In this document: piece by piece, positions 1 through 64,000 of the stretch
Layout: every line of letters starts with the position of its first letter
How positions within the stretch are numbered: position 1 is the first letter of the stretch
Assembly: GCF_024970185.1 (NCBI RefSeq)
Contig: NZ_CP103965.1
Location: 5,785,001-5,849,000, forward strand
DNA: 64,000 nt
Origin: Pseudomonas sp. N3-W
GTDB lineage: Bacteria; Pseudomonadota; Gammaproteobacteria; Pseudomonadales; Pseudomonadaceae
Direction of reading: 5' to 3'
Translations under genes and position numbers: made by a program
Notes under the pieces: generated by a model
Database searches by the model: none
Seen by the model: only the letters and a program-made list of their open reading frames with translations
Told to the model about the DNA's origin: nothing

Positions 1-78
1 TGGAAAACCGCCGTCATAAGGGGTACGACTTCGGGGTGGGATGAGCGTTCAAGGGAATTGATCTGCGGCAAGCTGGCG

Positions 79-630
79 CTAAACCAGCAGCTCCCCCGCC
101 ACCATCGCCCGTGTGGCTTTACCGCACAACTGCTCCACCAGCATCAACGCAAACGGCAACGCCGCGCCCGAGCCCTGGGCGGTGATGCAGTTGCCATCGA
201 CCACCACCGGTTGGTCGACAAAGGTGCAGCCCGACAATTGATGGCTGACGGTGGGCAGGCAGGTCATGCGCCGTTGCCGCAGCACGCCGAAGGCTTGCAG
301 GGCCAGCGCGGGGGCTTCGGCGATGCCAGCGAACAGGCGCCCGGCGGCGGCCTGGTCCTTGAGCAGTTGTTGCAAGGGATGATGGGCGGCCAGGTGTTGC
401 GCGCCGACGGCACCGCCCGGCAGGACGATCAGGTCGAACGGCTGGGCCAGTACGTCGACCAGCATCGCATCGGCCGTCAGGCGGGTACCGCGTGCGCAGG
501 TCAACATGCGCCGCGCCTCGACGCTGGCCACCACCACTTCAACCTTGGCGCGGCGCAGGACGTCGATCAGCGTCACGCATTGCAGGTCGTCGATGCCCTC
601 GGCAAGGGTAATCAAGGCTCTAAAGGTCAT
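79..630 (-). CDS. DJ-1/PfpI family protein lacking the usual cysteine
   Basis: 183 aa, about the length of YajL/DJ-1 proteins. It shows the DJ-1 fold landmarks: an N-terminal strand with GIDDLQ, the LIVLPGG strand near residue 70, and a nucleophile-elbow region AGIAEAPA near residue 102. In YajL/DJ-1 the equivalent motif is AAICAAPA, with a reactive Cys next to a conserved Glu in GSEE. Here the Cys is replaced by Ala and the Glu region reads GIDD. The fold assignment is fairly secure. Glyoxalase, deglycase or chaperone activity should not be assumed. No strong ribosome binding site is seen before the ATG. The gene appears monocistronic. Confidence 0.8.
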   Translation of the reverse strand: MTFRALITLAEGIDDLQCVTLIDVLRRAKVEVVVASVEARRMLTCARGTRLTADAMLVDVLAQPFDLIVLPGGAVGAQHLAAHHPLQQLLKDQAAAGRLFAGIAEAPALALQAFGVLRQRRMTCLPTVSHQLSGCTFVDQPVVVDGNCITAQGSGAALPFALMLVEQLCGKATRAMVAGELLV

Positions 631-696
631 AAGCGTGGTCCGCAGGATGATCCTTGAAGCGTAGTCAGCTTTCCCGACGCCTGTTCGAGCCGGCCG

Positions 697-1155
697 TTAC
701 TTGATGTAAAGCTGCGTCGCCAGCGTATTGCCCGGCGCGTTGATCGAGGTGTTGCTGAAGGTGAACGTCCCTCCCTGATAGCCGCCCAGATCAAAAATAT
801 AAAGCGTGCCGACGATCCTGGTGGCCGCACCCGAGCACTCGGTCGGATTGCCGTTGTCGTAGGCACAGACCTTGGTTTGCATCCCGTCGAGACTGAAACC
901 GTCGAGGGACGCATGCGGTACGCGGCCATAACCCATTTCCAGCACATACACCTTGATGTTCGCGCCGCCGTGGTCGCAGGTCGTCTGCGCTTGACCGTCG
1001 GCAATATTTTCAATGCCACACGCCGCCGACTGCACCTTGAGCACCTGGACGTGGGTCAGGGGCGGCGCCGACGCGGCCATTGCAAGCGGCGCACCGCACA
1101 GCAGCACGACAAAAAGACCCAGCGATCGAATGATGTTGCGCTTGTTGCAATCCAT
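697..1155 (-). CDS. Secreted small protein, DUF4879-like
   Basis: 152 aa. The reading frame is open further upstream, but the ATG at 1155 was chosen because GAGGGGAG sits just before it and the protein then begins with a clean signal peptide (positive N-terminus, hydrophobic core GLFVVLLCGAPLAMA, cleavage after AMA). The mature part has four cysteines, which could form two disulfides, and the run CDHGGANIKVYVLEMGYGR, which I recall from the DUF4879/YolA family. Function is unknown; probably periplasmic or secreted. It is divergent from the permease at 1363. Confidence 0.75.
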   Translation of the reverse strand: MDCNKRNIIRSLGLFVVLLCGAPLAMAASAPPLTHVQVLKVQSAACGIENIADGQAQTTCDHGGANIKVYVLEMGYGRVPHASLDGFSLDGMQTKVCAYDNGNPTECSGAATRIVGTLYIFDLGGYQGGTFTFSNTSINAPGNTLATQLYIK

Positions 1156-1362
1156 GATGACTCCCCTCAAAACAGGCTCGCAGTATGGCGTACTTGGCTT
1201 TGACGCAAAACATCGCCGACGATCGCAGCCATTGCCCCACGCTGCTGGTATGATGCGCGGCTTTTTCCGACACACAGAAAATTCCCGGGCGCCTCTGGCC
1301 GTCTGTGCTTTGCTGTTGAGGTCGATACATTCACGGCGCACTGCGCGCCACGGGGAGCAGAC

Positions 1363-2658
1363 ATGCTGGAAAGGCTGTTTCAACTAAAGGCCCACAACAC
1401 CAACGTGCGGACCGAGATTCTGGCGGGCATCACGACCTTTTTGGCCATGGCCTACATTCTGTTCGTCAACCCGAGCATCCTCGGCGAGACCGGCATGGAC
1501 AAGGGGGCGGTGTTCGTCGCCACCTGCCTGGCGGCCGCCATCGGCTCCACGGTCATGGGCCTGATCGCCAACTACCCGATCGCCCTCGCACCGGGCATGG
1601 GCCTGAACGCCTTCTTCACCTACACCGTGGCCCTGCACATGGGCCACACCTGGCAAGTGGCGCTGGGTGCGGTGTTCATCTCCGCCGTGTTGTTCTTCCT
1701 GCTGTCGATCTTCCGCATCCGCGAATGGATCATCAACAGCATCCCGTTGCCCCTGCGTTCGGCGATTGCCGCCGGTATCGGCCTGTTCCTGGCGCTGATT
1801 GCCCTGCATAACGCCGGCATCGTGGTCAGTAACCCGGCGACCATGGTCGGCCTCGGTGACTTGAAGCAACCGGCACCGATTCTCGCGACCCTCGGTTTCG
1901 CGCTGATCGTTGCCCTCGAAGCGCTGAAAGTACGCGGCGCGGTGCTGATCGGCATTCTCGCGGTGACCATCGTTTCCATCGCGATGGGCTTCACCCCGTT
2001 TGGCGGCGTGATGTCGATGCCACCTTCGCTGGCCCCGACCTTCCTGCAACTGGACATCAAAGGCGCACTGGACATCGGTCTGGTCAGCGTGATTTTTGCC
2101 TTCCTGTTCGTCGATCTGTTCGACAACTCCGGCACCCTGATCGGCGTCGCCAAGCGCGCCGGCCTGATGGGCAAGGACGGCCACATGCCAAAAATGGGTC
2201 GGGCGCTGATCGCCGACAGCACCGCGGCCATGGCCGGTTCCCTGCTGGGCACCTCGACCACCACCAGCTACATCGAATCCGCAGCCGGCGTCAGTGCCGG
2301 TGGCCGTACCGGCCTGACCGCCGTGGTCGTGGCGATTCTGTTCCTGCTGGCGCTATTCTTCTCGCCGCTGGCGTCCAGCATTCCGGCATTCGCTACCGCA
2401 CCGGCATTGCTGTTTGTCGCGGTGCTGATGACGTCCGGTCTGGCGGAAATAGACTGGGAAGACATCACCGTCGCAGCGCCCGTCGTTGTCACCGCCCTGG
2501 CGATGCCGTTCACCTACTCCATCGCCAACGGCATCGCGTTCGGTTTCATTTCCTGGACTGTGATCAAGTTGCTGTCCGGTCGTGCCCGTGAGCTGAACCC
2601 GGCGCTGGTCATTCTGTCGATTCTGTTCGTGATCAAGTTGGGTTGGTTCAACGCATGA
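1363..2658 (+). CDS. NCS2/AzgA-type purine permease
   Basis: 431 aa inner-membrane protein with about 12-14 hydrophobic segments. The N-terminus ([28 protein letters not shown]) and the motif [13 protein letters not shown] are typical of the AzgA/GhxP/AdeQ branch of nucleobase:cation symporter-2, which import adenine, guanine and hypoxanthine. The ATG follows a CGGGGAGCAG ribosome binding site. Its stop overlaps the trmA start (ATGA), so the two are probably cotranscribed and translationally coupled. The exact purine cannot be read from the sequence. Confidence 0.9.
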
Positions 2659-3734
2659 CTTTTGATTCCCAGGCCTACGCCGCTCAGCTCGAAGACAAGG
2701 TCACGCGTTTGCGTGACCTGCTGGCCCCATTTGATGCGCCGCAACCGGCCGTCTTTGATTCGCCGTTGAAGAACTTTCGCCTGCGCGCCGAGTTCCGCCT
2801 GTGGCGCGAAGCCGGCGAACGTCACTACGCGATGTTTTCCCAGGAAGACAAACGCACGCCGATCCTCATCGAAGAATTCCCGATTGCGAGCCTGCGTATC
2901 AACCAGTTGATGCCGCAGCTCAAGGCCGCCTGGAAAGCCAGCGCAGCCCTGAGCCACAAGTTGTTTCAGGTGGAGTTCCTGACCACCCTGGCCGGCGATG
3001 CGATGATCACCTTGTGCTATCACCGCCCGCTGGACGAACACTGGCACACCGCGGCAACCAAACTGGCAGCCGAGCTGAACGTCAGCATCATCGGCCGCTC
3101 CAAGGGCAAGCGCGAAGTGATCGGTCACGATTACGTGGTCGAGAAGCTCGAAGTCGGTGGTCGTACGTTCAGCTATCGCCAGCCCGAAGGCGCGTTCACC
3201 CAGCCGAACGGCACCGTGAACCAGAAAATGCTCAACTGGGCTTACGACGCCCTCGGCGATCGCAGCGACGATTTACTGGAGTTGTACTGCGGCAACGGCA
3301 ACTTCACCCTGCCGCTGGCCACCCGCGTGCGCAAAGTGCTGGCCACCGAAATCAGCAAGACGTCGGTCAACGCCGCGCTGAGCAACCTCAGCGAAAACGC
3401 TGTGGATGACGTCACCCTGGTGCGCCTGTCCGCCGAAGAGCTGACCGAAGCCCTGAACGAAGTGCGCCCGTTCCGCCGCCTGCACGGCATCGACCTCAAG
3501 AGCTATGAGTTCGGTAGCGTATTCGTCGACCCGCCGCGCGCTGGCATGGACCCGGACACCTGCGAACTGACCCGTCGTTTCGACAACATCCTCTACATTT
3601 CCTGCAACCCGCAAACGCTTGCGGCCAACATCGCCCAACTGCATGACACCCACCGCATTACCCAATGCGCGATGTTCGACCAGTTTCCATGGACTCATCA
3701 CATGGAATCCGGGGTGTTGCTGACTCGGCGTTGA
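2655..3734 (+). CDS. trmA: tRNA (uracil-5-)-methyltransferase TrmA
   Basis: 359 aa (E. coli TrmA is 366). It methylates U54 of the tRNA T-loop using S-adenosylmethionine. Visible motifs are [16 protein letters not shown] (SAM binding), [11 protein letters not shown], and [13 protein letters not shown], which carries the catalytic cysteine near residue 318. The ATG at 2655 overlaps the permease stop and is preferred over a non-ATG start 12 bases upstream. It ends just before a strong bidirectional terminator shared with the convergent DUF2442 gene. Confidence 0.97.
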
Positions 3735-3747
3735 TTGCAGTTGCCGC

Positions 3748-3786
3748 CCACAAAAAAAGCCGTCCATGTGACGGCTTTTTTGTGGG
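3748..3786. terminator. Bidirectional intrinsic terminator
   Basis: Near-perfect palindrome with the GC stem AAGCCGTC/GACGGCTT flanked by A-rich and T-rich tracts on the two sides, so it can work in both directions. It lies between the 3' ends of trmA (+) and the DUF2442 gene (-). Confidence 0.9.
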
Positions 3787-3792
3787 CGCCAT

Positions 3793-4239
3793 TTACAGGG
3801 CAACCTCAACCTTGCGCGGGCGCCCGCCCTTTTTGCCGTTGGCCCGCGCAGCCTCGGCCTTCGCGGCACTGCTCTGGCGACCATTGCGAGAAGCGATGAC
3901 CGAGGCCGCCACCGTCATCAGCGACTCGCTCGCCGAAATCATCCCGGCGATGGAGACATGCACATCCCGCGTGTCATGACACAGTGCAGTACCAGAAAAA
4001 CCGACCTTCAGGCCGGCAAAATCTTCGGCCTTGAAACCCGCGAATTCCGGGTAGAGCTTCACCGGCAGCAACACGCCGCTGCCATCCTCGAAACGCACGA
4101 CCAGGCATGAGTCCAGCAACGTTACCGTCGTTGCCTGCACAGCGCATGTGTGGCGTACCTGACCACGTTCAATTGCCTCATCCAGTAACGTTTCGGTCAC
4201 TGGCCGATCCACCTGCATTTTTGCCTTTACCGTTTTCAT
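3793..4239 (-). CDS. DUF2442 domain protein, probable partner of the DUF4160 protein
   Basis: 148 aa. The middle (VRFEDGSGVLLPVKLYPEF) is the DUF2442 core, seen also in small proteins encoded beside DUF4160 proteins. The C-terminus is Lys/Arg/Ala rich and ends in NGKKGGRPRKVE, an AT-hook-like GRPRK that could contact DNA. Its ATG overlaps the stop of the upstream DUF4160 gene by four bases (ATGA), so the pair is an operon. By analogy with such pairs it may be the antitoxin or DNA-binding partner. No activity is proven from sequence. Confidence 0.8.
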   Translation of the reverse strand: MKTVKAKMQVDRPVTETLLDEAIERGQVRHTCAVQATTVTLLDSCLVVRFEDGSGVLLPVKLYPEFAGFKAEDFAGLKVGFSGTALCHDTRDVHVSIAGMISASESLMTVAASVIASRNGRQSSAAKAEAARANGKKGGRPRKVEVAL

Positions 4240-4664
4240 AGTGCTATCTCCACGCCCTCCGGTGCTCCGATCAGGGCCAGTCGTGTCTTGTTCTCCTTCG
4301 GCTCATAACACGCCGAGCCGATCATGTAGGTTAGGGTCTCCCTCCTTTGCATCACCACCACTTCGTTGGCCTGCCAATCCCATAACTGCTTATCAAGGCA
4401 GGCCGTCTGCAATTTGCCCCACCAGATGCTGCGTGCACGTCGCAAATGCGCGGGTTGCCGAAGCGCATGACGCAATCCCTCAAGCACTGCTGCGGGCGGT
4501 CGGCGTGAATGAGGAACGACGTCCCAAAGCTCGACACCGTTGTGCCAGAAGCTGAACTTGAAGCGTGCACTCCAGGCACCAGCGTCGACATGCGTGTGCG
4601 GCGGGCAGTGTTCATCGCGCAGCATGATGACCATTGAAAACCCTTTGTAGCTGAATAACCTCAT
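4236..4664 (-). CDS. DUF4160 domain protein, first gene of a toxin-antitoxin-like pair
   Basis: 142 aa. The N-terminus MRLFSYKGFSMVIMLRDEH followed by CPPHTHVDAG matches the DUF4160 signature (a short basic or aromatic strand, then PPHxHV). The C-terminal part (residues 70-142) is less typical. DUF4160 and DUF2442 genes are commonly adjacent and are suspected type II toxin-antitoxin modules. Two palindromes lie directly upstream of the start codon (4666-4681 and 4688-4701), fitting an autoregulated promoter. Which partner is toxic is unknown. Confidence 0.8.
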   Translation of the reverse strand: MRLFSYKGFSMVIMLRDEHCPPHTHVDAGAWSARFKFSFWHNGVELWDVVPHSRRPPAAVLEGLRHALRQPAHLRRARSIWWGKLQTACLDKQLWDWQANEVVVMQRRETLTYMIGSACYEPKENKTRLALIGAPEGVEIAL

Positions 4665-4665
4665 G

Positions 4666-4701
4666 CTAACCCATCCGTTAGGTTAATGAGTCAAATGACT
4701 C
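4666..4701. promoter_or_regulatory. Paired palindromes before the DUF4160 gene
   Basis: CTAAC-6 nt-GTTAG (4666-4681) touches the start codon, and the perfect palindrome GAGTCA-AA-TGACTC (4688-4701) lies 6 nt further out. On the minus strand the six-base loop of the first reads GGATGG and may be the ribosome binding site. Candidate operator or translational control site; inference only. Confidence 0.45.
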
Positions 4702-4982
4702 GACATTCCGTAGAAATCCGATAATCGGTTTCAAGCAATCACCTGAGTTTGAGCCTAGCGTTCGAAGGCATTACGGCTTTCAAATCGCGGCACAAAATGG
4801 TGAGCAATCCTTTCAGGCCCGCCCGACGGTGCGACGGTGTCGGAAAGTGCAGCGTCCGATCACCGCACACAAAAATCCGCGCGATCACCTCTTCATTTGA
4901 CCAAAGTAACCGCCTGGTACAATTTATCTCCACAGGCTGAAACCCCAAGCCGACACCAACAATAAGAACTGGAGATTTTCCG
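4702..4982. other. Intergenic region with candidate aroQ promoter
   Basis: No convincing gene. Short open frames on both strands lack ribosome binding sites and family resemblance. Near the right end TTGACC/TTTGAC (4896-4902) and TACAAT (4918-4923), spaced 15-16 bp, could be a sigma-70 promoter for aroQ. The aroQ ATG at 4983 is preceded by AACTGGAG. Confidence 0.45.
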
Positions 4983-5432
4983 ATGCCCCCTATCGTTCTG
5001 GTGCTCAACGGCCCGAACCTGAACCTGCTCGGCACACGTGAACCGGCCACCTATGGCCACGAAACCCTGGCCGATATTTCAGCGCTGTGCGGCCGGGCCG
5101 CGCAAGAGCTTGGTCTGGCGGTGGAGTTTCGCCAGACCAACCATGAGGGCGAATTGCTCGACTGGATTCACGGTGCCCGCGGCCGTTGTGCCGGGATTGT
5201 CATCAATCCGGCTGCCTGGACTCACACCTCAGTGGCGATCCGCGATGCCTTGGTTGCCAGCCAATTGCCAGTGATCGAAGTGCACCTGTCCAACGTCCAC
5301 GCCCGCGAACCGTTCCGTCATCACTCCTTCGTTTCGGCCATCGCCACGGCGGTGATGTGCGGTTTCGGCAGCCATGGTTATCGCCTGGCGCTGGCGCATT
5401 TCAGCCAATGCCTGAAGGGGAACGCGACATGA
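4983..5432 (+). CDS. aroQ: Type II 3-dehydroquinate dehydratase
   Basis: 149 aa, the normal length for the dodecameric type II enzyme. It interconverts 3-dehydroquinate and 3-dehydroshikimate. Key motifs are all present: [17 protein letters not shown] (with Arg19 and Tyr24), [31 protein letters not shown] and [17 protein letters not shown]. Its stop overlaps the next start (ATGA), linking it to an AroE-like dehydrogenase and, through the neighbours, to quiC. This placement argues for a catabolic role in quinate/shikimate use rather than the housekeeping copy, which in Pseudomonas usually sits with accBC. Confidence 0.96.
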
Positions 5433-6283
5433 CCTGCAATACCGTGGTACTGGCCGGGCTGATCGGCGCCGGTATCCAGGCCTCGCGCACACCGGCATTG
5501 CACGAGCACGAGGGCGATGCCCTGGGCCTGCGTTACCTCTATCGGCTGATCGATCTGGACAGTTTGCAACTCGACGCCATGGCACTCCCCGATCTGCTGA
5601 TGGCCGCCGAACGCATGAACTTCACCGGCTTGAATATCACCTTTCCGTGCAAACAGGCGATCATCCCGATACTGGATGAATTGTCCCCAGAGGCGCGAGG
5701 CATCGGTGCGGTGAACACCGTGGTGCTCAAGAACGGCAAACGCATCGGCCACAACACCGACTGCCTGGGATTTGCCGAAGGTTTTCGCCGGGGATTGCCG
5801 GACGTCGCCCGCCAACGTGTAGTCCAGATGGGCGCTGGGGGCGCAGGCGCGGCGGTGGCCCACGCGTTGCTTAGCGAAGGCGTACAGCAGCTCAGTATTT
5901 TTGATGTGGATAACGCTCGGGCGCAGTCGTTGGCGAACAACCTCAATCAGCATTTCGGGGCTGGCCGGGCGATGGCCGGCTGTGACCTGGCGAATACCCT
6001 GGCCCAGGCTGACGGCCTGGTGAACACCACGCCCATGGGCATGAAGAAATTGCCGGGAACGCCTGTGCCGGTGGAATTGTTGCGGGCTGAGTTGTGGGTG
6101 GCGGAGATTGTTTATTTCCCGCTGGAGACCGAACTGCTACGCGATGCCCGCGCCTTGGGCTGCCGCACGCTGGATGGCGGCAACATGGCAGTGTTTCAGG
6201 CAGTGAAGGCGTTTGAACTGTTCAGCGGCGTGGTGCCGGATGCGCAACGGATGTTGACGCACTTTCAGAGCATGAGTGATTGA
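5429..6283 (+). CDS. Quinate/shikimate dehydrogenase (AroE-like), probably NAD-linked
   Basis: 284 aa. It has the SDH fold: substrate domain with NITFPCK (Lys75) and HNTDCLGF (Asp111), the dinucleotide motif [13 protein letters not shown] from about residue 136, and VNTTPMGM. The strand after the glycine motif ends in FDVD rather than the NRT-type basic loop of NADP-dependent AroE, which suggests NAD preference as in catabolic quinate/shikimate dehydrogenases. It would oxidise quinate to 3-dehydroquinate and/or shikimate to 3-dehydroshikimate, feeding AroQ and QuiC beside it. The start overlaps the aroQ stop, so the two are coupled. Confidence 0.9.
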
Positions 6284-6313
6284 GCCGCAAAGACAGCACG
6301 GACAACGAATAAC

Positions 6314-6345
6314 CTGTGGCGAGTGAGCTTGCTCCCTCGCCACAG
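6314..6345. repeat. Short REP-like palindrome (GTGGCGAG family)
   Basis: CTGTGGCGAG...CTCGCCACAG stem between the convergent 3' ends of the dehydrogenase and the TetR gene. It may also act as a transcript-end hairpin. Confidence 0.75.
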
Positions 6346-6358
6346 AAGCGCTATCGGC

Positions 6359-7036
6359 TCAGGCCTGCAGATAACGCAAAACCGACTCGCAAATCATCGC
6401 ACGATGACGCTGCTTGATCGCCTCGTCCGGCAGTTCGATCTGGAAAATCTCGCCAATGGTGTGGCGGTTCGACACGCGGTAGAAGCAGAACGAACTGATC
6501 AGCAAATGCACATCCAGCGGCTCAAGCCCGGTGCGGAACACGCCCTCTTCGACACCGCGAGCCAGAATCACGCCCAGTGAGTCGAGGATGGTGTTGTTCA
6601 TCGCCTTGATCGCATCGGAGCGCTTCACATACTCGGCGTTGTGAATGTTCTCGATGCTGACGATACGCACGAAATCGACATTGCGGTCATGGTGATCGAA
6701 GGTGAACTCCACGAGCCGCCTAATCGCCTCGACCGGGGCCAGTTCGGCCAGGTGCAAGCGGTTTTCGGTGGTGCGGATATCGCCGTAAAGCTTCTCCAGC
6801 ACCTCGATATACAGCTGTTCCTTACTGCCGAAGTAGTAATAGATCATGCGTTTTGAGGTGTGGATACGCTCGGCGATTGCATCGACCCGGGCGCCAGAAA
6901 GGCCCTGCTGAACAAACTCGACAATGGCTTCTTGAAGGATGTTCTCGCGGGTCTTTTCCGGGTTGTTCTTGCGACTCTTGCGAGGCTCGACAATCGGTTC
7001 GTCGGGGGCAACGGGGAGTTCTGAAATTGTTGTCAT
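6359..7036 (-). CDS. TetR/AcrR family regulator of the quinate/shikimate cluster
   Basis: 225 aa. The N-terminal helix-turn-helix is clear: TRENILQEAIVEFVQQGLSGARVDAIAERIHTSKRMIYYYFGSKEQLY (about residues 30-75). The C-terminal ligand domain carries a TetR_C-like VEFTFDHHDRNVDFVRIVSIENIHN. Its position between the dehydrogenase and quiC suggests it controls this cluster in response to a pathway compound such as quinate, shikimate or protocatechuate. That link is inferred from context. Confidence 0.9.
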   Translation of the reverse strand: MTTISELPVAPDEPIVEPRKSRKNNPEKTRENILQEAIVEFVQQGLSGARVDAIAERIHTSKRMIYYYFGSKEQLYIEVLEKLYGDIRTTENRLHLAELAPVEAIRRLVEFTFDHHDRNVDFVRIVSIENIHNAEYVKRSDAIKAMNNTILDSLGVILARGVEEGVFRTGLEPLDVHLLISSFCFYRVSNRHTIGEIFQIELPDEAIKQRHRAMICESVLRYLQA

Positions 7037-7137
7037 TGCGGGCTCACGGCCATCACTGCACAGGCGGCGATTATGGGCCGCACCGCACAGTGAAGGAAGC
7101 CGCAGAGCCCCGGTTTCACGCCACGTTTACGAATTTC

Positions 7138-9039
7138 CTACAACTTTGCCTGACGAACGACGCCATTGCGCGATTTTGCCATCGCGGCCAGTCGCACCGC
7201 CACGTTTGCGGCCCCGTAGCCGGCATAGCCGTTCTTGCGCTGGATGATTTCAAAGAAAAAACGGCCCTCGAACGGCTCGGTATACACATGAAACAGTTCG
7301 CCGCCCTGAGGATCGCGGTCATACAGCACGTTGAAATACGCCAGCTCGCTGAGAAACTCATCGTCGAAGTCAAAACGCGCCGCCAGATCATCGTAGTAGT
7401 TGAGCGCAATATCCAGCAGCGGCACGCCCGCCTCTTTCGCCCGGCTGACTTCGGCAAAGATGTCGTCGCAATCAAAAGCGATGTGATGCACCCCGCAGCC
7501 GCGATAACTCGACAGCGCGTGTGAGATCGCGGTGTTGCGGTTCTCGGAAATGTTCAGCGGCAAGCGGATCGAGTTGTCCCGGCTGCGCAGCGCCCGGCTT
7601 TTCACCAGACCGTACGGATCAGGCAGCACCACCTCGTCGTCCGCTTCGAAATCCAGCAGGCTTTTATAGAACAGCACCCAACTGTCGAGGCTGTCTGCCG
7701 GCAGCGCCATGGCCATGTGGTCGATGCGCTTGAGGCCGCCGCTGATCTGCGCCGCTGGTTGCAGATTGAAGTCGGTGCCATAGACGTCGGCCTGCTGATC
7801 CACCAGGTAAATCAGACTGCCGTCCGGGGCACGCACTGCCGCCAGTTCCAGTTCATTGGGGCCGACCAGCCCACGATAAGGCTGGCCCTTGTAGGCCACG
7901 GCACGGGCCAGCGCGCTGGCGCTGTCCTTGACCCGCACGGCGGTGGCGCACAGCGACGGGCCGTGAGCCTCGAAGAAATTGTGGGCAAACGAATACGGTT
8001 CGCAATTGAGGATCAGGTTGATATCGCCCTGGCGGAACAGGCTGACACTTTTGGAACGATGCTGCCCGGCCTTCACAAAACCCAGGCGCTCCAACCAGTG
8101 AGAGAGCTTGGCCCCAAGGCTTTCATCGACGGCGAACTCCAGAAACTCGATGCCGTTGTACTCACTGGCCTTGGGCGTCTCGAACAGAATATCGACATTG
8201 GCCGCAGGCATAGCCAGTTGCGCCAGACGCTGACGGGTTTTCTCTTCCAGGTACAGCAACGAGCGCAAACCATCGGCGGCGTTGGCCCGAGGCGGCGCGG
8301 CGCGAAAACCGTCATTGAAGATTTCAAGGGACAACGGCCCTGTGTAGCCGCTCTGGATGATCGGCGCGAGAAACCCGGCCAGATCGAATTCACCCTGACC
8401 CGGGAAGCAGCGAAAATGCCGGCTCCACTCCAGCACGTCCATGGCCAGGATCGGTGCGTCGGCCATCTGCACGAAGAAGATCTTGTCACCGGGAATGTCA
8501 GCGATGGCATGCGGGTCACCCTTGAGCGACAGCGTGTGGAAACTGTCGAGCAACACGCCGAGGCTCGGGTGATCGGCCTGACGCACGATGTTCCACACCT
8601 GTTGATACGTATTGACGTGACGGCCCCAGGCCAGCGCTTCATAGCCAATACGCAGCCCGCGGGCCCCGACACGCTCGGCCAGCAGCCGCAAATCATCGAT
8701 CAGAATGCGTTCATCACCGACGCAATCGGGCGACGCATTGCTGCACACCAGCACCAGATCGGTGCCCAGTTCCTGCATCAGGTCGAACTTGCGTTCGGCG
8801 CGTTCCAGGTTGCGCGGCAGGCGATCACGGCGGCAGCCTTCAAAGTCACGGAACGGCTGGAACAGCGTGATGGCGATCCCCAGATCGGCACACATCTGCC
8901 TGATTTCACGGGGGCTGCCGTCGTAGTACAGCAGGTCGTTTTCGAATATCTCCACCCCGTCGAACCCGGCGGCGGCAATGGCTTCGAGCTTTTCCGGCAG
9001 GGTGCCGCTCAAGGAAACAGTGGCGATGGAACGCTGCAT
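7138..9039 (-). CDS. quiC: 3-dehydroshikimate dehydratase fused to an HPPD-like domain (QuiC)
   Basis: 633 aa two-part protein. Residues 1-270 form a xylose-isomerase-like TIM barrel with plausible metal ligands Glu134, Asp165, Gln191 and Glu239; this part makes protocatechuate from 3-dehydroshikimate. Residues 290-633 resemble 4-hydroxyphenylpyruvate dioxygenase (two VOC halves). The His441, His519, Glu597 pattern (RIDHMAMAL, GVHHIAFD, FFFEIIQR) looks like an intact metal triad. This fusion matches the QuiC1 enzymes described from Pseudomonas. The ATG at 9039 has GGGAG upstream. It lies upstream of, and co-directional with, the TetR gene and is divergent from the MFS gene. Confidence 0.95.
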   Translation of the reverse strand: MQRSIATVSLSGTLPEKLEAIAAAGFDGVEIFENDLLYYDGSPREIRQMCADLGIAITLFQPFRDFEGCRRDRLPRNLERAERKFDLMQELGTDLVLVCSNASPDCVGDERILIDDLRLLAERVGARGLRIGYEALAWGRHVNTYQQVWNIVRQADHPSLGVLLDSFHTLSLKGDPHAIADIPGDKIFFVQMADAPILAMDVLEWSRHFRCFPGQGEFDLAGFLAPIIQSGYTGPLSLEIFNDGFRAAPPRANAADGLRSLLYLEEKTRQRLAQLAMPAANVDILFETPKASEYNGIEFLEFAVDESLGAKLSHWLERLGFVKAGQHRSKSVSLFRQGDINLILNCEPYSFAHNFFEAHGPSLCATAVRVKDSASALARAVAYKGQPYRGLVGPNELELAAVRAPDGSLIYLVDQQADVYGTDFNLQPAAQISGGLKRIDHMAMALPADSLDSWVLFYKSLLDFEADDEVVLPDPYGLVKSRALRSRDNSIRLPLNISENRNTAISHALSSYRGCGVHHIAFDCDDIFAEVSRAKEAGVPLLDIALNYYDDLAARFDFDDEFLSELAYFNVLYDRDPQGGELFHVYTEPFEGRFFFEIIQRKNGYAGYGAANVAVRLAAMAKSRNGVVRQAKL

Positions 9040-9373
9040 ACAGTTCGACTCCCGATGATTGCACGCTGTTGCAGGCGCTGCCGAAGACTGAGAACTGTTG
9101 ATCCTGAAAATGAAATCAGAAGATCGCAGTGTGTCGCAGCGCCTACGGAGGTAGCGTTTTTCTGGGGGAAATTATTGGCCGGGACTGCTGCAAAGTGTAC
9201 CAGTCAGTTAGTTTTATGGGCGATTATCGAACACAATGGCAAGGGGCGAATTGACGATTTTTCGTCCACTGCGCACCATCGGCAGCACATTGAGTCCGGT
9301 CGTGAACCGCCGGTCTCGGTTAATTGACTGACCCAGAACACCACATAAAAATTTCAAAAATCGGGTGGCACAC
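9040..9373. promoter_or_regulatory. Divergent control region between quiC and the MFS transporter gene
   Basis: 334 bp without a believable gene. Two related elements in opposite orientation, around 9197-9214 (GTACCAGTCAGTTAGTTT) and 9320-9333 (TTAATTGACTGACC), share TAA(C/T)TGACTG when one is reverse-complemented. They could be operators for the TetR regulator. Promoters for both genes should lie here. Confidence 0.4.
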
Positions 9374-10726
9374 ATGACTCCTTCTCAAAGCTCTCGCCTG
9401 GAGCGCTCCTCCCTGGCACCTGCCATGAACGTCGCGAGCGGCGGTATCGGCGACAAGATCCGCGGCGCCCTGGCGGTCGGAAAAACCCGTTGGGGCATGC
9501 TGGCGCTGGTGTTTTTCGCCACCACCCTGAACTACATCGACCGCGCCGCCCTCGGCGTCATGCAGCCGATCCTGGCCAAGGAAATGAGCTGGACGGCGAT
9601 GGACTACGCCAACATCAACTTCTGGTTTCAGGTCGGCTACGCGATCGGCTTCGTGTTGCAGGGCCGGCTGATCGACCGGGTCGGCGTCAAGCGTGTGTTC
9701 TTCTGCGCCGTGCTGCTGTGGAGCGTGGCCACCGGCGCCCATGGCCTGGCGACTTCGGCGCTGGGCTTCATGGTCTGCCGCTTTATTCTCGGCCTGACGG
9801 AAGCAGCGAATTACCCGGCGTGCGTGAAGACCACACGGCTGTGGTTTCCGGCCGGCGAGCGCGCCGTGGCCACCGGCATCTTCAACGCCGGGACCAACGT
9901 CGGGGCGATGTTCACGCCGATGCTGCTGCCGCTGATTCTGCATGTGTGGGGCTGGCAGGCGGCGTTCCTGTGCATGTCGGCACTGGGCGGAATCTGGCTG
10001 CTGTTCTGGGGTTTGAAGTACTTCAACCCGGAAGATCATCCCAGCGTCAAACAGTCGGAGCTGGATTACATTCAGCAAGAAATCGAACCGGAACAGGCCC
10101 GCGTGCCGTTCTCGAAAATCCTGCGCATGCGCGGCACCTGGGCCTTCGCCCTTGCCTATTCGATGACCGCGCCGGTGTTCTGGTTCTACCTCTATTGGCT
10201 GCCGCCGTTTCTCAATCAGCAGTACAACCTGGGGATCAACGTCACCCAGATGGGCATCCCGCTGATCATCATTTATGTCACGGCGGATTTCGGCAGCGTT
10301 GGCGGCGGGATTCTGTCTTCGTTCCTGATCGGTCGCGGGCTCAACCCGATCAAGGCGCGGTTGATGTCGATGCTGCTGTTTGCCTGCTGCATCATCGGCG
10401 TCGTCATGGCTGCCGGTTCCAGCAACCTGTGGGTCGCCGTGGCTGCAATCTCCCTGGCCATCGGCGCGCACCAGGCCTGGACCGCGAACATCTGGAGCCT
10501 GGTGATGGACTACACACCCAAACACATGATGAGCACGGTGTTCGGCTTCGGCGGCATGTGCGCGGCTATCGGCGGGATGTTCATGACCCAGATCGTCGGC
10601 CACATTCTGACCGTGACCAACAACAACTACACGGTGCTGTTCACCCTGATCCCGGCGATGTACTTCATCGCGCTGATCTGGATGTACTTCATGGCCCCGC
10701 GCAAGATCCCGACCGTCACCGACTGA
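9374..10726 (+). CDS. MFS transporter, anion:cation symporter type, likely quinate/shikimate uptake
   Basis: 450 aa with about 12 transmembrane helices. The first helix region (RWGMLALVFFATTLNYIDRAALGVMQP) and the helix 4 motif CRFILGLTEAANYPACVKTTRLWFP, plus RAVATGIFNAGTNVGAM, are typical of the ACS family (hexuronate, phthalate and tartrate carriers). Divergent placement from quiC makes a quinate, shikimate or related aromatic-precursor substrate the best guess. The ATG at 9374 was preferred to a GTG nine bases upstream because GGGTGG is then at usable spacing. Confidence 0.88.
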   Translation: MTPSQSSRLERSSLAPAMNVASGGIGDKIRGALAVGKTRWGMLALVFFATTLNYIDRAALGVMQPILAKEMSWTAMDYANINFWFQVGYAIGFVLQGRLIDRVGVKRVFFCAVLLWSVATGAHGLATSALGFMVCRFILGLTEAANYPACVKTTRLWFPAGERAVATGIFNAGTNVGAMFTPMLLPLILHVWGWQAAFLCMSALGGIWLLFWGLKYFNPEDHPSVKQSELDYIQQEIEPEQARVPFSKILRMRGTWAFALAYSMTAPVFWFYLYWLPPFLNQQYNLGINVTQMGIPLIIIYVTADFGSVGGGILSSFLIGRGLNPIKARLMSMLLFACCIIGVVMAAGSSNLWVAVAAISLAIGAHQAWTANIWSLVMDYTPKHMMSTVFGFGGMCAAIGGMFMTQIVGHILTVTNNNYTVLFTLIPAMYFIALIWMYFMAPRKIPTVTD

Positions 10727-10744
10727 AAAACCCAACACAATCCC

Positions 10745-10776
10745 CCTGTGGGAACGAGCCTGCTCGCTCCCACAGG
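10745..10776. repeat. REP palindrome
   Basis: Single palindrome CCTGTGGGA...TCCCACAGG with centre GAGCCTGCTC, between the convergent ends of the MFS and EamA genes. Confidence 0.85.
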
Positions 10777-10793
10777 TCGTTCATCGGTGGCCG

Positions 10794-11678
10794 TTAACGT
10801 CGGCTCTGCTGCCACGCCGCCGCCAACCCGCTGCAACAGATCACCGCAATCCCGACCACCGTGGTCAAGGTCGGCGTGTGCGAAAACACCAGCCAACCGA
10901 GCAGCCCGGCAAACACGATCTGGCAATAACCAAACGGAGCCAATAACGCCGGCGCTGCATGACGAAAAGCCTGGGTCAGAAACAGATGCGCCGTCATCCC
11001 GCAGGTACCCAGCGCCACCATCATCAACCCGTGCCCCAGACTCGGCAGTTGCCAGAAGAACGGCACCAGCGCGCTCATCACCAGGGTGTTGCACAATCCG
11101 GCGAAGAAGTTGCTGGTGGTCGGGCTATCAATCTGGCTGAGCTTGCGGGTGAGCAATTGATAGAAACAAAAAAACATCGCCGAGCAGAACGGCAGCAACA
11201 CCGCTGGCGTGAACAACTCACCGCCGGGGTGGACGATGATCAACACACCGATAAAGCCGCAGATCACCGCGATCCATTGACCACGGGTGACATGCTCCTT
11301 CAACAACGGCACCGACAACGCGGTCACCAACACCGGCGCAAGAAAGTTGACCGCCGTGGCTTCGGCCAAGGGAATGAACAGCAAACCGGTGGTGAAAAAC
11401 AGGCTGGTGCCCAACAGACACAACGCCCGCGCCAGCTGCAGCAACGGGCGTTTGGTGCGCAGCACGCGCAACCCGGATTGCGGCAAAAAAATCCCGGCCA
11501 TCAGCAAGGTATGCACCATGTAACGCGCCCAGACCACCATGACGATCGGGTAGAAACCCGAGAGGTATTTTGAAATCGCGTCGTGGCTGGAAAAGAGAAA
11601 TGTCGCCAGAACGATCAGCAAGATCCCCTTGAAGGGATGATTGACGCCGGAAAGTGGAGTGCTGATGGACGACGTCAA
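10794..11678 (-). CDS. EamA/DMT family transporter
   Basis: 294 aa with about ten hydrophobic segments arranged as two EamA repeats (residues 17-148 and 155-288). The motif AEATAVNFLAPVLVTALSVPLLKEHVTRGQW is characteristic of drug/metabolite transporters of the RarD/RhaT-like group. Substrate unknown; inner-membrane efflux is likely. The frame opens with a TTG codon and no strong ribosome binding site, so the start is uncertain by a few residues. Confidence 0.85.
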   Translation of the reverse strand: MTSSISTPLSGVNHPFKGILLIVLATFLFSSHDAISKYLSGFYPIVMVVWARYMVHTLLMAGIFLPQSGLRVLRTKRPLLQLARALCLLGTSLFFTTGLLFIPLAEATAVNFLAPVLVTALSVPLLKEHVTRGQWIAVICGFIGVLIIVHPGGELFTPAVLLPFCSAMFFCFYQLLTRKLSQIDSPTTSNFFAGLCNTLVMSALVPFFWQLPSLGHGLMMVALGTCGMTAHLFLTQAFRHAAPALLAPFGYCQIVFAGLLGWLVFSHTPTLTTVVGIAVICCSGLAAAWQQSRR

Positions 11679-12113
11679 AGTGAAGGTCTCTAAAAGGAAG
11701 GAAGCGGCGGTAATTTAGAACCTGGTTGCAGATCATCCCATGTTGGCGCGGTGAAAGTGGGCGGACAGCGCACGGGTTTTTGCCGGACGCTGGTTTTCCT
11801 GTACACAAAAAAATCCACCCACACGGCAGATCCTCCTGTGAGAGATTCTTTTGTGAGAAATTCCCCTGTGGGAGCGAGCCTGCTCGCGAAAGCGGTCTGT
11901 CAGCCGACATCATTGTGGATGCGAGACCGCATTCGCGAGCAGGCTCGCTCCCACAAGGGGTTTGGAGGCCGAGCAATCTTTGTGTGTTTAAACACAGTCA
12001 GCCATGCTGATGCATCCGGAACCGCCACCACGGCGGGCGGTCTGACGACCGGACTGGCGTTGCGCCTGCACAGCGGCAACACTCATCACCACTGACAATC
12101 TGAGGAATCCCAC
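11679..12113. other. Intergenic region with a REP pair and the ypfJ leader
   Basis: 435 bp. It holds an inverted REP pair at 11863-11960 and, on its left, two degenerate copies of the CCTGTGAGAG type. The ypfJ promoter must be to the right of the pair. No gene is supported. Confidence 0.6.
11863..11960. repeat. REP doublet (inverted pair)
   Basis: Two REP palindromes in opposite orientation (GTGGGAGCGAGCCTGCTCGCGA and its complement) separated by about 50 bp, the usual REPIN arrangement. Confidence 0.9.
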
Positions 12114-13007
12114 ATGCTATGGAAAAAAGGCCGACGCAGTGACAACGTGGTCGACGCCCGTGGCGAGGATGCCGGCGGCGGTGGCGGTGGGATGCGGTTT
12201 GGTGGCGGCAAGGGCCTGAGCCTGACCGCCATCGTGTTGATCGTCGGCATCGGCTGGCTCACCGGCCAGGACCCGTTGCAGATTCTCGGCCAACTGACCG
12301 GGCAGATGGGCGAGCAGTCGGCGCCGGCTACCACGCAAACCCGCCAGGCGCCGCCGGCCAACGACCAGCAGGCTGAGTTCGTGCGCTCGATCCTCGGCGA
12401 CACCGAAGACACCTGGGGTCAGATTTTTCAGCAGGCCGGTCGCCAATACAAGAACCCGACACTGGTGCTGTTCAGCAACCGGGTGAATTCGGCCTGTGGT
12501 CTGGCCACCTCCGCCACCGGGCCGTTCTATTGCCCGGCGGATCAGAAGGTCTATCTGGACATGAGTTTCTTCCAGGAAATGTCGCAACGCTTTTCCGCCG
12601 CGGGCGACTTCGCTCAGGCCTACGTAATTGCACATGAAGTCGGCCACCATGTGCAGACCTTGCTCGGCATCTCCGCGAAAATTCAGGCCGCCCGCCAACA
12701 GGGCCAACGCATGGAAGGCGACGGCGGTTTGCTGGTACGTCAGGAATTGCAGGCCGACTGCCTGGCCGGAGTCTGGGCCAACAATGCGCAGAAACGCCTG
12801 AACTGGCTGGAACCCGGTGACATCGAGGAAGCCCTGAACGCCGCCAACGCCATCGGCGATGACCGTTTGCAGCAACAGAGCCAGGGCCGCGTGGTGCCGG
12901 ACTCGTTCACCCATGGCACCTCGGCGCAACGGGTTCGCTGGTTCAAGGCCGGGTTCGCCCAGGGTCAGATGAGCCAGTGCGACACCTTTTCAGCGAGGAA
13001 CCTGTGA
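12114..13007 (+). CDS. ypfJ: YpfJ-type neutral zinc metallopeptidase
   Basis: 297 aa. The N-terminus MLWKKGRRSDNVVDARGED and a Gly-rich stretch precede one transmembrane helix (GLSLTAIVLIVGIGWLTG, about residues 38-55). The catalytic region contains the zinc motif AYVIAHEVGHHVQ with a downstream acidic segment (LQADCLAGVWA). This matches the COG2321 predicted metallopeptidases, anchored in the inner membrane with the domain outside the cytoplasm. The stop overlaps the next ATG (TGATG), so it is coupled to a secreted hydrolase gene. Physiological substrate unknown. Confidence 0.92.
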   Translation: MLWKKGRRSDNVVDARGEDAGGGGGGMRFGGGKGLSLTAIVLIVGIGWLTGQDPLQILGQLTGQMGEQSAPATTQTRQAPPANDQQAEFVRSILGDTEDTWGQIFQQAGRQYKNPTLVLFSNRVNSACGLATSATGPFYCPADQKVYLDMSFFQEMSQRFSAAGDFAQAYVIAHEVGHHVQTLLGISAKIQAARQQGQRMEGDGGLLVRQELQADCLAGVWANNAQKRLNWLEPGDIEEALNAANAIGDDRLQQQSQGRVVPDSFTHGTSAQRVRWFKAGFAQGQMSQCDTFSARNL

Positions 13008-13966
13008 TGCGTATCGGCTGGCTGGTCCTCATGATTGCCTGCGCCAGCGCGCAGGCCGAAGAACACGGAGTCAAGGAAATCAGCCCCGGACGCCTGGTGC
13101 TCAAAGGCGGCGAAATGGCCGTGGGCATCGGCCCGGCGCCGAGCAAGATCGAGCGCGTGCTGATCGTCATCCATGGCCGTCTGCGCAACGCCGAAACGTA
13201 CCGTGAGAGCGCCGAACACGCCGCCGAACAGGCCGGCCAAAGTGCGACCACGCTGGTGATGGCGCCACAGTTTCTGAATGAAACCGACGTCGCTCGCCAT
13301 CAGTTGCCCGACAGCCTGTTGCGCTGGCACGGCGATGACTGGATGGCTGGCGCATTATCCACAGGGCCGAATCCCGAAAGCTCCTACGCTGCTCTAGACG
13401 AAATCGTTGCCCGGTTGAGCGATCACAAGCAGTTTCCGGACCTGAAGAAAATCGTCATCGCCGGGCATTCCGGAGGCGGTCAGGTAGTGCAGCGCTATGC
13501 GCTGCTGGCTCACGATCAGCCAGCGCTGGAGGCTGCCGGTGTGAGTATTCGTTATGTGGTGGCCAACCCGTCGTCCTACGCGTATTTCAATGAACAACGG
13601 CCCGTGGCGTTTGATCGCGCGCAATGTCCTGGCTTCAACCGCTGGAAATACGGGCTGACGGACATGCCCGTGTATGCGGGTGGGCAAACGGCGCCGCAGC
13701 TTGAAAGCAGCTACATCAAACGCGACGTGACTTATCTGTTGGGGCAGCAGGACATCGACCCGCAGCATCCGGCGCTGGACAAGGGCTGCGAGGCGCAAAC
13801 CCAGGGCGCCTATCGCCTGATTCGCGGGCACAATTTCTTTGATTACCTGCTACGGCGTAACCCGCAAGGGGTGAATCAGCGGCTGGTTGAAGTGCCTGGG
13901 GTGGGGCATGACGGGGACAAGATGTTTACGTCGATCGAGGGGCAGAAGGTGTTGTTTCAACAGTGA
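13007..13966 (+). CDS. Exported alpha/beta-hydrolase fold protein
   Basis: 319 aa. The ATG at 13007 has GAGGAA just upstream and gives a signal peptide (MRIGWLVLMIACASAQA). It shows VLIVIHGRL (oxyanion strand), the nucleophile elbow IAGHSGGGQVVQRYA near residue 155, and a late VPGVGHDGDKM, which supplies the catalytic His. Three cysteines in the mature part. Periplasmic esterase or peptidase activity is plausible; substrate unknown. It is translationally coupled to ypfJ. Confidence 0.85.
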   Translation: MRIGWLVLMIACASAQAEEHGVKEISPGRLVLKGGEMAVGIGPAPSKIERVLIVIHGRLRNAETYRESAEHAAEQAGQSATTLVMAPQFLNETDVARHQLPDSLLRWHGDDWMAGALSTGPNPESSYAALDEIVARLSDHKQFPDLKKIVIAGHSGGGQVVQRYALLAHDQPALEAAGVSIRYVVANPSSYAYFNEQRPVAFDRAQCPGFNRWKYGLTDMPVYAGGQTAPQLESSYIKRDVTYLLGQQDIDPQHPALDKGCEAQTQGAYRLIRGHNFFDYLLRRNPQGVNQRLVEVPGVGHDGDKMFTSIEGQKVLFQQ

Positions 13967-13990
13967 GTGTTGAGGTGGATGTTCGGGCCT

Positions 13991-14135
13991 CTTCGCGGGC
14001 AAGCCCGCTCCCACAGTTGACCGAATTCTTTCAGACAGAATGCAATCTAATGTGGGAGCGAGCTTGCTCCCACAGTTGACCGAGTTCTTTCAGACAGAAT
14101 GCAATCTAATGTGGGAGCGAGCTTGCTCGCGATGG
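13991..14135. repeat. REP cluster with a 59-bp tandem duplication
   Basis: A REP half-element at 13991-14016 is followed by two near-identical 59-bp copies (starting about 14012 and 14071, differing by one base in GAATTC/GAGTTC), each ending in the GTGGGAGCGAGCTTGCTC palindrome. Lies between convergent genes. Confidence 0.88.
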
Positions 14136-14158
14136 CGGTTCCACAGACAACAAACATC

Positions 14159-14752
14159 TCAAGCCGAAAGCATCCGCCGCAATTCAACACAATCGCGAGC
14201 ATGCCAGTCCACCAGCTCCGGCCACGGATTCTCCGGCAAATTCACCAGCACCGTCCGCGCCCCCGCCGCACGACCGCAATCCAGATCGAAGCGATAATCA
14301 CCGACCATCACCATCTCGCTCGCCGGCACGTTCCAGGCCTCGGCCAGTTTCAGCAGGCCACCGGGATGCGGCTTGGGCGGCGCTTCGTCGCGGCCCAGCA
14401 CATCGTCCGCCGCAAAGCAGTCGGCCAGGCCGATGGCTTCAAGGGTGACATGCGCCAGTTCCCGGGCGTTTCGGGTCAGGATACCCAGCCGATAACCACG
14501 CCCGGCCAGCTCTCGCACCAACTCCACCGCCCCCGGCGCCGGTTTTGAACCCAGCGCCAGATCACGTTCGTGCTCCAGCAACCAGGCATGTTTGGCCGCA
14601 GCTTCGTCAGCCGGCAGTGCCGCCAGATGAGTCAGGATGTCGTCTTGCGCCGGGATCGACAGCGCCACGCGAATCGCCGCAAAGTCATGCACAGCCACGG
14701 TCAGGGTGCCGTCCATGTCGAACACCCAGTGGCGCACTTCGGCCAGGCTCAT
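14159..14752 (-). CDS. HAD-family phosphatase
   Basis: 197 aa. HAD motifs in order: HWVFDMDGTLT (nucleophile Asp), GILTRNA (motif II), K in PKPHPGGLLKL (motif III) and MVMVGDYRFDLDCGRAAG (motif IV). The helical cap between motifs I and II suggests a small phosphoester such as phosphoglycolate or a nucleotide. The ATG at 14752 overlaps the end of tesB by four bases, so it is the second gene of a tesB operon. Exact substrate not recognised. Confidence 0.88.
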   Translation of the reverse strand: MSLAEVRHWVFDMDGTLTVAVHDFAAIRVALSIPAQDDILTHLAALPADEAAAKHAWLLEHERDLALGSKPAPGAVELVRELAGRGYRLGILTRNARELAHVTLEAIGLADCFAADDVLGRDEAPPKPHPGGLLKLAEAWNVPASEMVMVGDYRFDLDCGRAAGARTVLVNLPENPWPELVDWHARDCVELRRMLSA

Positions 14753-15618
14753 GCCCAGTCCTTGCGATGACGAATCAGGCCTTCCTGGGTGACCGAGGCC
14801 ACCAGTTTCCCGGCGCGGTTGAACACGCTGCCACGGGAAAAACCACGGGAGTTGCCGGCCCACGGGCTGTCCATCGCATACAGCAGCCAGTCATCGGCGC
14901 GCAGGTCGGCGTGGAACCACAGCGCGTGGTCGAGGCTGGCGACCTGCATGTCTTTCTGCCAGACCGATTTACCGTGCGGCTGCAACGAGGTGGTCAACAG
15001 GCCGAAATCCGAAGCGTAGGCCAGCAGGTATTTGTGCAGCGCCGGCGAGTCGGCCAAGGCACCGTCGGCACGAAACCACACGTACTTGACCGGATCGGTC
15101 GGCTGCGGGTTATACGGGTCTTTTTCGGTGACCGGGCGAAATTCGATCGGCTTGGGGCACAGCAGCTTTTCGCGCATGTGCTCAGGGATCAGGTGTGCGC
15201 GCTGTTGGGTGAGATCCAGCTCCGAGGGCAGGTTTTCCGGGCCGACCACGTTTGGCATCTCGGTCTGGTGCTCAAAGCCTTCTTCGTCGTACTGAAATGA
15301 GGCACTGCAAGTGAAGATCGGGTTGCCCTTCTGAATCGCCGTCACCCGGCGCGTGCTGAAACTGCCGCCATCGCGCACCCGGTCAACCTGATACACCACC
15401 GGCAACCCGGCATCGCCCGGACGCAGGAAATAACCGTGCATCGAATGCACATGCCGCGCCTCTTCAACCGTCTGACTGGCGGCCGACAGCGACTGGCCGA
15501 GTACCTGACCACCGAACAACTGCCGAAACCCCAAGTCCTGGCTGCGGCCACGGAACAGGTTTTCTTCGATCGGTTCCAGGGTCAGCAGCTCGACCAGATC
15601 TTCCAACACTTGGCTCAT
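14749..15618 (-). CDS. tesB: Acyl-CoA thioesterase II
   Basis: 289 aa (E. coli TesB is 286). It hydrolyses medium and long acyl-CoA thioesters to free acid and CoA. It shows the double hot-dog sequence with LFRGRSQDLGFRQLFGGQVLGQSLSAA near the start, HSMHGYFLRPGD, and a C-terminal half with DHALWFHADLRADDWLLYAMDSPWAGNSRGF and SVTQEGLIR. First gene of a two-gene operon with the HAD phosphatase. Confidence 0.96.
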   Translation of the reverse strand: MSQVLEDLVELLTLEPIEENLFRGRSQDLGFRQLFGGQVLGQSLSAASQTVEEARHVHSMHGYFLRPGDAGLPVVYQVDRVRDGGSFSTRRVTAIQKGNPIFTCSASFQYDEEGFEHQTEMPNVVGPENLPSELDLTQQRAHLIPEHMREKLLCPKPIEFRPVTEKDPYNPQPTDPVKYVWFRADGALADSPALHKYLLAYASDFGLLTTSLQPHGKSVWQKDMQVASLDHALWFHADLRADDWLLYAMDSPWAGNSRGFSRGSVFNRAGKLVASVTQEGLIRHRKDWA

Positions 15619-15723
15619 TCAGACTCTCCTCACACAACGCAATGACGCGCAGTCTTGGCTGCGGCGCTCGATTCAGTTTCAGGCCCGGTGCAACGTCCGG
15701 GCATTGTAACGATCCGTGTTTGC

Positions 15724-16293
15724 TTATCCATGCAAGGTTTCCAGCCATTGTTCACGGCTGATGCGGTACAGCAGGTGATGACGCAACGGATGATCGGCGG
15801 CCAGTCGGGGGTGCTCGAAATCGTCGGCCGGGTCGTGATGCATGCCGATCGCTTGCATGACTTTTTCCGACGGCAGATTATTTTGCGTGGTGAACGCCAC
15901 CACCTCTTTCAGCGCCAAGCGGTCAAAGCCGCAACGCAAAGCTGTCCAGGCGGCTTCACTGGCATAACCCAGCCCCCAATGCTCGCTGGCCAGGCGCCAG
16001 CCAATCTCGACGGCCGGGGTAAACGGCGCGTCGAACCCGACCACACCCAGCCCGGTAAAACCGATGAACTGCCCGGTGTCCTTGCGCTCGAGCGCCCAGA
16101 GGCCAAAGCCGTGCTCGGCAAAATGACCGCGAACCCGACCAATCAACGAGGCACTTTCCAGTCGGCTCAAGGGCGCCGGGAAATAGCGCATCACCTGCGG
16201 ATCGGCGCACATCGCCGCAAATTCCGGCAAATCCTCATCGCGCCACTGCCGCAACAACAGGCGTGCGCTTTCGAGTTCCAGTATCGGCTCCAT
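15724..16293 (-). CDS. GNAT N-acetyltransferase, RimJ/RimL-like
   Basis: 189 aa. It begins LELESARLLLRQWRDEDLPEFAAMCADPQVMRYFPAPLS and has IGWRLASEHWGLGYASEAAWTALRCGFDRL, the acetyl-CoA-binding V/I-x-x-x-x-(Q/R)-x-x-G-x-(G/A)-type region of the GNAT RimJ/RimL branch. The ATG at 16293 is preceded by GGAGGGG. Target (ribosomal protein, small amine or antibiotic) unknown. Confidence 0.88.
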   Translation of the reverse strand: MEPILELESARLLLRQWRDEDLPEFAAMCADPQVMRYFPAPLSRLESASLIGRVRGHFAEHGFGLWALERKDTGQFIGFTGLGVVGFDAPFTPAVEIGWRLASEHWGLGYASEAAWTALRCGFDRLALKEVVAFTTQNNLPSEKVMQAIGMHHDPADDFEHPRLAADHPLRHHLLYRISREQWLETLHG

Positions 16294-16378
16294 CGTGCCC
16301 CTCCGTTTCCATGTGGCAAGTCTACATCGCTGGTAGGATCGTTCACCCTTTCCTACACGCTTCTTAGATAAATCAGCC

Positions 16379-17299
16379 ATGCTCCTGCCCCTGATCTACC
16401 ACGAAGACTACAGCCCCGAGTTCCCGGCGGACCATCGCTTCCCCATGGACAAGTTCCGCCTGTTGCGCGATCACCTGGTGGACAGCGGCCTGACCCGGGA
16501 CGCCGACCTGCTGCGCCCGGACATCTGCCCTGTGGAGATTCTCGCCCTGGCGCATGACCGTGGCTATATCGAACGTTACATGAGCGGCGAGTTGTCCCGC
16601 GAAGACCAACGGCGCCTCGGCCTGCCGTGGAACGAAGCGCTGGCCCGGCGCACGGTGCGGGCGGTCGGCGGCTCGTTGCTGGCCGCCGAGCAAGCGCTGG
16701 AACATGGCCTGGCCTGTCACCTGGCCGGCGGCACGCACCATGCGCACTACGACTACCCGGCCGGGTTCTGCATCTTCAATGACCTGGCGGTGATCAGCCA
16801 TTACCTGCTGGAAAGTGGCCGGGTGAACAGAGTGCTGATCTTCGATTGCGATGTGCATCAGGGTGATGGGACTGCACGAATTCTGCACAACACCCCGGAT
16901 GCGATCACCGTTTCCCTGCACTGCGAGAAGAATTTTCCCGCACGCAAGGCCGAAAGTGACTGGGACATTGCGCTGCCCAAGGGCATGGGCGACGCCGAGT
17001 ACCTGCAAGTGGTGGACGATGCACTCAACTATCTGCTGCCGCTCTATCAACCGGATCTGGTGCTGTATGACGCCGGTGTCGATGTGCACAAGGACGACGC
17101 ATTGGGTTACCTGAAACTGACCGACGAGGGCGTCGCTGCCCGTGACGAAAGTGTGATGCGCCATTGCCTGGGCCGCGACATTCCAGTGGTCGGGGTGATT
17201 GGCGGCGGCTACAGCAAAGACCGCCTGGCGCTGGCCCGCCGTCACGGCATCCTGCACCACAGCGCACAACGGGTGTGGACGTCATCAGGCTGTCATTGA
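16379..17299 (+). CDS. Histone deacetylase superfamily hydrolase
   Basis: 306 aa. It has the arginase/deacetylase fold signatures: GGTHHAHYDYPAGFCIFNDLAV (paired His), LIFDCDVHQGDGTARI (zinc-binding Asp and His) and YDAGVDVHKDDALGYLKLTDEG (third Asp). Bacterial members deacetylate acetylated lysine or small amides such as acetoin-related or polyamine substrates; the target is unknown. It is divergent from the GNAT gene with an 85-bp gap, an acetyltransferase/deacetylase pairing that may be coincidental. Confidence 0.9.
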   Translation: MLLPLIYHEDYSPEFPADHRFPMDKFRLLRDHLVDSGLTRDADLLRPDICPVEILALAHDRGYIERYMSGELSREDQRRLGLPWNEALARRTVRAVGGSLLAAEQALEHGLACHLAGGTHHAHYDYPAGFCIFNDLAVISHYLLESGRVNRVLIFDCDVHQGDGTARILHNTPDAITVSLHCEKNFPARKAESDWDIALPKGMGDAEYLQVVDDALNYLLPLYQPDLVLYDAGVDVHKDDALGYLKLTDEGVAARDESVMRHCLGRDIPVVGVIGGGYSKDRLALARRHGILHHSAQRVWTSSGCH

Positions 17300-17435
17300 G
17301 TTGTGGATGCTTTACCCACAATGCCTGTGGAACTGCCTGTGGATAACCTGAGTGAAAGGCGCTGCAGGCCATATACGACATAGGGTACAGCACGATGGTT
17401 ATTTTTTGATCAGCCTTCCCGCCCCACCGCTATTC

Positions 17436-17530
17436 CCATGTGGGAGCGAGCCTGCTCGCGAATAGGCCAGTACCTTCAACCTCTCCATCGGCTGACACAG
17501 CGCTTTCGCGAGCAGGCTCGTTCCCACAGG
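17436..17530. repeat. REP doublet (inverted pair)
   Basis: Two opposed GTGGGAGCGAGCCTGCTCGCGA-type palindromes with about 45 bp between them. Confidence 0.9.
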
Positions 17531-17582
17531 GAAGGGTGCTGGTAGAATGCCCGGCTTATTCCGCCATACCGCAGCGCATTCC

Positions 17583-18824
17583 ATGACCCAAGCCACCGCC
17601 GCCCTCCCCGCTCACGTCGCCATCATCGGCGGTGGCCCCGCCGGCCTGATGGCCGCTGAAGTGTTGAGCCAGGCGGGCATCCAGGTCGATCTGTACGACG
17701 GCATGCCATCGGTTGGGCGCAAGTTCCTGCTGGCCGGTGTGGGCGGCATGAACATCACCCACTCCGAAGCCTACCCGGCGTTCCTCTCGCGCTACGCCGA
17801 GCGAGCACCACAGATTGCGCCACTGCTGCGCCCTTTCGGCGCCGATGCGCTGTGCCAATGGATTCACGACCTGGGCATCGAAACCTTTGTCGGCAGCTCC
17901 GGCCGGGTCTTTCCAACCGACATGAAAGCCGCCCCGTTGCTGCGCGCCTGGCTCAAACGCCTGCGCGACAGCGGTGTCGTGATCCACACCCGCCACCGCT
18001 GGCTCGGCTGGAATGCCGATGGCAGCCTGAAGGTGTCGAGCCCGGACGGTGAAACAGCCTTGAAGCCGGACGCCACGTTGCTGGCCTTGGGCGGTGGCAG
18101 CTGGTCGCGGCTGGGTTCGGACGGCGCCTGGATGCTGCCTCTGGAGCAACGCGGCGTAGGACTTGCGCCGTTGCAGCCAAGTAATTGCGGCTTCGAGGTG
18201 CAGGCCTGGAGCGAGTTGATGGTCAGCAAATTCGCCGGTGCACCGCTGAAGAATATCGCCATCGGCCTCAATGACGACATCCCGCGGCTCGGAGAATGTG
18301 TAATCACGGCCACCGGGATTGAGGGCAGTCTGATCTACGCATTGTCGGCGCCGATTCGCGAGGCGATCAACGCCCATGGCTCGGCAACCATTCATCTCGA
18401 CCTGTTGCCCGGCAAGCCTGTGGATAAAATTCAGGCGAACCTGAGCAAGCCGCGCGGCTCACGCTCCATGGCCAAGCATTTGCACAGTCAGCTAGGGATT
18501 GATGGGGTGAAAGCCGCGTTGTTGCGCGAGCTGACCGATACCACCTGCTTCGCTGACCCGGCATTGCTGGCCAAGGCGATCAAGGCGTTGCCGCTGACGC
18601 TGGTGAAAACCCGTCCGCTGGACGAAGCCATCAGCAGTGCTGGCGGTGTGAAGTTCGAGTCGATGGATGAGCGCTTGATGCTCAAGCAACTGCCGGGTGT
18701 GTTTTGCGCGGGGGAAATGCTGGACTGGGAAGCGCCGACGGGCGGCTATCTGCTGACGGCGTGTTTTGCCAGTGGACGGGCGGCGGGGTTGGGGATGGTG
18801 GAGTGGTTGCGGCGTAGGGGCTGA
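17583..18824 (+). CDS. HI0933-like FAD-dependent oxidoreductase (TIGR03862-type flavoprotein)
   Basis: 413 aa. N-terminal Rossmann motif AIIGGGPAGLMAAEVLSQAG with the acidic end VDLYDG, then GRKFLLAGVGGMNITHSEA and FVGSSGRVFPTDMKAAPLLRAWL. The C-terminal FAD motif GVFCAGEMLDWEAPTGGYLLTACFASGRAAG closes the fold. This is the HI0933/YhiN-like group; cellular role undefined. The ATG at 17583 was chosen because it begins the conserved Rossmann N-terminus. Confidence 0.9.
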   Translation: MTQATAALPAHVAIIGGGPAGLMAAEVLSQAGIQVDLYDGMPSVGRKFLLAGVGGMNITHSEAYPAFLSRYAERAPQIAPLLRPFGADALCQWIHDLGIETFVGSSGRVFPTDMKAAPLLRAWLKRLRDSGVVIHTRHRWLGWNADGSLKVSSPDGETALKPDATLLALGGGSWSRLGSDGAWMLPLEQRGVGLAPLQPSNCGFEVQAWSELMVSKFAGAPLKNIAIGLNDDIPRLGECVITATGIEGSLIYALSAPIREAINAHGSATIHLDLLPGKPVDKIQANLSKPRGSRSMAKHLHSQLGIDGVKAALLRELTDTTCFADPALLAKAIKALPLTLVKTRPLDEAISSAGGVKFESMDERLMLKQLPGVFCAGEMLDWEAPTGGYLLTACFASGRAAGLGMVEWLRRRG

Positions 18825-18841
18825 GGACCGAGGCGCGCCCT

Positions 18842-18925
18842 TGGCGAGCAAGCCCGCTTCCACATTCAATCGCATTCTTTCTAAAGAAACTCGGTCAAAT
18901 GTGAGAGCGGGCTTGCCCGCGAAGG
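18842..18925. repeat. REP doublet (inverted pair)
   Basis: GCGAGCAAGCCCGCTTCCAC and its opposed counterpart GTGAGAGCGGGCTTGCCCGCGA, between convergent genes. Confidence 0.85.
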
Positions 18926-18949
18926 CGGCCTGGAGGACACCCAATCAGA

Positions 18950-20284
18950 TCAAGGCTTACGCTTACGCGGCCCGGTATTGAACACGGGCACCTTGCGCAC
19001 AGGCTTGATCGAAGGCTCCGGCGCCGAAGCATCGCCGCTCTCAACCCATTTACCCAGGTTGCGCTTGCCACCACCAGAGGTCTTTGGCTTCTTCGGTTTT
19101 TTCGGTTTTTTCACCACTTGACCGCTGGCATCGGTGTCCGGCACCCGGTGCTCAGGTTCGAAATCCTGCTCGATCCGACGGCTCAGGGTCTGGCGGGTCA
19201 GGGTTTCGATGGCCGACAACAAATTCACTTCATCGGCACATACCAGGGAAATCGCCTCCCCCGTCGAACCCGCACGACCAGTACGACCGATGCGGTGGAT
19301 GTAGTCCTCGGCCACGATCGGCAGGTCAAAGTTGACCACCAGTGGCAAATCCTCGATGTCCAGGCCACGGGCCGCGACGTCGGTGGCCACCAGGATCTGC
19401 ACTTCACTGGCCTTGAATCGATCCAGTGCGCGCTGGCGGGTGGCCTGCGGTTTGTCGCCATGAATGCCGTCGGCGTTGATGCCCAGGCCCTGGAGTTTTT
19501 CCACCAGCGCATCCACGCCGTTGCGGGTCTTGGCGAACACCAGCACCTGTTTCCACTTGCCTTTGCGCAGCAGGTGAATGAACAGCTCCGGCTTGCGCTT
19601 CTTGTCCACCACCACAACCCATTGCTTGACGGTGTTGGCCGCCACGTTGCGCGGGCTGACTTCTATGCTCAGCGGATCGTTGAGCATTTGCCCGGCCAGG
19701 GTGCGGATTGCATCGGAGAAGGTCGCCGAGAACAACAGCGTCTGACGCTGCTTGGGCAGCACGCGGTAAATGTTCCCCAGCTCCTCGGAGAAACCCAGGT
19801 CGAGCATACGATCGGCTTCGTCCAGGATCAGGGTTTGCAGCTGATTGAACTTGAGGGCCTTCTGACGATACAGGTCGAGCAAACGCCCCGGGGTCGCCAC
19901 CAGCACATCGACACCTTTGCGCAGCTTCATCATCTGCGGGTTGATGCTGACGCCGCCGTACACCGCGTAGGTGCTCAACGGCAGGTTCTCGGCGTACTGG
20001 CGCACGGCTTCATGGACCTGCTCGGCCAGCTCGCGAGTCGGCACCAGAATCAGCGCGCGCACCGAGTTGGAGGCAACTTTCGGCCCTTCCATGGCCAGCA
20101 ACTGCAGGAGCGGCACGGCGAAACCGGCAGTTTTGCCGGTTCCGGTCTGCGCGGCTGCCATCAGGTCGCGACCGGCCAGCACCGCCGGAATGGCTTGCGC
20201 CTGGACCGGCGTCGGGGTCTGGTAGCCGAGCGTCTCGAGAGAGCGCAGCAAGGGTTCGATCAGGCCAAGGGTGGCGAAAGTCAT
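18950..20284 (-). CDS. rhlE: DEAD-box RNA helicase RhlE
   Basis: 444 aa. All DEAD-box motifs are visible: Q motif (GYQTPTPVQAQAIP), Walker A AAQTGTGKT, PTRELAEQ, TPGRLLDL, DEAD, SAT, VATDVAARGLDI and HRIGRTGRAG. The tail after residue 380 is Lys/Pro-rich (repeated KKPK) and basic, as in RhlE proteins that bind rRNA precursors or the degradosome. It starts at the ATG at 20284, immediately before the Q-motif domain. Confidence 0.94.
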   Translation of the reverse strand: MTFATLGLIEPLLRSLETLGYQTPTPVQAQAIPAVLAGRDLMAAAQTGTGKTAGFAVPLLQLLAMEGPKVASNSVRALILVPTRELAEQVHEAVRQYAENLPLSTYAVYGGVSINPQMMKLRKGVDVLVATPGRLLDLYRQKALKFNQLQTLILDEADRMLDLGFSEELGNIYRVLPKQRQTLLFSATFSDAIRTLAGQMLNDPLSIEVSPRNVAANTVKQWVVVVDKKRKPELFIHLLRKGKWKQVLVFAKTRNGVDALVEKLQGLGINADGIHGDKPQATRQRALDRFKASEVQILVATDVAARGLDIEDLPLVVNFDLPIVAEDYIHRIGRTGRAGSTGEAISLVCADEVNLLSAIETLTRQTLSRRIEQDFEPEHRVPDTDASGQVVKKPKKPKKPKTSGGGKRNLGKWVESGDASAPEPSIKPVRKVPVFNTGPRKRKP

Positions 20285-20354
20285 GGGAATACCGTAGGAA
20301 AATTCAGCGCGGTTGTGCAAAACAAGTGTGCAATGGCGCGCAGTTTACCCTAAT

Positions 20355-21245
20355 TCACGCCGGTTTCTGTCGGCGCCACTGCGGCAGGCCAATGAGCACC
20401 ACGGCGCTGATGATCACGGCCATCGCCACGGCTTCTTCGAGACCGATGGTTTCACCGACAAACACGATCCCCAGCAACACCGCCACCGCCGGGTTGACGT
20501 AGGCATAACTGGTGGCGGCTGCCGGACGCACGTGTTTCAACAGGTACATGTAGGCGTTGAACGCGATGATCGAGCCGAAGCCGATCAGATAGGCGAGTGC
20601 CGCCCAGCCCTCCATCGGCGGCACGCGGTCCAGATGCTCGCCGCTCACCGCGCTACCGATCAGCAGCACCACGCCCCCCACCAGCATCTCGGCAGCACTG
20701 GCCATCGCGCCCTGGGGCAACGGCAGGTGTTTGCTCCACACCGAACCGAAGGCCCAGGCTGCCGCCGCGAACACCAGCAATGCCGCGCCCAGCGGGCTCG
20801 ATTGGAGATTGGAGCCAAGATTGAGCATGGCAATGCCGATCATCCCGAGGACAATCCCGGCCCATTCGAGGCGGGTATTACGCGCGCCCCAGAAATAACC
20901 ACAGAGCAAGGTGAACAGCGGCACGGTGGCCACAGCCAGCGCGGCAACGCCAGACGCCACACCGGTGTGTTCCGCGATACTCACCGCACCGTTACCCAGG
21001 CTCAGCAGCAAGATCCCGATCATCCCCGCCGCTTTCCACTGCGCCCAGGTCGGCGCCGGCACCCCACGCCAACGCAGGAAGGCGTACATCAAGGACCCGG
21101 CGATGACAAAGCGAATGCCGCCGAGCATCAACGGCGGCCAGTACTGCACGCCGATACGAATGACCAGATAGGTCGAGCCCCAGATCACATACAACGCGAA
21201 AAAAGCGCCGATCAACGGCAAGGGAAAACGGCGTGGGCCTGGCAT
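20355..21245 (-). CDS. EamA/DMT family exporter, YedA-like
   Basis: 296 aa, about ten transmembrane helices in two EamA repeats. The start FALYVIWGSTYLVIRIGVQYWPPLMLGGIRF and later YAYVNPAVAVLLGIVFVGETIG are signatures of the YedA/RhaT group of amino acid or metabolite exporters. Substrate unknown. Single gene. Confidence 0.9.
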   Translation of the reverse strand: MPGPRRFPLPLIGAFFALYVIWGSTYLVIRIGVQYWPPLMLGGIRFVIAGSLMYAFLRWRGVPAPTWAQWKAAGMIGILLLSLGNGAVSIAEHTGVASGVAALAVATVPLFTLLCGYFWGARNTRLEWAGIVLGMIGIAMLNLGSNLQSSPLGAALLVFAAAAWAFGSVWSKHLPLPQGAMASAAEMLVGGVVLLIGSAVSGEHLDRVPPMEGWAALAYLIGFGSIIAFNAYMYLLKHVRPAAATSYAYVNPAVAVLLGIVFVGETIGLEEAVAMAVIISAVVLIGLPQWRRQKPA

Positions 21246-21411
21246 GGACGACTCGAAGGCAGGACAAGGGGAGCGAATAGTCTAGAAAGGCCCACGGATA
21301 ATATTAAGTTACAAAACCCGTTTAAAGCGCCCGTACACTTTTCGAATCAGTCAGTGCGATAGAACATTGGGGGCCCTGAGGAGGTAAGCAGGTCTGATCC
21401 AAAAGAAAATC

Positions 21412-21510
21412 TACTGTGGGAGCGAGCTTGCTCGCGATGACGGAGTGTCAGTCGACATCAATGGTGCCTGACAGACCGCTATCGCGAGCAAGCCCGCTAC
21501 CACAGGGGGG
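21412..21510. repeat. REP doublet (inverted pair)
   Basis: Two opposed GTGGGAGCGAGCTTGCTCGCGA-type palindromes around a 45-bp spacer. Confidence 0.9.
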
Positions 21511-21525
21511 GGAAATGTGTTTTTT

Positions 21526-22137
21526 TCAGAATCCGCGATGGCGTTTCAGATGCTCATTGATCTTCGCCGCCGGCACTTTCTGCAAGCTGCACAGCAAGTC
21601 ATGGGACAACTCGCGCAGCCCATGCTTCTGCCGCAGTTCTTGCGCCAGGTGCGCCGTCAGGTTGGCCGCCATCTCGGCATCGGCCATGGCCCGGTGAGCC
21701 TTGCCTGTATTGGGCAGGCTGGCGAAGGTAGTGAGTGTGCCGAGTTTGTGGTTCGGTGCGGCAGGCATCAGGCGGCGGGCCAGCAGCAGTGAGCAGGCAA
21801 AGTTCTGCAAGCGGGTGCGTTTGATCCGCCCCAGTTCAAAGTCCCAGAACTTCTGGTCGAACGCGGCGTTGTGCGCCAACAGCGGGGTGATGCCGACGAA
21901 TTCGTTGACCTCGTTCATCACCTGCTCGGCCGACGGCGCGGTGCGCAGCATGGCGTTGCTGATGCCGGTCAGTTGTTCGATAAACGCCGGGACACGGACG
22001 CCGGCGTTCATCAGGCTTTGGTAACGGTCGACAATGCGCCCCTGTTCAAGAATCACCACGGCGATTTCCGTGGCCCGGCAGCTGCTGCTCGGGGAGATTC
22101 CAGTGGTTTCAAAGTCGATGACTGCTATGCGTTCCAA
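21526..22137 (-). CDS. DnaQ-like 3'-5' exonuclease
   Basis: 203 aa. DEDDh exonuclease motifs: AVIDFETTGISP (ExoI), LLAHNAAFDQKFWDFEL (ExoII) and HRAMADAEMAANL (ExoIII, with His and Asp). This is the polymerase-III-epsilon-like group; it may trim DNA or RNA. The start codon is TTG at 22137, followed directly by the conserved ERIAVIDFETTG; no better start exists. It runs 22 bp downstream of the NYN gene and is probably cotranscribed with it. Confidence 0.9.
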   Translation of the reverse strand: MERIAVIDFETTGISPSSSCRATEIAVVILEQGRIVDRYQSLMNAGVRVPAFIEQLTGISNAMLRTAPSAEQVMNEVNEFVGITPLLAHNAAFDQKFWDFELGRIKRTRLQNFACSLLLARRLMPAAPNHKLGTLTTFASLPNTGKAHRAMADAEMAANLTAHLAQELRQKHGLRELSHDLLCSLQKVPAAKINEHLKRHRGF

Positions 22138-22159
22138 ACCTGTTTCAACTCCGTAAAAA

Positions 22160-22639
22160 TCAATTCTTGAGCAGCAAGGCGCCTTCGATGGGCACGTAAC
22201 GGCTGGCGGCGCGGATCAGCGAGTTGGCGGTCAGGCCCGGCACGCCGTAAGCCACGGCCTGCACGCCATGTTTGCTGATGATGCGTTCCAGCAGCATGTC
22301 GAAATCACCATCGCCGGAGGCCAGCACCACTTCGTCGACGTGGTCGGCGGCGTCCATGATGTCGAGGGTGATGCCCACGTCCCAGTCACCCTTGGCCGAG
22401 CCGTCGCTGCGCTGGATGTAGGGCTTGAGCTTCACGATGAAACCCAGGTTGCGCAGGATCTGCTGGAACTGCTGCTGTTTGCTGTCACCGCGATCGATCG
22501 CATAGGCATAGGCTTCGACGATCTCGCCCTGCTTGCTGATATCAGCCCACAACGCGGCGTAGTTGAAGTGGCAACCATAGGCCTGGCGCACGGTGTAATA
22601 GAGGTTTTGCACGTCGGCGAACACTGCGATTTTTTTCAC
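22160..22639 (-). CDS. NYN domain protein (LabA-like PIN-fold nuclease)
   Basis: 159 aa. It shows the NYN pattern: KIAVFADVQNLYYTV (first Asp and Asn), DWDVGITLDIMDAADHVDEVVLASGDGDFDMLLE (the three further acidic residues), then GVQAVAYGVPGLTANSLIRAASRYV. Such proteins are predicted RNases. GTG start at 22639 with GAGG eight bases before it. It precedes a DEDDh exonuclease gene, suggesting nucleic-acid turnover as a shared theme. Confidence 0.9.
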   Translation of the reverse strand: MKKIAVFADVQNLYYTVRQAYGCHFNYAALWADISKQGEIVEAYAYAIDRGDSKQQQFQQILRNLGFIVKLKPYIQRSDGSAKGDWDVGITLDIMDAADHVDEVVLASGDGDFDMLLERIISKHGVQAVAYGVPGLTANSLIRAASRYVPIEGALLLKN

Positions 22640-22776
22640 CGTACATCCTCAAGAGCGCACAAGCGTGCGGACAGGATCAGGCCCCAGGCCCGAAAAGTTG
22701 CCCAGTATGCCAGTCAGAAGGATTGTTCAGCGAATAATCGGCTCGGGGCGCGAGCGCGCCCCGGACGAATGGTGGG

Positions 22777-23583
22777 TCAGACGAAGGAGTCGTCGTCATC
22801 GCCGCCGAAGGACGATGAATCATCATCGCTGTAGTCGGCGTCGGTAAAGTTGCCCTGATCATTATCGTAAGAGCTGTTGTCAGCCACGCGCTGATCATCG
22901 TTCCAGCCGTTGCCGCCGCTCTGGTCATTGACCTGGGCCGGCTCTTCCTTGATGACCTCGACAACTTGCTGAGGCTGCTGATTGCTGTGGAACAGGCTGC
23001 TGATGCCTTCGGCCAGCATCACGCCACCCGCCACACCGGCGGCGGTTTTCAGCGCGCCGCCAAGGAAACTGCTGCCAGCGGCGGCAGGTGCCTGCTGTTG
23101 CGGGGCGTAGTTCTGTTGCGGTGCACCGTAGTTTTGTTGCGGGTTCTGTTGCGGCCCGCCGAAGTTTTGCTGCGGCGGTTGCGAACCGAACGAAGGCCGC
23201 GCCGGTTCACGCCAGCCGCCACTCGCAGGCGGCGCGCTTTGGGTTGGCGCAGGCTGCGGATCGCGCGAGCCACCACCAAAGATGCTCGACAGGAAACCAC
23301 CGCTGGCCGGAGCCGGTGCGGCGGCCTGGGACTTGGCCTGTTGCAGGTCGGCCTGCAACTGCTGGATTTGCTGGGTCAGCTGCTTGTTCTGTTCATCAAG
23401 GCTCTTGATGGCGGCCTCTTGCACCAGAATCGCCTGGGTCATGAAATAGCCGGCCGCGGGCTGGCGCGTCAGGTGTTCCTTGATCCGCGCCTCGGCCAGG
23501 GCGTCGCGCGGGGCTGAATCCGCTTCGGCCTGTTGCAGCCGGGAAAACAGTCCATCGATCAGGGTTTGTTCTTCGCTGTTCAT
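22777..23583 (-). CDS. DUF2076 family protein
   Basis: 268 aa. Residues 1-95 are helical with a coiled coil (KQLTQQIQQLQADLQQAKSQ) and begin MNSEEQTLIDGLFSRLQQAE, the DUF2076 signature. Residues 95-165 are low-complexity Pro/Gln/Gly, then comes a hydrophobic FLGGALKTAAGVAGGVMLAEG and an acidic Asp/Ser-rich tail (DDDSSSFGGDDDDSF). No signal peptide. Function unknown; possibly membrane associated. Confidence 0.85.
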   Translation of the reverse strand: MNSEEQTLIDGLFSRLQQAEADSAPRDALAEARIKEHLTRQPAAGYFMTQAILVQEAAIKSLDEQNKQLTQQIQQLQADLQQAKSQAAAPAPASGGFLSSIFGGGSRDPQPAPTQSAPPASGGWREPARPSFGSQPPQQNFGGPQQNPQQNYGAPQQNYAPQQQAPAAAGSSFLGGALKTAAGVAGGVMLAEGISSLFHSNQQPQQVVEVIKEEPAQVNDQSGGNGWNDDQRVADNSSYDNDQGNFTDADYSDDDSSSFGGDDDDSFV

Positions 23584-23761
23584 GGCGACCTCGTAGATTG
23601 CCGGGAATATCGTCGCCCTCGTCCACGCTGGACCAGGTGCTGACTCAGTTATGGGGCTGATACCAGATGTTTCAATAGCCTTTACCTAACGTTTACGTTT
23701 GCTTGTGACCGCAGTTGATCGGTTAAAGTGGGCCACTGCTTCCAACCTGCGATACCGACTG

Positions 23762-24436
23762 ATGAATCCGTTCGACGTGCTGCGTGACTCCCTGTACTTC
23801 TTCAAGCGCAATCTGGGCCAGATCGTGCAGCTTTGCCTGCCGCTGGTGATCCTTGAGGCCTTCCTGCAACAGCTGGTGGACAACTCGGCCGGGCCGGACG
23901 GGTTTCCCGGTTACAGCGTGATCGTCGGCTTGCTGGTGTACCCACTGTACACCGCGGCGCTGATTCTGTTTCTCGATGCGCGCAGCCGTGGCGAATCGCC
24001 GCGTATCCGTGACCTGCTGGCGATGTCCGCCACCCTGTGGCCGCGTTTCGCCCTGCTCACCGCGCTCAATACCTTGCTGATTCTGTTGGGCCTGTCGCTG
24101 TATTTCCTGCCGGGCATCTGGCTGATGGTGACGTTGGCGTTTGCCGAATACCTGCTGGTGCTGCGTGGCCTGGCGCCACTGGCGGCGATGAAGGCCAGCC
24201 TGCGCCTGACACGCGGCCATTTCCTGCGCATTCTGGTGTGCATTTTGTGTGTGATGGCGCCGTTGTGGCTGCTCAAGGGCGCCAGCTATGCGGTGTACCC
24301 GGAACCACAGAACCCGGTCATTGCCCTGCTGATCGACAGCGTTCACAGCTTTTTGCAGCTGTTTACCAGCGTGGTGCTGTTCCGGCTGTTCATGCTGATC
24401 GACGAAACGCCTGACACAAACAACAGACCCGTCTGA
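23762..24436 (+). CDS. YciC-like integral membrane protein
   Basis: 224 aa with about six hydrophobic segments. The ATG at 23762 (MNPFDVLRDSLYFFKRNLGQIVQLCLPLVILE) is preferred to an upstream non-ATG extension because it starts the recognised UPF0259/YciC family sequence. Also typical is LPGIWLMVTLAFAEYLLVLRGLAPLAAMKASLRLTRG. Role unknown. It is followed 67 bp later by a membrane-anchored nuclease-like gene. Confidence 0.85.
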   Translation: MNPFDVLRDSLYFFKRNLGQIVQLCLPLVILEAFLQQLVDNSAGPDGFPGYSVIVGLLVYPLYTAALILFLDARSRGESPRIRDLLAMSATLWPRFALLTALNTLLILLGLSLYFLPGIWLMVTLAFAEYLLVLRGLAPLAAMKASLRLTRGHFLRILVCILCVMAPLWLLKGASYAVYPEPQNPVIALLIDSVHSFLQLFTSVVLFRLFMLIDETPDTNNRPV

Positions 24437-24503
24437 CCGTGGGCGCTGGCAACGCTCTGGGGTATGCTCGAGCTCATCTTTTGTAACGCTATTAAGTCGA
24501 GCC

Positions 24504-25583
24504 ATGACCCGTCTACTGCGCTACACCGTGCTGGGCCCACTGATTGCTGTCGCAATGATCGGTTTGCTGATCTTCAGCCTGACCTGGCGCCCCGACGCCA
24601 AGGAAGTGTTGCCTGTCAGTTGCAGCACCAAGGCCCCGACCCTGGTGCCGGGCCAGGCCTTGAAGGTGATGACCTGGAACGTCCAGTACCTGGCCGGTAA
24701 ACGCTATGTGTTCTGGTACGACCTGGCCCACGGCACCGATGAAGACCCTACCCCGGAAGACCTGGCCTTCAGCCTCGACGAAGTGGCGCGGGTGATTCGC
24801 GACGAACAGCCGGACATCGTGTTGTTGCAGGAACTGGATGACGGCGCCAAGGCCAGCGGCTACCAGAACCAGCTCAAACTGTTGCAGGAACGACTGATCG
24901 ACCTTTACCCGTGCAGTGCCCATGCCTTCGACTGGAAGGCCGACTTCATACCTGATCCGCATATCTTCGGCAGCGTTGGCCGGCAACTGGCCACGCTGAG
25001 CCGTTACCAGATCGAACACGCTGAACGCTTGCAGCTACCGGTCGCCCCGGTCAACGTTATCAGCCGCCAGTTCAAACCGAAAAATGCCTTGTTGGTGACT
25101 TATCTGCCACTCAGCGATGGCGGGCAGATTGCGGTGCTCAATACCCATCTGGACCGCGTGACCCAGCCCGACGGCTCGCTGGAGGCGCAGGTGAAGGCGG
25201 TAGCCAAAGTGCTTGATAAATACGAGAGTCGGGGCACGCCGTGGTTGATTGGCGGCGACTTCAATCTGTTGCCGCTGGGGCAATACCAGCGCCTGCCCGC
25301 CGAGCAGCGAACGCCCTACACCGCTGACAGCGCGTTGCATGTGCTGTGGGACAAGTACCCGATGATCCCGACCAACAATGAAGCCAGTGGTGTGGATCGT
25401 GATCAGTGGCTGACCCATTACCCGAACGATCCCGGCCTGAACGGCCCGGATCGCACGGTGGATTACATTTTCTACAGCCCGAGGATCAAACGGGTCGAGG
25501 CGATGGTGCGCCAGGACGATACATTGCGGATATCCGATCACCTGCCGGTCATTGCACGGTTTCTGTTGCCGCCTGCGCCTTGA
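24504..25583 (+). CDS. Membrane-anchored endonuclease/exonuclease/phosphatase family protein
   Basis: 359 aa. One N-terminal transmembrane helix (LGPLIAVAMIGLLIFSL) then an EEP domain: VMTWNVQYLAG, IVLLQELDD (metal Glu), VLNTHLD, GGDFNLLP and ISDHLPVIARF (catalytic Asp-His). Members cleave nucleic acids or phosphoesters including phospholipids; the topology places the domain in the periplasm. Substrate not recognised. Confidence 0.88.
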   Translation: MTRLLRYTVLGPLIAVAMIGLLIFSLTWRPDAKEVLPVSCSTKAPTLVPGQALKVMTWNVQYLAGKRYVFWYDLAHGTDEDPTPEDLAFSLDEVARVIRDEQPDIVLLQELDDGAKASGYQNQLKLLQERLIDLYPCSAHAFDWKADFIPDPHIFGSVGRQLATLSRYQIEHAERLQLPVAPVNVISRQFKPKNALLVTYLPLSDGGQIAVLNTHLDRVTQPDGSLEAQVKAVAKVLDKYESRGTPWLIGGDFNLLPLGQYQRLPAEQRTPYTADSALHVLWDKYPMIPTNNEASGVDRDQWLTHYPNDPGLNGPDRTVDYIFYSPRIKRVEAMVRQDDTLRISDHLPVIARFLLPPAP

Positions 25584-25610
25584 CTCATCGGCCGTGTGGA
25601 AAGGGGCTGT

Positions 25611-25636
25611 TGTGGCGAGGGAGCTTGCTCGCCACA
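25611..25636. repeat. Short REP-like palindrome (GTGGCGAG family)
   Basis: TGTGGCGAG...CTCGCCACA stem between convergent genes. Confidence 0.75.
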
Positions 25637-25672
25637 GAAACCGTATTGGCTCACAAGTGACTGCAATCAGCC

Positions 25673-26509
25673 CTAATGCCCCTCCTCCAATTCATCATGC
25701 AACAACCCGAATATCTGCCGCTTCATCTCGATAAACGAACGCTCCATCACCATGTCCAGCGTGCGTGGTCGTTCAATCGGCACATCCAGAATCTGCTTGA
25801 TCCGGCCAGGTTTGGCGCCCATCACATAGACCCGGTCACCCAGCAGGATCGCCTCGTCGATGTCGTGGGTCACGAACAGCACGGTCTTCTTGCTGTTGCC
25901 CCAGACCCGCAGCAACAACTGCTGCATTTGCAGGCGGGTCTGGCTGTCCAGTGCGCCAAAGGGTTCGTCCATCAGCAGGATTTGCGGGTCGTTGGCCAAG
26001 GCCCGGGCAATCGCCACGCGCTGCATCATGCCGCCCGACAGCTGTTTGGCGTAGTTGTCGGCAAACCCCGCGAGGCCCACTTCGTTGACGTAGTAGTCGA
26101 CGATTTCCTTGCGCCGGGTGGCGGGCATGCCCCGTCGTTTGAGGCCGAACTCGACGTTTTGCCGCACCGTCAGCCACGGGAACAGCGTGTAGCTCTGAAA
26201 CACCATGCCGCGATCCGCCCCCGGCCCTTCGACTTGCTGGCCGCCGACATAGATTTCCCCCGAGGTCGGCTCGGCGAGACCGGCAGTGAGGTACAACAAA
26301 CTCGACTTGCCGCAGCCCGACGGCCCCACCAGCACGGCGAACTGCTGGTCCGGCACCTCGAACGACACTTGCTCCAACGCGGTGAATGTGCCGCCATCAG
26401 GTTTTTTGTAACGCAGGCTGACCTTGTCCACTTGCAGCCGTGGGGCGCCATGCACCGGAGCGGCCAGCGGCTCGACGAAACGCGGGTTGACGGCGGTTAC
26501 TGAGCCCAT
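25673..26509 (-). CDS. ABC transporter ATP-binding protein, nitrate/sulfonate/taurine type
   Basis: 278 aa. Walker A GPSGCGKSSLLYLTAGL, Q-loop, signature LSGGMMQRVAIARAL, Walker B ILLMDEPFGALD and switch FVTHDIDEAILLGDRV. The NrtC/SsuB/TauB type is indicated by the short insert and PLFPWLTVRQNVEFGLK region. Last gene of a three-gene operon; its ATG overlaps the end of the permease gene by 13 bp. The N-terminal 20 residues are not conserved-looking. Confidence 0.95.
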   Translation of the reverse strand: MGSVTAVNPRFVEPLAAPVHGAPRLQVDKVSLRYKKPDGGTFTALEQVSFEVPDQQFAVLVGPSGCGKSSLLYLTAGLAEPTSGEIYVGGQQVEGPGADRGMVFQSYTLFPWLTVRQNVEFGLKRRGMPATRRKEIVDYYVNEVGLAGFADNYAKQLSGGMMQRVAIARALANDPQILLMDEPFGALDSQTRLQMQQLLLRVWGNSKKTVLFVTHDIDEAILLGDRVYVMGAKPGRIKQILDVPIERPRTLDMVMERSFIEMKRQIFGLLHDELEEGH

Positions 26510-27300
26510 GCGGCAATCCTCAGTCGTAGGAAGCGGAACAGTTGATCGGTGATCAGGCCCAGCAGGCCGATGATCGCGATTGCCAGAAAAATCACATCCA
26601 CCTGAAAGCCGCGCATGGCCTTGAGGCTCAGATAGCCGAGGCCACTGGAGGCGGCGACCAGCTCGGCGACCACCAGGTACGTCCAGGCCCAGCCCATGGT
26701 CACGCGCAGGGTGTCGAGTACCCCCGGCAACGACGCCGGGGCGATCACATGCACCACCGCATCACGACGGCTTGAACCCAAGGTGTAAGAGGCGTTGATC
26801 AGATCCTTGGAGATGCCTTTGGACACGTCGGCAATCATCACCAGTTGCTGGAAAAACACGCCGAATATGATCACCGAGACCCGCTGTTCCAGGCCGATGC
26901 CGATCCACAGGATGAACAACGGCACGAACGAGGTCACCGGCAGGTAGCGGATGAAATTGACCAACGGTTCGAGGAAGGCCTGGACGATGCGAAAACTGCC
27001 CATCAGCAACCCCAGCGGCACCGCCACCAGGGAGGAGATGATAAAACCGACCATCACCACTTCGACGCTGGCCCAGACGTGCACGCCGAGCGTGCCGTCG
27101 CGGCCCAGGCGCAGGGCGGCCTCAAGCACCGCCCCCGGTGTCGGCAGGAACATCCCCGGCACGATGCCGCCATAGGACAACCCGGCCCACAGGCCCACCA
27201 ACAACACCCACGCCAGCCCGCTGGCGCTCCACACCAACTGCACCGGCAGGCCGGTCTTGGGCGTGAGGCAGCGGCTCAGCCATGAATTGCGCTTGAACAT
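26497..27300 (-). CDS. ABC transporter permease, nitrate/sulfonate/taurine type
   Basis: 267 aa with six hydrophobic segments. The cytoplasmic loop carries the EAA-like motif for the ATPase (INASYTLGSSRRDAVVHVIAPASLPGVLDTLRVTMGWAWTYLVVAELVAA). Homologous to TauC/SsuC. Starts nine bases after the binding-protein gene ends. Confidence 0.95.
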   Translation of the reverse strand: MFKRNSWLSRCLTPKTGLPVQLVWSASGLAWVLLVGLWAGLSYGGIVPGMFLPTPGAVLEAALRLGRDGTLGVHVWASVEVVMVGFIISSLVAVPLGLLMGSFRIVQAFLEPLVNFIRYLPVTSFVPLFILWIGIGLEQRVSVIIFGVFFQQLVMIADVSKGISKDLINASYTLGSSRRDAVVHVIAPASLPGVLDTLRVTMGWAWTYLVVAELVAASSGLGYLSLKAMRGFQVDVIFLAIAIIGLLGLITDQLFRFLRLRIAAWAQ

Positions 27301-27309
27301 GCTGACCTC

Positions 27310-28296
27310 CTAGAGCGGGCTGACGAAGCGGTTGTCGATCAGGTCGTCGTTGCTGACGTTGTAGGGTCTGCCCTGCAATTCAGTGGCGGTCTCGTTGGCC
27401 AGTTTGATCAGCGGTGCGCTGTCCCCTGGTTTGCCTGGCGAGCCGAGGAGTTTTTCGCTCATGGCCTGATCGTAGAAGCGCACGCCCTTGGCGGCGGCAG
27501 CCAGCTCTTTCGGGTCGGCCAGATAGCCGCCGACACCCTTGGCCATGATTTTGTAAGCGTCATCAGGGTGTTCCTGGGTGTACTTCACCGCTTTGTACAG
27601 GCCGGCCACCAGTGCCTTGACGTCGGCGGGCTGTTTTTCAATGACCGAACAGTTGAGCGCCACCACGTCGACAATCACTCCCGGCGTACTGCTGCTGTCG
27701 ATCAAGACCTTGCCCTGCTGCTTGTCGCGGACCATCGACAGGTGCGGTTCCCAGGTCACGGCGGCGGGCACGCGGCCGGCGATGAAAGCGGTGGCGGCAT
27801 CATCGGCGGTCATGTTCTGCACGGTGATGTCGCTCATTTTCATGCCGTTCTTTTTCAGCAGGTACGACAGCCAGAACTGCGAGGTCGAGCCCTCATTGAC
27901 CGCCACGGCCTGGCCTTTCAGCTCTTGCAGGCTCTTGACGTCCTTGCCCACCAGCACCCCGTCGCCGCCATGGCTGTCGTCCAGCGCGGCCACGGCCTTG
28001 AAGCAGAATTGCGGGCGGTACTTGAGCACTTCATCGATGGTCGAGGCCGAGCCCGACAACTCGCCTGACGCCTGGGCAGCCATGTACATCGAGGCCTCTT
28101 CGACGACAGGCAACTCGACGGTCAGGCCGTTTTCCTTGAAGTAGCCCAGGTCCTGGGCCAGATACAGCGTGCCGTAGCCGACCCAGGTGGTATGGCCGAT
28201 GGACAGCGTGCCGGCCTGGGCGCTGGTGGCAACCGTAACGGCGATGGCGCTGATTGCCAATGGATGAGCGAAGCGGATAAGCAAGGACTTGATCAT
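27310..28296 (-). CDS. Periplasmic substrate-binding protein, nitrate/sulfonate/taurine type
   Basis: 328 aa. The ATG at 28296 was chosen although the frame is open upstream: GGGAG lies at correct spacing and a signal peptide follows (ISAIAVTVATSAQA). The mature protein starts GTLSIGHTTWVGYGTLYLAQDLGYFKENGL and has FCFKAVAALDDSHGGDGVLVG and the NMT1/SsuA-like fold. The ligand is unknown. The aminotransferase and aldehyde dehydrogenase genes across the repeat region suggest an amine or aminosulfonate. Confidence 0.93.
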   Translation of the reverse strand: MIKSLLIRFAHPLAISAIAVTVATSAQAGTLSIGHTTWVGYGTLYLAQDLGYFKENGLTVELPVVEEASMYMAAQASGELSGSASTIDEVLKYRPQFCFKAVAALDDSHGGDGVLVGKDVKSLQELKGQAVAVNEGSTSQFWLSYLLKKNGMKMSDITVQNMTADDAATAFIAGRVPAAVTWEPHLSMVRDKQQGKVLIDSSSTPGVIVDVVALNCSVIEKQPADVKALVAGLYKAVKYTQEHPDDAYKIMAKGVGGYLADPKELAAAAKGVRFYDQAMSEKLLGSPGKPGDSAPLIKLANETATELQGRPYNVSNDDLIDNRFVSPL

Positions 28297-28567
28297 GGAG
28301 CACTCCCAAAGCTGTTGATTTAGTTTTGTAATGGGCAGTACGGCCAGTGGCCTTGGAGCGGGTGCAACCCGAGGTCTCTGATGGACCTTTGGGTGGTCAG
28401 CAGGGGCTGACTGGCAAGGTCGATGTTGGCCCAAGCCCGGGATCAGGAAAATGAGGAAATATATGGCTGCGAGTGATGAAAAAGCTTGGTAGGGCGCACT
28501 GGGAAAGGGCGGGATTGGCGGGGGTGCACGGGGTGGGTGCAATATCGGAATTGGCTGTGGATGAGCC
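28297..28567. other. Upstream region of the ABC operon
   Basis: 271 bp with no supportable gene. It should contain the promoter of the binding-protein gene (reading leftward) and ends where the 114-bp repeat array begins. Confidence 0.5.
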
Positions 28568-28572
28568 ATAGC

Positions 28573-28820
28573 TTTCGCGGGCAAGCCCGCTCCCACAGGG
28601 GGGGCCGTGTCGTGCATAAAGTCTGTGGTCGACATAGAGCCCAATGTGGGTGTGCAAGGCTTGAGAAATGGGGGACTGTTCGATAGCCATCGCGGGCTTG
28701 CCCGCTCCCACAGGGGGGTGGTGTCGGGCACGAATTATGCGGTCGACATAGAAACCAATTTGGGGGTGCAAGGCTTGAGAAATGGGGGACTGTTCGATAG
28801 CCATCGCGGGCAAGCCCGCT
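28573..28820. repeat. 114-bp REP-containing tandem repeat array, left part
   Basis: Repeat units of 114 bp each contain a REP core (CGCGGGCAAGCCCGCTCCCACAGG or its inverse-centre variant) followed by a conserved non-REP part (GTGTCGGGCACGAATTATGC...GACTGTTCGATAG). Two units are complete here; the third is cut at 28820 by the IS110 element. The first unit is the most diverged. Confidence 0.92.
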
Positions 28821-28844
28821 TGTGTCTAGATCAGGGGATAAACT
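28821..28844 (+). promoter_or_regulatory. Left-end half of a junction promoter
   Basis: When the element circularises, its right end (...ACAGTTG) joins CT and the left end (TGTGTC...). This creates TTGCTT, a 17-bp spacer and TAAACT (28839-28844), a plausible sigma-70 promoter starting near 28850, exactly where the predicted RNA begins. In the inserted form the -35 half is instead supplied by flanking DNA (CCGCTT), so activity should be lower. Inference from sequence and from known IS110 biology. Confidence 0.55.
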
Positions 28845-28848
28845 CTGA

Positions 28849-29005
28849 AGTGAGAGGGGTGGATGGCAAGCTGTGAGTCCGCGGTGCTTAAAGCACGAGT
28901 GGGAGCAAAGCTGCCATCCACCTTTCCACTCTGGCCCATAAGCCCGAACAGTTGAACGAGCGCCACTCGAATCACAAGCGTGGGCAAAGCCAGAGCGCTC
29001 TCACT
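28849..29005 (+). ncRNA. Predicted IS110 bridge RNA
   Basis: An 8-bp stem AGTGAGAG (28849-28856) with CTCTCACT (28998-29005) encloses two stem-loop domains. Target loop: stem GGTGGATGGCA/TGCCATCCACC (28858-28868, 28912-28922), with guides AGTCCGC (28876-28882) and GTGGGAGC (28899-28906) around hairpin 28884-28896; they match the REP target AGCCCGC (one G-U) and GCTCCCAC. Donor loop: stem CTCTGGC/GCCAGAG (28929-28935, 28989-28995), with guides ACAGTTG (28948-28954) and CACAAGC (28973-28979) around hairpin 28957-28969; they match the element's right end ACAGTTG and the junction GCTTGTG. Left guides copy the top strand and right guides complement it, as in the IS621 bridge RNA. Confidence 0.8.
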
Positions 29006-29028
29006 CATGAGTGTAAGAGGGTTTTGCC

Positions 29029-29946
29029 ATGATTTCCTGGGTCGGCATCGATATCTCTAAAACAAACCTCGTTGTCTGGGTTCAGCCACAGAACGAAGGC
29101 TTCGACGTTTCAAACACTTCGCAAGGCTTTGTTGAACTGATCGAGCATTTGAGTTGTTACGAGGTCGGTCGGATATTGCTGGAAGCCACTGGTGGCTATG
29201 AACGAAGGGTCATGGCGGCATTGCAAGGCGCGAACTTCAACGTGCTCAGGATCAATCCTCGTCGGGCCAGGGCCTTCGCTGTAGCAATGGGCAAGAATGC
29301 CAAGACCGACCCCATCGACGCGGCTGTTCTGGCTGATTTCGCCGAAGTCCTGCACGCGTCTCGTGACAAAGTCATTTCGCCTGAACGTGAAGCCCTGCGC
29401 GAGCTGGTTCAACTGCGCGAGCACTTTGTCCAGCAGCGGGACGATAACAAACGCAGGCTTCAGCAGGCTCAGCTGCCAACTGCAATCACAGCGATCAAAG
29501 AACATATTCGTTATCTGCAAACGCAGATCAAGCAACTCGAGAAAGCCATCAATCAAAGCATGCGCGACCTGGATGCAGAAAAAGCCGAGCGGCTGATTTC
29601 TGTTAAAGGCATCGGCACGGTGGCTACTGCCAGTTTGCTGGTTTACTTGCCCGAGCTCGGTGAGCTTGATCGCCGGGAGATTGCGGCCCTGGCGGGAATC
29701 GCACCCTACAATGACGACAGCGGCAATCACAGCGGAAAACGTCAGATCTTCGGAGGAAGAGCCCGAGTTAGACGTGCTCTCTACATGTCCTGCTGGGTCG
29801 TGATCCGCCATCAGGCAGATTTCAAGGCGCGCTATGAGGCTCTAAGGGAGAGAGGCAAGAGCGCGAAAGTCGCGCTCATCGCCTGCATGCGGATACTGCT
29901 GATCAGGTTGAATGCCATGCTGCGAGACGGCACCGAATGGCGGTGA
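29029..29946 (+). CDS. IS110-family transposase (DEDD recombinase)
   Basis: 305 aa. N-terminal RuvC-like DEDD domain with WVGIDISK (Asp8), LLEATGGYE (Glu52) and KTDPIDAAVLADF (Asp94, Asp97). A coiled-coil linker follows (about residues 115-185). The C-terminal Transposase_20 domain has ISVKGIGTVATASLLVYLPELG and LAGIAPYNDDSGNHSGKRQIFGGRARVRRALYMS, where Ser231 is the likely catalytic serine. Full length with no frameshift, so potentially active. AAGAGG precedes the ATG. The RNA guide is encoded just upstream. Confidence 0.95.
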   Translation: MISWVGIDISKTNLVVWVQPQNEGFDVSNTSQGFVELIEHLSCYEVGRILLEATGGYERRVMAALQGANFNVLRINPRRARAFAVAMGKNAKTDPIDAAVLADFAEVLHASRDKVISPEREALRELVQLREHFVQQRDDNKRRLQQAQLPTAITAIKEHIRYLQTQIKQLEKAINQSMRDLDAEKAERLISVKGIGTVATASLLVYLPELGELDRREIAALAGIAPYNDDSGNHSGKRQIFGGRARVRRALYMSCWVVIRHQADFKARYEALRERGKSAKVALIACMRILLIRLNAMLRDGTEWR

Positions 29947-29970
29947 CGAATGGTAGGGCCAAGACAGTTG

Positions 29971-30355
29971 CTCCCACAGGGGGGTGCTGTCGGGCACGAA
30001 TTATGCGGTCGACATAGAAACCAATTTGGGTGTGCAAGGCTTGAGAAATGGGGGACTGTTCGATAGCCATCGCGGGCAAGCCCGCTCCCACAGGGGGGCG
30101 GTGTCGGGCACGAATTATGCGGTCGACATAGAAACCAATTTGGGGGTGCAAGGCTTGAGAAATGGGGGACTGTTCGATAGCTATCGCGGGCAAGCCCGCT
30201 CCCACAGGGGGGTGGTGTCGGGCACGAATTATGCGGTCGACATAGAAACCAATTTGGGTGTGCAAGGCTTGAGAAATGGGTGGCTGTTCGATAGCTATCG
30301 CGGGCTTGCCCGCTCCCACAGGGGGGGCAGTGTCGGGCACAAATCATGTGGCTGA
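29971..30355. repeat. 114-bp REP-containing tandem repeat array, right part
   Basis: Continuation of the array: the remainder of the third unit, two complete units (phase marker CGATAG at 30061, 30175 and 30289, exactly 114 bp apart) and a partial last unit that diverges after 30340. Because 114 is a multiple of three, long open frames run through the array on both strands with 38-residue periodicity. They have no ribosome binding site and are not annotated as genes. Confidence 0.92.
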
Positions 30356-30362
30356 CGCAGAT

Positions 30363-30390
30363 CCCTGTGGGAGCGGGCTTGCCCGCGATA
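30363..30390. repeat. REP palindrome
   Basis: CCCTGTGGGAGCGGGCTTGCCCGCGATA, opposite in orientation to the last array unit and just downstream of the aminotransferase stop. Confidence 0.85.
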
Positions 30391-30415
30391 AGGTCCGAAG
30401 GACCTTCCGGCTATC

Positions 30416-31786
30416 TCAGAGCCGGCCGTATTCCCTGGCCGTACGATCCAGTGCCTTCAGGGTCTTGCCCACCAGTTCGTCAATCTCCTCCCGGCTGGCA
30501 ATCAACGCCGGCGCCATGATCATCCGCCCCAGCGTCGAACGCACAATCACTCCCTCTTCGAAGCCAATCGTTCGGCAGCGCCAGGCGATGTCATTTTCAT
30601 TGGCAAAGCGCTTGCGGCTGGCCTTGTCCTCGGCCAGTTGCAGCGCCGCAACCATGCCCACGCCCTGAATATCGCCCACCAGCGGATGGTTGCCGAACAC
30701 TTCGCGCAAGCACTGTTGCAGGTACGGGCCGATGTCGTCCTTGACCCGTGTCACCACGCCCTCGTCGCGCAACGCCTTGAGGTTGGCAATCGCCACCGCC
30801 GCCGCCACCGGGTGCCCGGAATAGGTCAGGCCGTGGGCGAACACCCCGCCCTGCTCCACCAGCACCTGAGCCATTTTCTTCGACAGGATCAGCCCGCCCA
30901 TGGGGATGTACCCGGAGGTCAGGCCCTTGGCGATGGACAAGGTGTCCGGCTCGAAACCGAAGTGCTCGTGGGCAAACCATTCGCCGGTACGCCCGAAACC
31001 GCCGATCACTTCGTCGGCACACAGCAGCACGTCGTATTGGCGGCAGATACGCTGGATTTCCGGCCAGTAGCTGTCTGGCGGGAAAATCATCCCGCCAGCG
31101 CCCTGGAACGGTTCGGCGATAAAGCCTGCGACCTTGTCGGCGCCCAGTTCCAGAATTTTCGTTTCCAGTTGCTGCGCTGCCCGCAGGCCAAATTCGGCGG
31201 GCGTCAGATTGCCTTCGTGGGCGAAGAAATATGGCTCATCGATGTGCTCGATGTCGGGGATCATGCCGCCCATCTCGTGCATGAATTTCATGCCGCCGAG
31301 CGCCGTCGCCGCCAGGGTCGAGCCGTGATAGCCGTTCCAGCGCCCGATCATGATTTTCTTCTCGGGCTTGCCGAGCACCTGCCAGTAACGGCGCACGGTG
31401 CGGATCAGCACTTCGTTGGCTTCGGAGCCGGAGTTGGTGTAGATCGCATGGCTGTAGTGCCCCGGCAACAGGCTGAACAGCAGCTCCGACAGCTCGATCA
31501 CCTGCGGGTGAGTGGTGTGGAAAAACATGTTGTAGTACGGCAACTGCTCAAGCTGGCGGGTCGCTGCCGCCGCCAGGTCCTGGCGACCGTAGCCCAGGTT
31601 GGTGCACCACAAGCCGGACATGCCATCCAGATAACGCCGGCCGTCGTTGTCCCACAGGTGCAGGCGTTCGCCACGGACCATCACCCGGGGCCCTTCGTCG
31701 TTGAGGGCCTTTTGATCGACGAACGCATGGATGTGGTGTGCAGCATCGGCGGCCTGATAATCGCGGGTTTCACGGGGGGTGGTCAT
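30416..31786 (-). CDS. Class III (omega) aminotransferase, SpuC-like
   Basis: 456 aa, the length of putrescine-pyruvate aminotransferase SpuC, which it resembles throughout (GLWCTNLGYGRQDL, FTGSGSEAN-type NSGSEANEV, GRWNGYHGST). PLP-binding residues: ADEVIGGFGRTGEW (Asp) and SIAKGLTSGYIPMGG (Schiff-base Lys). It moves an amino group from an amine to pyruvate or another oxo acid, giving an aldehyde. The aldehyde dehydrogenase gene 34 bp upstream would oxidise the product. The amine substrate (polyamine, GABA-like or aminosulfonate) is not determined. Confidence 0.93.
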   Translation of the reverse strand: MTTPRETRDYQAADAAHHIHAFVDQKALNDEGPRVMVRGERLHLWDNDGRRYLDGMSGLWCTNLGYGRQDLAAAATRQLEQLPYYNMFFHTTHPQVIELSELLFSLLPGHYSHAIYTNSGSEANEVLIRTVRRYWQVLGKPEKKIMIGRWNGYHGSTLAATALGGMKFMHEMGGMIPDIEHIDEPYFFAHEGNLTPAEFGLRAAQQLETKILELGADKVAGFIAEPFQGAGGMIFPPDSYWPEIQRICRQYDVLLCADEVIGGFGRTGEWFAHEHFGFEPDTLSIAKGLTSGYIPMGGLILSKKMAQVLVEQGGVFAHGLTYSGHPVAAAVAIANLKALRDEGVVTRVKDDIGPYLQQCLREVFGNHPLVGDIQGVGMVAALQLAEDKASRKRFANENDIAWRCRTIGFEEGVIVRSTLGRMIMAPALIASREEIDELVGKTLKALDRTAREYGRL

Positions 31787-31820
31787 CGCCAGTTCTCCTT
31801 GTTGTTGTGAGCGCCTGTTA

Positions 31821-33311
31821 TCAGCGCAATTGGAACCAGGTGGTTTTCAACTGAGTGTATTTATCGAACGAGTGCAGCGACAGATCGCGACCAAAACCGG
31901 ACTGCTTGCCGCCACCGAACGGCACGGTCACGTCCAGCGCATCGACGCTGTTGACCGACACCGTGCCCGCTCGCAATTGCCGCGCCACGCGGTGGGCGCG
32001 ATTGAAGTCCTCGGTCCACAGCGACGCCGCCAGGCCATAGACGCTGTCGTTGGCCAGTTGCAAGGCGTGGGCTTCGTCATCGAACGCCGTGACCGCAAGC
32101 ACCGGGCCGAACACTTCGTCGCGAAACAGCGGCATGTCCGGGCGCACGCCAGTAAAAATCGTTGGCTGGATAAAGTTGTCGCTGCCGTTGAAGATCGACT
32201 GCCCACCGCCGCAAATCCGCGTCGCGCCCAAAGATTCGGCGCTGCGGATGAATTGCAGGATGCGGGCCGTCTGGCGGCTGTCGACAATGGCCCCGGCGCG
32301 GCTCGACGGGTCCAGCGGATCGCCCGGCTGCCAGCGCTCGGCCTGCACCTTGAGGCGCTCGACAAACGCGTCATGAATCGAACGTTCAACCAGCAATCGC
32401 GAGTTGGCCGAACAGACTTCGCCCTGATTGAAGAAAATCCCGAAGGCGGCTTTTTCGGCGGCCAGATCCAGATCCTCGCAATCGGCGAACACCAGATTCG
32501 CGCTCTTGCCGCCGCACTCCAGCCACACCTGCTTGAGGTTCGATTGCGCCGAGTACTGCATGAAATACTTGCTGACTTCGGTGGAGCCGGTGAACACCAG
32601 GCAATCGACGTCCGGGTGCAAACCGAGCGCCTTGCCCGTCTGCTCGCCCAATCCCGGCAGCACATTCAGCACACCCGGTGGCAGGCCGGCTTCCAGCGCC
32701 AGCTCGGCCAGGCGCAAGGCAGAAAACGGTGACTGCTCGGCAGGTTTGAGAATCACCGAATTACCGGCCGCGAGGGCCGGCGCGAGCTTCCAGGCGGCCA
32801 TGTCCAGCGGGAAATTCCACGGCACCACGGCGGCAACCACCCCCAGAGCTTCGCGGGTGATGGTGGCCAGCACGTTCGCGGCACTGGGGGCGATCTGGTC
32901 GTAGCGCTTGTCGAGGCTCTCGGCGTACCAGCGAAACACCCCGGCGGCGCCCGGCACGTCGACGTTGTAGGCGTCCATCACCGGTTTGCCCATGTTCAGC
33001 GAGTCGAGCAGCGCCAGCTCTTCGCGGTGGGCCATCAGCAGGTCCGCCAGGCGCAGCAGCACCTGCTTGCGCTCTGTTGGCGAACGCGCAGACCAGCTGC
33101 CGGCCTCGAACACCTGCCGCGCGTTGCGCACCGCCGCGTCCACGTCCGCCTCGCCACACGCTGCTACGTTGGCCAAGCGCTGGCCGGTAGCGGGGTTGAT
33201 CGCGGCAAACGTCTGCCCCGACTGCGCCGCACAGGGTTTGCCGTCAATCAGCGCCTGATCGGGAAACTTCAACGCAGCGGCCTGGCGCTGCCAATATGCA
33301 AGCTCGAACAC
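31821..33311 (-). CDS. NAD-dependent aldehyde dehydrogenase, PuuC/KauB-like
   Basis: 496 aa. Visible features: VVPWNFPLDMAAWKLAPALAAGNSVILKPAEQSP (cofactor site), FTGSTEVSKYF, LECGGKSANLVF (general-base Glu) and NQGEVCSANSRLLVE (nucleophile Cys). It is close to gamma-glutamyl-gamma-aminobutyraldehyde/aminobutyraldehyde dehydrogenases. GTG start at 33311 with AAAGGAG upstream. First gene of the ALDH-aminotransferase operon, divergent from a LysR regulator. Confidence 0.93.
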   Translation of the reverse strand: MFELAYWQRQAAALKFPDQALIDGKPCAAQSGQTFAAINPATGQRLANVAACGEADVDAAVRNARQVFEAGSWSARSPTERKQVLLRLADLLMAHREELALLDSLNMGKPVMDAYNVDVPGAAGVFRWYAESLDKRYDQIAPSAANVLATITREALGVVAAVVPWNFPLDMAAWKLAPALAAGNSVILKPAEQSPFSALRLAELALEAGLPPGVLNVLPGLGEQTGKALGLHPDVDCLVFTGSTEVSKYFMQYSAQSNLKQVWLECGGKSANLVFADCEDLDLAAEKAAFGIFFNQGEVCSANSRLLVERSIHDAFVERLKVQAERWQPGDPLDPSSRAGAIVDSRQTARILQFIRSAESLGATRICGGGQSIFNGSDNFIQPTIFTGVRPDMPLFRDEVFGPVLAVTAFDDEAHALQLANDSVYGLAASLWTEDFNRAHRVARQLRAGTVSVNSVDALDVTVPFGGGKQSGFGRDLSLHSFDKYTQLKTTWFQLR

Positions 33312-33537
33312 GTTCCGGCACTCCTTTGGCTTTGTTGTGCAATCGATGGTGGCCCAGGCCCGCGTACGGGAAAAATAGTAAAAATGTCTTCGCAGACCAT
33401 GAAAAAACTGGGCAGCCAGGTTCCCCAGTCGAGGCGCATGTGGTTATTGTTCAGGCACAACAACACCGTCGTCAGAACGGATGCGGGCGGCGCGCAAATT
33501 GCCTGGATGTTCATTCCATCCAACCCTGAGGTTTGTC
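33312..33537. promoter_or_regulatory. ALDH/LysR divergent promoter region with inverted repeat
   Basis: TTGTTGTGC (33332-33340) and its exact complement GCACAACAA (33455-33463) lie at opposite ends of this 226-bp region. Candidate sites for the LysR regulator; unproven. Confidence 0.4.
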
Positions 33538-34467
33538 GTGGCCGCTTACAACTTGCGTCAATTGAAGTACTTCATCACCACCGTCGAATGCGGCAGCGTC
33601 GCCGAGGCCTCGCGCAAGCTGTACATCGCCCAGCCGGCCATCTCCACGGCAATCAAGGGACTGGAAGACAGCTTCGGTGTGCAACTGCTGATTCGCCATC
33701 ACGCCCAGGGCGTTTCCCTGACCCCCAGTGGTGCGCGCTTCTACCGCAAGGCCCAGGAACTGCTGCGCATGGCCAAGGAGTTCGAACAGAACGCCCTGGC
33801 TGACAACGACATCGTGGCCGGGCAGATTGATATCGGCTGCTTCGAAACCGTCGCACCGCTGTACTTGCCACAGTTGATCGCCGGGTTCTCGGCGCTGTAT
33901 CCGGGGGTGGGCATCCGCATTCGCGACGGCGAACAGCAGGAATTGGTGCAAGGCCTGACCGCGGGCACCTTCGACCTGGCGATCCTGTATGAACACGACC
34001 TCGACGCCACCATCCAGACCGAACCGTTGATGCCGGCGCAACAGCCGTACGCGTTGCTGCCGGCGGATCACCGCTTTGCCCAGCTCAAACAGGTGTCGCT
34101 GCGTGATCTGTGCCTGGAGCCAATGATTCTGCTGGACGTGCAACCGAGCCGGACTTACTTCGTCAGCCTGTTTGAAGAGCTGGGCCTGACCCCGCACATT
34201 GCCTTCAGCTCGCCGTCGATCGAGATGGTACGGGGCATGGTCGGGCAAGGCTTCGGCTTCTCGATCCTGGTCACCCGCCCGCACTCGGAGTGCACCTATG
34301 ACGGCAAGAAAGTAGTGTGCGTGGACATTGTCGAGGACGTTACCGGATCAGGGCTGGTGGCGGCGTGGCTCAAGCGCGGGCAACTGACCAAACCGGCGCA
34401 GTTGTTTGCCGATTATTGTCGGGAGCAGTTGACGGCCAGGGCCGAGCGATCCAACCAGGCCACATAA
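33538..34467 (+). CDS. LysR-type transcriptional regulator
   Basis: 309 aa. N-terminal winged helix-turn-helix (YNLRQLKYFITTVECGSVAEASRKLYIAQPAISTAIKGLEDSFGVQLLIRH) then a LysR substrate-binding domain. The GTG at 33538 preceded by TGAGG is chosen; the longer upstream frame adds residues that do not belong to the family. Likely controls the divergent aldehyde dehydrogenase-aminotransferase operon and perhaps the ABC importer. Confidence 0.9.
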   Translation: MAAYNLRQLKYFITTVECGSVAEASRKLYIAQPAISTAIKGLEDSFGVQLLIRHHAQGVSLTPSGARFYRKAQELLRMAKEFEQNALADNDIVAGQIDIGCFETVAPLYLPQLIAGFSALYPGVGIRIRDGEQQELVQGLTAGTFDLAILYEHDLDATIQTEPLMPAQQPYALLPADHRFAQLKQVSLRDLCLEPMILLDVQPSRTYFVSLFEELGLTPHIAFSSPSIEMVRGMVGQGFGFSILVTRPHSECTYDGKKVVCVDIVEDVTGSGLVAAWLKRGQLTKPAQLFADYCREQLTARAERSNQAT

Positions 34468-34490
34468 CAATTTTTCAGCTTATACACAGA

Positions 34491-34584
34491 ACCTGTGAGA
34501 GCGGGCTTGCTCGCGAAGAGGGCGTATCAGTCGCCGTTGATGTCGTCTGACACATCTTTTTCGCGAGCAAGCCCGCTCCCACAG
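34491..34584. repeat. REP doublet (inverted pair)
   Basis: Opposed REP palindromes (GAGAGCGGGCTTGCTCGCGA and TCGCGAGCAAGCCCGCTCCCAC) filling the space between convergent LysR and hrpB. Confidence 0.9.
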
Positions 34585-34600
34585 ATTTTGTGTTCACGGC

Positions 34601-37117
34601 TTATTTGCGGGGTTTGATCCGTGCAGTGGCTTCGGCGACCAGCGGATCATCCGGCCAGTAATGCTTGGGATAGCGGCCCTTGAGGTCCTTCTTCACCTCG
34701 GCATAGGTGCTGCGCCAGAAGTTCGCCAGGTCCTGGGTCACCTGCACTGGTCGCCGCGCCGGGGACAGCAGGTGCAACTTGACCACTTGCCGGCCACCGG
34801 CAATGCGCGGGGTTTCGGCCAGGCCGAACAGCTCTTGCAGGCGCACCGCCAGAATCGGTGGTTGCTCGCTGTAGTCCAGACGAATCGAGGAACCCGACGG
34901 CACGCTCAAATGATGCGGCGCCAGTTCATCCAGGCGTTGCGGCAGCGGCCACGGCAACAGGTTATGCACAATGCTCGACAGATCCAGATGGGCAAAATGA
35001 CTGAGCCGCGAAACTTTGCCCAGATAGGGCATCAACCAGTGTTCGAGGCTTTTCAATAACGCCGCATCGCTGACATCCGGCCATTCACTCTCACCCTTGC
35101 CAGCAAGGTCCAGTTGCCGCAACAACGCCACCCGTGCCTGCCACTGGCGCAGTTCCGGGGTCCATGGCAACAGCTCCAGGCCCTTGCGCCGTACCAGATT
35201 CACCAACGCCTGGCTGCGCGCGGTTTCGTCGAGGCCGGTCAGCGGTTCGCGGCTGAGGATCAGTTCACCCACCTTGCGCTGACGTTCGGCACGCAACACG
35301 CCCTCACGTTCGTCCCAGTCCAGTTGATCGACACAACGTACCTGCTCGGCCAGCACCGAATCGAACAGCGCCGGATCGAAATCCGCCGCCAGGTAAATCC
35401 GTTCCTCGCGCTGGCCCTGGCGACTGCCCAGATCGGCGATTACCAGCCACGGCTGTTTCATCAGACTGTCGGCTTCTGCGAACAAGGCTGCGCGACCGTT
35501 GGCCAGGCGATACTCGGCACCACCGGCTCGACGCTGTTGAGCAACGCGATCCGGGTAGGCCAGCGCCAACAACGCACCGAGCCAGCGCGGGTGATCGGGA
35601 TCGCCGACCGGCTCCGATGCTTGACCGCGCAGGTAACCGCGATACTGCCGCGCCAGTTGCCGGGCCCGTTGCACACTGCCCTGAGCCCCGCGAGCCGCTC
35701 TTTCTTCACCGGACAACAACACCAGTCGGCTGTGCAGATCGGCGCCAGCGCCGCGCAAGATATCGCGCTCGCCGAGCAGCGCCGCGACATTGCACGCCAT
35801 GTCCGCCAAGCCCAGCGCCTGACCGCGCAGCAGCAAATGACCAATGCGCGGGTGGGCCGGCAGTTCGGCCATGGCCTGGCCGTGTCGGGTCAGGGTTTCG
35901 CCGTCGAGCGCGCCGAGTCGTTCGAGCAAGTCCTGGGCCTGTGCATAAGCAGCAGCCGGCGGAATATCCAGCCACACCAGTTGCCCCGGTGTCACGCCCC
36001 AGCGACCGAGCTGCAAGGCCAGCCCGGCCAGATCCGCCGACAGAATTTCTGCGCTCGCATAGGCCGCCAGTTGCTCGTGCTGATCCTGCGACCACAGGCG
36101 ATAACACACACCGGGCTCCAGTCGCCCGGCCCGGCCGGCGCGCTGAGTGGCGCTGGCCTTGGAGATCCGCTGCGTGTCGAGGCGAGCCATGCCACTGCCG
36201 GGGTCGAAACGCGGCACCCGCGCCAGCCCGGCGTCGATCACCACGCGCACGCCATTGATGGTCAGGCTGGTCTCGGCAATGTTGGTGGCCAGCACCACTT
36301 TGCGCTTGCCCGCCGGGGCCGGATCAATCGCGGCGCGCTGGGCGGCCAGATCGAGTTCGCCGTGCAACGGGCAAAGCAACACATTGCTGCTGTCACCCAG
36401 CGCATCGGCCAGTTGTTGATGCACCCGCCGGATTTCCGCCTGCCCCGGCAGGAACACCAGAAGGCTGCCGGTTTCATCGTTAAGGGCTTCGAGGATAGTC
36501 TGCACCAGCCGGGGCTCGATGAATTCACCGGGCTGAAACGGCCGCCCCCAACGCATGGCCACCGGGTACATGCGGCCTTCGCTGCGCAGGATCGGCGCGT
36601 CATCGAGCAGACTGGCCAGGCGTTCGCCTTCCAGTGTGGCCGACATCAGCAGGATTTTCAGCGGTTGGTCGTCACGGAACAGCTCGCGCCCGTTGAGGCT
36701 CAGGGCCAGTGCCAGATCGGCGTCGAGGCTGCGTTCATGGAATTCGTCGAAGATCAGCAAGCCGACGCCTTCGAGCGCCGGATCATCCTGCAAGCGCCGG
36801 GTGAGGATGCCTTCGGTGACCACTTCGATGCGGGTGTTCGGCCCGACTTTGCTGTCCAGTCGGATGCGATAGCCAACCGTCTCGCCGACTTTCTCACCCA
36901 GCTCGCTGGCCAACCGCTCCGCTGCCGCCCGCGCTGCCAGCCGGCGCGGTTCGAGCATCAGAATGGTCTGCCCGGCCAGCCACGCCTCATTGAGCAAAGC
37001 CAGGGGCACGCGGGTGGTTTTACCGGCGCCGGGCGGTGCTTCGAGCACGGCTTCGTGACGTGTCGCGAGGGCTTCACGCAGGGCGGGTAAAACTTCATCA
37101 ATCGGCAAAGAAATCAT
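34601..37117 (-). CDS. hrpB: ATP-dependent helicase HrpB
   Basis: 838 aa DEAH-box protein. Motif I EAPPGAGKTTRVPLALL, DEFHER box (II), SATLEGERLA (III), ATNIAETSLTINGVRVVIDAGL (V) and QRAGRAGRLEPGVCYRLW (VI), followed by HA2 and the HrpB C-terminal domain ending TYAEVKKDLKGRYPKHYWPDDPLVAEATARIKPRK. Its role in bacteria is poorly defined; RNA processing is suspected. Single gene. Confidence 0.96.
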   Translation of the reverse strand: MISLPIDEVLPALREALATRHEAVLEAPPGAGKTTRVPLALLNEAWLAGQTILMLEPRRLAARAAAERLASELGEKVGETVGYRIRLDSKVGPNTRIEVVTEGILTRRLQDDPALEGVGLLIFDEFHERSLDADLALALSLNGRELFRDDQPLKILLMSATLEGERLASLLDDAPILRSEGRMYPVAMRWGRPFQPGEFIEPRLVQTILEALNDETGSLLVFLPGQAEIRRVHQQLADALGDSSNVLLCPLHGELDLAAQRAAIDPAPAGKRKVVLATNIAETSLTINGVRVVIDAGLARVPRFDPGSGMARLDTQRISKASATQRAGRAGRLEPGVCYRLWSQDQHEQLAAYASAEILSADLAGLALQLGRWGVTPGQLVWLDIPPAAAYAQAQDLLERLGALDGETLTRHGQAMAELPAHPRIGHLLLRGQALGLADMACNVAALLGERDILRGAGADLHSRLVLLSGEERAARGAQGSVQRARQLARQYRGYLRGQASEPVGDPDHPRWLGALLALAYPDRVAQQRRAGGAEYRLANGRAALFAEADSLMKQPWLVIADLGSRQGQREERIYLAADFDPALFDSVLAEQVRCVDQLDWDEREGVLRAERQRKVGELILSREPLTGLDETARSQALVNLVRRKGLELLPWTPELRQWQARVALLRQLDLAGKGESEWPDVSDAALLKSLEHWLMPYLGKVSRLSHFAHLDLSSIVHNLLPWPLPQRLDELAPHHLSVPSGSSIRLDYSEQPPILAVRLQELFGLAETPRIAGGRQVVKLHLLSPARRPVQVTQDLANFWRSTYAEVKKDLKGRYPKHYWPDDPLVAEATARIKPRK

Positions 37118-37191
37118 GCTGGCTCCAAAACAGAGCGGCGAGTATAACGGCGAACTGCTTGGTGTTTGTCACGGTCCTACTGTTAGGCACA

Positions 37192-37208
37192 AGCCCGCTC
37201 CCACAGGG
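37192..37208. repeat. Single REP half-element
   Basis: AGCCCGCTCCCACAGGG; also an intact copy of the sequence that the IS110 guides would recognise. Confidence 0.7.
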
Positions 37209-37276
37209 GGATTGCATTTGACCGATAAAGATTATTCAACGCCCATCGTTTTCGAGATGACTCAGGAGATTTCCCC

Positions 37277-37696
37277 ATGCGTGTTCCCTTTCGCCTGATT
37301 GGCGGTGTTTTGGTCGCCACCCTGCTGACCCAGATCACCGCGTGCGGTTCGATTTTCTACCCGGATCGCCGTGGCCAGATTGACGGCAAGGTTGACCCGG
37401 CCATCGCGGTGCTCGATGCCGTCGGCCTGCTGTTCTACATCATCCCCGGTCTGGTCGCCTTTGCCGTGGACTTCGCCACCGGGGCGATTTATTTCGAGCC
37501 GGGCCACACCGCGCAGGTAGCACCAGAGAAACTCAAGGAAGCGATCGGCGCCGATGGCAAGGTCGATAACCACAAGTTGCAGGCTATTCTCCAAAGCGAA
37601 CTGGGCCGCAATCTCCCGCTCGATGACCCACGTCTGATCCAGTACAAAGGCAGCACCCAGCAACTGGCCATGTTCGGCCTCAAACCTGCCGTTTAA
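37277..37696 (+). CDS. Small lipoprotein of unknown function
   Basis: 139 aa. A signal peptide ends in a lipobox-like TQITACGS, so Cys23 would be lipidated. The mature region GSIFYPDRRGQIDGKVDPAIAVLDAVGLLFYIIPGLVAFAVDFATGAIYFE includes a hydrophobic hairpin, recalling YceK/YidQ-type lipoproteins. CAGGAG precedes the ATG. It is 14 bp upstream of fieF and likely shares its transcript. Confidence 0.8.
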   Translation: MRVPFRLIGGVLVATLLTQITACGSIFYPDRRGQIDGKVDPAIAVLDAVGLLFYIIPGLVAFAVDFATGAIYFEPGHTAQVAPEKLKEAIGADGKVDNHKLQAILQSELGRNLPLDDPRLIQYKGSTQQLAMFGLKPAV

Positions 37697-37710
37697 AGGA
37701 ACGCTCTGTT

Positions 37711-38607
37711 ATGACCACCAGCCCCGAACACGCCCGCCTGCTGCGGTTGGCGACCCGTGCCTCTGTGGCCGTGGCGTGTACGCTGATCGTCGCCAAGGCC
37801 ATCGCCTGGTGGCTGAGCGGTTCGGTGAGCATGCTCGCCGGCCTGACCGACTCGGCGCTCGACGGCATCACCTCGCTGCTCAATCTGCTGGCGGTGCATT
37901 ACGCCCTGCGCCCGGCCGACGACGATCACCGTTACGGCCACGGCAAGGCCGAATCGCTGTCGGGCATGGCTCAGGCCTTGTTCATTGGTGGCAGTGCGGT
38001 GTTGATCGCGTTGCAGGCGATTGAACGGCTCAAACACCCGGAACCGGTCGGCGCACCGTGGATCAGCATCGGGGTGATCATCTTTTCCCTGGGCCTGACG
38101 CTGGCGCTGTTGATACTGCAACATCGGGTGATTCGCGAAACCGGCTCCAACGCGGTGCGTGCCGATTCCCTGCACTACCGCTCGGACATGATGCTCAACG
38201 GCAGCATTCTGGTGGCGCTGGTGCTGGCCGGGTTCGGCTGGCATCAGCTGGATGCGTGGTTCGGCCTGGGGATTGCCGCTTACATTCTCTGGAGCGCGGT
38301 GCAGATCGCCCGGGAAAGTTTTGCGGTGCTGATGGACGAGGAACTGCCGACGGATGTCAGCGAGCGCATGATGGAACTGGCCTGTGGCGTACCGGGCGTG
38401 CTCGGGGCTCACGACCTGCGCACGCGGATTTCCGGCAGTCACTGGTTCGTGCAATTGCACCTGGAGTTGCCAGGGGAACTGACGCTGTCAGTGGCGCATG
38501 GCATCAGCGATCAGGTCGCTGACGCCATTCACGCCGCCTACCCGCGAGCCGAAGTGCTGGTGCACGCCGACCCGCAGGAAGCGGTGTTAAGCGCCAGGGC
38601 TCAGTAA
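37711..38607 (+). CDS. fieF: Cation diffusion facilitator (FieF-type iron/zinc efflux)
   Basis: 298 aa. Six transmembrane helices with metal-site residues in TDSALDG (DxxxD) and RADSLHYRSDMMLNG (HxxxD), plus HRYGHGKAESL between helices 2 and 3, and a C-terminal cytoplasmic domain. It exports Fe(II)/Zn(II) in exchange for protons. Its last codons overlap the end of the convergent DUF6515 gene by seven bases. Confidence 0.92.
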   Translation: MTTSPEHARLLRLATRASVAVACTLIVAKAIAWWLSGSVSMLAGLTDSALDGITSLLNLLAVHYALRPADDDHRYGHGKAESLSGMAQALFIGGSAVLIALQAIERLKHPEPVGAPWISIGVIIFSLGLTLALLILQHRVIRETGSNAVRADSLHYRSDMMLNGSILVALVLAGFGWHQLDAWFGLGIAAYILWSAVQIARESFAVLMDEELPTDVSERMMELACGVPGVLGAHDLRTRISGSHWFVQLHLELPGELTLSVAHGISDQVADAIHAAYPRAEVLVHADPQEAVLSARAQ

Positions 38608-39626
38608 GTCACCTGATAACCGCGACTGGCCAGGCAGTTGCCCTCGGCCTGGCGGTACGATTGCACCACCGACGGGTCCGGCTGATAGGTGACGGCTCGT
38701 GGATCGAAGCCGGTTTGCTGCGTAGCCCAGCGCGAGCAATCTGCACCGTCTTGCGCAACCTGTTGCGGCGACTGACCATTGGCCGGATAGGCCACGACGT
38801 CATAACCATTGCTGGCTGGCTGGGGTTGCGGCTCCGGAGCGCCCACGGGTGGCTCTACGACTACGTAGTCCTGGGTGCTTTCTTCGTAGGCGTAATACGA
38901 GCCCGCTGCGAGGAACAACAGTGCCCCCCCGACCCACACTTCGCGAGCGTAGTCAGGCATGTAGTGCACACGAATGCCGCGCGGCGGCGCGACCACCACA
39001 TAACGCGGGCCTTGCGGGCGATACCAGTAGCCGCCGGAGAAGAAGTAATCCTGGCCACGATAAGGCACGCGGAAGTTGCGATCCGGGAAGCGATCGATCA
39101 CCTGACCGGGACGGTACTGCGGACCTGCTCCCCAGCCATTGCCGTGTCCGTCCGGGCGACCCGGCCAGCGACGATCATCGGGATGTGAGCCCGGACCACC
39201 CGCCTGCCAGTGCTGGTTGTAATTGTTGCGCTGCGGCTCGTCCTTGTAATAACCACGCCGGGGCTCCTGGGTCTGTTGCACCGTGTCGGGACGACCCTGG
39301 ATCGGCAGATTGGCAGCCGGTTGAGCCGGACGGCTTTGAACATTGGGCTGTTGAGCCGGACGGTTCTGGCCGTTGTGCTCGAACTGGCGGCTGTTCTCCC
39401 CGCGAATGATCTCGTTATTCTGCGGACGCGGCTGATTGTTCGGTTGCGGCGCATTCTGCGGATGCGCCTGATTATTGCCGCCATGCCCCTCATTGTTACC
39501 ACGGTGTTCCTCACCGCGCTGCCCACCTTCGGGCCCACGGTTCTGCGGCTCATCGGCGAGCGCTTGCGCACTGACACTTACACACAGCAAACCAACACCG
39601 GCCAAACGCCAGATGCGCGACTTCAT
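38601..39626 (-). CDS. Exported DUF6515-like protein, Asn/Gln/Pro rich
   Basis: 341 aa. The ATG at 39626 with GTGAGG upstream gives a signal peptide (MKSRIWRLAGVGLLCVSVSAQALA). Residues 25-170 are low-complexity Asn/Gln/Pro/Gly/His, then FPDRNFRVPYRGQDYFFSGGYWYRPQGPRYVVVAPPRGIRVHYMPDYAREVWVGG, which I associate with DUF6515, one hydrophobic helix, and a C-terminal Cys-containing domain (ADCSRWATQQTGFDP...NCLASRGY). Probably envelope-located; function unknown. Transcribed away from the 416-bp region at its 5' side. Confidence 0.8.
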   Translation of the reverse strand: MKSRIWRLAGVGLLCVSVSAQALADEPQNRGPEGGQRGEEHRGNNEGHGGNNQAHPQNAPQPNNQPRPQNNEIIRGENSRQFEHNGQNRPAQQPNVQSRPAQPAANLPIQGRPDTVQQTQEPRRGYYKDEPQRNNYNQHWQAGGPGSHPDDRRWPGRPDGHGNGWGAGPQYRPGQVIDRFPDRNFRVPYRGQDYFFSGGYWYRPQGPRYVVVAPPRGIRVHYMPDYAREVWVGGALLFLAAGSYYAYEESTQDYVVVEPPVGAPEPQPQPASNGYDVVAYPANGQSPQQVAQDGADCSRWATQQTGFDPRAVTYQPDPSVVQSYRQAEGNCLASRGYQVTY

Positions 39627-39729
39627 GCTTTTCCTCACTGCGGATTAGGGCCTATACGTAAGACTGAAAAAGCACAGGCCGGTTCTGCCACAGGTTATCA
39701 GTCGCGCAACTTATTTCGCAGGCAATAAA

Positions 39730-39755
39730 AAGGGGAGACCCGTCGGCCTCCCCTT
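39730..39755 (-). terminator. Intrinsic terminator on the minus strand without an assigned gene
   Basis: AAGGGGAG...CTCCCCTT hairpin. Read on the minus strand it is followed by TTTTTTATT, the usual U-tract. It lies upstream of the DUF6515 gene, so it must stop a transcript initiated further right, between 39756 and about 40020. Confidence 0.7.
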
Positions 39756-40042
39756 GAGAACTTCGTCCGTGCTCGACGCTTTTGACGTCGGCTCACCTCA
39801 CGCCGCCTTGTGGACAGTGTGTAGCTCGGGGGCCGGCTCAGCCCCTGTGGGGGGTGGCGACCGCAGCTGGCCTGATTGGGCGAGCCGCACTGGACTGTTT
39901 GTCCGAGCAGTGATTCTGGTGTTAATCATAGGCTTGAGGTGCCGGCAGCGGATTGCGAAGATTGCGTAAAGAAACACCACTTGCGCAATTTTTAACCCTG
40001 GATAGATAATCTGCCGCAATAGTTATGACAAAGGCCTGATTG
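39756..40042. other. Region with a possible minus-strand small transcript and Lrp-type half-sites
   Basis: No family-recognised gene. On the minus strand a 43-44 codon frame (start near 39929, stop at 39798) precedes the terminator at 39730 but lacks a good ribosome binding site. ATTGCG at 39952 and 39961 and the complement CGCAAT at 39984 and 40015 form an inverted set just before the AsnC-family gene. Confidence 0.4.
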
Positions 40043-40522
40043 ATGAGCAAACTCGACCGATACGACCTGAGCATTCTGGCTGAATTGCAGCGCGATGCGC
40101 GCATCTCCAACCAGGAACTGGCCGAACGCATCGGCCTGTCGCCTTCGCCGTGCTCGCGGCGGGTCAAGCAGCTGGAAGACGACGGCTACATTTCCCGTCA
40201 GGTGGCGTTGCTGGATCGCAAGATGCTCGGTTTGAGCCTGACCGCGTATGTGCTGATCGGTATGGATCGCCACACGCCCGAGCGTTTCGAAAACTTCGAA
40301 GCGGCCATCCGCACCCTGCCCCAGGTGCTGGAGTGCAGCCTGGTCACCGGGATGGACGCCGACTATCAGCTAAAAGTGGTGGTGCCGGACATGGACCACT
40401 ATCAGAAACTGCTGCTGGGGCATCTGACCCGGATTGAAGGCGTGACGAGTGTGCGCTCGAGTTTTGTGTTGAATCAGGTGCTCAACAGCACCGAACTGCC
40501 GTTGACTCATCTTCGCAGCTGA
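40043..40522 (+). CDS. Lrp/AsnC family transcriptional regulator
   Basis: 159 aa. N-terminal helix-turn-helix KLDRYDLSILAELQRDARISNQELAERIGLSPSPCSRRVKQLEDDGYI, followed by the RAM/AsnC ligand-binding domain (LECSLVTGMDADYQLKVVVPDMDHYQKLL). These proteins form octamers and sense amino acids. No target operon is adjacent, but ATTGCG/CGCAAT repeats upstream suggest autoregulation. Confidence 0.93.
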   Translation: MSKLDRYDLSILAELQRDARISNQELAERIGLSPSPCSRRVKQLEDDGYISRQVALLDRKMLGLSLTAYVLIGMDRHTPERFENFEAAIRTLPQVLECSLVTGMDADYQLKVVVPDMDHYQKLLLGHLTRIEGVTSVRSSFVLNQVLNSTELPLTHLRS

Positions 40523-40524
40523 TT

Positions 40525-40553
40525 GTGGTGAGGGGATTTATCCCCTCACCACA
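40525..40553. terminator. Hairpin after the Lrp/AsnC gene
   Basis: Perfect 12-13-bp stem TGTGGTGAGGGGA/TCCCCTCACCACA with loop TTTA. No clear U-tract; it resembles the GTGGCGAGG REP-like class and may serve as a transcript end. Confidence 0.6.
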
Positions 40554-40662
40554 GGTATGCATAAACACTCTGTAACACACCGACGCAGGTCAATGCCTGG
40601 CCAATCCCCCATGGCGTATACTCGCCCGGCCCTTTTAGCCTTGCCCGCGCTGGAGAAGTACG

Positions 40663-40872
40663 ATGGATCCTGCCGTATTCGAAGAGTGGATGATGACCGG
40701 CCTGGTCAGCATCCTGATCATTTTCATGGGTTTCATCGTCTGGGATCTGGCGAAGAAGTCCAAGGCTGGCAAGTTCGGCACCTTCATTCTGTTCTTCGTG
40801 CTGGGCCTGGGGATTCTCGCGTTCATCATCAAAAGCGTCGTCATTGCCTACATCGAAAACAGCTCGTCATAA
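40663..40872 (+). CDS. DUF2788 small membrane protein
   Basis: 69 aa with two transmembrane helices ([18 protein letters not shown] and [27 protein letters not shown]) separated by a basic loop KKSKAGK. The sequence matches the DUF2788 family of Pseudomonas. Function unknown. Its stop overlaps the end of the convergent rluE by six bases. Confidence 0.9.
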
Positions 40873-41505
40873 ACGTGCGGGCACTTCCTTCCACTGGCCC
40901 TGATCGAGCCCTTCGATTGTCCAGTCGCCAATTCTGACCCGCACCAGACGCAACGTCGGCAAACCCACTGCCGCCGTCATGCGCCGCACCTGACGGTTGC
41001 GCCCTTCGCGAATCACCAACTCCAGCCAACTGGTCGGCACGCTTTTGCGAAACCGCACTGGCGGGGTGCGTGGCCACAGCTGCGGTTCTTCCAGCTGCCG
41101 CGCTTCGGCGGGCAAGGTCATGCCATCGTTCAGCTCGACGCCGTCACGCAAACGCTGCAACTGTTCGGCACTCGGCTCACCTTCCACTTGCACCCAATAC
41201 GTCTTGGCCAGCTTGTGTTTCGGGTCGGCAATGCGCGCCTGCAACTGCCCGTCGTTGGTCAGCAACAGCAAGCCTTCGCTGTCACGGTCCAGGCGTCCGG
41301 CGGGGTAAATCCCCGCAATCTCGATAAAGTCCTTGAGCGTCGCCCGCCCCTCACCGTCGCTGAATTGCGTCAGCACATCGAAGGGTTTGTTGAACAGGAT
41401 CAGTTTCGGCTCGGCCGGTGGCGCTTTGGCGACACGGCGCGGGGCAGATGGCGGGTTGTTCGCGCCAGGGCGGCGGGAAACGGGACGTGGCGGACGAGAG
41501 GACAT
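40867..41505 (-). CDS. rluE: 23S rRNA pseudouridine synthase RluE
   Basis: 212 aa. An N-terminal basic, proline-rich extension (about 32 residues) precedes the RsuA-family core: [27 protein letters not shown], the catalytic [17 protein letters not shown] (Asp) and the C-terminal [36 protein letters not shown]. No S4 domain, as in RluE, which modifies U2457 of 23S rRNA. Confidence 0.93.
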
Positions 41506-41522
41506 GGCGAAAAGAACATCTA

Positions 41523-41557
41523 ACGGTCAGGGCTGACAATGCTAGTGCCCTGACCGT
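41523..41557. terminator. Perfect 11-bp hairpin between rluE and amn
   Basis: ACGGTCAGGGC/GCCCTGACCGT with a 13-nt loop, just downstream of the amn stop on the minus strand. No long U-tract; likely a transcript-end or processing hairpin. Confidence 0.55.
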
Positions 41558-41574
41558 CAAATGACCATCGCGAA

Positions 41575-43038
41575 TCAGCGAAACGGCGGTTCGTCGAAGC
41601 TGCGCAGTTTGCGCGAGTGCAGCGAGTTGAGTTCGGTGCGCAACAGGTCCACCGCCTCGATACCGATCTTCAAATGCTGGCTGACCGCGCGCTCATAGAA
41701 GGCGTTGGCCGAACCCGGCAGCTTGATTTCGCTGTGCAGCGGCTTGTCCGAGACACACAGCAACGTGCCATACGGCACCCGCAGGCGATAACCCTGGGCG
41801 GCAATCGTGCCGCTTTCCATGTCCACCGCGACGGCGCGAGACAGGTTGATCAGTGGACGTTCCTGAGCCCAGCGCAGTTCCCAGTTACGGTCGTCGTAAG
41901 TCAGCACGGTGCCGGTGCGCAGGCGTTTTTTCAGCTCGTCGCCTTTCTCGCCGGTGACATTGGCCGCTGCTTGCTGCAGCGCCATTTGCACTTCAGCCAG
42001 GGCCGGGATCGGGATGTTCGGCGGTACGACCCGGTCGAGAATCCCGTCGCGACGCATGTAGGCGTGCGCCAGCACGTAGTCGCCGATGGTCTGGGACTGA
42101 CGCAGACCGCCGCAGTGGCCAATCATCAACCAGCAATGCGGACGCAATACCGCCAAGTGGTCGGTGATGTTCTTGGCGTTGGACGGGCCGACGCCGATGT
42201 TCACCAGTGTCACGCCGTGACCATCGTTGGCGATCAAGTGATAGGCCGGCATCTGGTAGCGATGCCAGACCACGCCAGCGGCAATCGCCGAGGCTTCACC
42301 GTGATCCATGCTCTTTTCGATGATCACGTTGCCCGGCAGCACCATGCGCACGAAACGCGGGTCGCTGCGCAATTGCTCCAGGCCATGGACGATGAACTGG
42401 TCCACATAGCGGTGGTAGTTGGTCAGCAGAATCCACGGCTGCACATGACGCCAGTCGCTGCCGGTGTAATGCACCAGCCGGCGCAGGGAGAAGTCCACCC
42501 GCGCCGCGTCGAACAGCGCCAGTGGCAGCGGATCGGTGTTTTCCCAATCGTACAGGCCATCGGCAATGCCATCGGTGGCGGCGGACAGGTCGGTACTTGG
42601 GAACACCCGCGCCAGTGTGGCAGCGGTCACGCCGGAACCGGCGAGTTCATCGCCCTGCTCAACCACATACGGATACGGAATGTTTTGCTGGCTGACGCCC
42701 ACTTCCACCGTCACGGTGAAGTCGTGCATCAGCGGCACCAGTTGTTCCAGCAAGTATTTACGGAACGCCGCCGGGTGGGTGACGGTGACACTGTAGGTGC
42801 CCGGCAACTGCACCTTGGCGTAGGCACGGGTGGTTTGCGGGACTTCGCCCTGGCAGAGGTAGGTCAGGCGCAATTCGGGATAACGAAACATCGCACGCTG
42901 TTCGGCGTCCGGCTCCACACGATCCTTGAGGTAACGCTTGAGCGCCTGGCTCAATGCAGAAGTGGCACGCTCGTGCAGAGCAGCGAGCCGGTCTACGGCT
43001 TGTTCGGCGGTTTGAACGACAATAAACGCTTCGGTCAC
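41575..43038 (-). CDS. amn: AMP nucleosidase
   Basis: 487 aa (E. coli Amn is 484). It hydrolyses AMP to adenine and ribose 5-phosphate. N-terminal regulatory domain then a phosphorylase-like C-terminal domain with VTLVNIGVGPSNAKNITDHLAVLRPHCWLMIGHCGGLR and VAVDMESGTIAAQGYRLRVPYGTLLCVSDKPLH. The GTG at 43038 is preferred: AGGAAG precedes it and the family N-terminus TEAFIVVQTAEQAV follows directly; the open frame upstream runs into a REP element. Confidence 0.95.
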   Translation of the reverse strand: MTEAFIVVQTAEQAVDRLAALHERATSALSQALKRYLKDRVEPDAEQRAMFRYPELRLTYLCQGEVPQTTRAYAKVQLPGTYSVTVTHPAAFRKYLLEQLVPLMHDFTVTVEVGVSQQNIPYPYVVEQGDELAGSGVTAATLARVFPSTDLSAATDGIADGLYDWENTDPLPLALFDAARVDFSLRRLVHYTGSDWRHVQPWILLTNYHRYVDQFIVHGLEQLRSDPRFVRMVLPGNVIIEKSMDHGEASAIAAGVVWHRYQMPAYHLIANDGHGVTLVNIGVGPSNAKNITDHLAVLRPHCWLMIGHCGGLRQSQTIGDYVLAHAYMRRDGILDRVVPPNIPIPALAEVQMALQQAAANVTGEKGDELKKRLRTGTVLTYDDRNWELRWAQERPLINLSRAVAVDMESGTIAAQGYRLRVPYGTLLCVSDKPLHSEIKLPGSANAFYERAVSQHLKIGIEAVDLLRTELNSLHSRKLRSFDEPPFR

Positions 43039-43140
43039 GATCAGCTTCCTGTGTTCTGACTTGCAGACCTTCATCTTGCCTGTATCGCTGGCTGACGGGA
43101 ACAGTGGCGTGGTGATACGCAATGTTGTGTTCATGAAGAT

Positions 43141-43238
43141 CCACTGCGGGAGCGAGCCTGCTCGCGAAGGCGGCGTGTCAGTCGATATCAATGTTGCAGA
43201 CACATCGCTTTCGCGAGCAGGCTCGCTCCCACAGGGGG
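43141..43238. repeat. REP doublet (inverted pair)
   Basis: Opposed GGGAGCGAGCCTGCTCGCGA palindromes between amn and the acyl-CoA dehydrogenase gene. Confidence 0.9.
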
Positions 43239-43248
43239 ATTGGGGTGT

Positions 43249-44898
43249 TCAGAAGCCTTGCGGGGTTGACCGGGCAACGATCGCCTCAACCTCCAGCCCC
43301 CGAGGCAACGCCCCGTACACCCGCCCCGCCGATCCCAGACGACTGGCGATAAACGCATCACTGACCGCCGAATTGCCCGCCTCCAGCAACAGCTTCGCCT
43401 GCAACCCCAATGCAATGTCTTCAGTCAGTTGTCGGGCGCGATACTGGATGTCGCTGGTATCTCTGAACGCCCTCTGCAATTGAGCAATATGCGCAGCCAG
43501 GCGTTTGTCGCCATGTCCATCACCCAGCTCACTGAACAGCACATCCAGCACCCCCGGCTCTTTCGACAACGCTCGCAGCACGTCCAGGCACTGCACGTTG
43601 CCCGAGCCTTCCCACGTCGAGTTGACCGGCGCCTCGCGATACAGGCGCGGCAGGATGCTGTCCTCGACATAACCCGCGCCACCCATGCATTCGGCGGCTT
43701 CGTTGATCATGGCCGGGGCCCGTTTGCAGATCCAGTACTTGCCCACCGCTGTCACCAGCCGGGCGAATTTTGCTTCATGGCTATCGTCCAGATGATCCAG
43801 CGCCCGGCCCATGCGCAGGCTCAAGGCCAGCGCGGCTTCGCTTTCCAGCGCAAGATCGGCCAGCACGTTCTGCATCAAAGGCTGCTCACTGAGCAATTTG
43901 CCGCCGACCATCCGGTGGGCACAGTGATGGCTGGCCTGAGTCAGGGCCTGGCGCATCAACGAACTGGAGCCAACCATGCAATCGAAGCGGGTCATGGCGA
44001 CCATCTCGATGATGGTCGGTACACCCCGGCCCTCCTCGCCGACCATCCACGCCAACGCACCACGGAACTCGACTTCGCTGGACGCATTCGAGCAGTTGCC
44101 GAGCTTGTTCTTCAGGCGCTGGATGTAGAACTGATTGCGCGTGTCATCCGGGCGATGGCGTGGCAGCAGAAAACAGGTCAGGCCTTTGTCGGTCTGCGCC
44201 AGGGTGAGGAACGCATCGCACATCGGTGCCGAGCAGAACCACTTGTGGCCCACCAGTTCATACGCCTGGCCCGGCCCGCTGGCCCCCACCGGATACGCCT
44301 TGGTGGTGTTGGCCCGCACGTCGGTACCGCCCTGTTTCTCGGTCATCGCCATGCCGATGGTGACCCCGGCCTTGTGGGCCATGCCGACGTTGCGCGGGTC
44401 GTATTCGGTGGCGAGGATTTTCGGCAGCCATTGCTCGGCCAGGTCCGGTTGCAGGCGCATGGCCGGGACGCTGGCGAAGGTCATGGTCAGCGGGCAACCG
44501 CTACCCGCCTCGGCCTGGCTGTGCAGATAGGACATGGAAGCGCGGGCGACATGCGCACCCGGTTGCGGATGCGCCCAAGGCAACGAGGTAAGCCCATGCT
44601 CGATCGCCGTGCGCATCAGCTCGTGATACGCGGGGTGAAATTCCACCAGGTCAATGCGGTGACCGTAGCGGTCATGACTGGAAAATACTGGTTTGTTCTC
44701 ATTGGCCAGAAACCCCGCCGCCATCAGCGGCCCCCCGGCCAGCGCACCGTAGGCATCGATCCGCGACTCGGCCCAGCCGGCACCAAACCGCCGCGACCAC
44801 TCCTGCAAGGGAAGGTCTATGCGATAGAGGTTGGTGCCGTCCAGCGACGGCGGCTGGTTGGTGACTTCGTGGGTTTCGGCGAACTGGTGCAGGTTCAT
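43249..44898 (-). CDS. AidB-like acyl-CoA dehydrogenase
   Basis: 549 aa, the AidB length (541) rather than the about 380 of ordinary acyl-CoA dehydrogenases. It shares MTEKQGGTDVRANTT, YELVGHKWFCSAPMCDAFLTLAQT, RLKNKLGNCSNASSEVEF, MTRFDCMVGSS and REAPVNSTWEGSGNVQCLDVLRAL with AidB. AidB is an FAD protein of the alkylation (Ada) response that binds DNA; catalytic role unclear. The ATG at 44898 has AAGGAGG upstream. No ada gene is nearby. Confidence 0.9.
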   Translation of the reverse strand: MNLHQFAETHEVTNQPPSLDGTNLYRIDLPLQEWSRRFGAGWAESRIDAYGALAGGPLMAAGFLANENKPVFSSHDRYGHRIDLVEFHPAYHELMRTAIEHGLTSLPWAHPQPGAHVARASMSYLHSQAEAGSGCPLTMTFASVPAMRLQPDLAEQWLPKILATEYDPRNVGMAHKAGVTIGMAMTEKQGGTDVRANTTKAYPVGASGPGQAYELVGHKWFCSAPMCDAFLTLAQTDKGLTCFLLPRHRPDDTRNQFYIQRLKNKLGNCSNASSEVEFRGALAWMVGEEGRGVPTIIEMVAMTRFDCMVGSSSLMRQALTQASHHCAHRMVGGKLLSEQPLMQNVLADLALESEAALALSLRMGRALDHLDDSHEAKFARLVTAVGKYWICKRAPAMINEAAECMGGAGYVEDSILPRLYREAPVNSTWEGSGNVQCLDVLRALSKEPGVLDVLFSELGDGHGDKRLAAHIAQLQRAFRDTSDIQYRARQLTEDIALGLQAKLLLEAGNSAVSDAFIASRLGSAGRVYGALPRGLEVEAIVARSTPQGF

Positions 44899-44971
44899 GA
44901 CGGGCCTCCTTTGAACAACCAAGGGATTCAGTTAAGCACCGCCCCCAGGCAGAACAAAGTGGCATATCCGC

Positions 44972-47356
44972 CTAATTACCGGCGCTTTTGCCGTGTTTGT
45001 AACGCAATATTCGACGCGTGAGCGCCGTCTGCAATTCCTCGAACTTCACCGGTTTGCTCAGGTAGTCGATCAAACCGCCCGTCGGGCACTGTTCACGATC
45101 AACATGTTGCGCCACCATGAACACTGGCAACTCGGCGCACCCCGGCAAGGCACGGATCTGACAACAGACCGATGCCCCGTCCATGGACGGCAACTGACAA
45201 TCGAGCAGCACCGCATCCACGGCCTCACGCTGCAGGAGGTCGAGCGCCGCCGCGCCACTGTCGGCGGTGCGCACCCGAAAACCGAGCTTGAGCAGCATGC
45301 CGCGCATGACCAACTGGTTGATGCTGTTGTCATCCACCAGCAGCACCGTGCAGTCCTGGGGCAATCGCTGGAAAGACGTTTCGCCATGAACCGAGGCAAT
45401 GGACAGCGGCTCCGTCACCGACAAGTCAAACTCGACATCCAGCTGAAAACGACTGCCGCGACCGGGTTCAGAACGGTGTGTCAGCTGTCCGCCGAGCAAT
45501 TCGACCAGTTGCCGGCAGATTGCCAGGCCGACGCCGAGGCCACCGTATTCGCGGGTCATCGAGCCATCGAGCTGGAAAAAACGCTGGTACAGGGTCGCCT
45601 CGTCCAGGTCGGTGAAACCGATACCGGTGTCGATTACCGCAAAAGACAGTGCGTGCCGCCCATCGTCCAGTAACTTGCCCGTGACCCGTAGCGCGACCCC
45701 GCCCACCCGGGTGAACTTGATGGCGTTGTCCAGCAGGCACTCCAGGCATTGTGCCAGTTTGGCGCTGTCGCCGGACAGGCGGTCCGGCAGGCCCGGCGTG
45801 ACGTCGACTTTCAGGTCCAGGGATTTGCTTGCCGCATTAGCGTCGAACTGCAGCCGCAAAGCGTCGACCACACCACGCAGGCTGAACGTTGCCGGGTAGG
45901 CCTTGAGTTTGCCCGCCTGCAATTCGGTCAGGGTCAGGATGCCGTTGACCATGCGCATCATGTCCCGCGCCGAACCGGATGCGGTTTGTTGGTACTGCTC
46001 CAGCTCCGGGTTCATCTCCACGGTCTGCATCAGCTCCAGCGAGCCGATCACCCCATTCATCGGTGTGCGCAGTTCGTGGGTCAGGGTGGCGAGGAATTCG
46101 TCCTTGAGCTTGTTGCTGTGGGCCAGTTGCTGGTTGAGTACTTCGAGTTTTTGTCCGGCGTCGAACAGGATCTGCGCCTGCTGTTCGCGCATGGCATTGA
46201 TGCGGTCGGCCAGGGCCAGTGACAGCAACGCCACTTCGATGGCCGAGCCGATCTGGCTGGCGTACATGGTCAGGAACACGTTTGGCAGATAACCCAGCAC
46301 CATCAGTGTGTTGACGACGCCGCCGAGCAGGAATGCCGACCAGGCAATGATGAAATAGCGCGCCACCCGCAGCCCGCGAGCCCAGGCAAAGATGCCGGCG
46401 GCAAAAATCACCACGGTAAAGAGCAACGCCAAGGCTGTCGCCAGCCGCAGGGCCAGGGCGTAGCTGGTCATCAGCGACAGGCCGACCACCACCGCGCCAA
46501 ACGCGATCAAGCCGATCAGCAGGCGATCGAGCCAGCGACTGTGGCGGGCAGTTTGCAGAAAGCTGCGGGCGAACTGGCTGCCGAACAGCCCGGCACAGCC
46601 GATGAAAAACGGCGTCGAGGCGTTGGTCCACCACGGGTTATTCGGCCAGAAGTACTGCGCCGCCGCGCCGTTCACCGACAGCTGATACAGACCGAACGAC
46701 GCTATATAGAAGATGTAATAAAGGTAGCTGGTGTCGCGCACGCTGAGGAAGATGAACAGGTTGTAGACCAGCATCCCCAACAGCACACCATAGATCAGGC
46801 CCAGCACATACAGGCGCAAGGGTTGGTCTTCCAGGTAGGCGGTACTCGACCACAAGGTGATCGGTGCCTGGATCGAGCCTTCGCTTTGCAGGCGCAAGTA
46901 AACGGTCCGCGCCTGGTCCAGCTTGAACGTCAGGTTGAACAGATAGTTGTTCTGGCTGATCTCGCGACTGGCGAACGGCAGGGCATCGCCGGTGCGGCGG
47001 ATCAACTGATAGTTGCCGCTGGCATCGGCCAGGTACAAATCGAGGTGATCAAGCGGCGGATAGGCCAGTTCCAGCAGCCAGGTGCGCTGTGCGATCGGAT
47101 TGCCGGGGTGGTAATGCAAGTCGATTTTCAGCCAGAACGCCGAACGCGAGTAACCGGCGTTGAGGGTGGCCTTATCGTGGGCCTTGAAGTTTCCGGCAGC
47201 GGCTTGCGCCAGCACGTCGGCAATCGTCGCCTGACCATCGGCGTCTTCGTAAACCTGCATCGCTCTACCCAAGGGAAGGCTCTGGGTGGTCTCGTCGAAT
47301 TCGACGGCGCTCGCCAGGAGGGGCAAGCACAGCAGCAACATCAGCAAATAGCGCAT
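44972..47356 (-). CDS. ladS: Hybrid sensor kinase LadS
   Basis: 794 aa, the size of P. aeruginosa LadS (795). Order: signal peptide, periplasmic 7TMR-DISMED2 domain (about 20-170), seven transmembrane helices (about 182-385), histidine kinase with His427 in LTHELRTPMNG, ATPase N-box LLDNAIKF (Asn544) and G boxes DTGIGF/GGLGVGLAICRQL, then a receiver with Asp719 in VLLDCQLPSMDG. LadS acts through GacS/GacA to raise RsmY/Z and favour biofilm growth. The neighbours thiD-thiE-hemL match the P. aeruginosa ladS locus, which supports the name. Confidence 0.92.
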   Translation of the reverse strand: MRYLLMLLLCLPLLASAVEFDETTQSLPLGRAMQVYEDADGQATIADVLAQAAAGNFKAHDKATLNAGYSRSAFWLKIDLHYHPGNPIAQRTWLLELAYPPLDHLDLYLADASGNYQLIRRTGDALPFASREISQNNYLFNLTFKLDQARTVYLRLQSEGSIQAPITLWSSTAYLEDQPLRLYVLGLIYGVLLGMLVYNLFIFLSVRDTSYLYYIFYIASFGLYQLSVNGAAAQYFWPNNPWWTNASTPFFIGCAGLFGSQFARSFLQTARHSRWLDRLLIGLIAFGAVVVGLSLMTSYALALRLATALALLFTVVIFAAGIFAWARGLRVARYFIIAWSAFLLGGVVNTLMVLGYLPNVFLTMYASQIGSAIEVALLSLALADRINAMREQQAQILFDAGQKLEVLNQQLAHSNKLKDEFLATLTHELRTPMNGVIGSLELMQTVEMNPELEQYQQTASGSARDMMRMVNGILTLTELQAGKLKAYPATFSLRGVVDALRLQFDANAASKSLDLKVDVTPGLPDRLSGDSAKLAQCLECLLDNAIKFTRVGGVALRVTGKLLDDGRHALSFAVIDTGIGFTDLDEATLYQRFFQLDGSMTREYGGLGVGLAICRQLVELLGGQLTHRSEPGRGSRFQLDVEFDLSVTEPLSIASVHGETSFQRLPQDCTVLLVDDNSINQLVMRGMLLKLGFRVRTADSGAAALDLLQREAVDAVLLDCQLPSMDGASVCCQIRALPGCAELPVFMVAQHVDREQCPTGGLIDYLSKPVKFEELQTALTRRILRYKHGKSAGN

Positions 47357-47692
47357 TTAAGCCCCAGCGTGGCCTGTCCGGTTATGTCAGGAAGCCCCCC
47401 ATTCCTTTTGAGTAGACGTAAAACCGGTATTACCTGTTATTGGTTTGGATCCACTCTAGCATAGCGGTTGATGGCCATTGAACACCATTGAAATATTTAC
47501 AGTAAAGGCTCTAGAACGGGCTTTTCAGCGCTATCGATTGAGCTAGAGCTGTTTGAATGGTCAGCGTGTGACAAGACAAGCGGCTTCAATGGATAACTGT
47601 GGCGAGAGAGCCTGCTCCCTCGCCACAATGTATCGGCCAATCCGGATGTCACTGCACCCGAAAAAACATGTTTGGTGGTAAGCTCGCGCACC
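47357..47692. other. ladS/thiD divergent intergenic region
   Basis: 336 bp without a gene. It should hold both promoters and contains a short palindrome at 47598-47627. I see no TPP riboswitch (no recognisable THI box) before thiD. Confidence 0.5.
47598..47627. repeat. Short REP-like palindrome (GTGGCGAG family)
   Basis: TGTGGCGAG...CTCGCCACA in the ladS/thiD intergenic region. Confidence 0.75.
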
Positions 47693-48490
47693 ATGAATAT
47701 CTACAGCTCTCGCCCCGTTGTCCTCTGTCTCTCCGGCCACGACCCAAGTGGTGGCGCCGGCTTGCAGGCAGATATAGAAGCCCTGCTCGCTCAGGGTTGT
47801 CATGCGGCCCCGACCGTCACTGCCCTGACTGTGCAAGACACCGTCAACGTCACTGACTTCCGCGTCCTCGACCGTGAGTGGGTGTTGGCCCAGGCCAACG
47901 CCGTGCTCAACGATTCCGAAGTCGCGGCCGTCAAGCTGGGCATGCTCGGTTCGCTGGAAATGGTCGACACCGTGGTCGAACTGTTGTCGGCGCATCCGCA
48001 TCTGCCGGTGGTCTGCGACCCGGTACTGCGCGCCGGTGGCGGCGGACGCCTGGGCAAGGACGAGGTCGGCTACGCCATGCGCGAACGCCTGCTGCCCCTG
48101 TCGATCATCGCCACGCCCAACCTCCCCGAAGCCCGCATCCTCGCTGAGCTGCCCGACGGCACCGCCGACGAGTGCGCTGAAAAACTGCTGCCGTTCGTCA
48201 AACACTTGCTGATCACTGGCGGACATGGCGACGAGCACGAGATACACAATCGCCTGTACAGCCGCGACGGTCGCCGTGAAACCTTTACCTGCCAGCGTTT
48301 GCCCGGCAGCTATCACGGTTCGGGTTGCACCCTGGCCAGTGCCTTGGCCGGTCGTCTGGCACAGGGTGAAAACCTCGCCAGCGCCGTGAAGACTGCGCTT
48401 GACTACACATGGCGTACCCTGCGTGATGCCGAGCAACTGGGCAAAGGCCAGTTCGTGCCGCGCCGTCTGCCGCTGGATTTCTGTTCATAA
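47693..48490 (+). CDS. thiD: Hydroxymethylpyrimidine/phosphomethylpyrimidine kinase
   Basis: 265 aa ribokinase-fold enzyme phosphorylating HMP and HMP-P for thiamine synthesis. Motifs: VVLCLSGHDPSGGAGLQADIEALLAQGCHAAPTVTALTVQ, VVCDPVLRAGGGG and LPGSYHGSGCTLASALAGRLAQG (anion hole and catalytic region). The ATG at 47693 is chosen over a start seven codons upstream because it begins the conserved strand. First gene of thiD-thiE-hemL. Confidence 0.95.
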   Translation: MNIYSSRPVVLCLSGHDPSGGAGLQADIEALLAQGCHAAPTVTALTVQDTVNVTDFRVLDREWVLAQANAVLNDSEVAAVKLGMLGSLEMVDTVVELLSAHPHLPVVCDPVLRAGGGGRLGKDEVGYAMRERLLPLSIIATPNLPEARILAELPDGTADECAEKLLPFVKHLLITGGHGDEHEIHNRLYSRDGRRETFTCQRLPGSYHGSGCTLASALAGRLAQGENLASAVKTALDYTWRTLRDAEQLGKGQFVPRRLPLDFCS

Positions 48491-48508
48491 CGCCAAGAGG
48501 CCTGTCCG

Positions 48509-49132
48509 ATGAAACTGCGTGGCCTGTATGCCATTACCGACAGCCAGCTACTGGCCGGTAAATTTCTGTCGTACGTCGAGGCGGCGCTGGAAGGCGGCGT
48601 GACCTTGCTGCAATACCGCGACAAAAGCAGCGACGAAGCCCGCCGCCTGCGCGAGGCCGAGGCCCTGCGCGACTTGTGTGATCGCTACAAGACCCAACTG
48701 ATCATCAACGATGACGCCGAACTGGCCGCACGCCTGAACGTCGGCGTGCACCTGGGCCAGACTGACGGCCCGCTGACGCCCGCTCGCGCGTTGCTCGGTC
48801 GTTCGGCGATCATTGGTTCGACCTGCCACGCGCAACTCGAACTCGCCCGGCAAGCCGCCAAAGAAGGCGCCAGCTACGTCGCCTTCGGCCGCTTCTTCAA
48901 TTCCAATACCAAACCCGGCGCACCAACTTGCAGTCTCGAACTGCTGGATCAGGCCCGCAGCGCCCTGCACCTGCCGATCTGCGCCATCGGCGGCATCACC
49001 CTGGAGAATGCCGCCCCGCTGGTGGCTCATGGGGTAGATCTGCTGGCGGTGGTGCACGGTCTGTTTGGCGCCGAGAGTACGGCTGAAGTGACACGCCGTG
49101 CCCGCGCCTTTAACCAATTATTCAAATCCTGA
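48509..49132 (+). CDS. thiE: Thiamine-phosphate synthase
   Basis: 207 aa TIM barrel joining HMP-PP and thiazole phosphate. Shows [85 protein letters not shown] (phosphate and pyrimidine binding) and [12 protein letters not shown]. 18 bp after thiD and 17 bp before hemL, so an operon. Confidence 0.96.
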
Positions 49133-49149
49133 TTTTTGAGAGCCCGATC

Positions 49150-50433
49150 ATGTCTCGTTCCGAAACGCTGTTCGCCAATGCCCAGAAACACATTCCCGGT
49201 GGCGTGAACTCGCCAGTACGCGCATTCAAAAGCGTTGGTGGCACGCCGTTGTTCTTCAAACACGCTGAAGGCGCCTACGTCACCGACGAAGACGACAAGC
49301 GTTATGTGGATTACGTCGGTTCCTGGGGCCCGATGATCCTCGGCCACAGCCACCCGGACGTGCTGGACGCGGTGCGCAAGCAGCTGGAACACGGCCTGTC
49401 CTACGGCGCCCCGACCGCGATGGAAACCGAGATGGCCGATCTGGTCTGCTCGATCGTGCCGTCGATGGAAATGGTGCGCATGGTCAGCTCCGGCACCGAA
49501 GCCACCATGAGCGCGATCCGCCTGGCCCGTGGTTTCACCGGTCGCGACAACATCATCAAATTTGAAGGCTGCTACCACGGTCACTCCGACAGCCTGCTGG
49601 TCAAAGCCGGCTCCGGTCTGCTGACCCAGGGCGTACCGAGTTCGGCGGGCGTACCGGCAGACTTTGCCAAACACACCCTGACCCTGCCATTCAACGACAT
49701 CGATGCCGTCGACTCCATGCTCGCCGAAGTCGGCCAGACCGTGGCGTGCATCATCGTCGAGCCGGTGGCTGGCAACATGAACTGCGTGCCGCCAGCACCA
49801 GGTTTCCTCGAAGGCCTGCGCACTCTTTGCGACAAGCATGGCGTGGTGCTGATTTTCGACGAAGTGATGACCGGTTTCCGCGTCGCCCTCGGTGGTGCCC
49901 AGACACATTACGGCGTAACCCCGGACCTGAGCACGTTCGGCAAGATCATCGGTGGCGGTATGCCGGTGGGCTGCTTCGGCGGCAAACGCGAAATAATGTC
50001 GCACATCGCGCCGCTGGGCCCGGTCTATCAGGCAGGCACCCTGTCGGGCAACCCGCTGGCCATGGCTGCCGGCCTGACCACCTTGCGCCTGATCAGCCGT
50101 CCGGGCTTCCACGCCGAGCTGACCGACTACACCAGCCGCCTGCTCGATGGCCTGCAACAACGTGCCGATGCTGCCGGCATTCCATTCGTAACCACCCAGG
50201 CGGGCGGCATGTTCGGCCTGTACTTCAGCGGTGCCGATGACATCGTGACCTTCGATGACGTGATGTCCAGCGACGCCAACCTGTTCAAGCGTTTCTTCCA
50301 CCTGATGCTCGAAGGTGGCGTGTATCTGGCGCCAAGTGCCTTTGAAGCCGGTTTCACGTCGATCGCCCACGGCGAGACCGAATTGAAACTGACGCTGGAC
50401 GCTGCCGAGCGCGCCTTCGCCGCACTGAAATAA
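49150..50433 (+). CDS. hemL: Glutamate-1-semialdehyde 2,1-aminomutase
   Basis: 427 aa PLP enzyme making 5-aminolevulinate for haem. Begins with the family sequence [68 protein letters not shown] binds PLP phosphate; FDEVMTGFR and Lys265 in [14 protein letters not shown] hold the cofactor. Cotranscribed with thiD and thiE, as in P. aeruginosa. Confidence 0.97.
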
Positions 50434-50442
50434 CGCCGCACC

Positions 50443-50470
50443 GCTGACGTTGGCGATTGCCAGCGTCAGC
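50443..50470 (+). terminator. Hairpin after hemL
   Basis: GCTGACGTTGGC/GCCAGCGTCAGC stem (one G-U) with a short loop 10 nt past the hemL stop, followed by ATTTACC. Candidate terminator with a weak U-tract. Confidence 0.6.
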
Positions 50471-50658
50471 ATTTACCTACACACCACCACCTTATTCCTA
50501 CACTTGCGCGGGTAATCCCTCGCAAAGTGGACGATATATCCCCCAAGCAGCAGAAAAACGAGTAAAGACTTTGTAAGGATGGCCCCGCTTATTTCATAAT
50601 GCGCGCTTATTGGATCCCTCGATGGGTCCGCGCGCCCTTCAGAGGTAAGTCGATTCCC

Positions 50659-51213
50659 ATGAACCGCACCGGCCGCACCCTTGCATTGGGCTGCCTGTTG
50701 CTCCTTCAGCCCCTGCTCGCGCACGCACAAGCAGGTGGCAACTCGTTGTTGATCCCGGCGATGGGTCGCTGCACCCTCAATACTCAGCCGCAAGACGTCA
50801 CGCAGGCTCTCGCTGCGTGTCAGAAAGCGTCGGATGAAGGGGATGCTCAAGCGCAATACGAGTTGGGCGAGTTCTACTACGACGGCAAAAATGCGCCCCG
50901 CGACCTCAATCAGGCCCTGGCCTATTTCGAAAAGGCCTCGCTGCAAGGCCACGCCCAGGCGCAATTCAAACTCGGCACCATGTTCTTTCACGGCGAAGGC
51001 GTACCGGCCAATAACGTTCAGGCGTATATCGTGCTGAAAATGGCGGCGGTCAATGGCGCTGAAGATGCGCTGGACACGGCTGACGAAGTCGCCGAGAAGA
51101 TGCCTCGCGAAGACCTTGAGACCGCGACCCAGGTGCTGGGGCAAATCTTCCGTAAATACCTGATGGAACTGCAAAGCGCGGATGGGCGTACGCCGTTCTC
51201 GCCGCTGCCCTGA
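50659..51213 (+). CDS. Exported Sel1-like repeat protein
   Basis: 184 aa. The ATG at 50659 gives a signal peptide (RTLALGCLLLLQPLLAHAQA). Two Sel1/TPR-like repeats follow: AQAQYELGEFYYDGKNAPRDLNQALAYFEKAS and AQAQFKLGTMFFHGEGVPANNVQAYIVLKMAA. Such periplasmic repeat proteins usually mediate protein contacts; partner unknown. AGAGGTAAG lies upstream at somewhat long spacing. Confidence 0.88.
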   Translation: MNRTGRTLALGCLLLLQPLLAHAQAGGNSLLIPAMGRCTLNTQPQDVTQALAACQKASDEGDAQAQYELGEFYYDGKNAPRDLNQALAYFEKASLQGHAQAQFKLGTMFFHGEGVPANNVQAYIVLKMAAVNGAEDALDTADEVAEKMPREDLETATQVLGQIFRKYLMELQSADGRTPFSPLP

Positions 51214-51235
51214 GCCCTGTATTGCCTTGACTGGC

Positions 51236-51319
51236 CCCTATCGCGAGCAAGCTCGCTCCCACACTTGATCTGCTTCATACACAAATCCAATGTGGAAGCG
51301 AGCTTGCTCGCGATAGGGA
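51236..51319. repeat. REP doublet (inverted pair)
   Basis: CTATCGCGAGCAAGCTCGCTCCCAC and its opposed copy, between convergent genes. Confidence 0.9.
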
Positions 51320-51336
51320 CAACTCGGCCTTGAAAC

Positions 51337-51666
51337 TTACTTCTCAGGCATCGGCATCGGAAACGGCATCACATTGCCGACCGCGCCACGGGCTTCGCTG
51401 ATTTTCGGCGTGCCCAGGCGCTCGACCTCGTCGATGCGCACAATCGAATGCATCGGCACAAAACTGCGCACCACGCCTTCGAACTGCGCCTTGAGCTTCT
51501 CTTCGCTCGGGTCGACGACCACTTGCGTGCGCTCGCCAAAGACGAACTCTTCCACTTCCAGGAAGCCCCACAGATCACTTTGATAGATCTGCTTGGCATA
51601 CATTTCGTACACCTGGCCCTGGTTGAGGAAAATCACCTTGTAGATTGGGGCTTCACGTTTGGTCAT
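51337..51666 (-). CDS. DUF1820 family protein
   Basis: 109 aa. Starts KREAPIYKVIFLNQGQVYEMYAKQIYQSDLWGFLEVEEFVFG, the DUF1820 signature, with SFVPMHSIVRIDEVERLGTPKI in the middle and a Met/Pro-rich end. Cytoplasmic, function unknown. The ATG at 51666 fits the family start. Divergent from miaB, as I recall for P. aeruginosa. Confidence 0.9.
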   Translation of the reverse strand: MTKREAPIYKVIFLNQGQVYEMYAKQIYQSDLWGFLEVEEFVFGERTQVVVDPSEEKLKAQFEGVVRSFVPMHSIVRIDEVERLGTPKISEARGAVGNVMPFPMPMPEK

Positions 51667-51801
51667 GGTGGGCGGGCAACACATAGGGGATAAAAATGAG
51701 GGCGCGAACTATAGCATAGCCACTGGACGCACAGCGGTAGGAACCTTGGGACATGTTCCCTATAATGCGCGGTTCTTTGAATCACGTGATGACTCTATTC
51801 C

Positions 51802-53130
51802 ATGGCCAAGAAGCTTTACATCGAAACCCACGGTTGCCAGATGAACGAGTACGACAGCTCGCGCATGGTCGATCTGCTGGGCGAACATCAGGCCCTGGAA
51901 GTCACCGCTCGCGCTGAAGATGCCGACGTGATCCTGCTCAACACCTGCTCCATTCGCGAACGCGCCCAGGACCGGGTGTATTCCCAGCTGGGTCGCTGGC
52001 GCGAACTGAAACTGGCCAACCCGGACATGGTGATCGCCGTCGGCGGTTGCGTGGCCAGCCAGGAAGGCGCCGCCATCCGTGATCGCGCCCCGTACGTGGA
52101 CGTGGTGTTCGGCCCGCAAACCCTGCACCGCCTGCCGGAAATGATCGACGCCGCCCGCGCCACCAAGCTGCCGCAAGTGGACGTCTCGTTCCCGGAAATC
52201 GAAAAATTCGACCATTTGCCCGAGCCACGCATCGACGGCCCGAGTGCCTATGTGTCGGTGATGGAAGGCTGCAGCAAGTACTGCACGTTCTGCGTCGTGC
52301 CCTATACACGCGGCGAAGAAGTCAGCCGGCCATTCGACGACGTGATCGCCGAGATCATCCATCTGGCCGAAAACGGCGTGCGTGAAGTCACGCTACTGGG
52401 GCAGAACGTCAACGGTTATCGCGGCACCACCCACGACGGGCGTGTGGCGGACCTGGCCGAACTGATCCGCGTGGTCGCCGCCGTCGAGGGCATTGACCGG
52501 ATTCGCTACACCACTTCGCACCCGCTGGAGTTCTCCGACAGCCTGATCCAGGCCCACGCTGATGTGCCGGAGCTGGTGAAGCACCTGCACTTGCCGGTGC
52601 AATCGGGCTCGGACCGGATTCTCTCGGCGATGAAGCGCAACCACACCGCGCTGGAATACAAATCCAAACTGCGCAAACTGCGCGCCGCCGTGCCGGGCAT
52701 CTGCATCAGCTCGGACTTCATCGTCGGCTTCCCCGGCGAGACGGAAAAAGACTTCGAGCAGACCATGAAGCTCATCGAAGACGTCGGTTTCGACTTCTCC
52801 TACTCGTTCGTCTATAGCCAGCGCCCGGGCACACCCGCTGCTGACCTGGCCGACGACACCCCGGAAGCGCTGAAAAAAGAACGCCTGAACGCCCTGCAAC
52901 ATCGCTTGAACCAGCAGGGTTTCGAAATCAGCCGACAAATGGTCGGTTCGATTCAGCGGATTCTGGTCACCGATTATTCGAAAAAAGACCCCGGCGAGCT
53001 GCAAGGCCGGACCGAGAATAATCGAATCGTCAACTTCCGCTGCGACACTCCTACCCTGATCGGCCAGTTTGCCGACGTGCACATTGATGCTGCGCAGCCG
53101 CATTCGTTGCGCGGGTCGCTGATCCAATAA
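51802..53130 (+). CDS. miaB: tRNA-2-methylthio-N6-dimethylallyladenosine synthase
   Basis: 442 aa radical-SAM methylthiotransferase acting on A37 of tRNAs. N-terminal cluster cysteines in [21 protein letters not shown] and [10 protein letters not shown]; radical-SAM CxxxCxxC in [25 protein letters not shown] domain at the end ([15 protein letters not shown]). Heads the gene block leading to ybeZ, with a REP doublet in the 232-bp gap between them. Confidence 0.97.
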
Positions 53131-53157
53131 CACTTATCCACGAATCAAGGGGATCAA

Positions 53158-53250
53158 ATGTGGGAGCTGGCTTGCCTGCGATAGCGGTGTCACAGCCAGC
53201 CTCTCTTTTGGATGTGAGGCCCTCATCGCAGGCAAGCCAGCTCCCACAAT
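53158..53250. repeat. REP-like doublet of a second family
   Basis: GTGGGAGCTGGCTTGCCTGCGATAG and its opposed copy, differing from the main REP family in the centre (CTGGCTTGCCTGCGAT). Confidence 0.88.
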
Positions 53251-53362
53251 GGACTTGCTTTTTTATTGAGAGCGCACTCATCCATTTAAGAGCTTTCGCA
53301 CCCAGCCCACTGGCGTTATCCTTGATTTCATCTTAATTGCCCCAGGGCGGCTAAATACGACC

Positions 53363-54367
53363 TTGAACGCACCTATCGAACCACATCGTTTCATCCTCGA
53401 GCCCTTTGAGGCTCGCCGCTTCGCCAATCTGTGCGGGCAATTCGACGAGCATCTGCGCTTGATCGAACAGCGCCTGACCATCGAGATCCGCAACCGCGGA
53501 AACCAGTTCGAACTGATCGGCGAACCCAAGCACACCTCCTCCGCGGAAAACCTGCTGCGCCGCCTGTACCGGGAAACCAAGGGTTCGGAGCTGTCGCCAG
53601 ACATGGTGCACCTGTTCCTCCAGGAATCGGCCGTCGAGGAAATGGACAACCATTCCCCCGCCGAACCGTCCGTGGCGTTGCGCACCAAAAAAGGCATGAT
53701 TCGCCCGCGTGGCTTGAATCAACTGCGCTACGTGAAGGAAATCCTCGGCAACGACATCAACTTCGGCATCGGCCCGGCCGGGACCGGCAAGACTTATCTG
53801 GCCGTTGCCTGCGCGGTAGACGCACTGGAACGCGAGCAGATTCGCCGCATCCTGCTGGTACGCCCGGCGGTTGAAGCGGGCGAAAAGCTCGGTTTCCTGC
53901 CCGGCGACCTGTCCCAGAAGATCGATCCTTACTTGCGCCCGCTGTACGACGCGCTCTACGAAATGCTCGGCTTCGAATACGTGGCCAAGCTGATCGAGCG
54001 CCAGGTGATCGAAGTTGCCCCGCTGGCTTACATGCGCGGGCGCACGCTGAACAACAGCTTCATCATCCTCGACGAAAGCCAGAACACCACGGTCGAGCAA
54101 ATGAAGATGTTCCTGACCCGGATCGGCTTTGGCTCCACCGCCGTCATCACCGGTGACATCACCCAGGTCGACCTGCCAAAAGGCACCAAGTCCGGGCTGC
54201 ACCACGTGATCGAAGTCCTCAAGGACGTACCGGGCATCAGCTTCACCCATTTCAAGCCAAAAGACGTCGTGCGCCATCCTCTGGTGCAGCGCATCGTCGA
54301 AGCCTATGAGCGCTTCGAGAACCGCGTAGCCGATGAAGCGCCAAAGGACAGTCGCCGCGATGCTTGA
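53363..54367 (+). CDS. ybeZ: PhoH-like ATPase YbeZ
   Basis: 334 aa. N-terminal KH-like part, then the PhoH P-loop domain: [26 protein letters not shown] (Walker A), [47 protein letters not shown] (Walker B) and [10 protein letters not shown]. Translation appears to begin at a TTG codon (53363) followed by [18 protein letters not shown]; no in-frame ATG suits better. YbeZ partners YbeY in rRNA maturation; the two genes overlap by eight bases. Confidence 0.94.
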
Positions 54368-54854
54368 GCTTGATCTGCAACTCGCTACCGAAGCGCCTGC
54401 CCCGAGCGAAGCCGACTTCCGTCAATGGTGCGAGCTGGCCCTGCGCCAGCGCACTGCCGACTCGGAGATGACCATTCGACTGGTCGACGAAGAGGAAGCC
54501 CGGGAGCTGAACTTCACCTGGCGGCAAAAGGATTACGCGACCAACGTCTTGTCGTTCCCTGCCGATGTACCCGACGAGTTTCTCGACATTCCACTGCTGG
54601 GCGATCTGGTGATCTGCGTGGCCGTGGTCGAACGCGAAGCCGCCGAACAAGGCAAGGAACTAAAGGCCCACTGGGCACATCTGGTCATTCACGGCTGCTT
54701 GCATCTGCTTGGTTACGACCATATAGAGGATGAGGAAGCCGAGGAAATGGAAGCACTGGAACGAACGTTGCTTGCAGAGTTGGGCTTTCCCGACCCGTAT
54801 GCGGACGACGAAACCGAAACATCCCCCATCGTTACAACAAAGGATTCAGAGTAA
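54360..54854 (+). CDS. ybeY: Endoribonuclease YbeY
   Basis: 164 aa. Zinc-binding [15 protein letters not shown] near the C-terminus and [10 protein letters not shown] identify UPF0054/YbeY, an RNase for 16S rRNA 3'-end maturation and ribosome quality control. The ATG at 54360 gives the usual length; an alternative start nine codons earlier exists inside ybeZ. Operon ybeZ-ybeY-corC-lnt. Confidence 0.95.
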
Positions 54855-54859
54855 TCGCT

Positions 54860-55699
54860 ATGAGCGAAGATCGATCGAGCAACGGGCAGAAGTCATGGCT
54901 GGGTAAGCTCACCCAGGCTTTTGCCCACGAGCCGAAAAACCGCCAGGAGCTGCTGGAGCTGCTGCGCGACGCGCACCAAAACAAGTTGCTGGACAGCGAA
55001 GCGCTGGCCATCGTCGAAGGCGCCATCCAGGTTGCCGACCTGCAAGTACGGGACATCATGGTCCCGCGCTCGCAAATGGTCAGCATCAAGGCGACCCAGA
55101 CCCCTCGCGAGTTCCTGCCCGCCGTGGTCGACTCGGCCCACTCCCGCTACCCGGTCATCGGCGAAAGCCACGATGACGTGATGGGCGTGCTGCTGGCCAA
55201 GGACTTGCTGCCGTTGATCCTCAAGGAGAACGGCGACAGCTTCAACATCAAGGACCTGTTGCGCCCGGCCACTTTCGTGCCGGAGTCCAAGCGCCTGAAT
55301 GTGCTGCTGCGTGAATTCCGCGCCAACCACAACCACATGGCCATCGTCATCGACGAATACGGCGGCGTGGCCGGTCTGGTGACCATCGAGGACGTGCTGG
55401 AACAGATCGTCGGCGACATTGAAGACGAACACGACGTCGAAGAAGACAGCTACATCAAGCCGCTGCCCAGCGGTGATTTCCTGATCAAGGCCCTGACGCC
55501 GATCGAGAACTTCAACGAGTTTTTCGACAGCGAATTCTCCGACGACGAGTTCGACACGGTCGGCGGCCTGGTGATGAGTGCGTTCGGGCACTTGCCAAAA
55601 CGCAACGAAATCACTGAAATCGGCGCTTATCGCTTCCGCATCCTGAACGCCGACAGCCGTCGGATTCATTTGCTGCGCTTGACTCCAATTGCCCGCTAA
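54860..55699 (+). CDS. corC: CorC/YbeX family protein with CBS pair
   Basis: 279 aa. Two CBS domains (VRDIMVPRSQMVSIKATQTPREFLP and the second from about residue 133), then the CorC_HlyC transporter-associated domain (DGFLIKALT-like SGDFLIKALTPIENFNEFF). Linked to Mg/Co homeostasis and, by its genomic pairing with ybeZ/ybeY, to ribosome function. Five bases after ybeY and nine before lnt. Confidence 0.94.
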   Translation: MSEDRSSNGQKSWLGKLTQAFAHEPKNRQELLELLRDAHQNKLLDSEALAIVEGAIQVADLQVRDIMVPRSQMVSIKATQTPREFLPAVVDSAHSRYPVIGESHDDVMGVLLAKDLLPLILKENGDSFNIKDLLRPATFVPESKRLNVLLREFRANHNHMAIVIDEYGGVAGLVTIEDVLEQIVGDIEDEHDVEEDSYIKPLPSGDFLIKALTPIENFNEFFDSEFSDDEFDTVGGLVMSAFGHLPKRNEITEIGAYRFRILNADSRRIHLLRLTPIAR

Positions 55700-55707
55700 G
55701 GATTGAA

Positions 55708-57231
55708 ATGCATCGTCTGACCCGCCCCGGCTGGCCCGGTAACCTGCTGGCTGTGGTGGCCGGTGCAATCACCACCCTGGCGCTGGCGCCGTACGATATC
55801 TGGCCGTTGGCGTTGCTGGCGGTCGGCTTCTTCTATGCCGGTTTGCGCGAACTGAGTCCCCGTCAGGCCCTGGGCCGTGGCTGGTGTTTCGGTTTTGGTC
55901 TGTTTGGTGCCGGCACCAGCTGGATCTACTACAGCATTCACCACTTTGGTGGCGCTTCGGTGCTGCTGGCCGGGATGCTGATGCTGGCGTTTACTGCCGC
56001 GATTGCCTGGTTCTTTGCCCTGCCGGCGTGGCTCTGGGCACGCTGGTTGCGCCGCAACGAAGCGCCGCTGGCCGACGCACTGGCGTTTGCCGCGCTGTGG
56101 GTGGGTCAGGAAGCGTTTCGCGGCTGGTTCCTCACCGGTTTTCCGTGGCTCTATTCCGGCTACAGCCAGCTCAATGGTCCGCTGGCCGGGCTCGCACCGC
56201 TGGGCGGGATGTGGCTGGTGTCGTTCGTGCTAGCCCTCAGCGCCGCACTGATCTACAACGCCCCGAACCTGATTCGCTCGGGCCGTAAGGGCTTCATCGC
56301 CGCGGGCGTGGTGCTGCTGGCAGGCCCATGGGCGACCGGTATTGCGCTGAAAGAGCACGCCTGGACCAGTCCGGCGGGGCCTGCCTTGAGCGTCGCGGCC
56401 ATTCAGGGCAACGTCGAACAAAGCATGAAGTGGGACCCGGCGCAGCTCAACGCCCAGCTCGCGCTGTACCGCGACATGAGCTTGAGCTCCAAGCGCGTCG
56501 ATCTGCTGATCTGGCCGGAAACCGCTGTCCCTGTGCTGAAGGAGTCCGCCGAGGGCTACCTGACCATGATGGGGAATTTCGCGGCCGAACGTAAGACGGC
56601 GCTGATTACCGGGGTGCCGATTCGTCAGGAAGTCCATCATGAGAAGCGCTTCTTCAACGGCATCACGGTGGTGGGCGAAGGCGACGGTACTTACCTGAAG
56701 CAAAAACTGGTGCCGTTCGGCGAGTACGTGCCACTGCAGGACCTGCTGCGCGGATTGATCGCGTTCTTTGACCTGCCGATGTCGGACTTTGCCCGCGGCC
56801 CTGCCGATCAGCCGCTGCTGCAGGCCAAGGGTTATCAGATTGCACCGTTCATCTGCTACGAAGTGGTCTACCCGGAGTTTGCCGCAGGCCTCGCCGCCCG
56901 CAGCGATCTGCTGCTGACCATCAGCAACGACACTTGGTTCGGCACCTCCATTGGCCCGTTGCAACACTTGCAGATGGCGCAGATGCGCGCGCTGGAAGCT
57001 GGCCGGTGGATGATTCGGGCGACCAACAACGGCGTGACCGGCTTGATCAACCCGTACGGCCAGATCACGGCCCAGATTCCGCAGTTCGAGCGGGGCATTC
57101 TGTATGGCGAAGTGGTGCCGATGCACAATCTCACGCCTTATCTTGAATGGCGTTCCTGGCCGCTGATCATTTTGTGTGTGCTGTTGTTTGGCTGGGCCTT
57201 GCTGGCCAGTCGTATAGCCAAAACCGTCTAA
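55708..57231 (+). CDS. lnt: Apolipoprotein N-acyltransferase
   Basis: 507 aa inner-membrane enzyme that adds the third acyl chain to lipoproteins. About seven transmembrane helices and a nitrilase-like periplasmic domain with the triad Glu271 (IWPETAVP), Lys333 (KQKLVPFGEYVP) and Cys383 (FICYEVVYPE). Last gene of the ybeZ operon; lipoprotein genes lptE and a lytic transglycosylase lie a few kb downstream. Confidence 0.97.
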   Translation: MHRLTRPGWPGNLLAVVAGAITTLALAPYDIWPLALLAVGFFYAGLRELSPRQALGRGWCFGFGLFGAGTSWIYYSIHHFGGASVLLAGMLMLAFTAAIAWFFALPAWLWARWLRRNEAPLADALAFAALWVGQEAFRGWFLTGFPWLYSGYSQLNGPLAGLAPLGGMWLVSFVLALSAALIYNAPNLIRSGRKGFIAAGVVLLAGPWATGIALKEHAWTSPAGPALSVAAIQGNVEQSMKWDPAQLNAQLALYRDMSLSSKRVDLLIWPETAVPVLKESAEGYLTMMGNFAAERKTALITGVPIRQEVHHEKRFFNGITVVGEGDGTYLKQKLVPFGEYVPLQDLLRGLIAFFDLPMSDFARGPADQPLLQAKGYQIAPFICYEVVYPEFAAGLAARSDLLLTISNDTWFGTSIGPLQHLQMAQMRALEAGRWMIRATNNGVTGLINPYGQITAQIPQFERGILYGEVVPMHNLTPYLEWRSWPLIILCVLLFGWALLASRIAKTV

Positions 57232-57241
57232 ACCAGCTTTC

Positions 57242-57269
57242 GTGGCGAAGGAGCTTGCTCGTTCGCCAC
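57242..57269. repeat. Short REP-like palindrome
   Basis: GTGGCGAA...TTCGCCAC stem between the convergent lnt and DUF218 genes. Confidence 0.7.
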
Positions 57270-57285
57270 AAAGCCATGGACGACT

Positions 57286-58050
57286 CTACTGTCGATAAAA
57301 CAGCAAATACCCGATCTGCCCCACCGCCTCATTCCACAACTGCCCGCTCTGCCAGATCGATTTGAACTCCGGCATCCAGCCACCCAGTGGCCGAGCATTG
57401 TCCACGCCGAGAAAACCCACCGGCGCCGGCACTACCTCAAATCCCGCCTGCCGGAAACTCCAGACCGCTCGTGGCATATGCCAGGCCTGTGTCACCACAA
57501 CCACGCGCTTGACCCCTTGCGGCAACAACACCTCGGCGCTCATCTGCGCATTTTCCCAAGTGGTACGGCTGCGGCCTTCCTGCCAACGCACGGTCACGCC
57601 AAAATCATCGAGCATCGAGTCCGCCATCAGCTTTGCTTCCGAGGGCGGCGTGCCGTAATGCAGGCCGCCACTGGTCAGCACCGGCAAACCCGACGCCTTT
57701 GCCAGCCGGGCGGCATAACGTTCGCGCTCCAGGCCCACGCCGGTCGGCTGGTCAACCCCCCAGGCAAGATCACCGCGTTCACGCCCCGACCCCAGCACCA
57801 CAATCGCGTCCGCGCGCTGGCTCAACATCGCCCACTCCTCCCGGGCCAGCGGCGGTTCACGCTCCAGCACTTTCGCACCCCATTGCACCACCACCGGCAG
57901 GCTCATCAGCCAGAAACCACCCAGGCCGAGGGCGAAACACAGACCGGCAAGGCGCGGCCTGGAACGGCGCAACCACCAGGCAAGCGCCAACAACAGCAAG
58001 AGAATGCCGGGCGGCAACAGAAGTTGTTTCACGAAATAACGAAAAGGCAT
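57286..58050 (-). CDS. YdcF/ElyC-like DUF218 membrane protein
   Basis: 254 aa. Two N-terminal transmembrane helices (LLLPPGILLLLLALAWWL and LAGLCFALGLGGFWLMSLPVVV), then a DUF218 domain: ADAIVVLGSGRERGD, VLTSGG, EGRSRTTWENAQMS and VKRVVVVTQAWHMPRAVWSFRQAGFEVVPAP. This is the ElyC/SanA/YdcF fold, linked to envelope and peptidoglycan precursor metabolism. Which member it corresponds to is uncertain. Confidence 0.88.
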   Translation of the reverse strand: MPFRYFVKQLLLPPGILLLLLALAWWLRRSRPRLAGLCFALGLGGFWLMSLPVVVQWGAKVLEREPPLAREEWAMLSQRADAIVVLGSGRERGDLAWGVDQPTGVGLERERYAARLAKASGLPVLTSGGLHYGTPPSEAKLMADSMLDDFGVTVRWQEGRSRTTWENAQMSAEVLLPQGVKRVVVVTQAWHMPRAVWSFRQAGFEVVPAPVGFLGVDNARPLGGWMPEFKSIWQSGQLWNEAVGQIGYLLFYRQ

Positions 58051-58153
58051 CGAGCATCTCCAAAGATGCCCGAAGCCTATGTGGGTTGATGCAATGCGAC
58101 AACAGCTACACGAGAAGGATGCTGCAAAAAGCCATGGGGCAGGGCTTTCATGA

Positions 58154-58474
58154 CTACTTGAACTGCAAAGACCGGACCTTTACCGCGTCTCTGCCGGGTG
58201 CCTTGTCCTTGAGCCAGATGATCTTGGCCGAACGGGGCGCATCGAGTTGCCTGACTGCATCCGACAGGCATCCGTGCGTCTCGCGCTCACTGCGGTCCAG
58301 GTACGCTTTGACCAGTGCAAACTCTGCGGGGCTCAAGCCACGCAGTTCCAGCTCCACCGGCCGCTCATCACGAAGCCGGCCAGCAGCTTTTGCGGCATCC
58401 AGTGCCATGCCCAGACGATCGATCAGCCTTTCGTACAGCTCCGGTTTTGTAACTTTTCTCTGTGACTCAACCAT
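58154..58474 (-). CDS. Conserved small protein of unknown function
   Basis: 106 aa, cytoplasmic, helix-rich: ESQRKVTKPELYERLIDRLGMALDAAKAAGRLRDERPVELELRGLSPAEFALVKAYLDRSE. No domain recognised. Codon usage looks like its neighbours, and the location between a DUF218 gene and leuS recalls the P. aeruginosa order. Divergent from leuS. Confidence 0.7.
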   Translation of the reverse strand: MVESQRKVTKPELYERLIDRLGMALDAAKAAGRLRDERPVELELRGLSPAEFALVKAYLDRSERETHGCLSDAVRQLDAPRSAKIIWLKDKAPGRDAVKVRSLQFK

Positions 58475-61360
<2,886 letters not shown>

Positions 61361-61368
61361 TTGGATCA

Positions 61369-61390
61369 GGCGCCAGATAATACTGGCGCC
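61369..61390 (+). terminator. Hairpin between leuS and lptE
   Basis: GGCGCCAG-ATAATA-CTGGCGCC, a perfect 8-bp stem nine bases past the leuS stop without a U-tract. Could limit read-through or protect the 3' end. Confidence 0.5.
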
Positions 61391-61447
61391 GAGTAAAACC
61401 TTTCGGGCCGCACGATCGGCCCACATGGTTTCAAGGGGAGCAACAAG

Positions 61448-62053
61448 ATGATCAAACGCAATCTGCTGGTGATGGGCCTCGCCGTCCTGTTGAGCGCCTG
61501 CGGTTTCCAGTTGCGGGGCACTGGCACCACCGAGCTGACAATCAAGGAACTCGACGTAAGCGCACGCAACGCCTACGGCGAAACCGTGACGCAATTGCGT
61601 CAGGTCCTGCAAGGCAGCGGCGTCAAGGTCTACACCGGCGCGCCGTACAAGCTGGTACTGACCGATGAACAGGAAAAACAGCGCATCCTCAGCTACGCCG
61701 GTACTGGCAGCTCGGGTGAGTATCAGGTGACCACCGTACTGAACTACGAGATCCGTGGTGATCACGATCTGCAGCTCAAAAGCGACAAGATCGAAGTGGA
61801 GAAAGTCTTTATCCACGACGCCAGCAACCTCGTGGGTTCTGATCAGGAAGCCAATACTGCCCGCGCAGAAACCCGTCGCGAGCTGATTCAGCGCATGATC
61901 CTGCGCCTGCAACAGATCACCCCGGCCCAGCTGGAAGCGATGCAGGAAATGGCGAACAACCGGGCCAAGGCTGATGCCGACGCTCTGGAAGCGGCGAAGA
62001 AGGCTGAGGCGGAAACTCCGCGTCAGTCGCCAGTCGAAATCCCGCAGCAATAA
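61448..62053 (+). CDS. lptE: LPS-assembly lipoprotein LptE
   Basis: 201 aa. Signal peptide with lipobox LLSACGF (lipidated Cys), then FQLRGTGTTELTIKELDVSARNAYGETVTQLRQVLQGSGV, the LptE/RlpB pattern. It plugs and stabilises the LptD outer-membrane translocon. A charged Ala/Glu-rich tail follows residue 165. AAGGGGAGC precedes the ATG. Confidence 0.94.
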   Translation: MIKRNLLVMGLAVLLSACGFQLRGTGTTELTIKELDVSARNAYGETVTQLRQVLQGSGVKVYTGAPYKLVLTDEQEKQRILSYAGTGSSGEYQVTTVLNYEIRGDHDLQLKSDKIEVEKVFIHDASNLVGSDQEANTARAETRRELIQRMILRLQQITPAQLEAMQEMANNRAKADADALEAAKKAEAETPRQSPVEIPQQ

Positions 62054-62058
62054 GACTT

Positions 62059-62080
62059 ACGGGGCGCTCAGGCGCCCCGT
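62059..62080 (+). terminator. Hairpin between lptE and holA
   Basis: ACGGGGCGC-TCAG-GCGCCCCGT followed by TTGCCCCTTCTT; 9-bp GC stem six bases after the lptE stop and 13 bases before the holA start. Candidate partial terminator or an element that tunes holA. Confidence 0.55.
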
Positions 62081-62092
62081 TTGCCCCTTCTT

Positions 62093-63130
62093 ATGAAGCT
62101 CGCCCCCGCCCAACTCGCTAAACACCTGCAAGGCACTCTCGCGCCGGTCTACATCATCAGTGGCGATGACCCGCTGTTGTGTCAGGAAGCCGCCGACGCC
62201 ATCCGTGCCACTGCGCGCCAGCAAGGTTTCGACGAACGCCAGGTGTTCGCCGCCGACGCCAGTTTCGACTGGGGCACGCTGCTGCAAGCCGGTGCCAGCA
62301 TGTCGCTGTTCGCCGAACGGCGTCTTCTGGAACTGCGCCTGCCCTCCGGCAAGCCCGGTGACAAAGGCGCTGCTGCGCTTATCGAGTACTGCTCGCGCCC
62401 GGCCGAAGACACGATTCTGCTGATCAGCCTGCCCAAGCTTGATGGCAGTGCGCAGAAGACCAAATGGGGCAAGGCGCTGGTCGAAGGCCCGCAAACCCAG
62501 TTCGTGCAAATCTGGCCGGTGGACGCCAACCAGCTGCCAAGCTGGATTCGCCAGCGTCTGTCTCAAGCGGGTTTGTCGGCCAGCCAGGACGCCGTCGAAC
62601 TGATCGCGGCACGGGTTGAAGGCAACCTGCTGGCAGCCGCACAGGAAATCGAAAAGCTCAAGCTGATGGCCGAAGGTGGCCAGATCACCGTCGAAACCGT
62701 GCAGGCTGCGGTGGCCGACAGTGCGCGGTTCGATGTTTTCGGCCTGACCGATGCGATCCTCAATGGCGAAGCCGCCCACGCCTTGCGCATGCTCGAAGGA
62801 CTGCGGGGCGAAGGCGTCGAGCCACCGGTGATTCTCTGGGCTCTGGCCCGGGAGCTGCGGTTGCTGGCGAGCCTGTCGCTGCAATACAGCCAGGGCGTGC
62901 CCCTGGACAAGGCCTTCAGCTCTGCCCGGCCACCGGTCTGGGACAAGCGTAAACCGCTGATGAGCAAAGCCCTGCAACGCTACTCGGCGCAACGCTGGGC
63001 GCAGCTGCTGCTCGAAGCGCAACGCATCGACGCGCAGATCAAGGGCCAGGCTGCCGGTTCACCATGGATGAGCCTGAGTCGGCTGGCGTTGTTGATGGCT
63101 GGGCAACGATTGTCGCTGCCGGCTGAATAA
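62093..63130 (+). CDS. holA: DNA polymerase III subunit delta
   Basis: 345 aa clamp-loader subunit. N-terminal MKLAPAQLAKHLQGTLAPVYIISGDDPLLCQEAADAIRATARQQGFDERQVF and the middle RVEGNLLAAAQEIEKLKLMAEGGQITVETVQAAVADSARFDVFGLTDAIL are the HolA signature. The ATG at 62093 is preferred to the TTG four codons upstream. The hairpin just before it may hinder ribosome access. Confidence 0.96.
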   Translation: MKLAPAQLAKHLQGTLAPVYIISGDDPLLCQEAADAIRATARQQGFDERQVFAADASFDWGTLLQAGASMSLFAERRLLELRLPSGKPGDKGAAALIEYCSRPAEDTILLISLPKLDGSAQKTKWGKALVEGPQTQFVQIWPVDANQLPSWIRQRLSQAGLSASQDAVELIAARVEGNLLAAAQEIEKLKLMAEGGQITVETVQAAVADSARFDVFGLTDAILNGEAAHALRMLEGLRGEGVEPPVILWALARELRLLASLSLQYSQGVPLDKAFSSARPPVWDKRKPLMSKALQRYSAQRWAQLLLEAQRIDAQIKGQAAGSPWMSLSRLALLMAGQRLSLPAE

Positions 63131-63138
63131 AATCAAAA

Positions 63139-63207
63139 GATCGCAGGCTTCGGCAGCTCCTACAGGTGAACGTAACCCCATGTAGGAGCTGCAGAAGGCT
63201 GCGATCT
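63139..63207. repeat. Repeat doublet of a third family
   Basis: AGATCGCAGGCTTCGGCAGCTCCTACA and the opposed TGTAGGAGCTGCAGAAGGCTGCGATCT, a different extragenic palindrome class from the GTGGGAGCG REPs. Confidence 0.85.
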
Positions 63208-63314
63208 CTTGATCTTGCTTCCTACAAAACTCTCCTCCATTTCACCTCTAGACAGACCTTCAACTTCAGCAGATTATTTCCCCCGCAAAACCCACCTGTC
63301 CAAGAGATCCGATC

Positions 63315-63479
63315 ATGAGCAAAAAGCCATCCAAGCATGGCCCCAACAAGGCCAAATCCGTCATCGCCCAGCCACTGTTCCGCAGCCGTCAGGAACGCGC
63401 CGGCAAGGGCAAAGGCAGCTACCGCCGCGAAGCCTTCCAGTCTAATAGCTGGGAGGCTTCTTACTTTCTGGCCGCTTGA
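63315..63479 (+). CDS. arfA: Alternative ribosome-rescue factor A
   Basis: 54 aa. MSKKPSKHGPNKAK, then PLFRSRQERAGKGKGSYRR, which matches the E. coli ArfA core ([20 protein letters not shown]). ArfA recruits RF2 to ribosomes stalled on non-stop mRNA when tmRNA fails. Its own coding region contains a terminator-like hairpin (63429-63460) before the stop codon, as in E. coli, where arfA mRNA is truncated so that its product is tmRNA-controlled. The gene is too short for standard length cut-offs. Confidence 0.9.
   Translation: MSKKPSKHGPNKAKSVIAQPLFRSRQERAGKGKGSYRREAFQSNSWEASYFLAA
63429..63460 (+). terminator. Intrinsic terminator-like hairpin inside arfA
   Basis: GAAGCCTTCCAG pairs with CTGGGAGGCTTC over 12 bp (one G-U) around the 8-nt loop TCTAATAG, then TTCTTACTTTCT. 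It ends 16 nt before the stop codon. Expected to act as terminator or RNase III site and produce a non-stop arfA message. Confidence 0.75.
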
Positions 63480-63540
63480 AGCGCACCACCCCTTCTACAT
63501 GTTAAGGTCTGCATCTGATTCGTATTCCCTGGACCTGTGC

Positions 63541-64000
63541 ATGCCCCTTTGCCTTTCCCGTCGTTGGCACCTTCGCCAACTGATCGCTGCCTCCAGCCTC
63601 ATACTGCTTGTCGCCTGCGCGGAAAAACCGACTGCCGCCGACGCCCAGCCTCTTCAGACCGTTCCTGTTGTGCCAGCCCCTGCGATCATTCCGCCAGTGG
63701 TGCCCAGTGGCGACAATCTCGACATTCAGCCGACCCAGACCTTCGCCGAATGGGAAGCCGATTTCCGCAAAGAGGCGCTGGCTGCCGGCATCCGCCCAGA
63801 CGTGTTTGACCGAGCGTTCGCCAATGTCAGCTTCGACGAAAGCGTAATCCGCGCCGACCGCAGCCAGCCAGAGTTTTCCCGCCCGGTTTGGGAGTACCTC
63901 GATGGCGCGCTGTCGCCCTTGCGAGTGCGCAAAGGCCAGGCGCTGATCAACCAGTACGCCGACACGCTGCAAAGCATTGAGCAACACTATGGCGTCGACC
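63541..64000 (+). CDS. Lytic murein transglycosylase, SltB/MltB type (partial, cut by window end)
   Basis: At least 153 residues; the 3' end is outside the window. A signal peptide with lipobox LLVACAEK suggests an outer-membrane lipoprotein. After a Pro-rich linker the catalytic domain begins: TFAEWEADFRKEALAAGIRPDVFDRAFANVSFDESVIRADRSQPEFSRPVWEYLDGALSPLRVRKGQALINQYADTLQSIEQHYGVD, typical of GH103 enzymes, which cleave the MurNAc-GlcNAc bond with 1,6-anhydro formation. The catalytic Glu should lie just past the end. In P. aeruginosa a SltB-type gene lies downstream of holA. Confidence 0.9.
   Translation, partial: MPLCLSRRWHLRQLIAASSLILLVACAEKPTAADAQPLQTVPVVPAPAIIPPVVPSGDNLDIQPTQTFAEWEADFRKEALAAGIRPDVFDRAFANVSFDESVIRADRSQPEFSRPVWEYLDGALSPLRVRKGQALINQYADTLQSIEQHYGVD

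Follow-up and report, generated by a model that had tools for sequence, protein, structure and literature searches.

A predicted bridge RNA in the left end of an IS110-group insertion sequence from Pseudomonas sp. N3-W, with target guides that appear to change with their targets among its relatives

Within the 64,000-nucleotide stretch of the Pseudomonas sp. N3-W chromosome analysed here (the window), an IS110-group insertion sequence carries in its left end what is almost certainly the gene of a bridge RNA of about 157 nt (28849-29005, plus strand). This reading, drawn from sequence comparison and modelling, is supported by the family of the element, the left-end place of the RNA, the order and polarity of its guides, its fold, a promoter-like circle junction and the covariation of guides with targets, and by the same comparisons the element can be regarded as one more bridge-RNA system, a new member of the kind to which IS621 and the predicted ISPpu10 RNA belong. 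Relatives that appear to have been re-aimed naturally offer ready-made pairs of guide and target around a CT core. The features of the element and its target site are as follows.

28821..29970, plus strand: IS110-group insertion sequence, between two CT cores (six host copies and copies within related genomes compared)
28813..28820, plus strand: left target half AGCCCG and core CT (sequence, copy comparison)
29029..29946, plus strand: recombinase gene tnp, 305 aa, with PF01548 and PF02371 (Pfam and PDB chain matches)
29964..29970, plus strand: right end of the element, ACAGTTG, the left donor in the circle (sequence, copy comparison)
29971..29977, plus strand: core CT and right target half CCCAC (sequence, copy comparison)

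The element measures 1150 bp plus one CT core, which flanks it on both sides (28819-28820 and 29971-29972), and its natural target is AGCCCGCTCCCAC. In the host chromosome (6.67 Mb, one contig), six full copies all interrupt a REP at one position, with flanks AGCCCGC on the left and CTCCCAC on the right, and the 13-nt target is intact at 360 sites (0 for the reversed control). The tnp product scored above the curated cut-offs of both PF01548 (DEDD, 83.9 bits) and PF02371 (61.2 bits), and its residues 3-301 aligned with solved-structure transposases, namely the PDB chains of ISCro4 (113.3 bits) and IS621 (105.9 bits). The left end is long, and the bridge RNA region sits within the 208 nt that separate the left core from the tnp start codon; the right end is short, with 24 nt from stop codon to core, unlike in the IS1111 group, where the RNA is expected in a long right end behind tnp. 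The copy in the window stands inside a tandem array of 114-bp units with one REP per unit (28568-28820 and 29970-30348).

The predicted RNA gene comprises the following parts.

28849..29005, plus strand: bridge RNA gene, predicted (fold, covariation, guides)
28849..28856, plus strand: 5' arm of the closing stem, AGTGAGAG (sequence, predicted fold)
28876..28882, plus strand: left target guide AGTCCGC, its seventh base on the core (sequence, shuffles, relatives)
28899..28906, plus strand: right target guide GTGGGAGC (sequence, shuffles, relatives)
28948..28954, plus strand: left donor guide ACAGTTG (sequence, shuffles)
28973..28979, plus strand: right donor guide CACAAGC (sequence, shuffles, relatives)
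28998..29005, plus strand: 3' arm of the closing stem, CTCTCACT (sequence, predicted fold)

A sequence-only reading of the window had proposed one closing stem around a target loop and a donor loop, each with two guides, and this layout was borne out to the base. The two arms of the closing stem pair fully, both target-loop guides lie exactly where they had been placed, and the left target guide differs from its target at a single position, T for C, which gives the proposed rU:dG wobble. The left donor guide is the same as the last seven bases of the element, and the right donor guide complements GCTTGTG. Since the seventh base of the left target guide falls on the core C, the guide proper is 6 nt long (AGTCCG, left of the CT core), and in several relatives this core position is mismatched. 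The proposed agreement with IS621 in guide order and polarity also held, with guides on the 5' side of each loop directed to the bottom strand, those on the 3' side to the top strand, and CT as the core. As to the assertion that such matches would be hard to obtain by chance, 20,000 dinucleotide-preserving shuffles of 28849-29005, scored without any requirement on guide order, contained all four guides jointly in no case and three or more in one, and single guides were hit 2866 times (left target, one wobble allowed), 128 times (right target), 247 times (left donor) and 790 times (right donor). The predicted fold (-76.4 kcal/mol, z -5.6, with 0 of 200 shuffles as good) consists of two modelled arms within the 8-bp closing stem, each with an internal loop that bears one guide per side. 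The minus strand of 28849-29005 folds equally well, so folding cannot choose the strand.

Conservation of this fold was examined in relatives from a recombinase search of 398 Pseudomonas genomes, which gave matches in 57, with element ends set by comparing copies within each genome; relatives with species names were P. laurylsulfatiphila, P. palleroniana, P. orientalis and others. In an alignment of 24 of the 27 distinct bridge RNAs (A1; L005, L010 and L069 excluded, and L058 lacking a readable end), the structure including the closing stem was paired in 97.8% of 1085 cells, and pairing fell to 32-47% when the partners were slid. Changes on both sides occurred in 13 of 46 pairs (shuffled mean 5.2; 0 of 500 shuffles reached 13), and the fold of the bridge RNA thus shows compensatory changes across the 24 relatives. 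Within A1, no pair of the closing stem had both sides changed, and of the five covariation measures one, the count of additional pair types, did not exceed the shuffles (464 of 500 as high).

The same reading had named covariation of the target guides with the targets as a test, together with a refuting observation, identical target guides at unrelated targets. For Pseudomonas, 73 of 81 rows were used (8 with short flanks dropped; several rows are one copy fetched twice), falling into 13 guide/target classes with 10 distinct guide pairs, and among these 73 rows copies with one loop shared the REP site or a variant of it. When targets were permuted among the 10 guide pairs, the observed sum was reached in 3 of 100,000 permutations (p 0.00022 for the left guide by itself and 0.011 for the right). 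Individual cases illustrate the change: the target AATTCG-CTCCCAC in G018 faces the left guide CATTCG, the target CGCCCC-CTTCCTA in G161 goes with guides CGTCCC and the complement of CTTCCTA, the target AGCCCG-CTCCTAC in G363 has a right guide that complements CTCCTAC, and in L185 the left target has switched to AGCCAG. The wobble of guide T against target C is kept in all 36 rows of the window's clade and also in L005, and the guide T is retained in 6 of 6 host copies.

A larger switch appears in loops from the family of genome G409, for which "xanthomonads" serves here as a label resting on the Rfam sX15 match described below. In the relatives L134 and L135 from this group, the site consists of TAACGC to the left, CT as the core and GAATTAAGCCG to the right (L137 is the same except for GAGTT), and the loops of all three read ATAACGCCT and GTAATTCAGC, the two matching guides; in L137, CTGAGTT stands where the guide calls for CTGAATT, a single wobble. 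We take this TAACGC-CT-GAATTAAGCCG site, including the GAGTT form in L137, to resemble an integron attC half-site. At L143 the left side is GCGTCG-CT and the right side is CTCCTAC preceded by one extra A; the guides there are ATGTCG and a sequence complementary to CTCCTAC. With the L134 and L143 types added, the 11 distinct loops scored 57/66 on the left and 77/77 on the right, and 0 of 100,000 permutations reached the observed sum, which places it only below about 1e-5 and takes related loops as independent (right guide alone, 0.00025); adding L185 and L146, of which the left side only is known, gave 68/78, again with 0 of 100,000.

Loop registers in all guide-target tests were set by hand, and every permutation test includes related sequences. 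For the 11-loop test, loops were entered manually in register with the CT core, and each was paired with the target it most often faces; L069, which differs by a single base, was excluded, as were second targets where a loop is shared (G165; L023/L053/L116; L113), and L137 was pooled with L134 and L135 despite the one-base difference in the right target. The covariation count does not include L183 or L188, the latter with AGCGCG opposite AGCGCG by eye. For 40 loci, mostly with recombinases of 27-44% identity, no anchor was readable, and L005/L033, one host copy fetched twice, was left out of the anchor reading and its loop read separately. Several misfits were found: L058/L187 match at 3.5/6, G165 has the loop of G219 and sits at AGCCCC, in the AGCCCC clade L023, L053 and L116 (L053 and L116 being one place) are shifted in register by one base, and L057 and L183 look offset by one. 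Collectively, these comparisons indicate that a change of target is accompanied by a change of target guide, even where REP gives way to an attC-like site, with a few misfits.

As to the companion proposal that donor guides covary with the element ends, the right guide tracked the left end in the majority of xanthomonad loci examined. Most loci of this group combine the left end CTTATG with GATAAGC as right donor guide; L139, also from the group, has switched to CTTGTG with GACAAGC, as in Pseudomonas, and L143, L146 and L148 combine CTTGTG with ACAAGC; L136 (GATAGGC at CTTATG) and L144 (GCAAGC at CTTGTA) are partial fits only. The left donor guide ACAGTTG hardly varies and therefore gives no covariation evidence.

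Joining the right end, core and left end, as in an excised circle, creates a promoter-like arrangement around one further feature.

28839..28844, plus strand: -10-like hexamer TAAACT, whose partner TTGCTT is formed only in the circle (junction comparison)

All 29 distinct joined ends contained TTGSYT-17-TANNNT, with TTGCTT as the hexamer on the -35 side, or TTGGCT in G018 and G363, which have an extra G. By consensus the match is weak, at 6 to 8 of 12 bases (7 of 12 in the window). Because the script chose the best of spacings 16-18, a control with shuffled left ends was run (500 rounds), in which spacing 17 was best in 15.7 of 29 junctions on average and in at most 23; the mean junction score was 7.0/12 as compared to 6.2 with the left end shuffled (highest round 6.8). 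In 26 integrated left ends, with genomic flank replacing the right end, the score was 5.6, and in the integrated copy the CCG of the REP stands in place of TTG. A promoter scan of the integrated left end gave nothing at 9/12, a threshold that the circle junction would also miss. For IS621, the available part of the report describes a promoter formed by the joined ends, from which the bridge RNA is read out of the circle junction into the left end (PMC11208160).

On this evidence, the recombinase would excise the element as a circle, in which the joined ends would act as a promoter (TTGCTT, 17 bp, TAAACT) transcribing the bridge RNA. The recombinase would bind this RNA, the 3' domain of which would pair ACAGTTG and CACAAG(C) with the circle junction ACAGTTG-CT-TGTG, and strand exchange would take place at the CT core. 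Less certainly, the opposite strand may also be transcribed, from a start just before tnp, into an RNA like sX15 or Asr9, and such an antisense RNA may tune the bridge RNA, the translation of tnp or both.

As far as the available text on IS621 goes, the two systems share a recombinase with both Pfam domains, an RNA, here predicted, in the left end with the target loop before the donor loop, left guides for the bottom strand and right guides for the top strand, a CT core and a REP target, and the joined-end promoter of IS621 has a promoter-like counterpart here (PMC11208160). They differ in that the recombinase is distant (105.9 bits to PDB 8wt6) and the target is another one; the right guide of IS621 is described as 4 nt long (up to 7 in some orthologues), whereas that of the present element has 7 nt including the core; and IS621 is described with a separate 5' stem-loop, whereas none was seen here and the two domains lie inside one closing stem. 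ISPpu10 and ISPpu9 are likewise insertion sequences in REPs, from Pseudomonas putida, and were compared by their partial published descriptions only, in which a bridge RNA is predicted for the REP-borne ISPpu10. The ISEc21 seekRNA, in the portion of its report at hand, is similarly an IS110-type RNA upstream of tnp with both target-strand matches in the same order, and differs in that a 74-nt form is the abundant one (PMC11187229).

The strand opposite the bridge RNA holds two further features.

28844..29005, minus strand: match to Rfam RF02234 (sX15), on the strand antisense to the bridge RNA (score 61.7 bits, cut-off 55)
29010..29015, minus strand: -10-like hexamer TACACT before the antisense 5' end (leader comparison)

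The sX15 match, the only Rfam match in the element, covers the full model length near threshold, and all six host copies scored 55.3-61.7 bits. RF02234, catalogued as a small RNA of Xanthomonadaceae, thus resembles the present RNA in its full-length match here and at the homologous place in the G409 family, and differs in lying on the strand opposite the bridge RNA. A scan of 369 genomes of the class located sX15 in two of them, the host, with six places, and G409. In the family of G409, 19 of 119 genomes had matches at E 0.001, 12 of them above the Rfam cut-off. We fetched 30 of the 32 listed places and set aside L155, a weak match to the bridge strand at the place of L125. An IS110 tnp or a piece of one adjoined 21 of the remaining 29 sX15 loci, on the opposite strand in 21 of 21, and 11 of the 18 places above the Rfam cut-off stood beside an IS110 tnp. 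The other 8 loci had no adjacent tnp (L136, L140, L141, L142, L149, L151, L152 and L157); three of these stand at the end of a contig, and L151 is upstream of a further copy. A covariance model built from the bridge strand of Pseudomonas only (R1) found 13 of 15 given sX15 loci at E 0.01, on the recombinase strand (L140 had E 0.11 and L141 was missed). From the strands on which R1 and sX15 match, Rfam sX15 here is the reverse strand of an IS110 bridge RNA gene.

ISPpu9 has an antisense small RNA over its tnp leader: Asr9, of about 180 nt, is reported in the accessible part of its description as complementary to the 244-nt leader, very stable and 4.6 times more abundant than a second small RNA, Ssr9, and as raising tnp translation and, when overproduced, transposition (PMC8450116). 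ISPpu9 differs by an AG repeat and by Ssr9, no counterpart of which was seen in the present element; Ssr9 is described as flanked by the same end boxes as ISPpu9, with orphan copies outside REPs (PMC8450116, in part), and might represent a further bridge RNA, carried by a mini-element that uses a different target. The sX15 loci and Asr9 together suggest a conserved antisense RNA overlying the bridge RNA. A hexamer TAnAnT or TAnnAT, ending 5-9 nt upstream of the antisense 5' end by script count, precedes that end in 31 of 34 distinct readable leaders, as compared to a mean of 1.1 and at most 5 in 2000 composition shuffles, a contrast to be read with the pattern having been chosen after the leaders were viewed, the shuffles ignoring relatedness and the same bases lying in the tnp leader. 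The leaders derive from the stem motif found in 83 of 121 loci (23 distinct leaders; 38 loci skipped) and from 11 of 12 xanthomonad loci, which added one leader each. No -35 for the antisense RNA was recognised by eye, and the hexamer is a hint, not proof, of an antisense promoter. A link between sX15, Asr9 and bridge RNAs was not found in the open-licence literature searched.

The antisense material bears directly on what the structure is for. In the account proposed in 2021 for ISPpu9, it would be only a translation-control leader of tnp that an antisense RNA opens, with no guide function; the 244-nt 5'-UTR of ISPpu9, the effects of Asr9 on tnp translation and transposition (PMC8450116, in part) and the position of the present structure directly before tnp all agree with such a leader. 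However, a leader has no reason for loops that track changing targets, the ISPpu9 study predates the bridge-RNA papers, and both roles can coexist, and we consider a leader without a guide very improbable. Much the same low credence attaches to a working guide on the opposite strand, as an RNA like sX15 or Asr9. Such a guide would accord with the minus-strand-only match of Rfam sX15 and the equal folding of both strands, and an antisense copy of the guides would also complement the target strands, but the loop order and polarity described for IS621 are those of the plus strand here, the promoter-like junction directs the plus strand in 29 of 29 cases, and the IS621 bridge RNA is, in the available text, transcribed from the circle junction into the left end (PMC11208160).

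That the guide matches arose by chance, or echo the REP sequence around them, seems to us extremely improbable. REPs are abundant nearby, with 114-bp tandem units on either side, and the left-guide pattern alone occurs 53 times on the plus strand of the window; yet the four guides never appeared jointly in 20,000 shuffles, and the guides of relatives track targets other than REPs. A plus-strand bridge RNA is accordingly the preferred reading.

We further propose, tentatively and with somewhat more doubt than confidence, that, for this IS110 branch, the bridge RNA gene is a two-strand gene, overlapped along its full length by a stable antisense RNA that, as its counterpart, would control the frequency of guided insertion. 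On this proposal, which we lean slightly against, the antisense RNA would be Asr9 in ISPpu9, sX15 in the xanthomonads and a transcript from 29005 down to 28844 in the present element, with a conserved promoter in the tnp leader. If so, the bridge RNA would be the very structure proposed to block tnp translation in ISPpu9, and sX15 an antisense bridge RNA that has outlived its transposase in some xanthomonads. The antisense overlap would then add a layer missing so far, in which the guide RNA is itself controlled, and it would trace a catalogued small-RNA family plainly to a transposon.

L140 and L141, from two genomes of one genus in the G409 family, have near-identical close flanks with no tnp found beside the locus, and L140 lies between genes that by eye look like those of a Tex-like S1 protein and a hybrid histidine kinase; the two loci may be either bridge-RNA relics or a kept RNA gene. 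In the 398 Pseudomonas genomes, R1 gave matches in 38, and its score of 177.5 bits at the window is high by construction because the model includes the window's own sequence. A search of these genomes for free-standing bridge RNA genes made no case for a kept guide gene: among 30 fetched R1 loci, four gave no tnp by tblastn (L179, L183, L188 and L190), two gave only fragments of it (L185 and L189) and two a broken or incomplete tnp (L184 and L187); contig ends truncate the short loci L179, L183 and L190, and L188 is whole with an incomplete donor arm. A tandem pair at L177 (G265) was rejected, having N at the joint and looking like an assembly join.

The host genome also holds remnants of right and left ends, in which a search with R1 (L027, L028 and L029) gave no match. 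L027 and L028 retain only 71 and 57 nt, respectively, of the right end. At L029, at about position 500 on the minus strand, 18 nt of the left end are joined directly to the REP flank at a common CAGGGG, a scar suggestive of a deletion of the element between short repeats. Elsewhere in the window, the Pseudomonas small RNA P24 (RF00629) is found at 39732-39988 on the minus strand, with a score of 238 bits.
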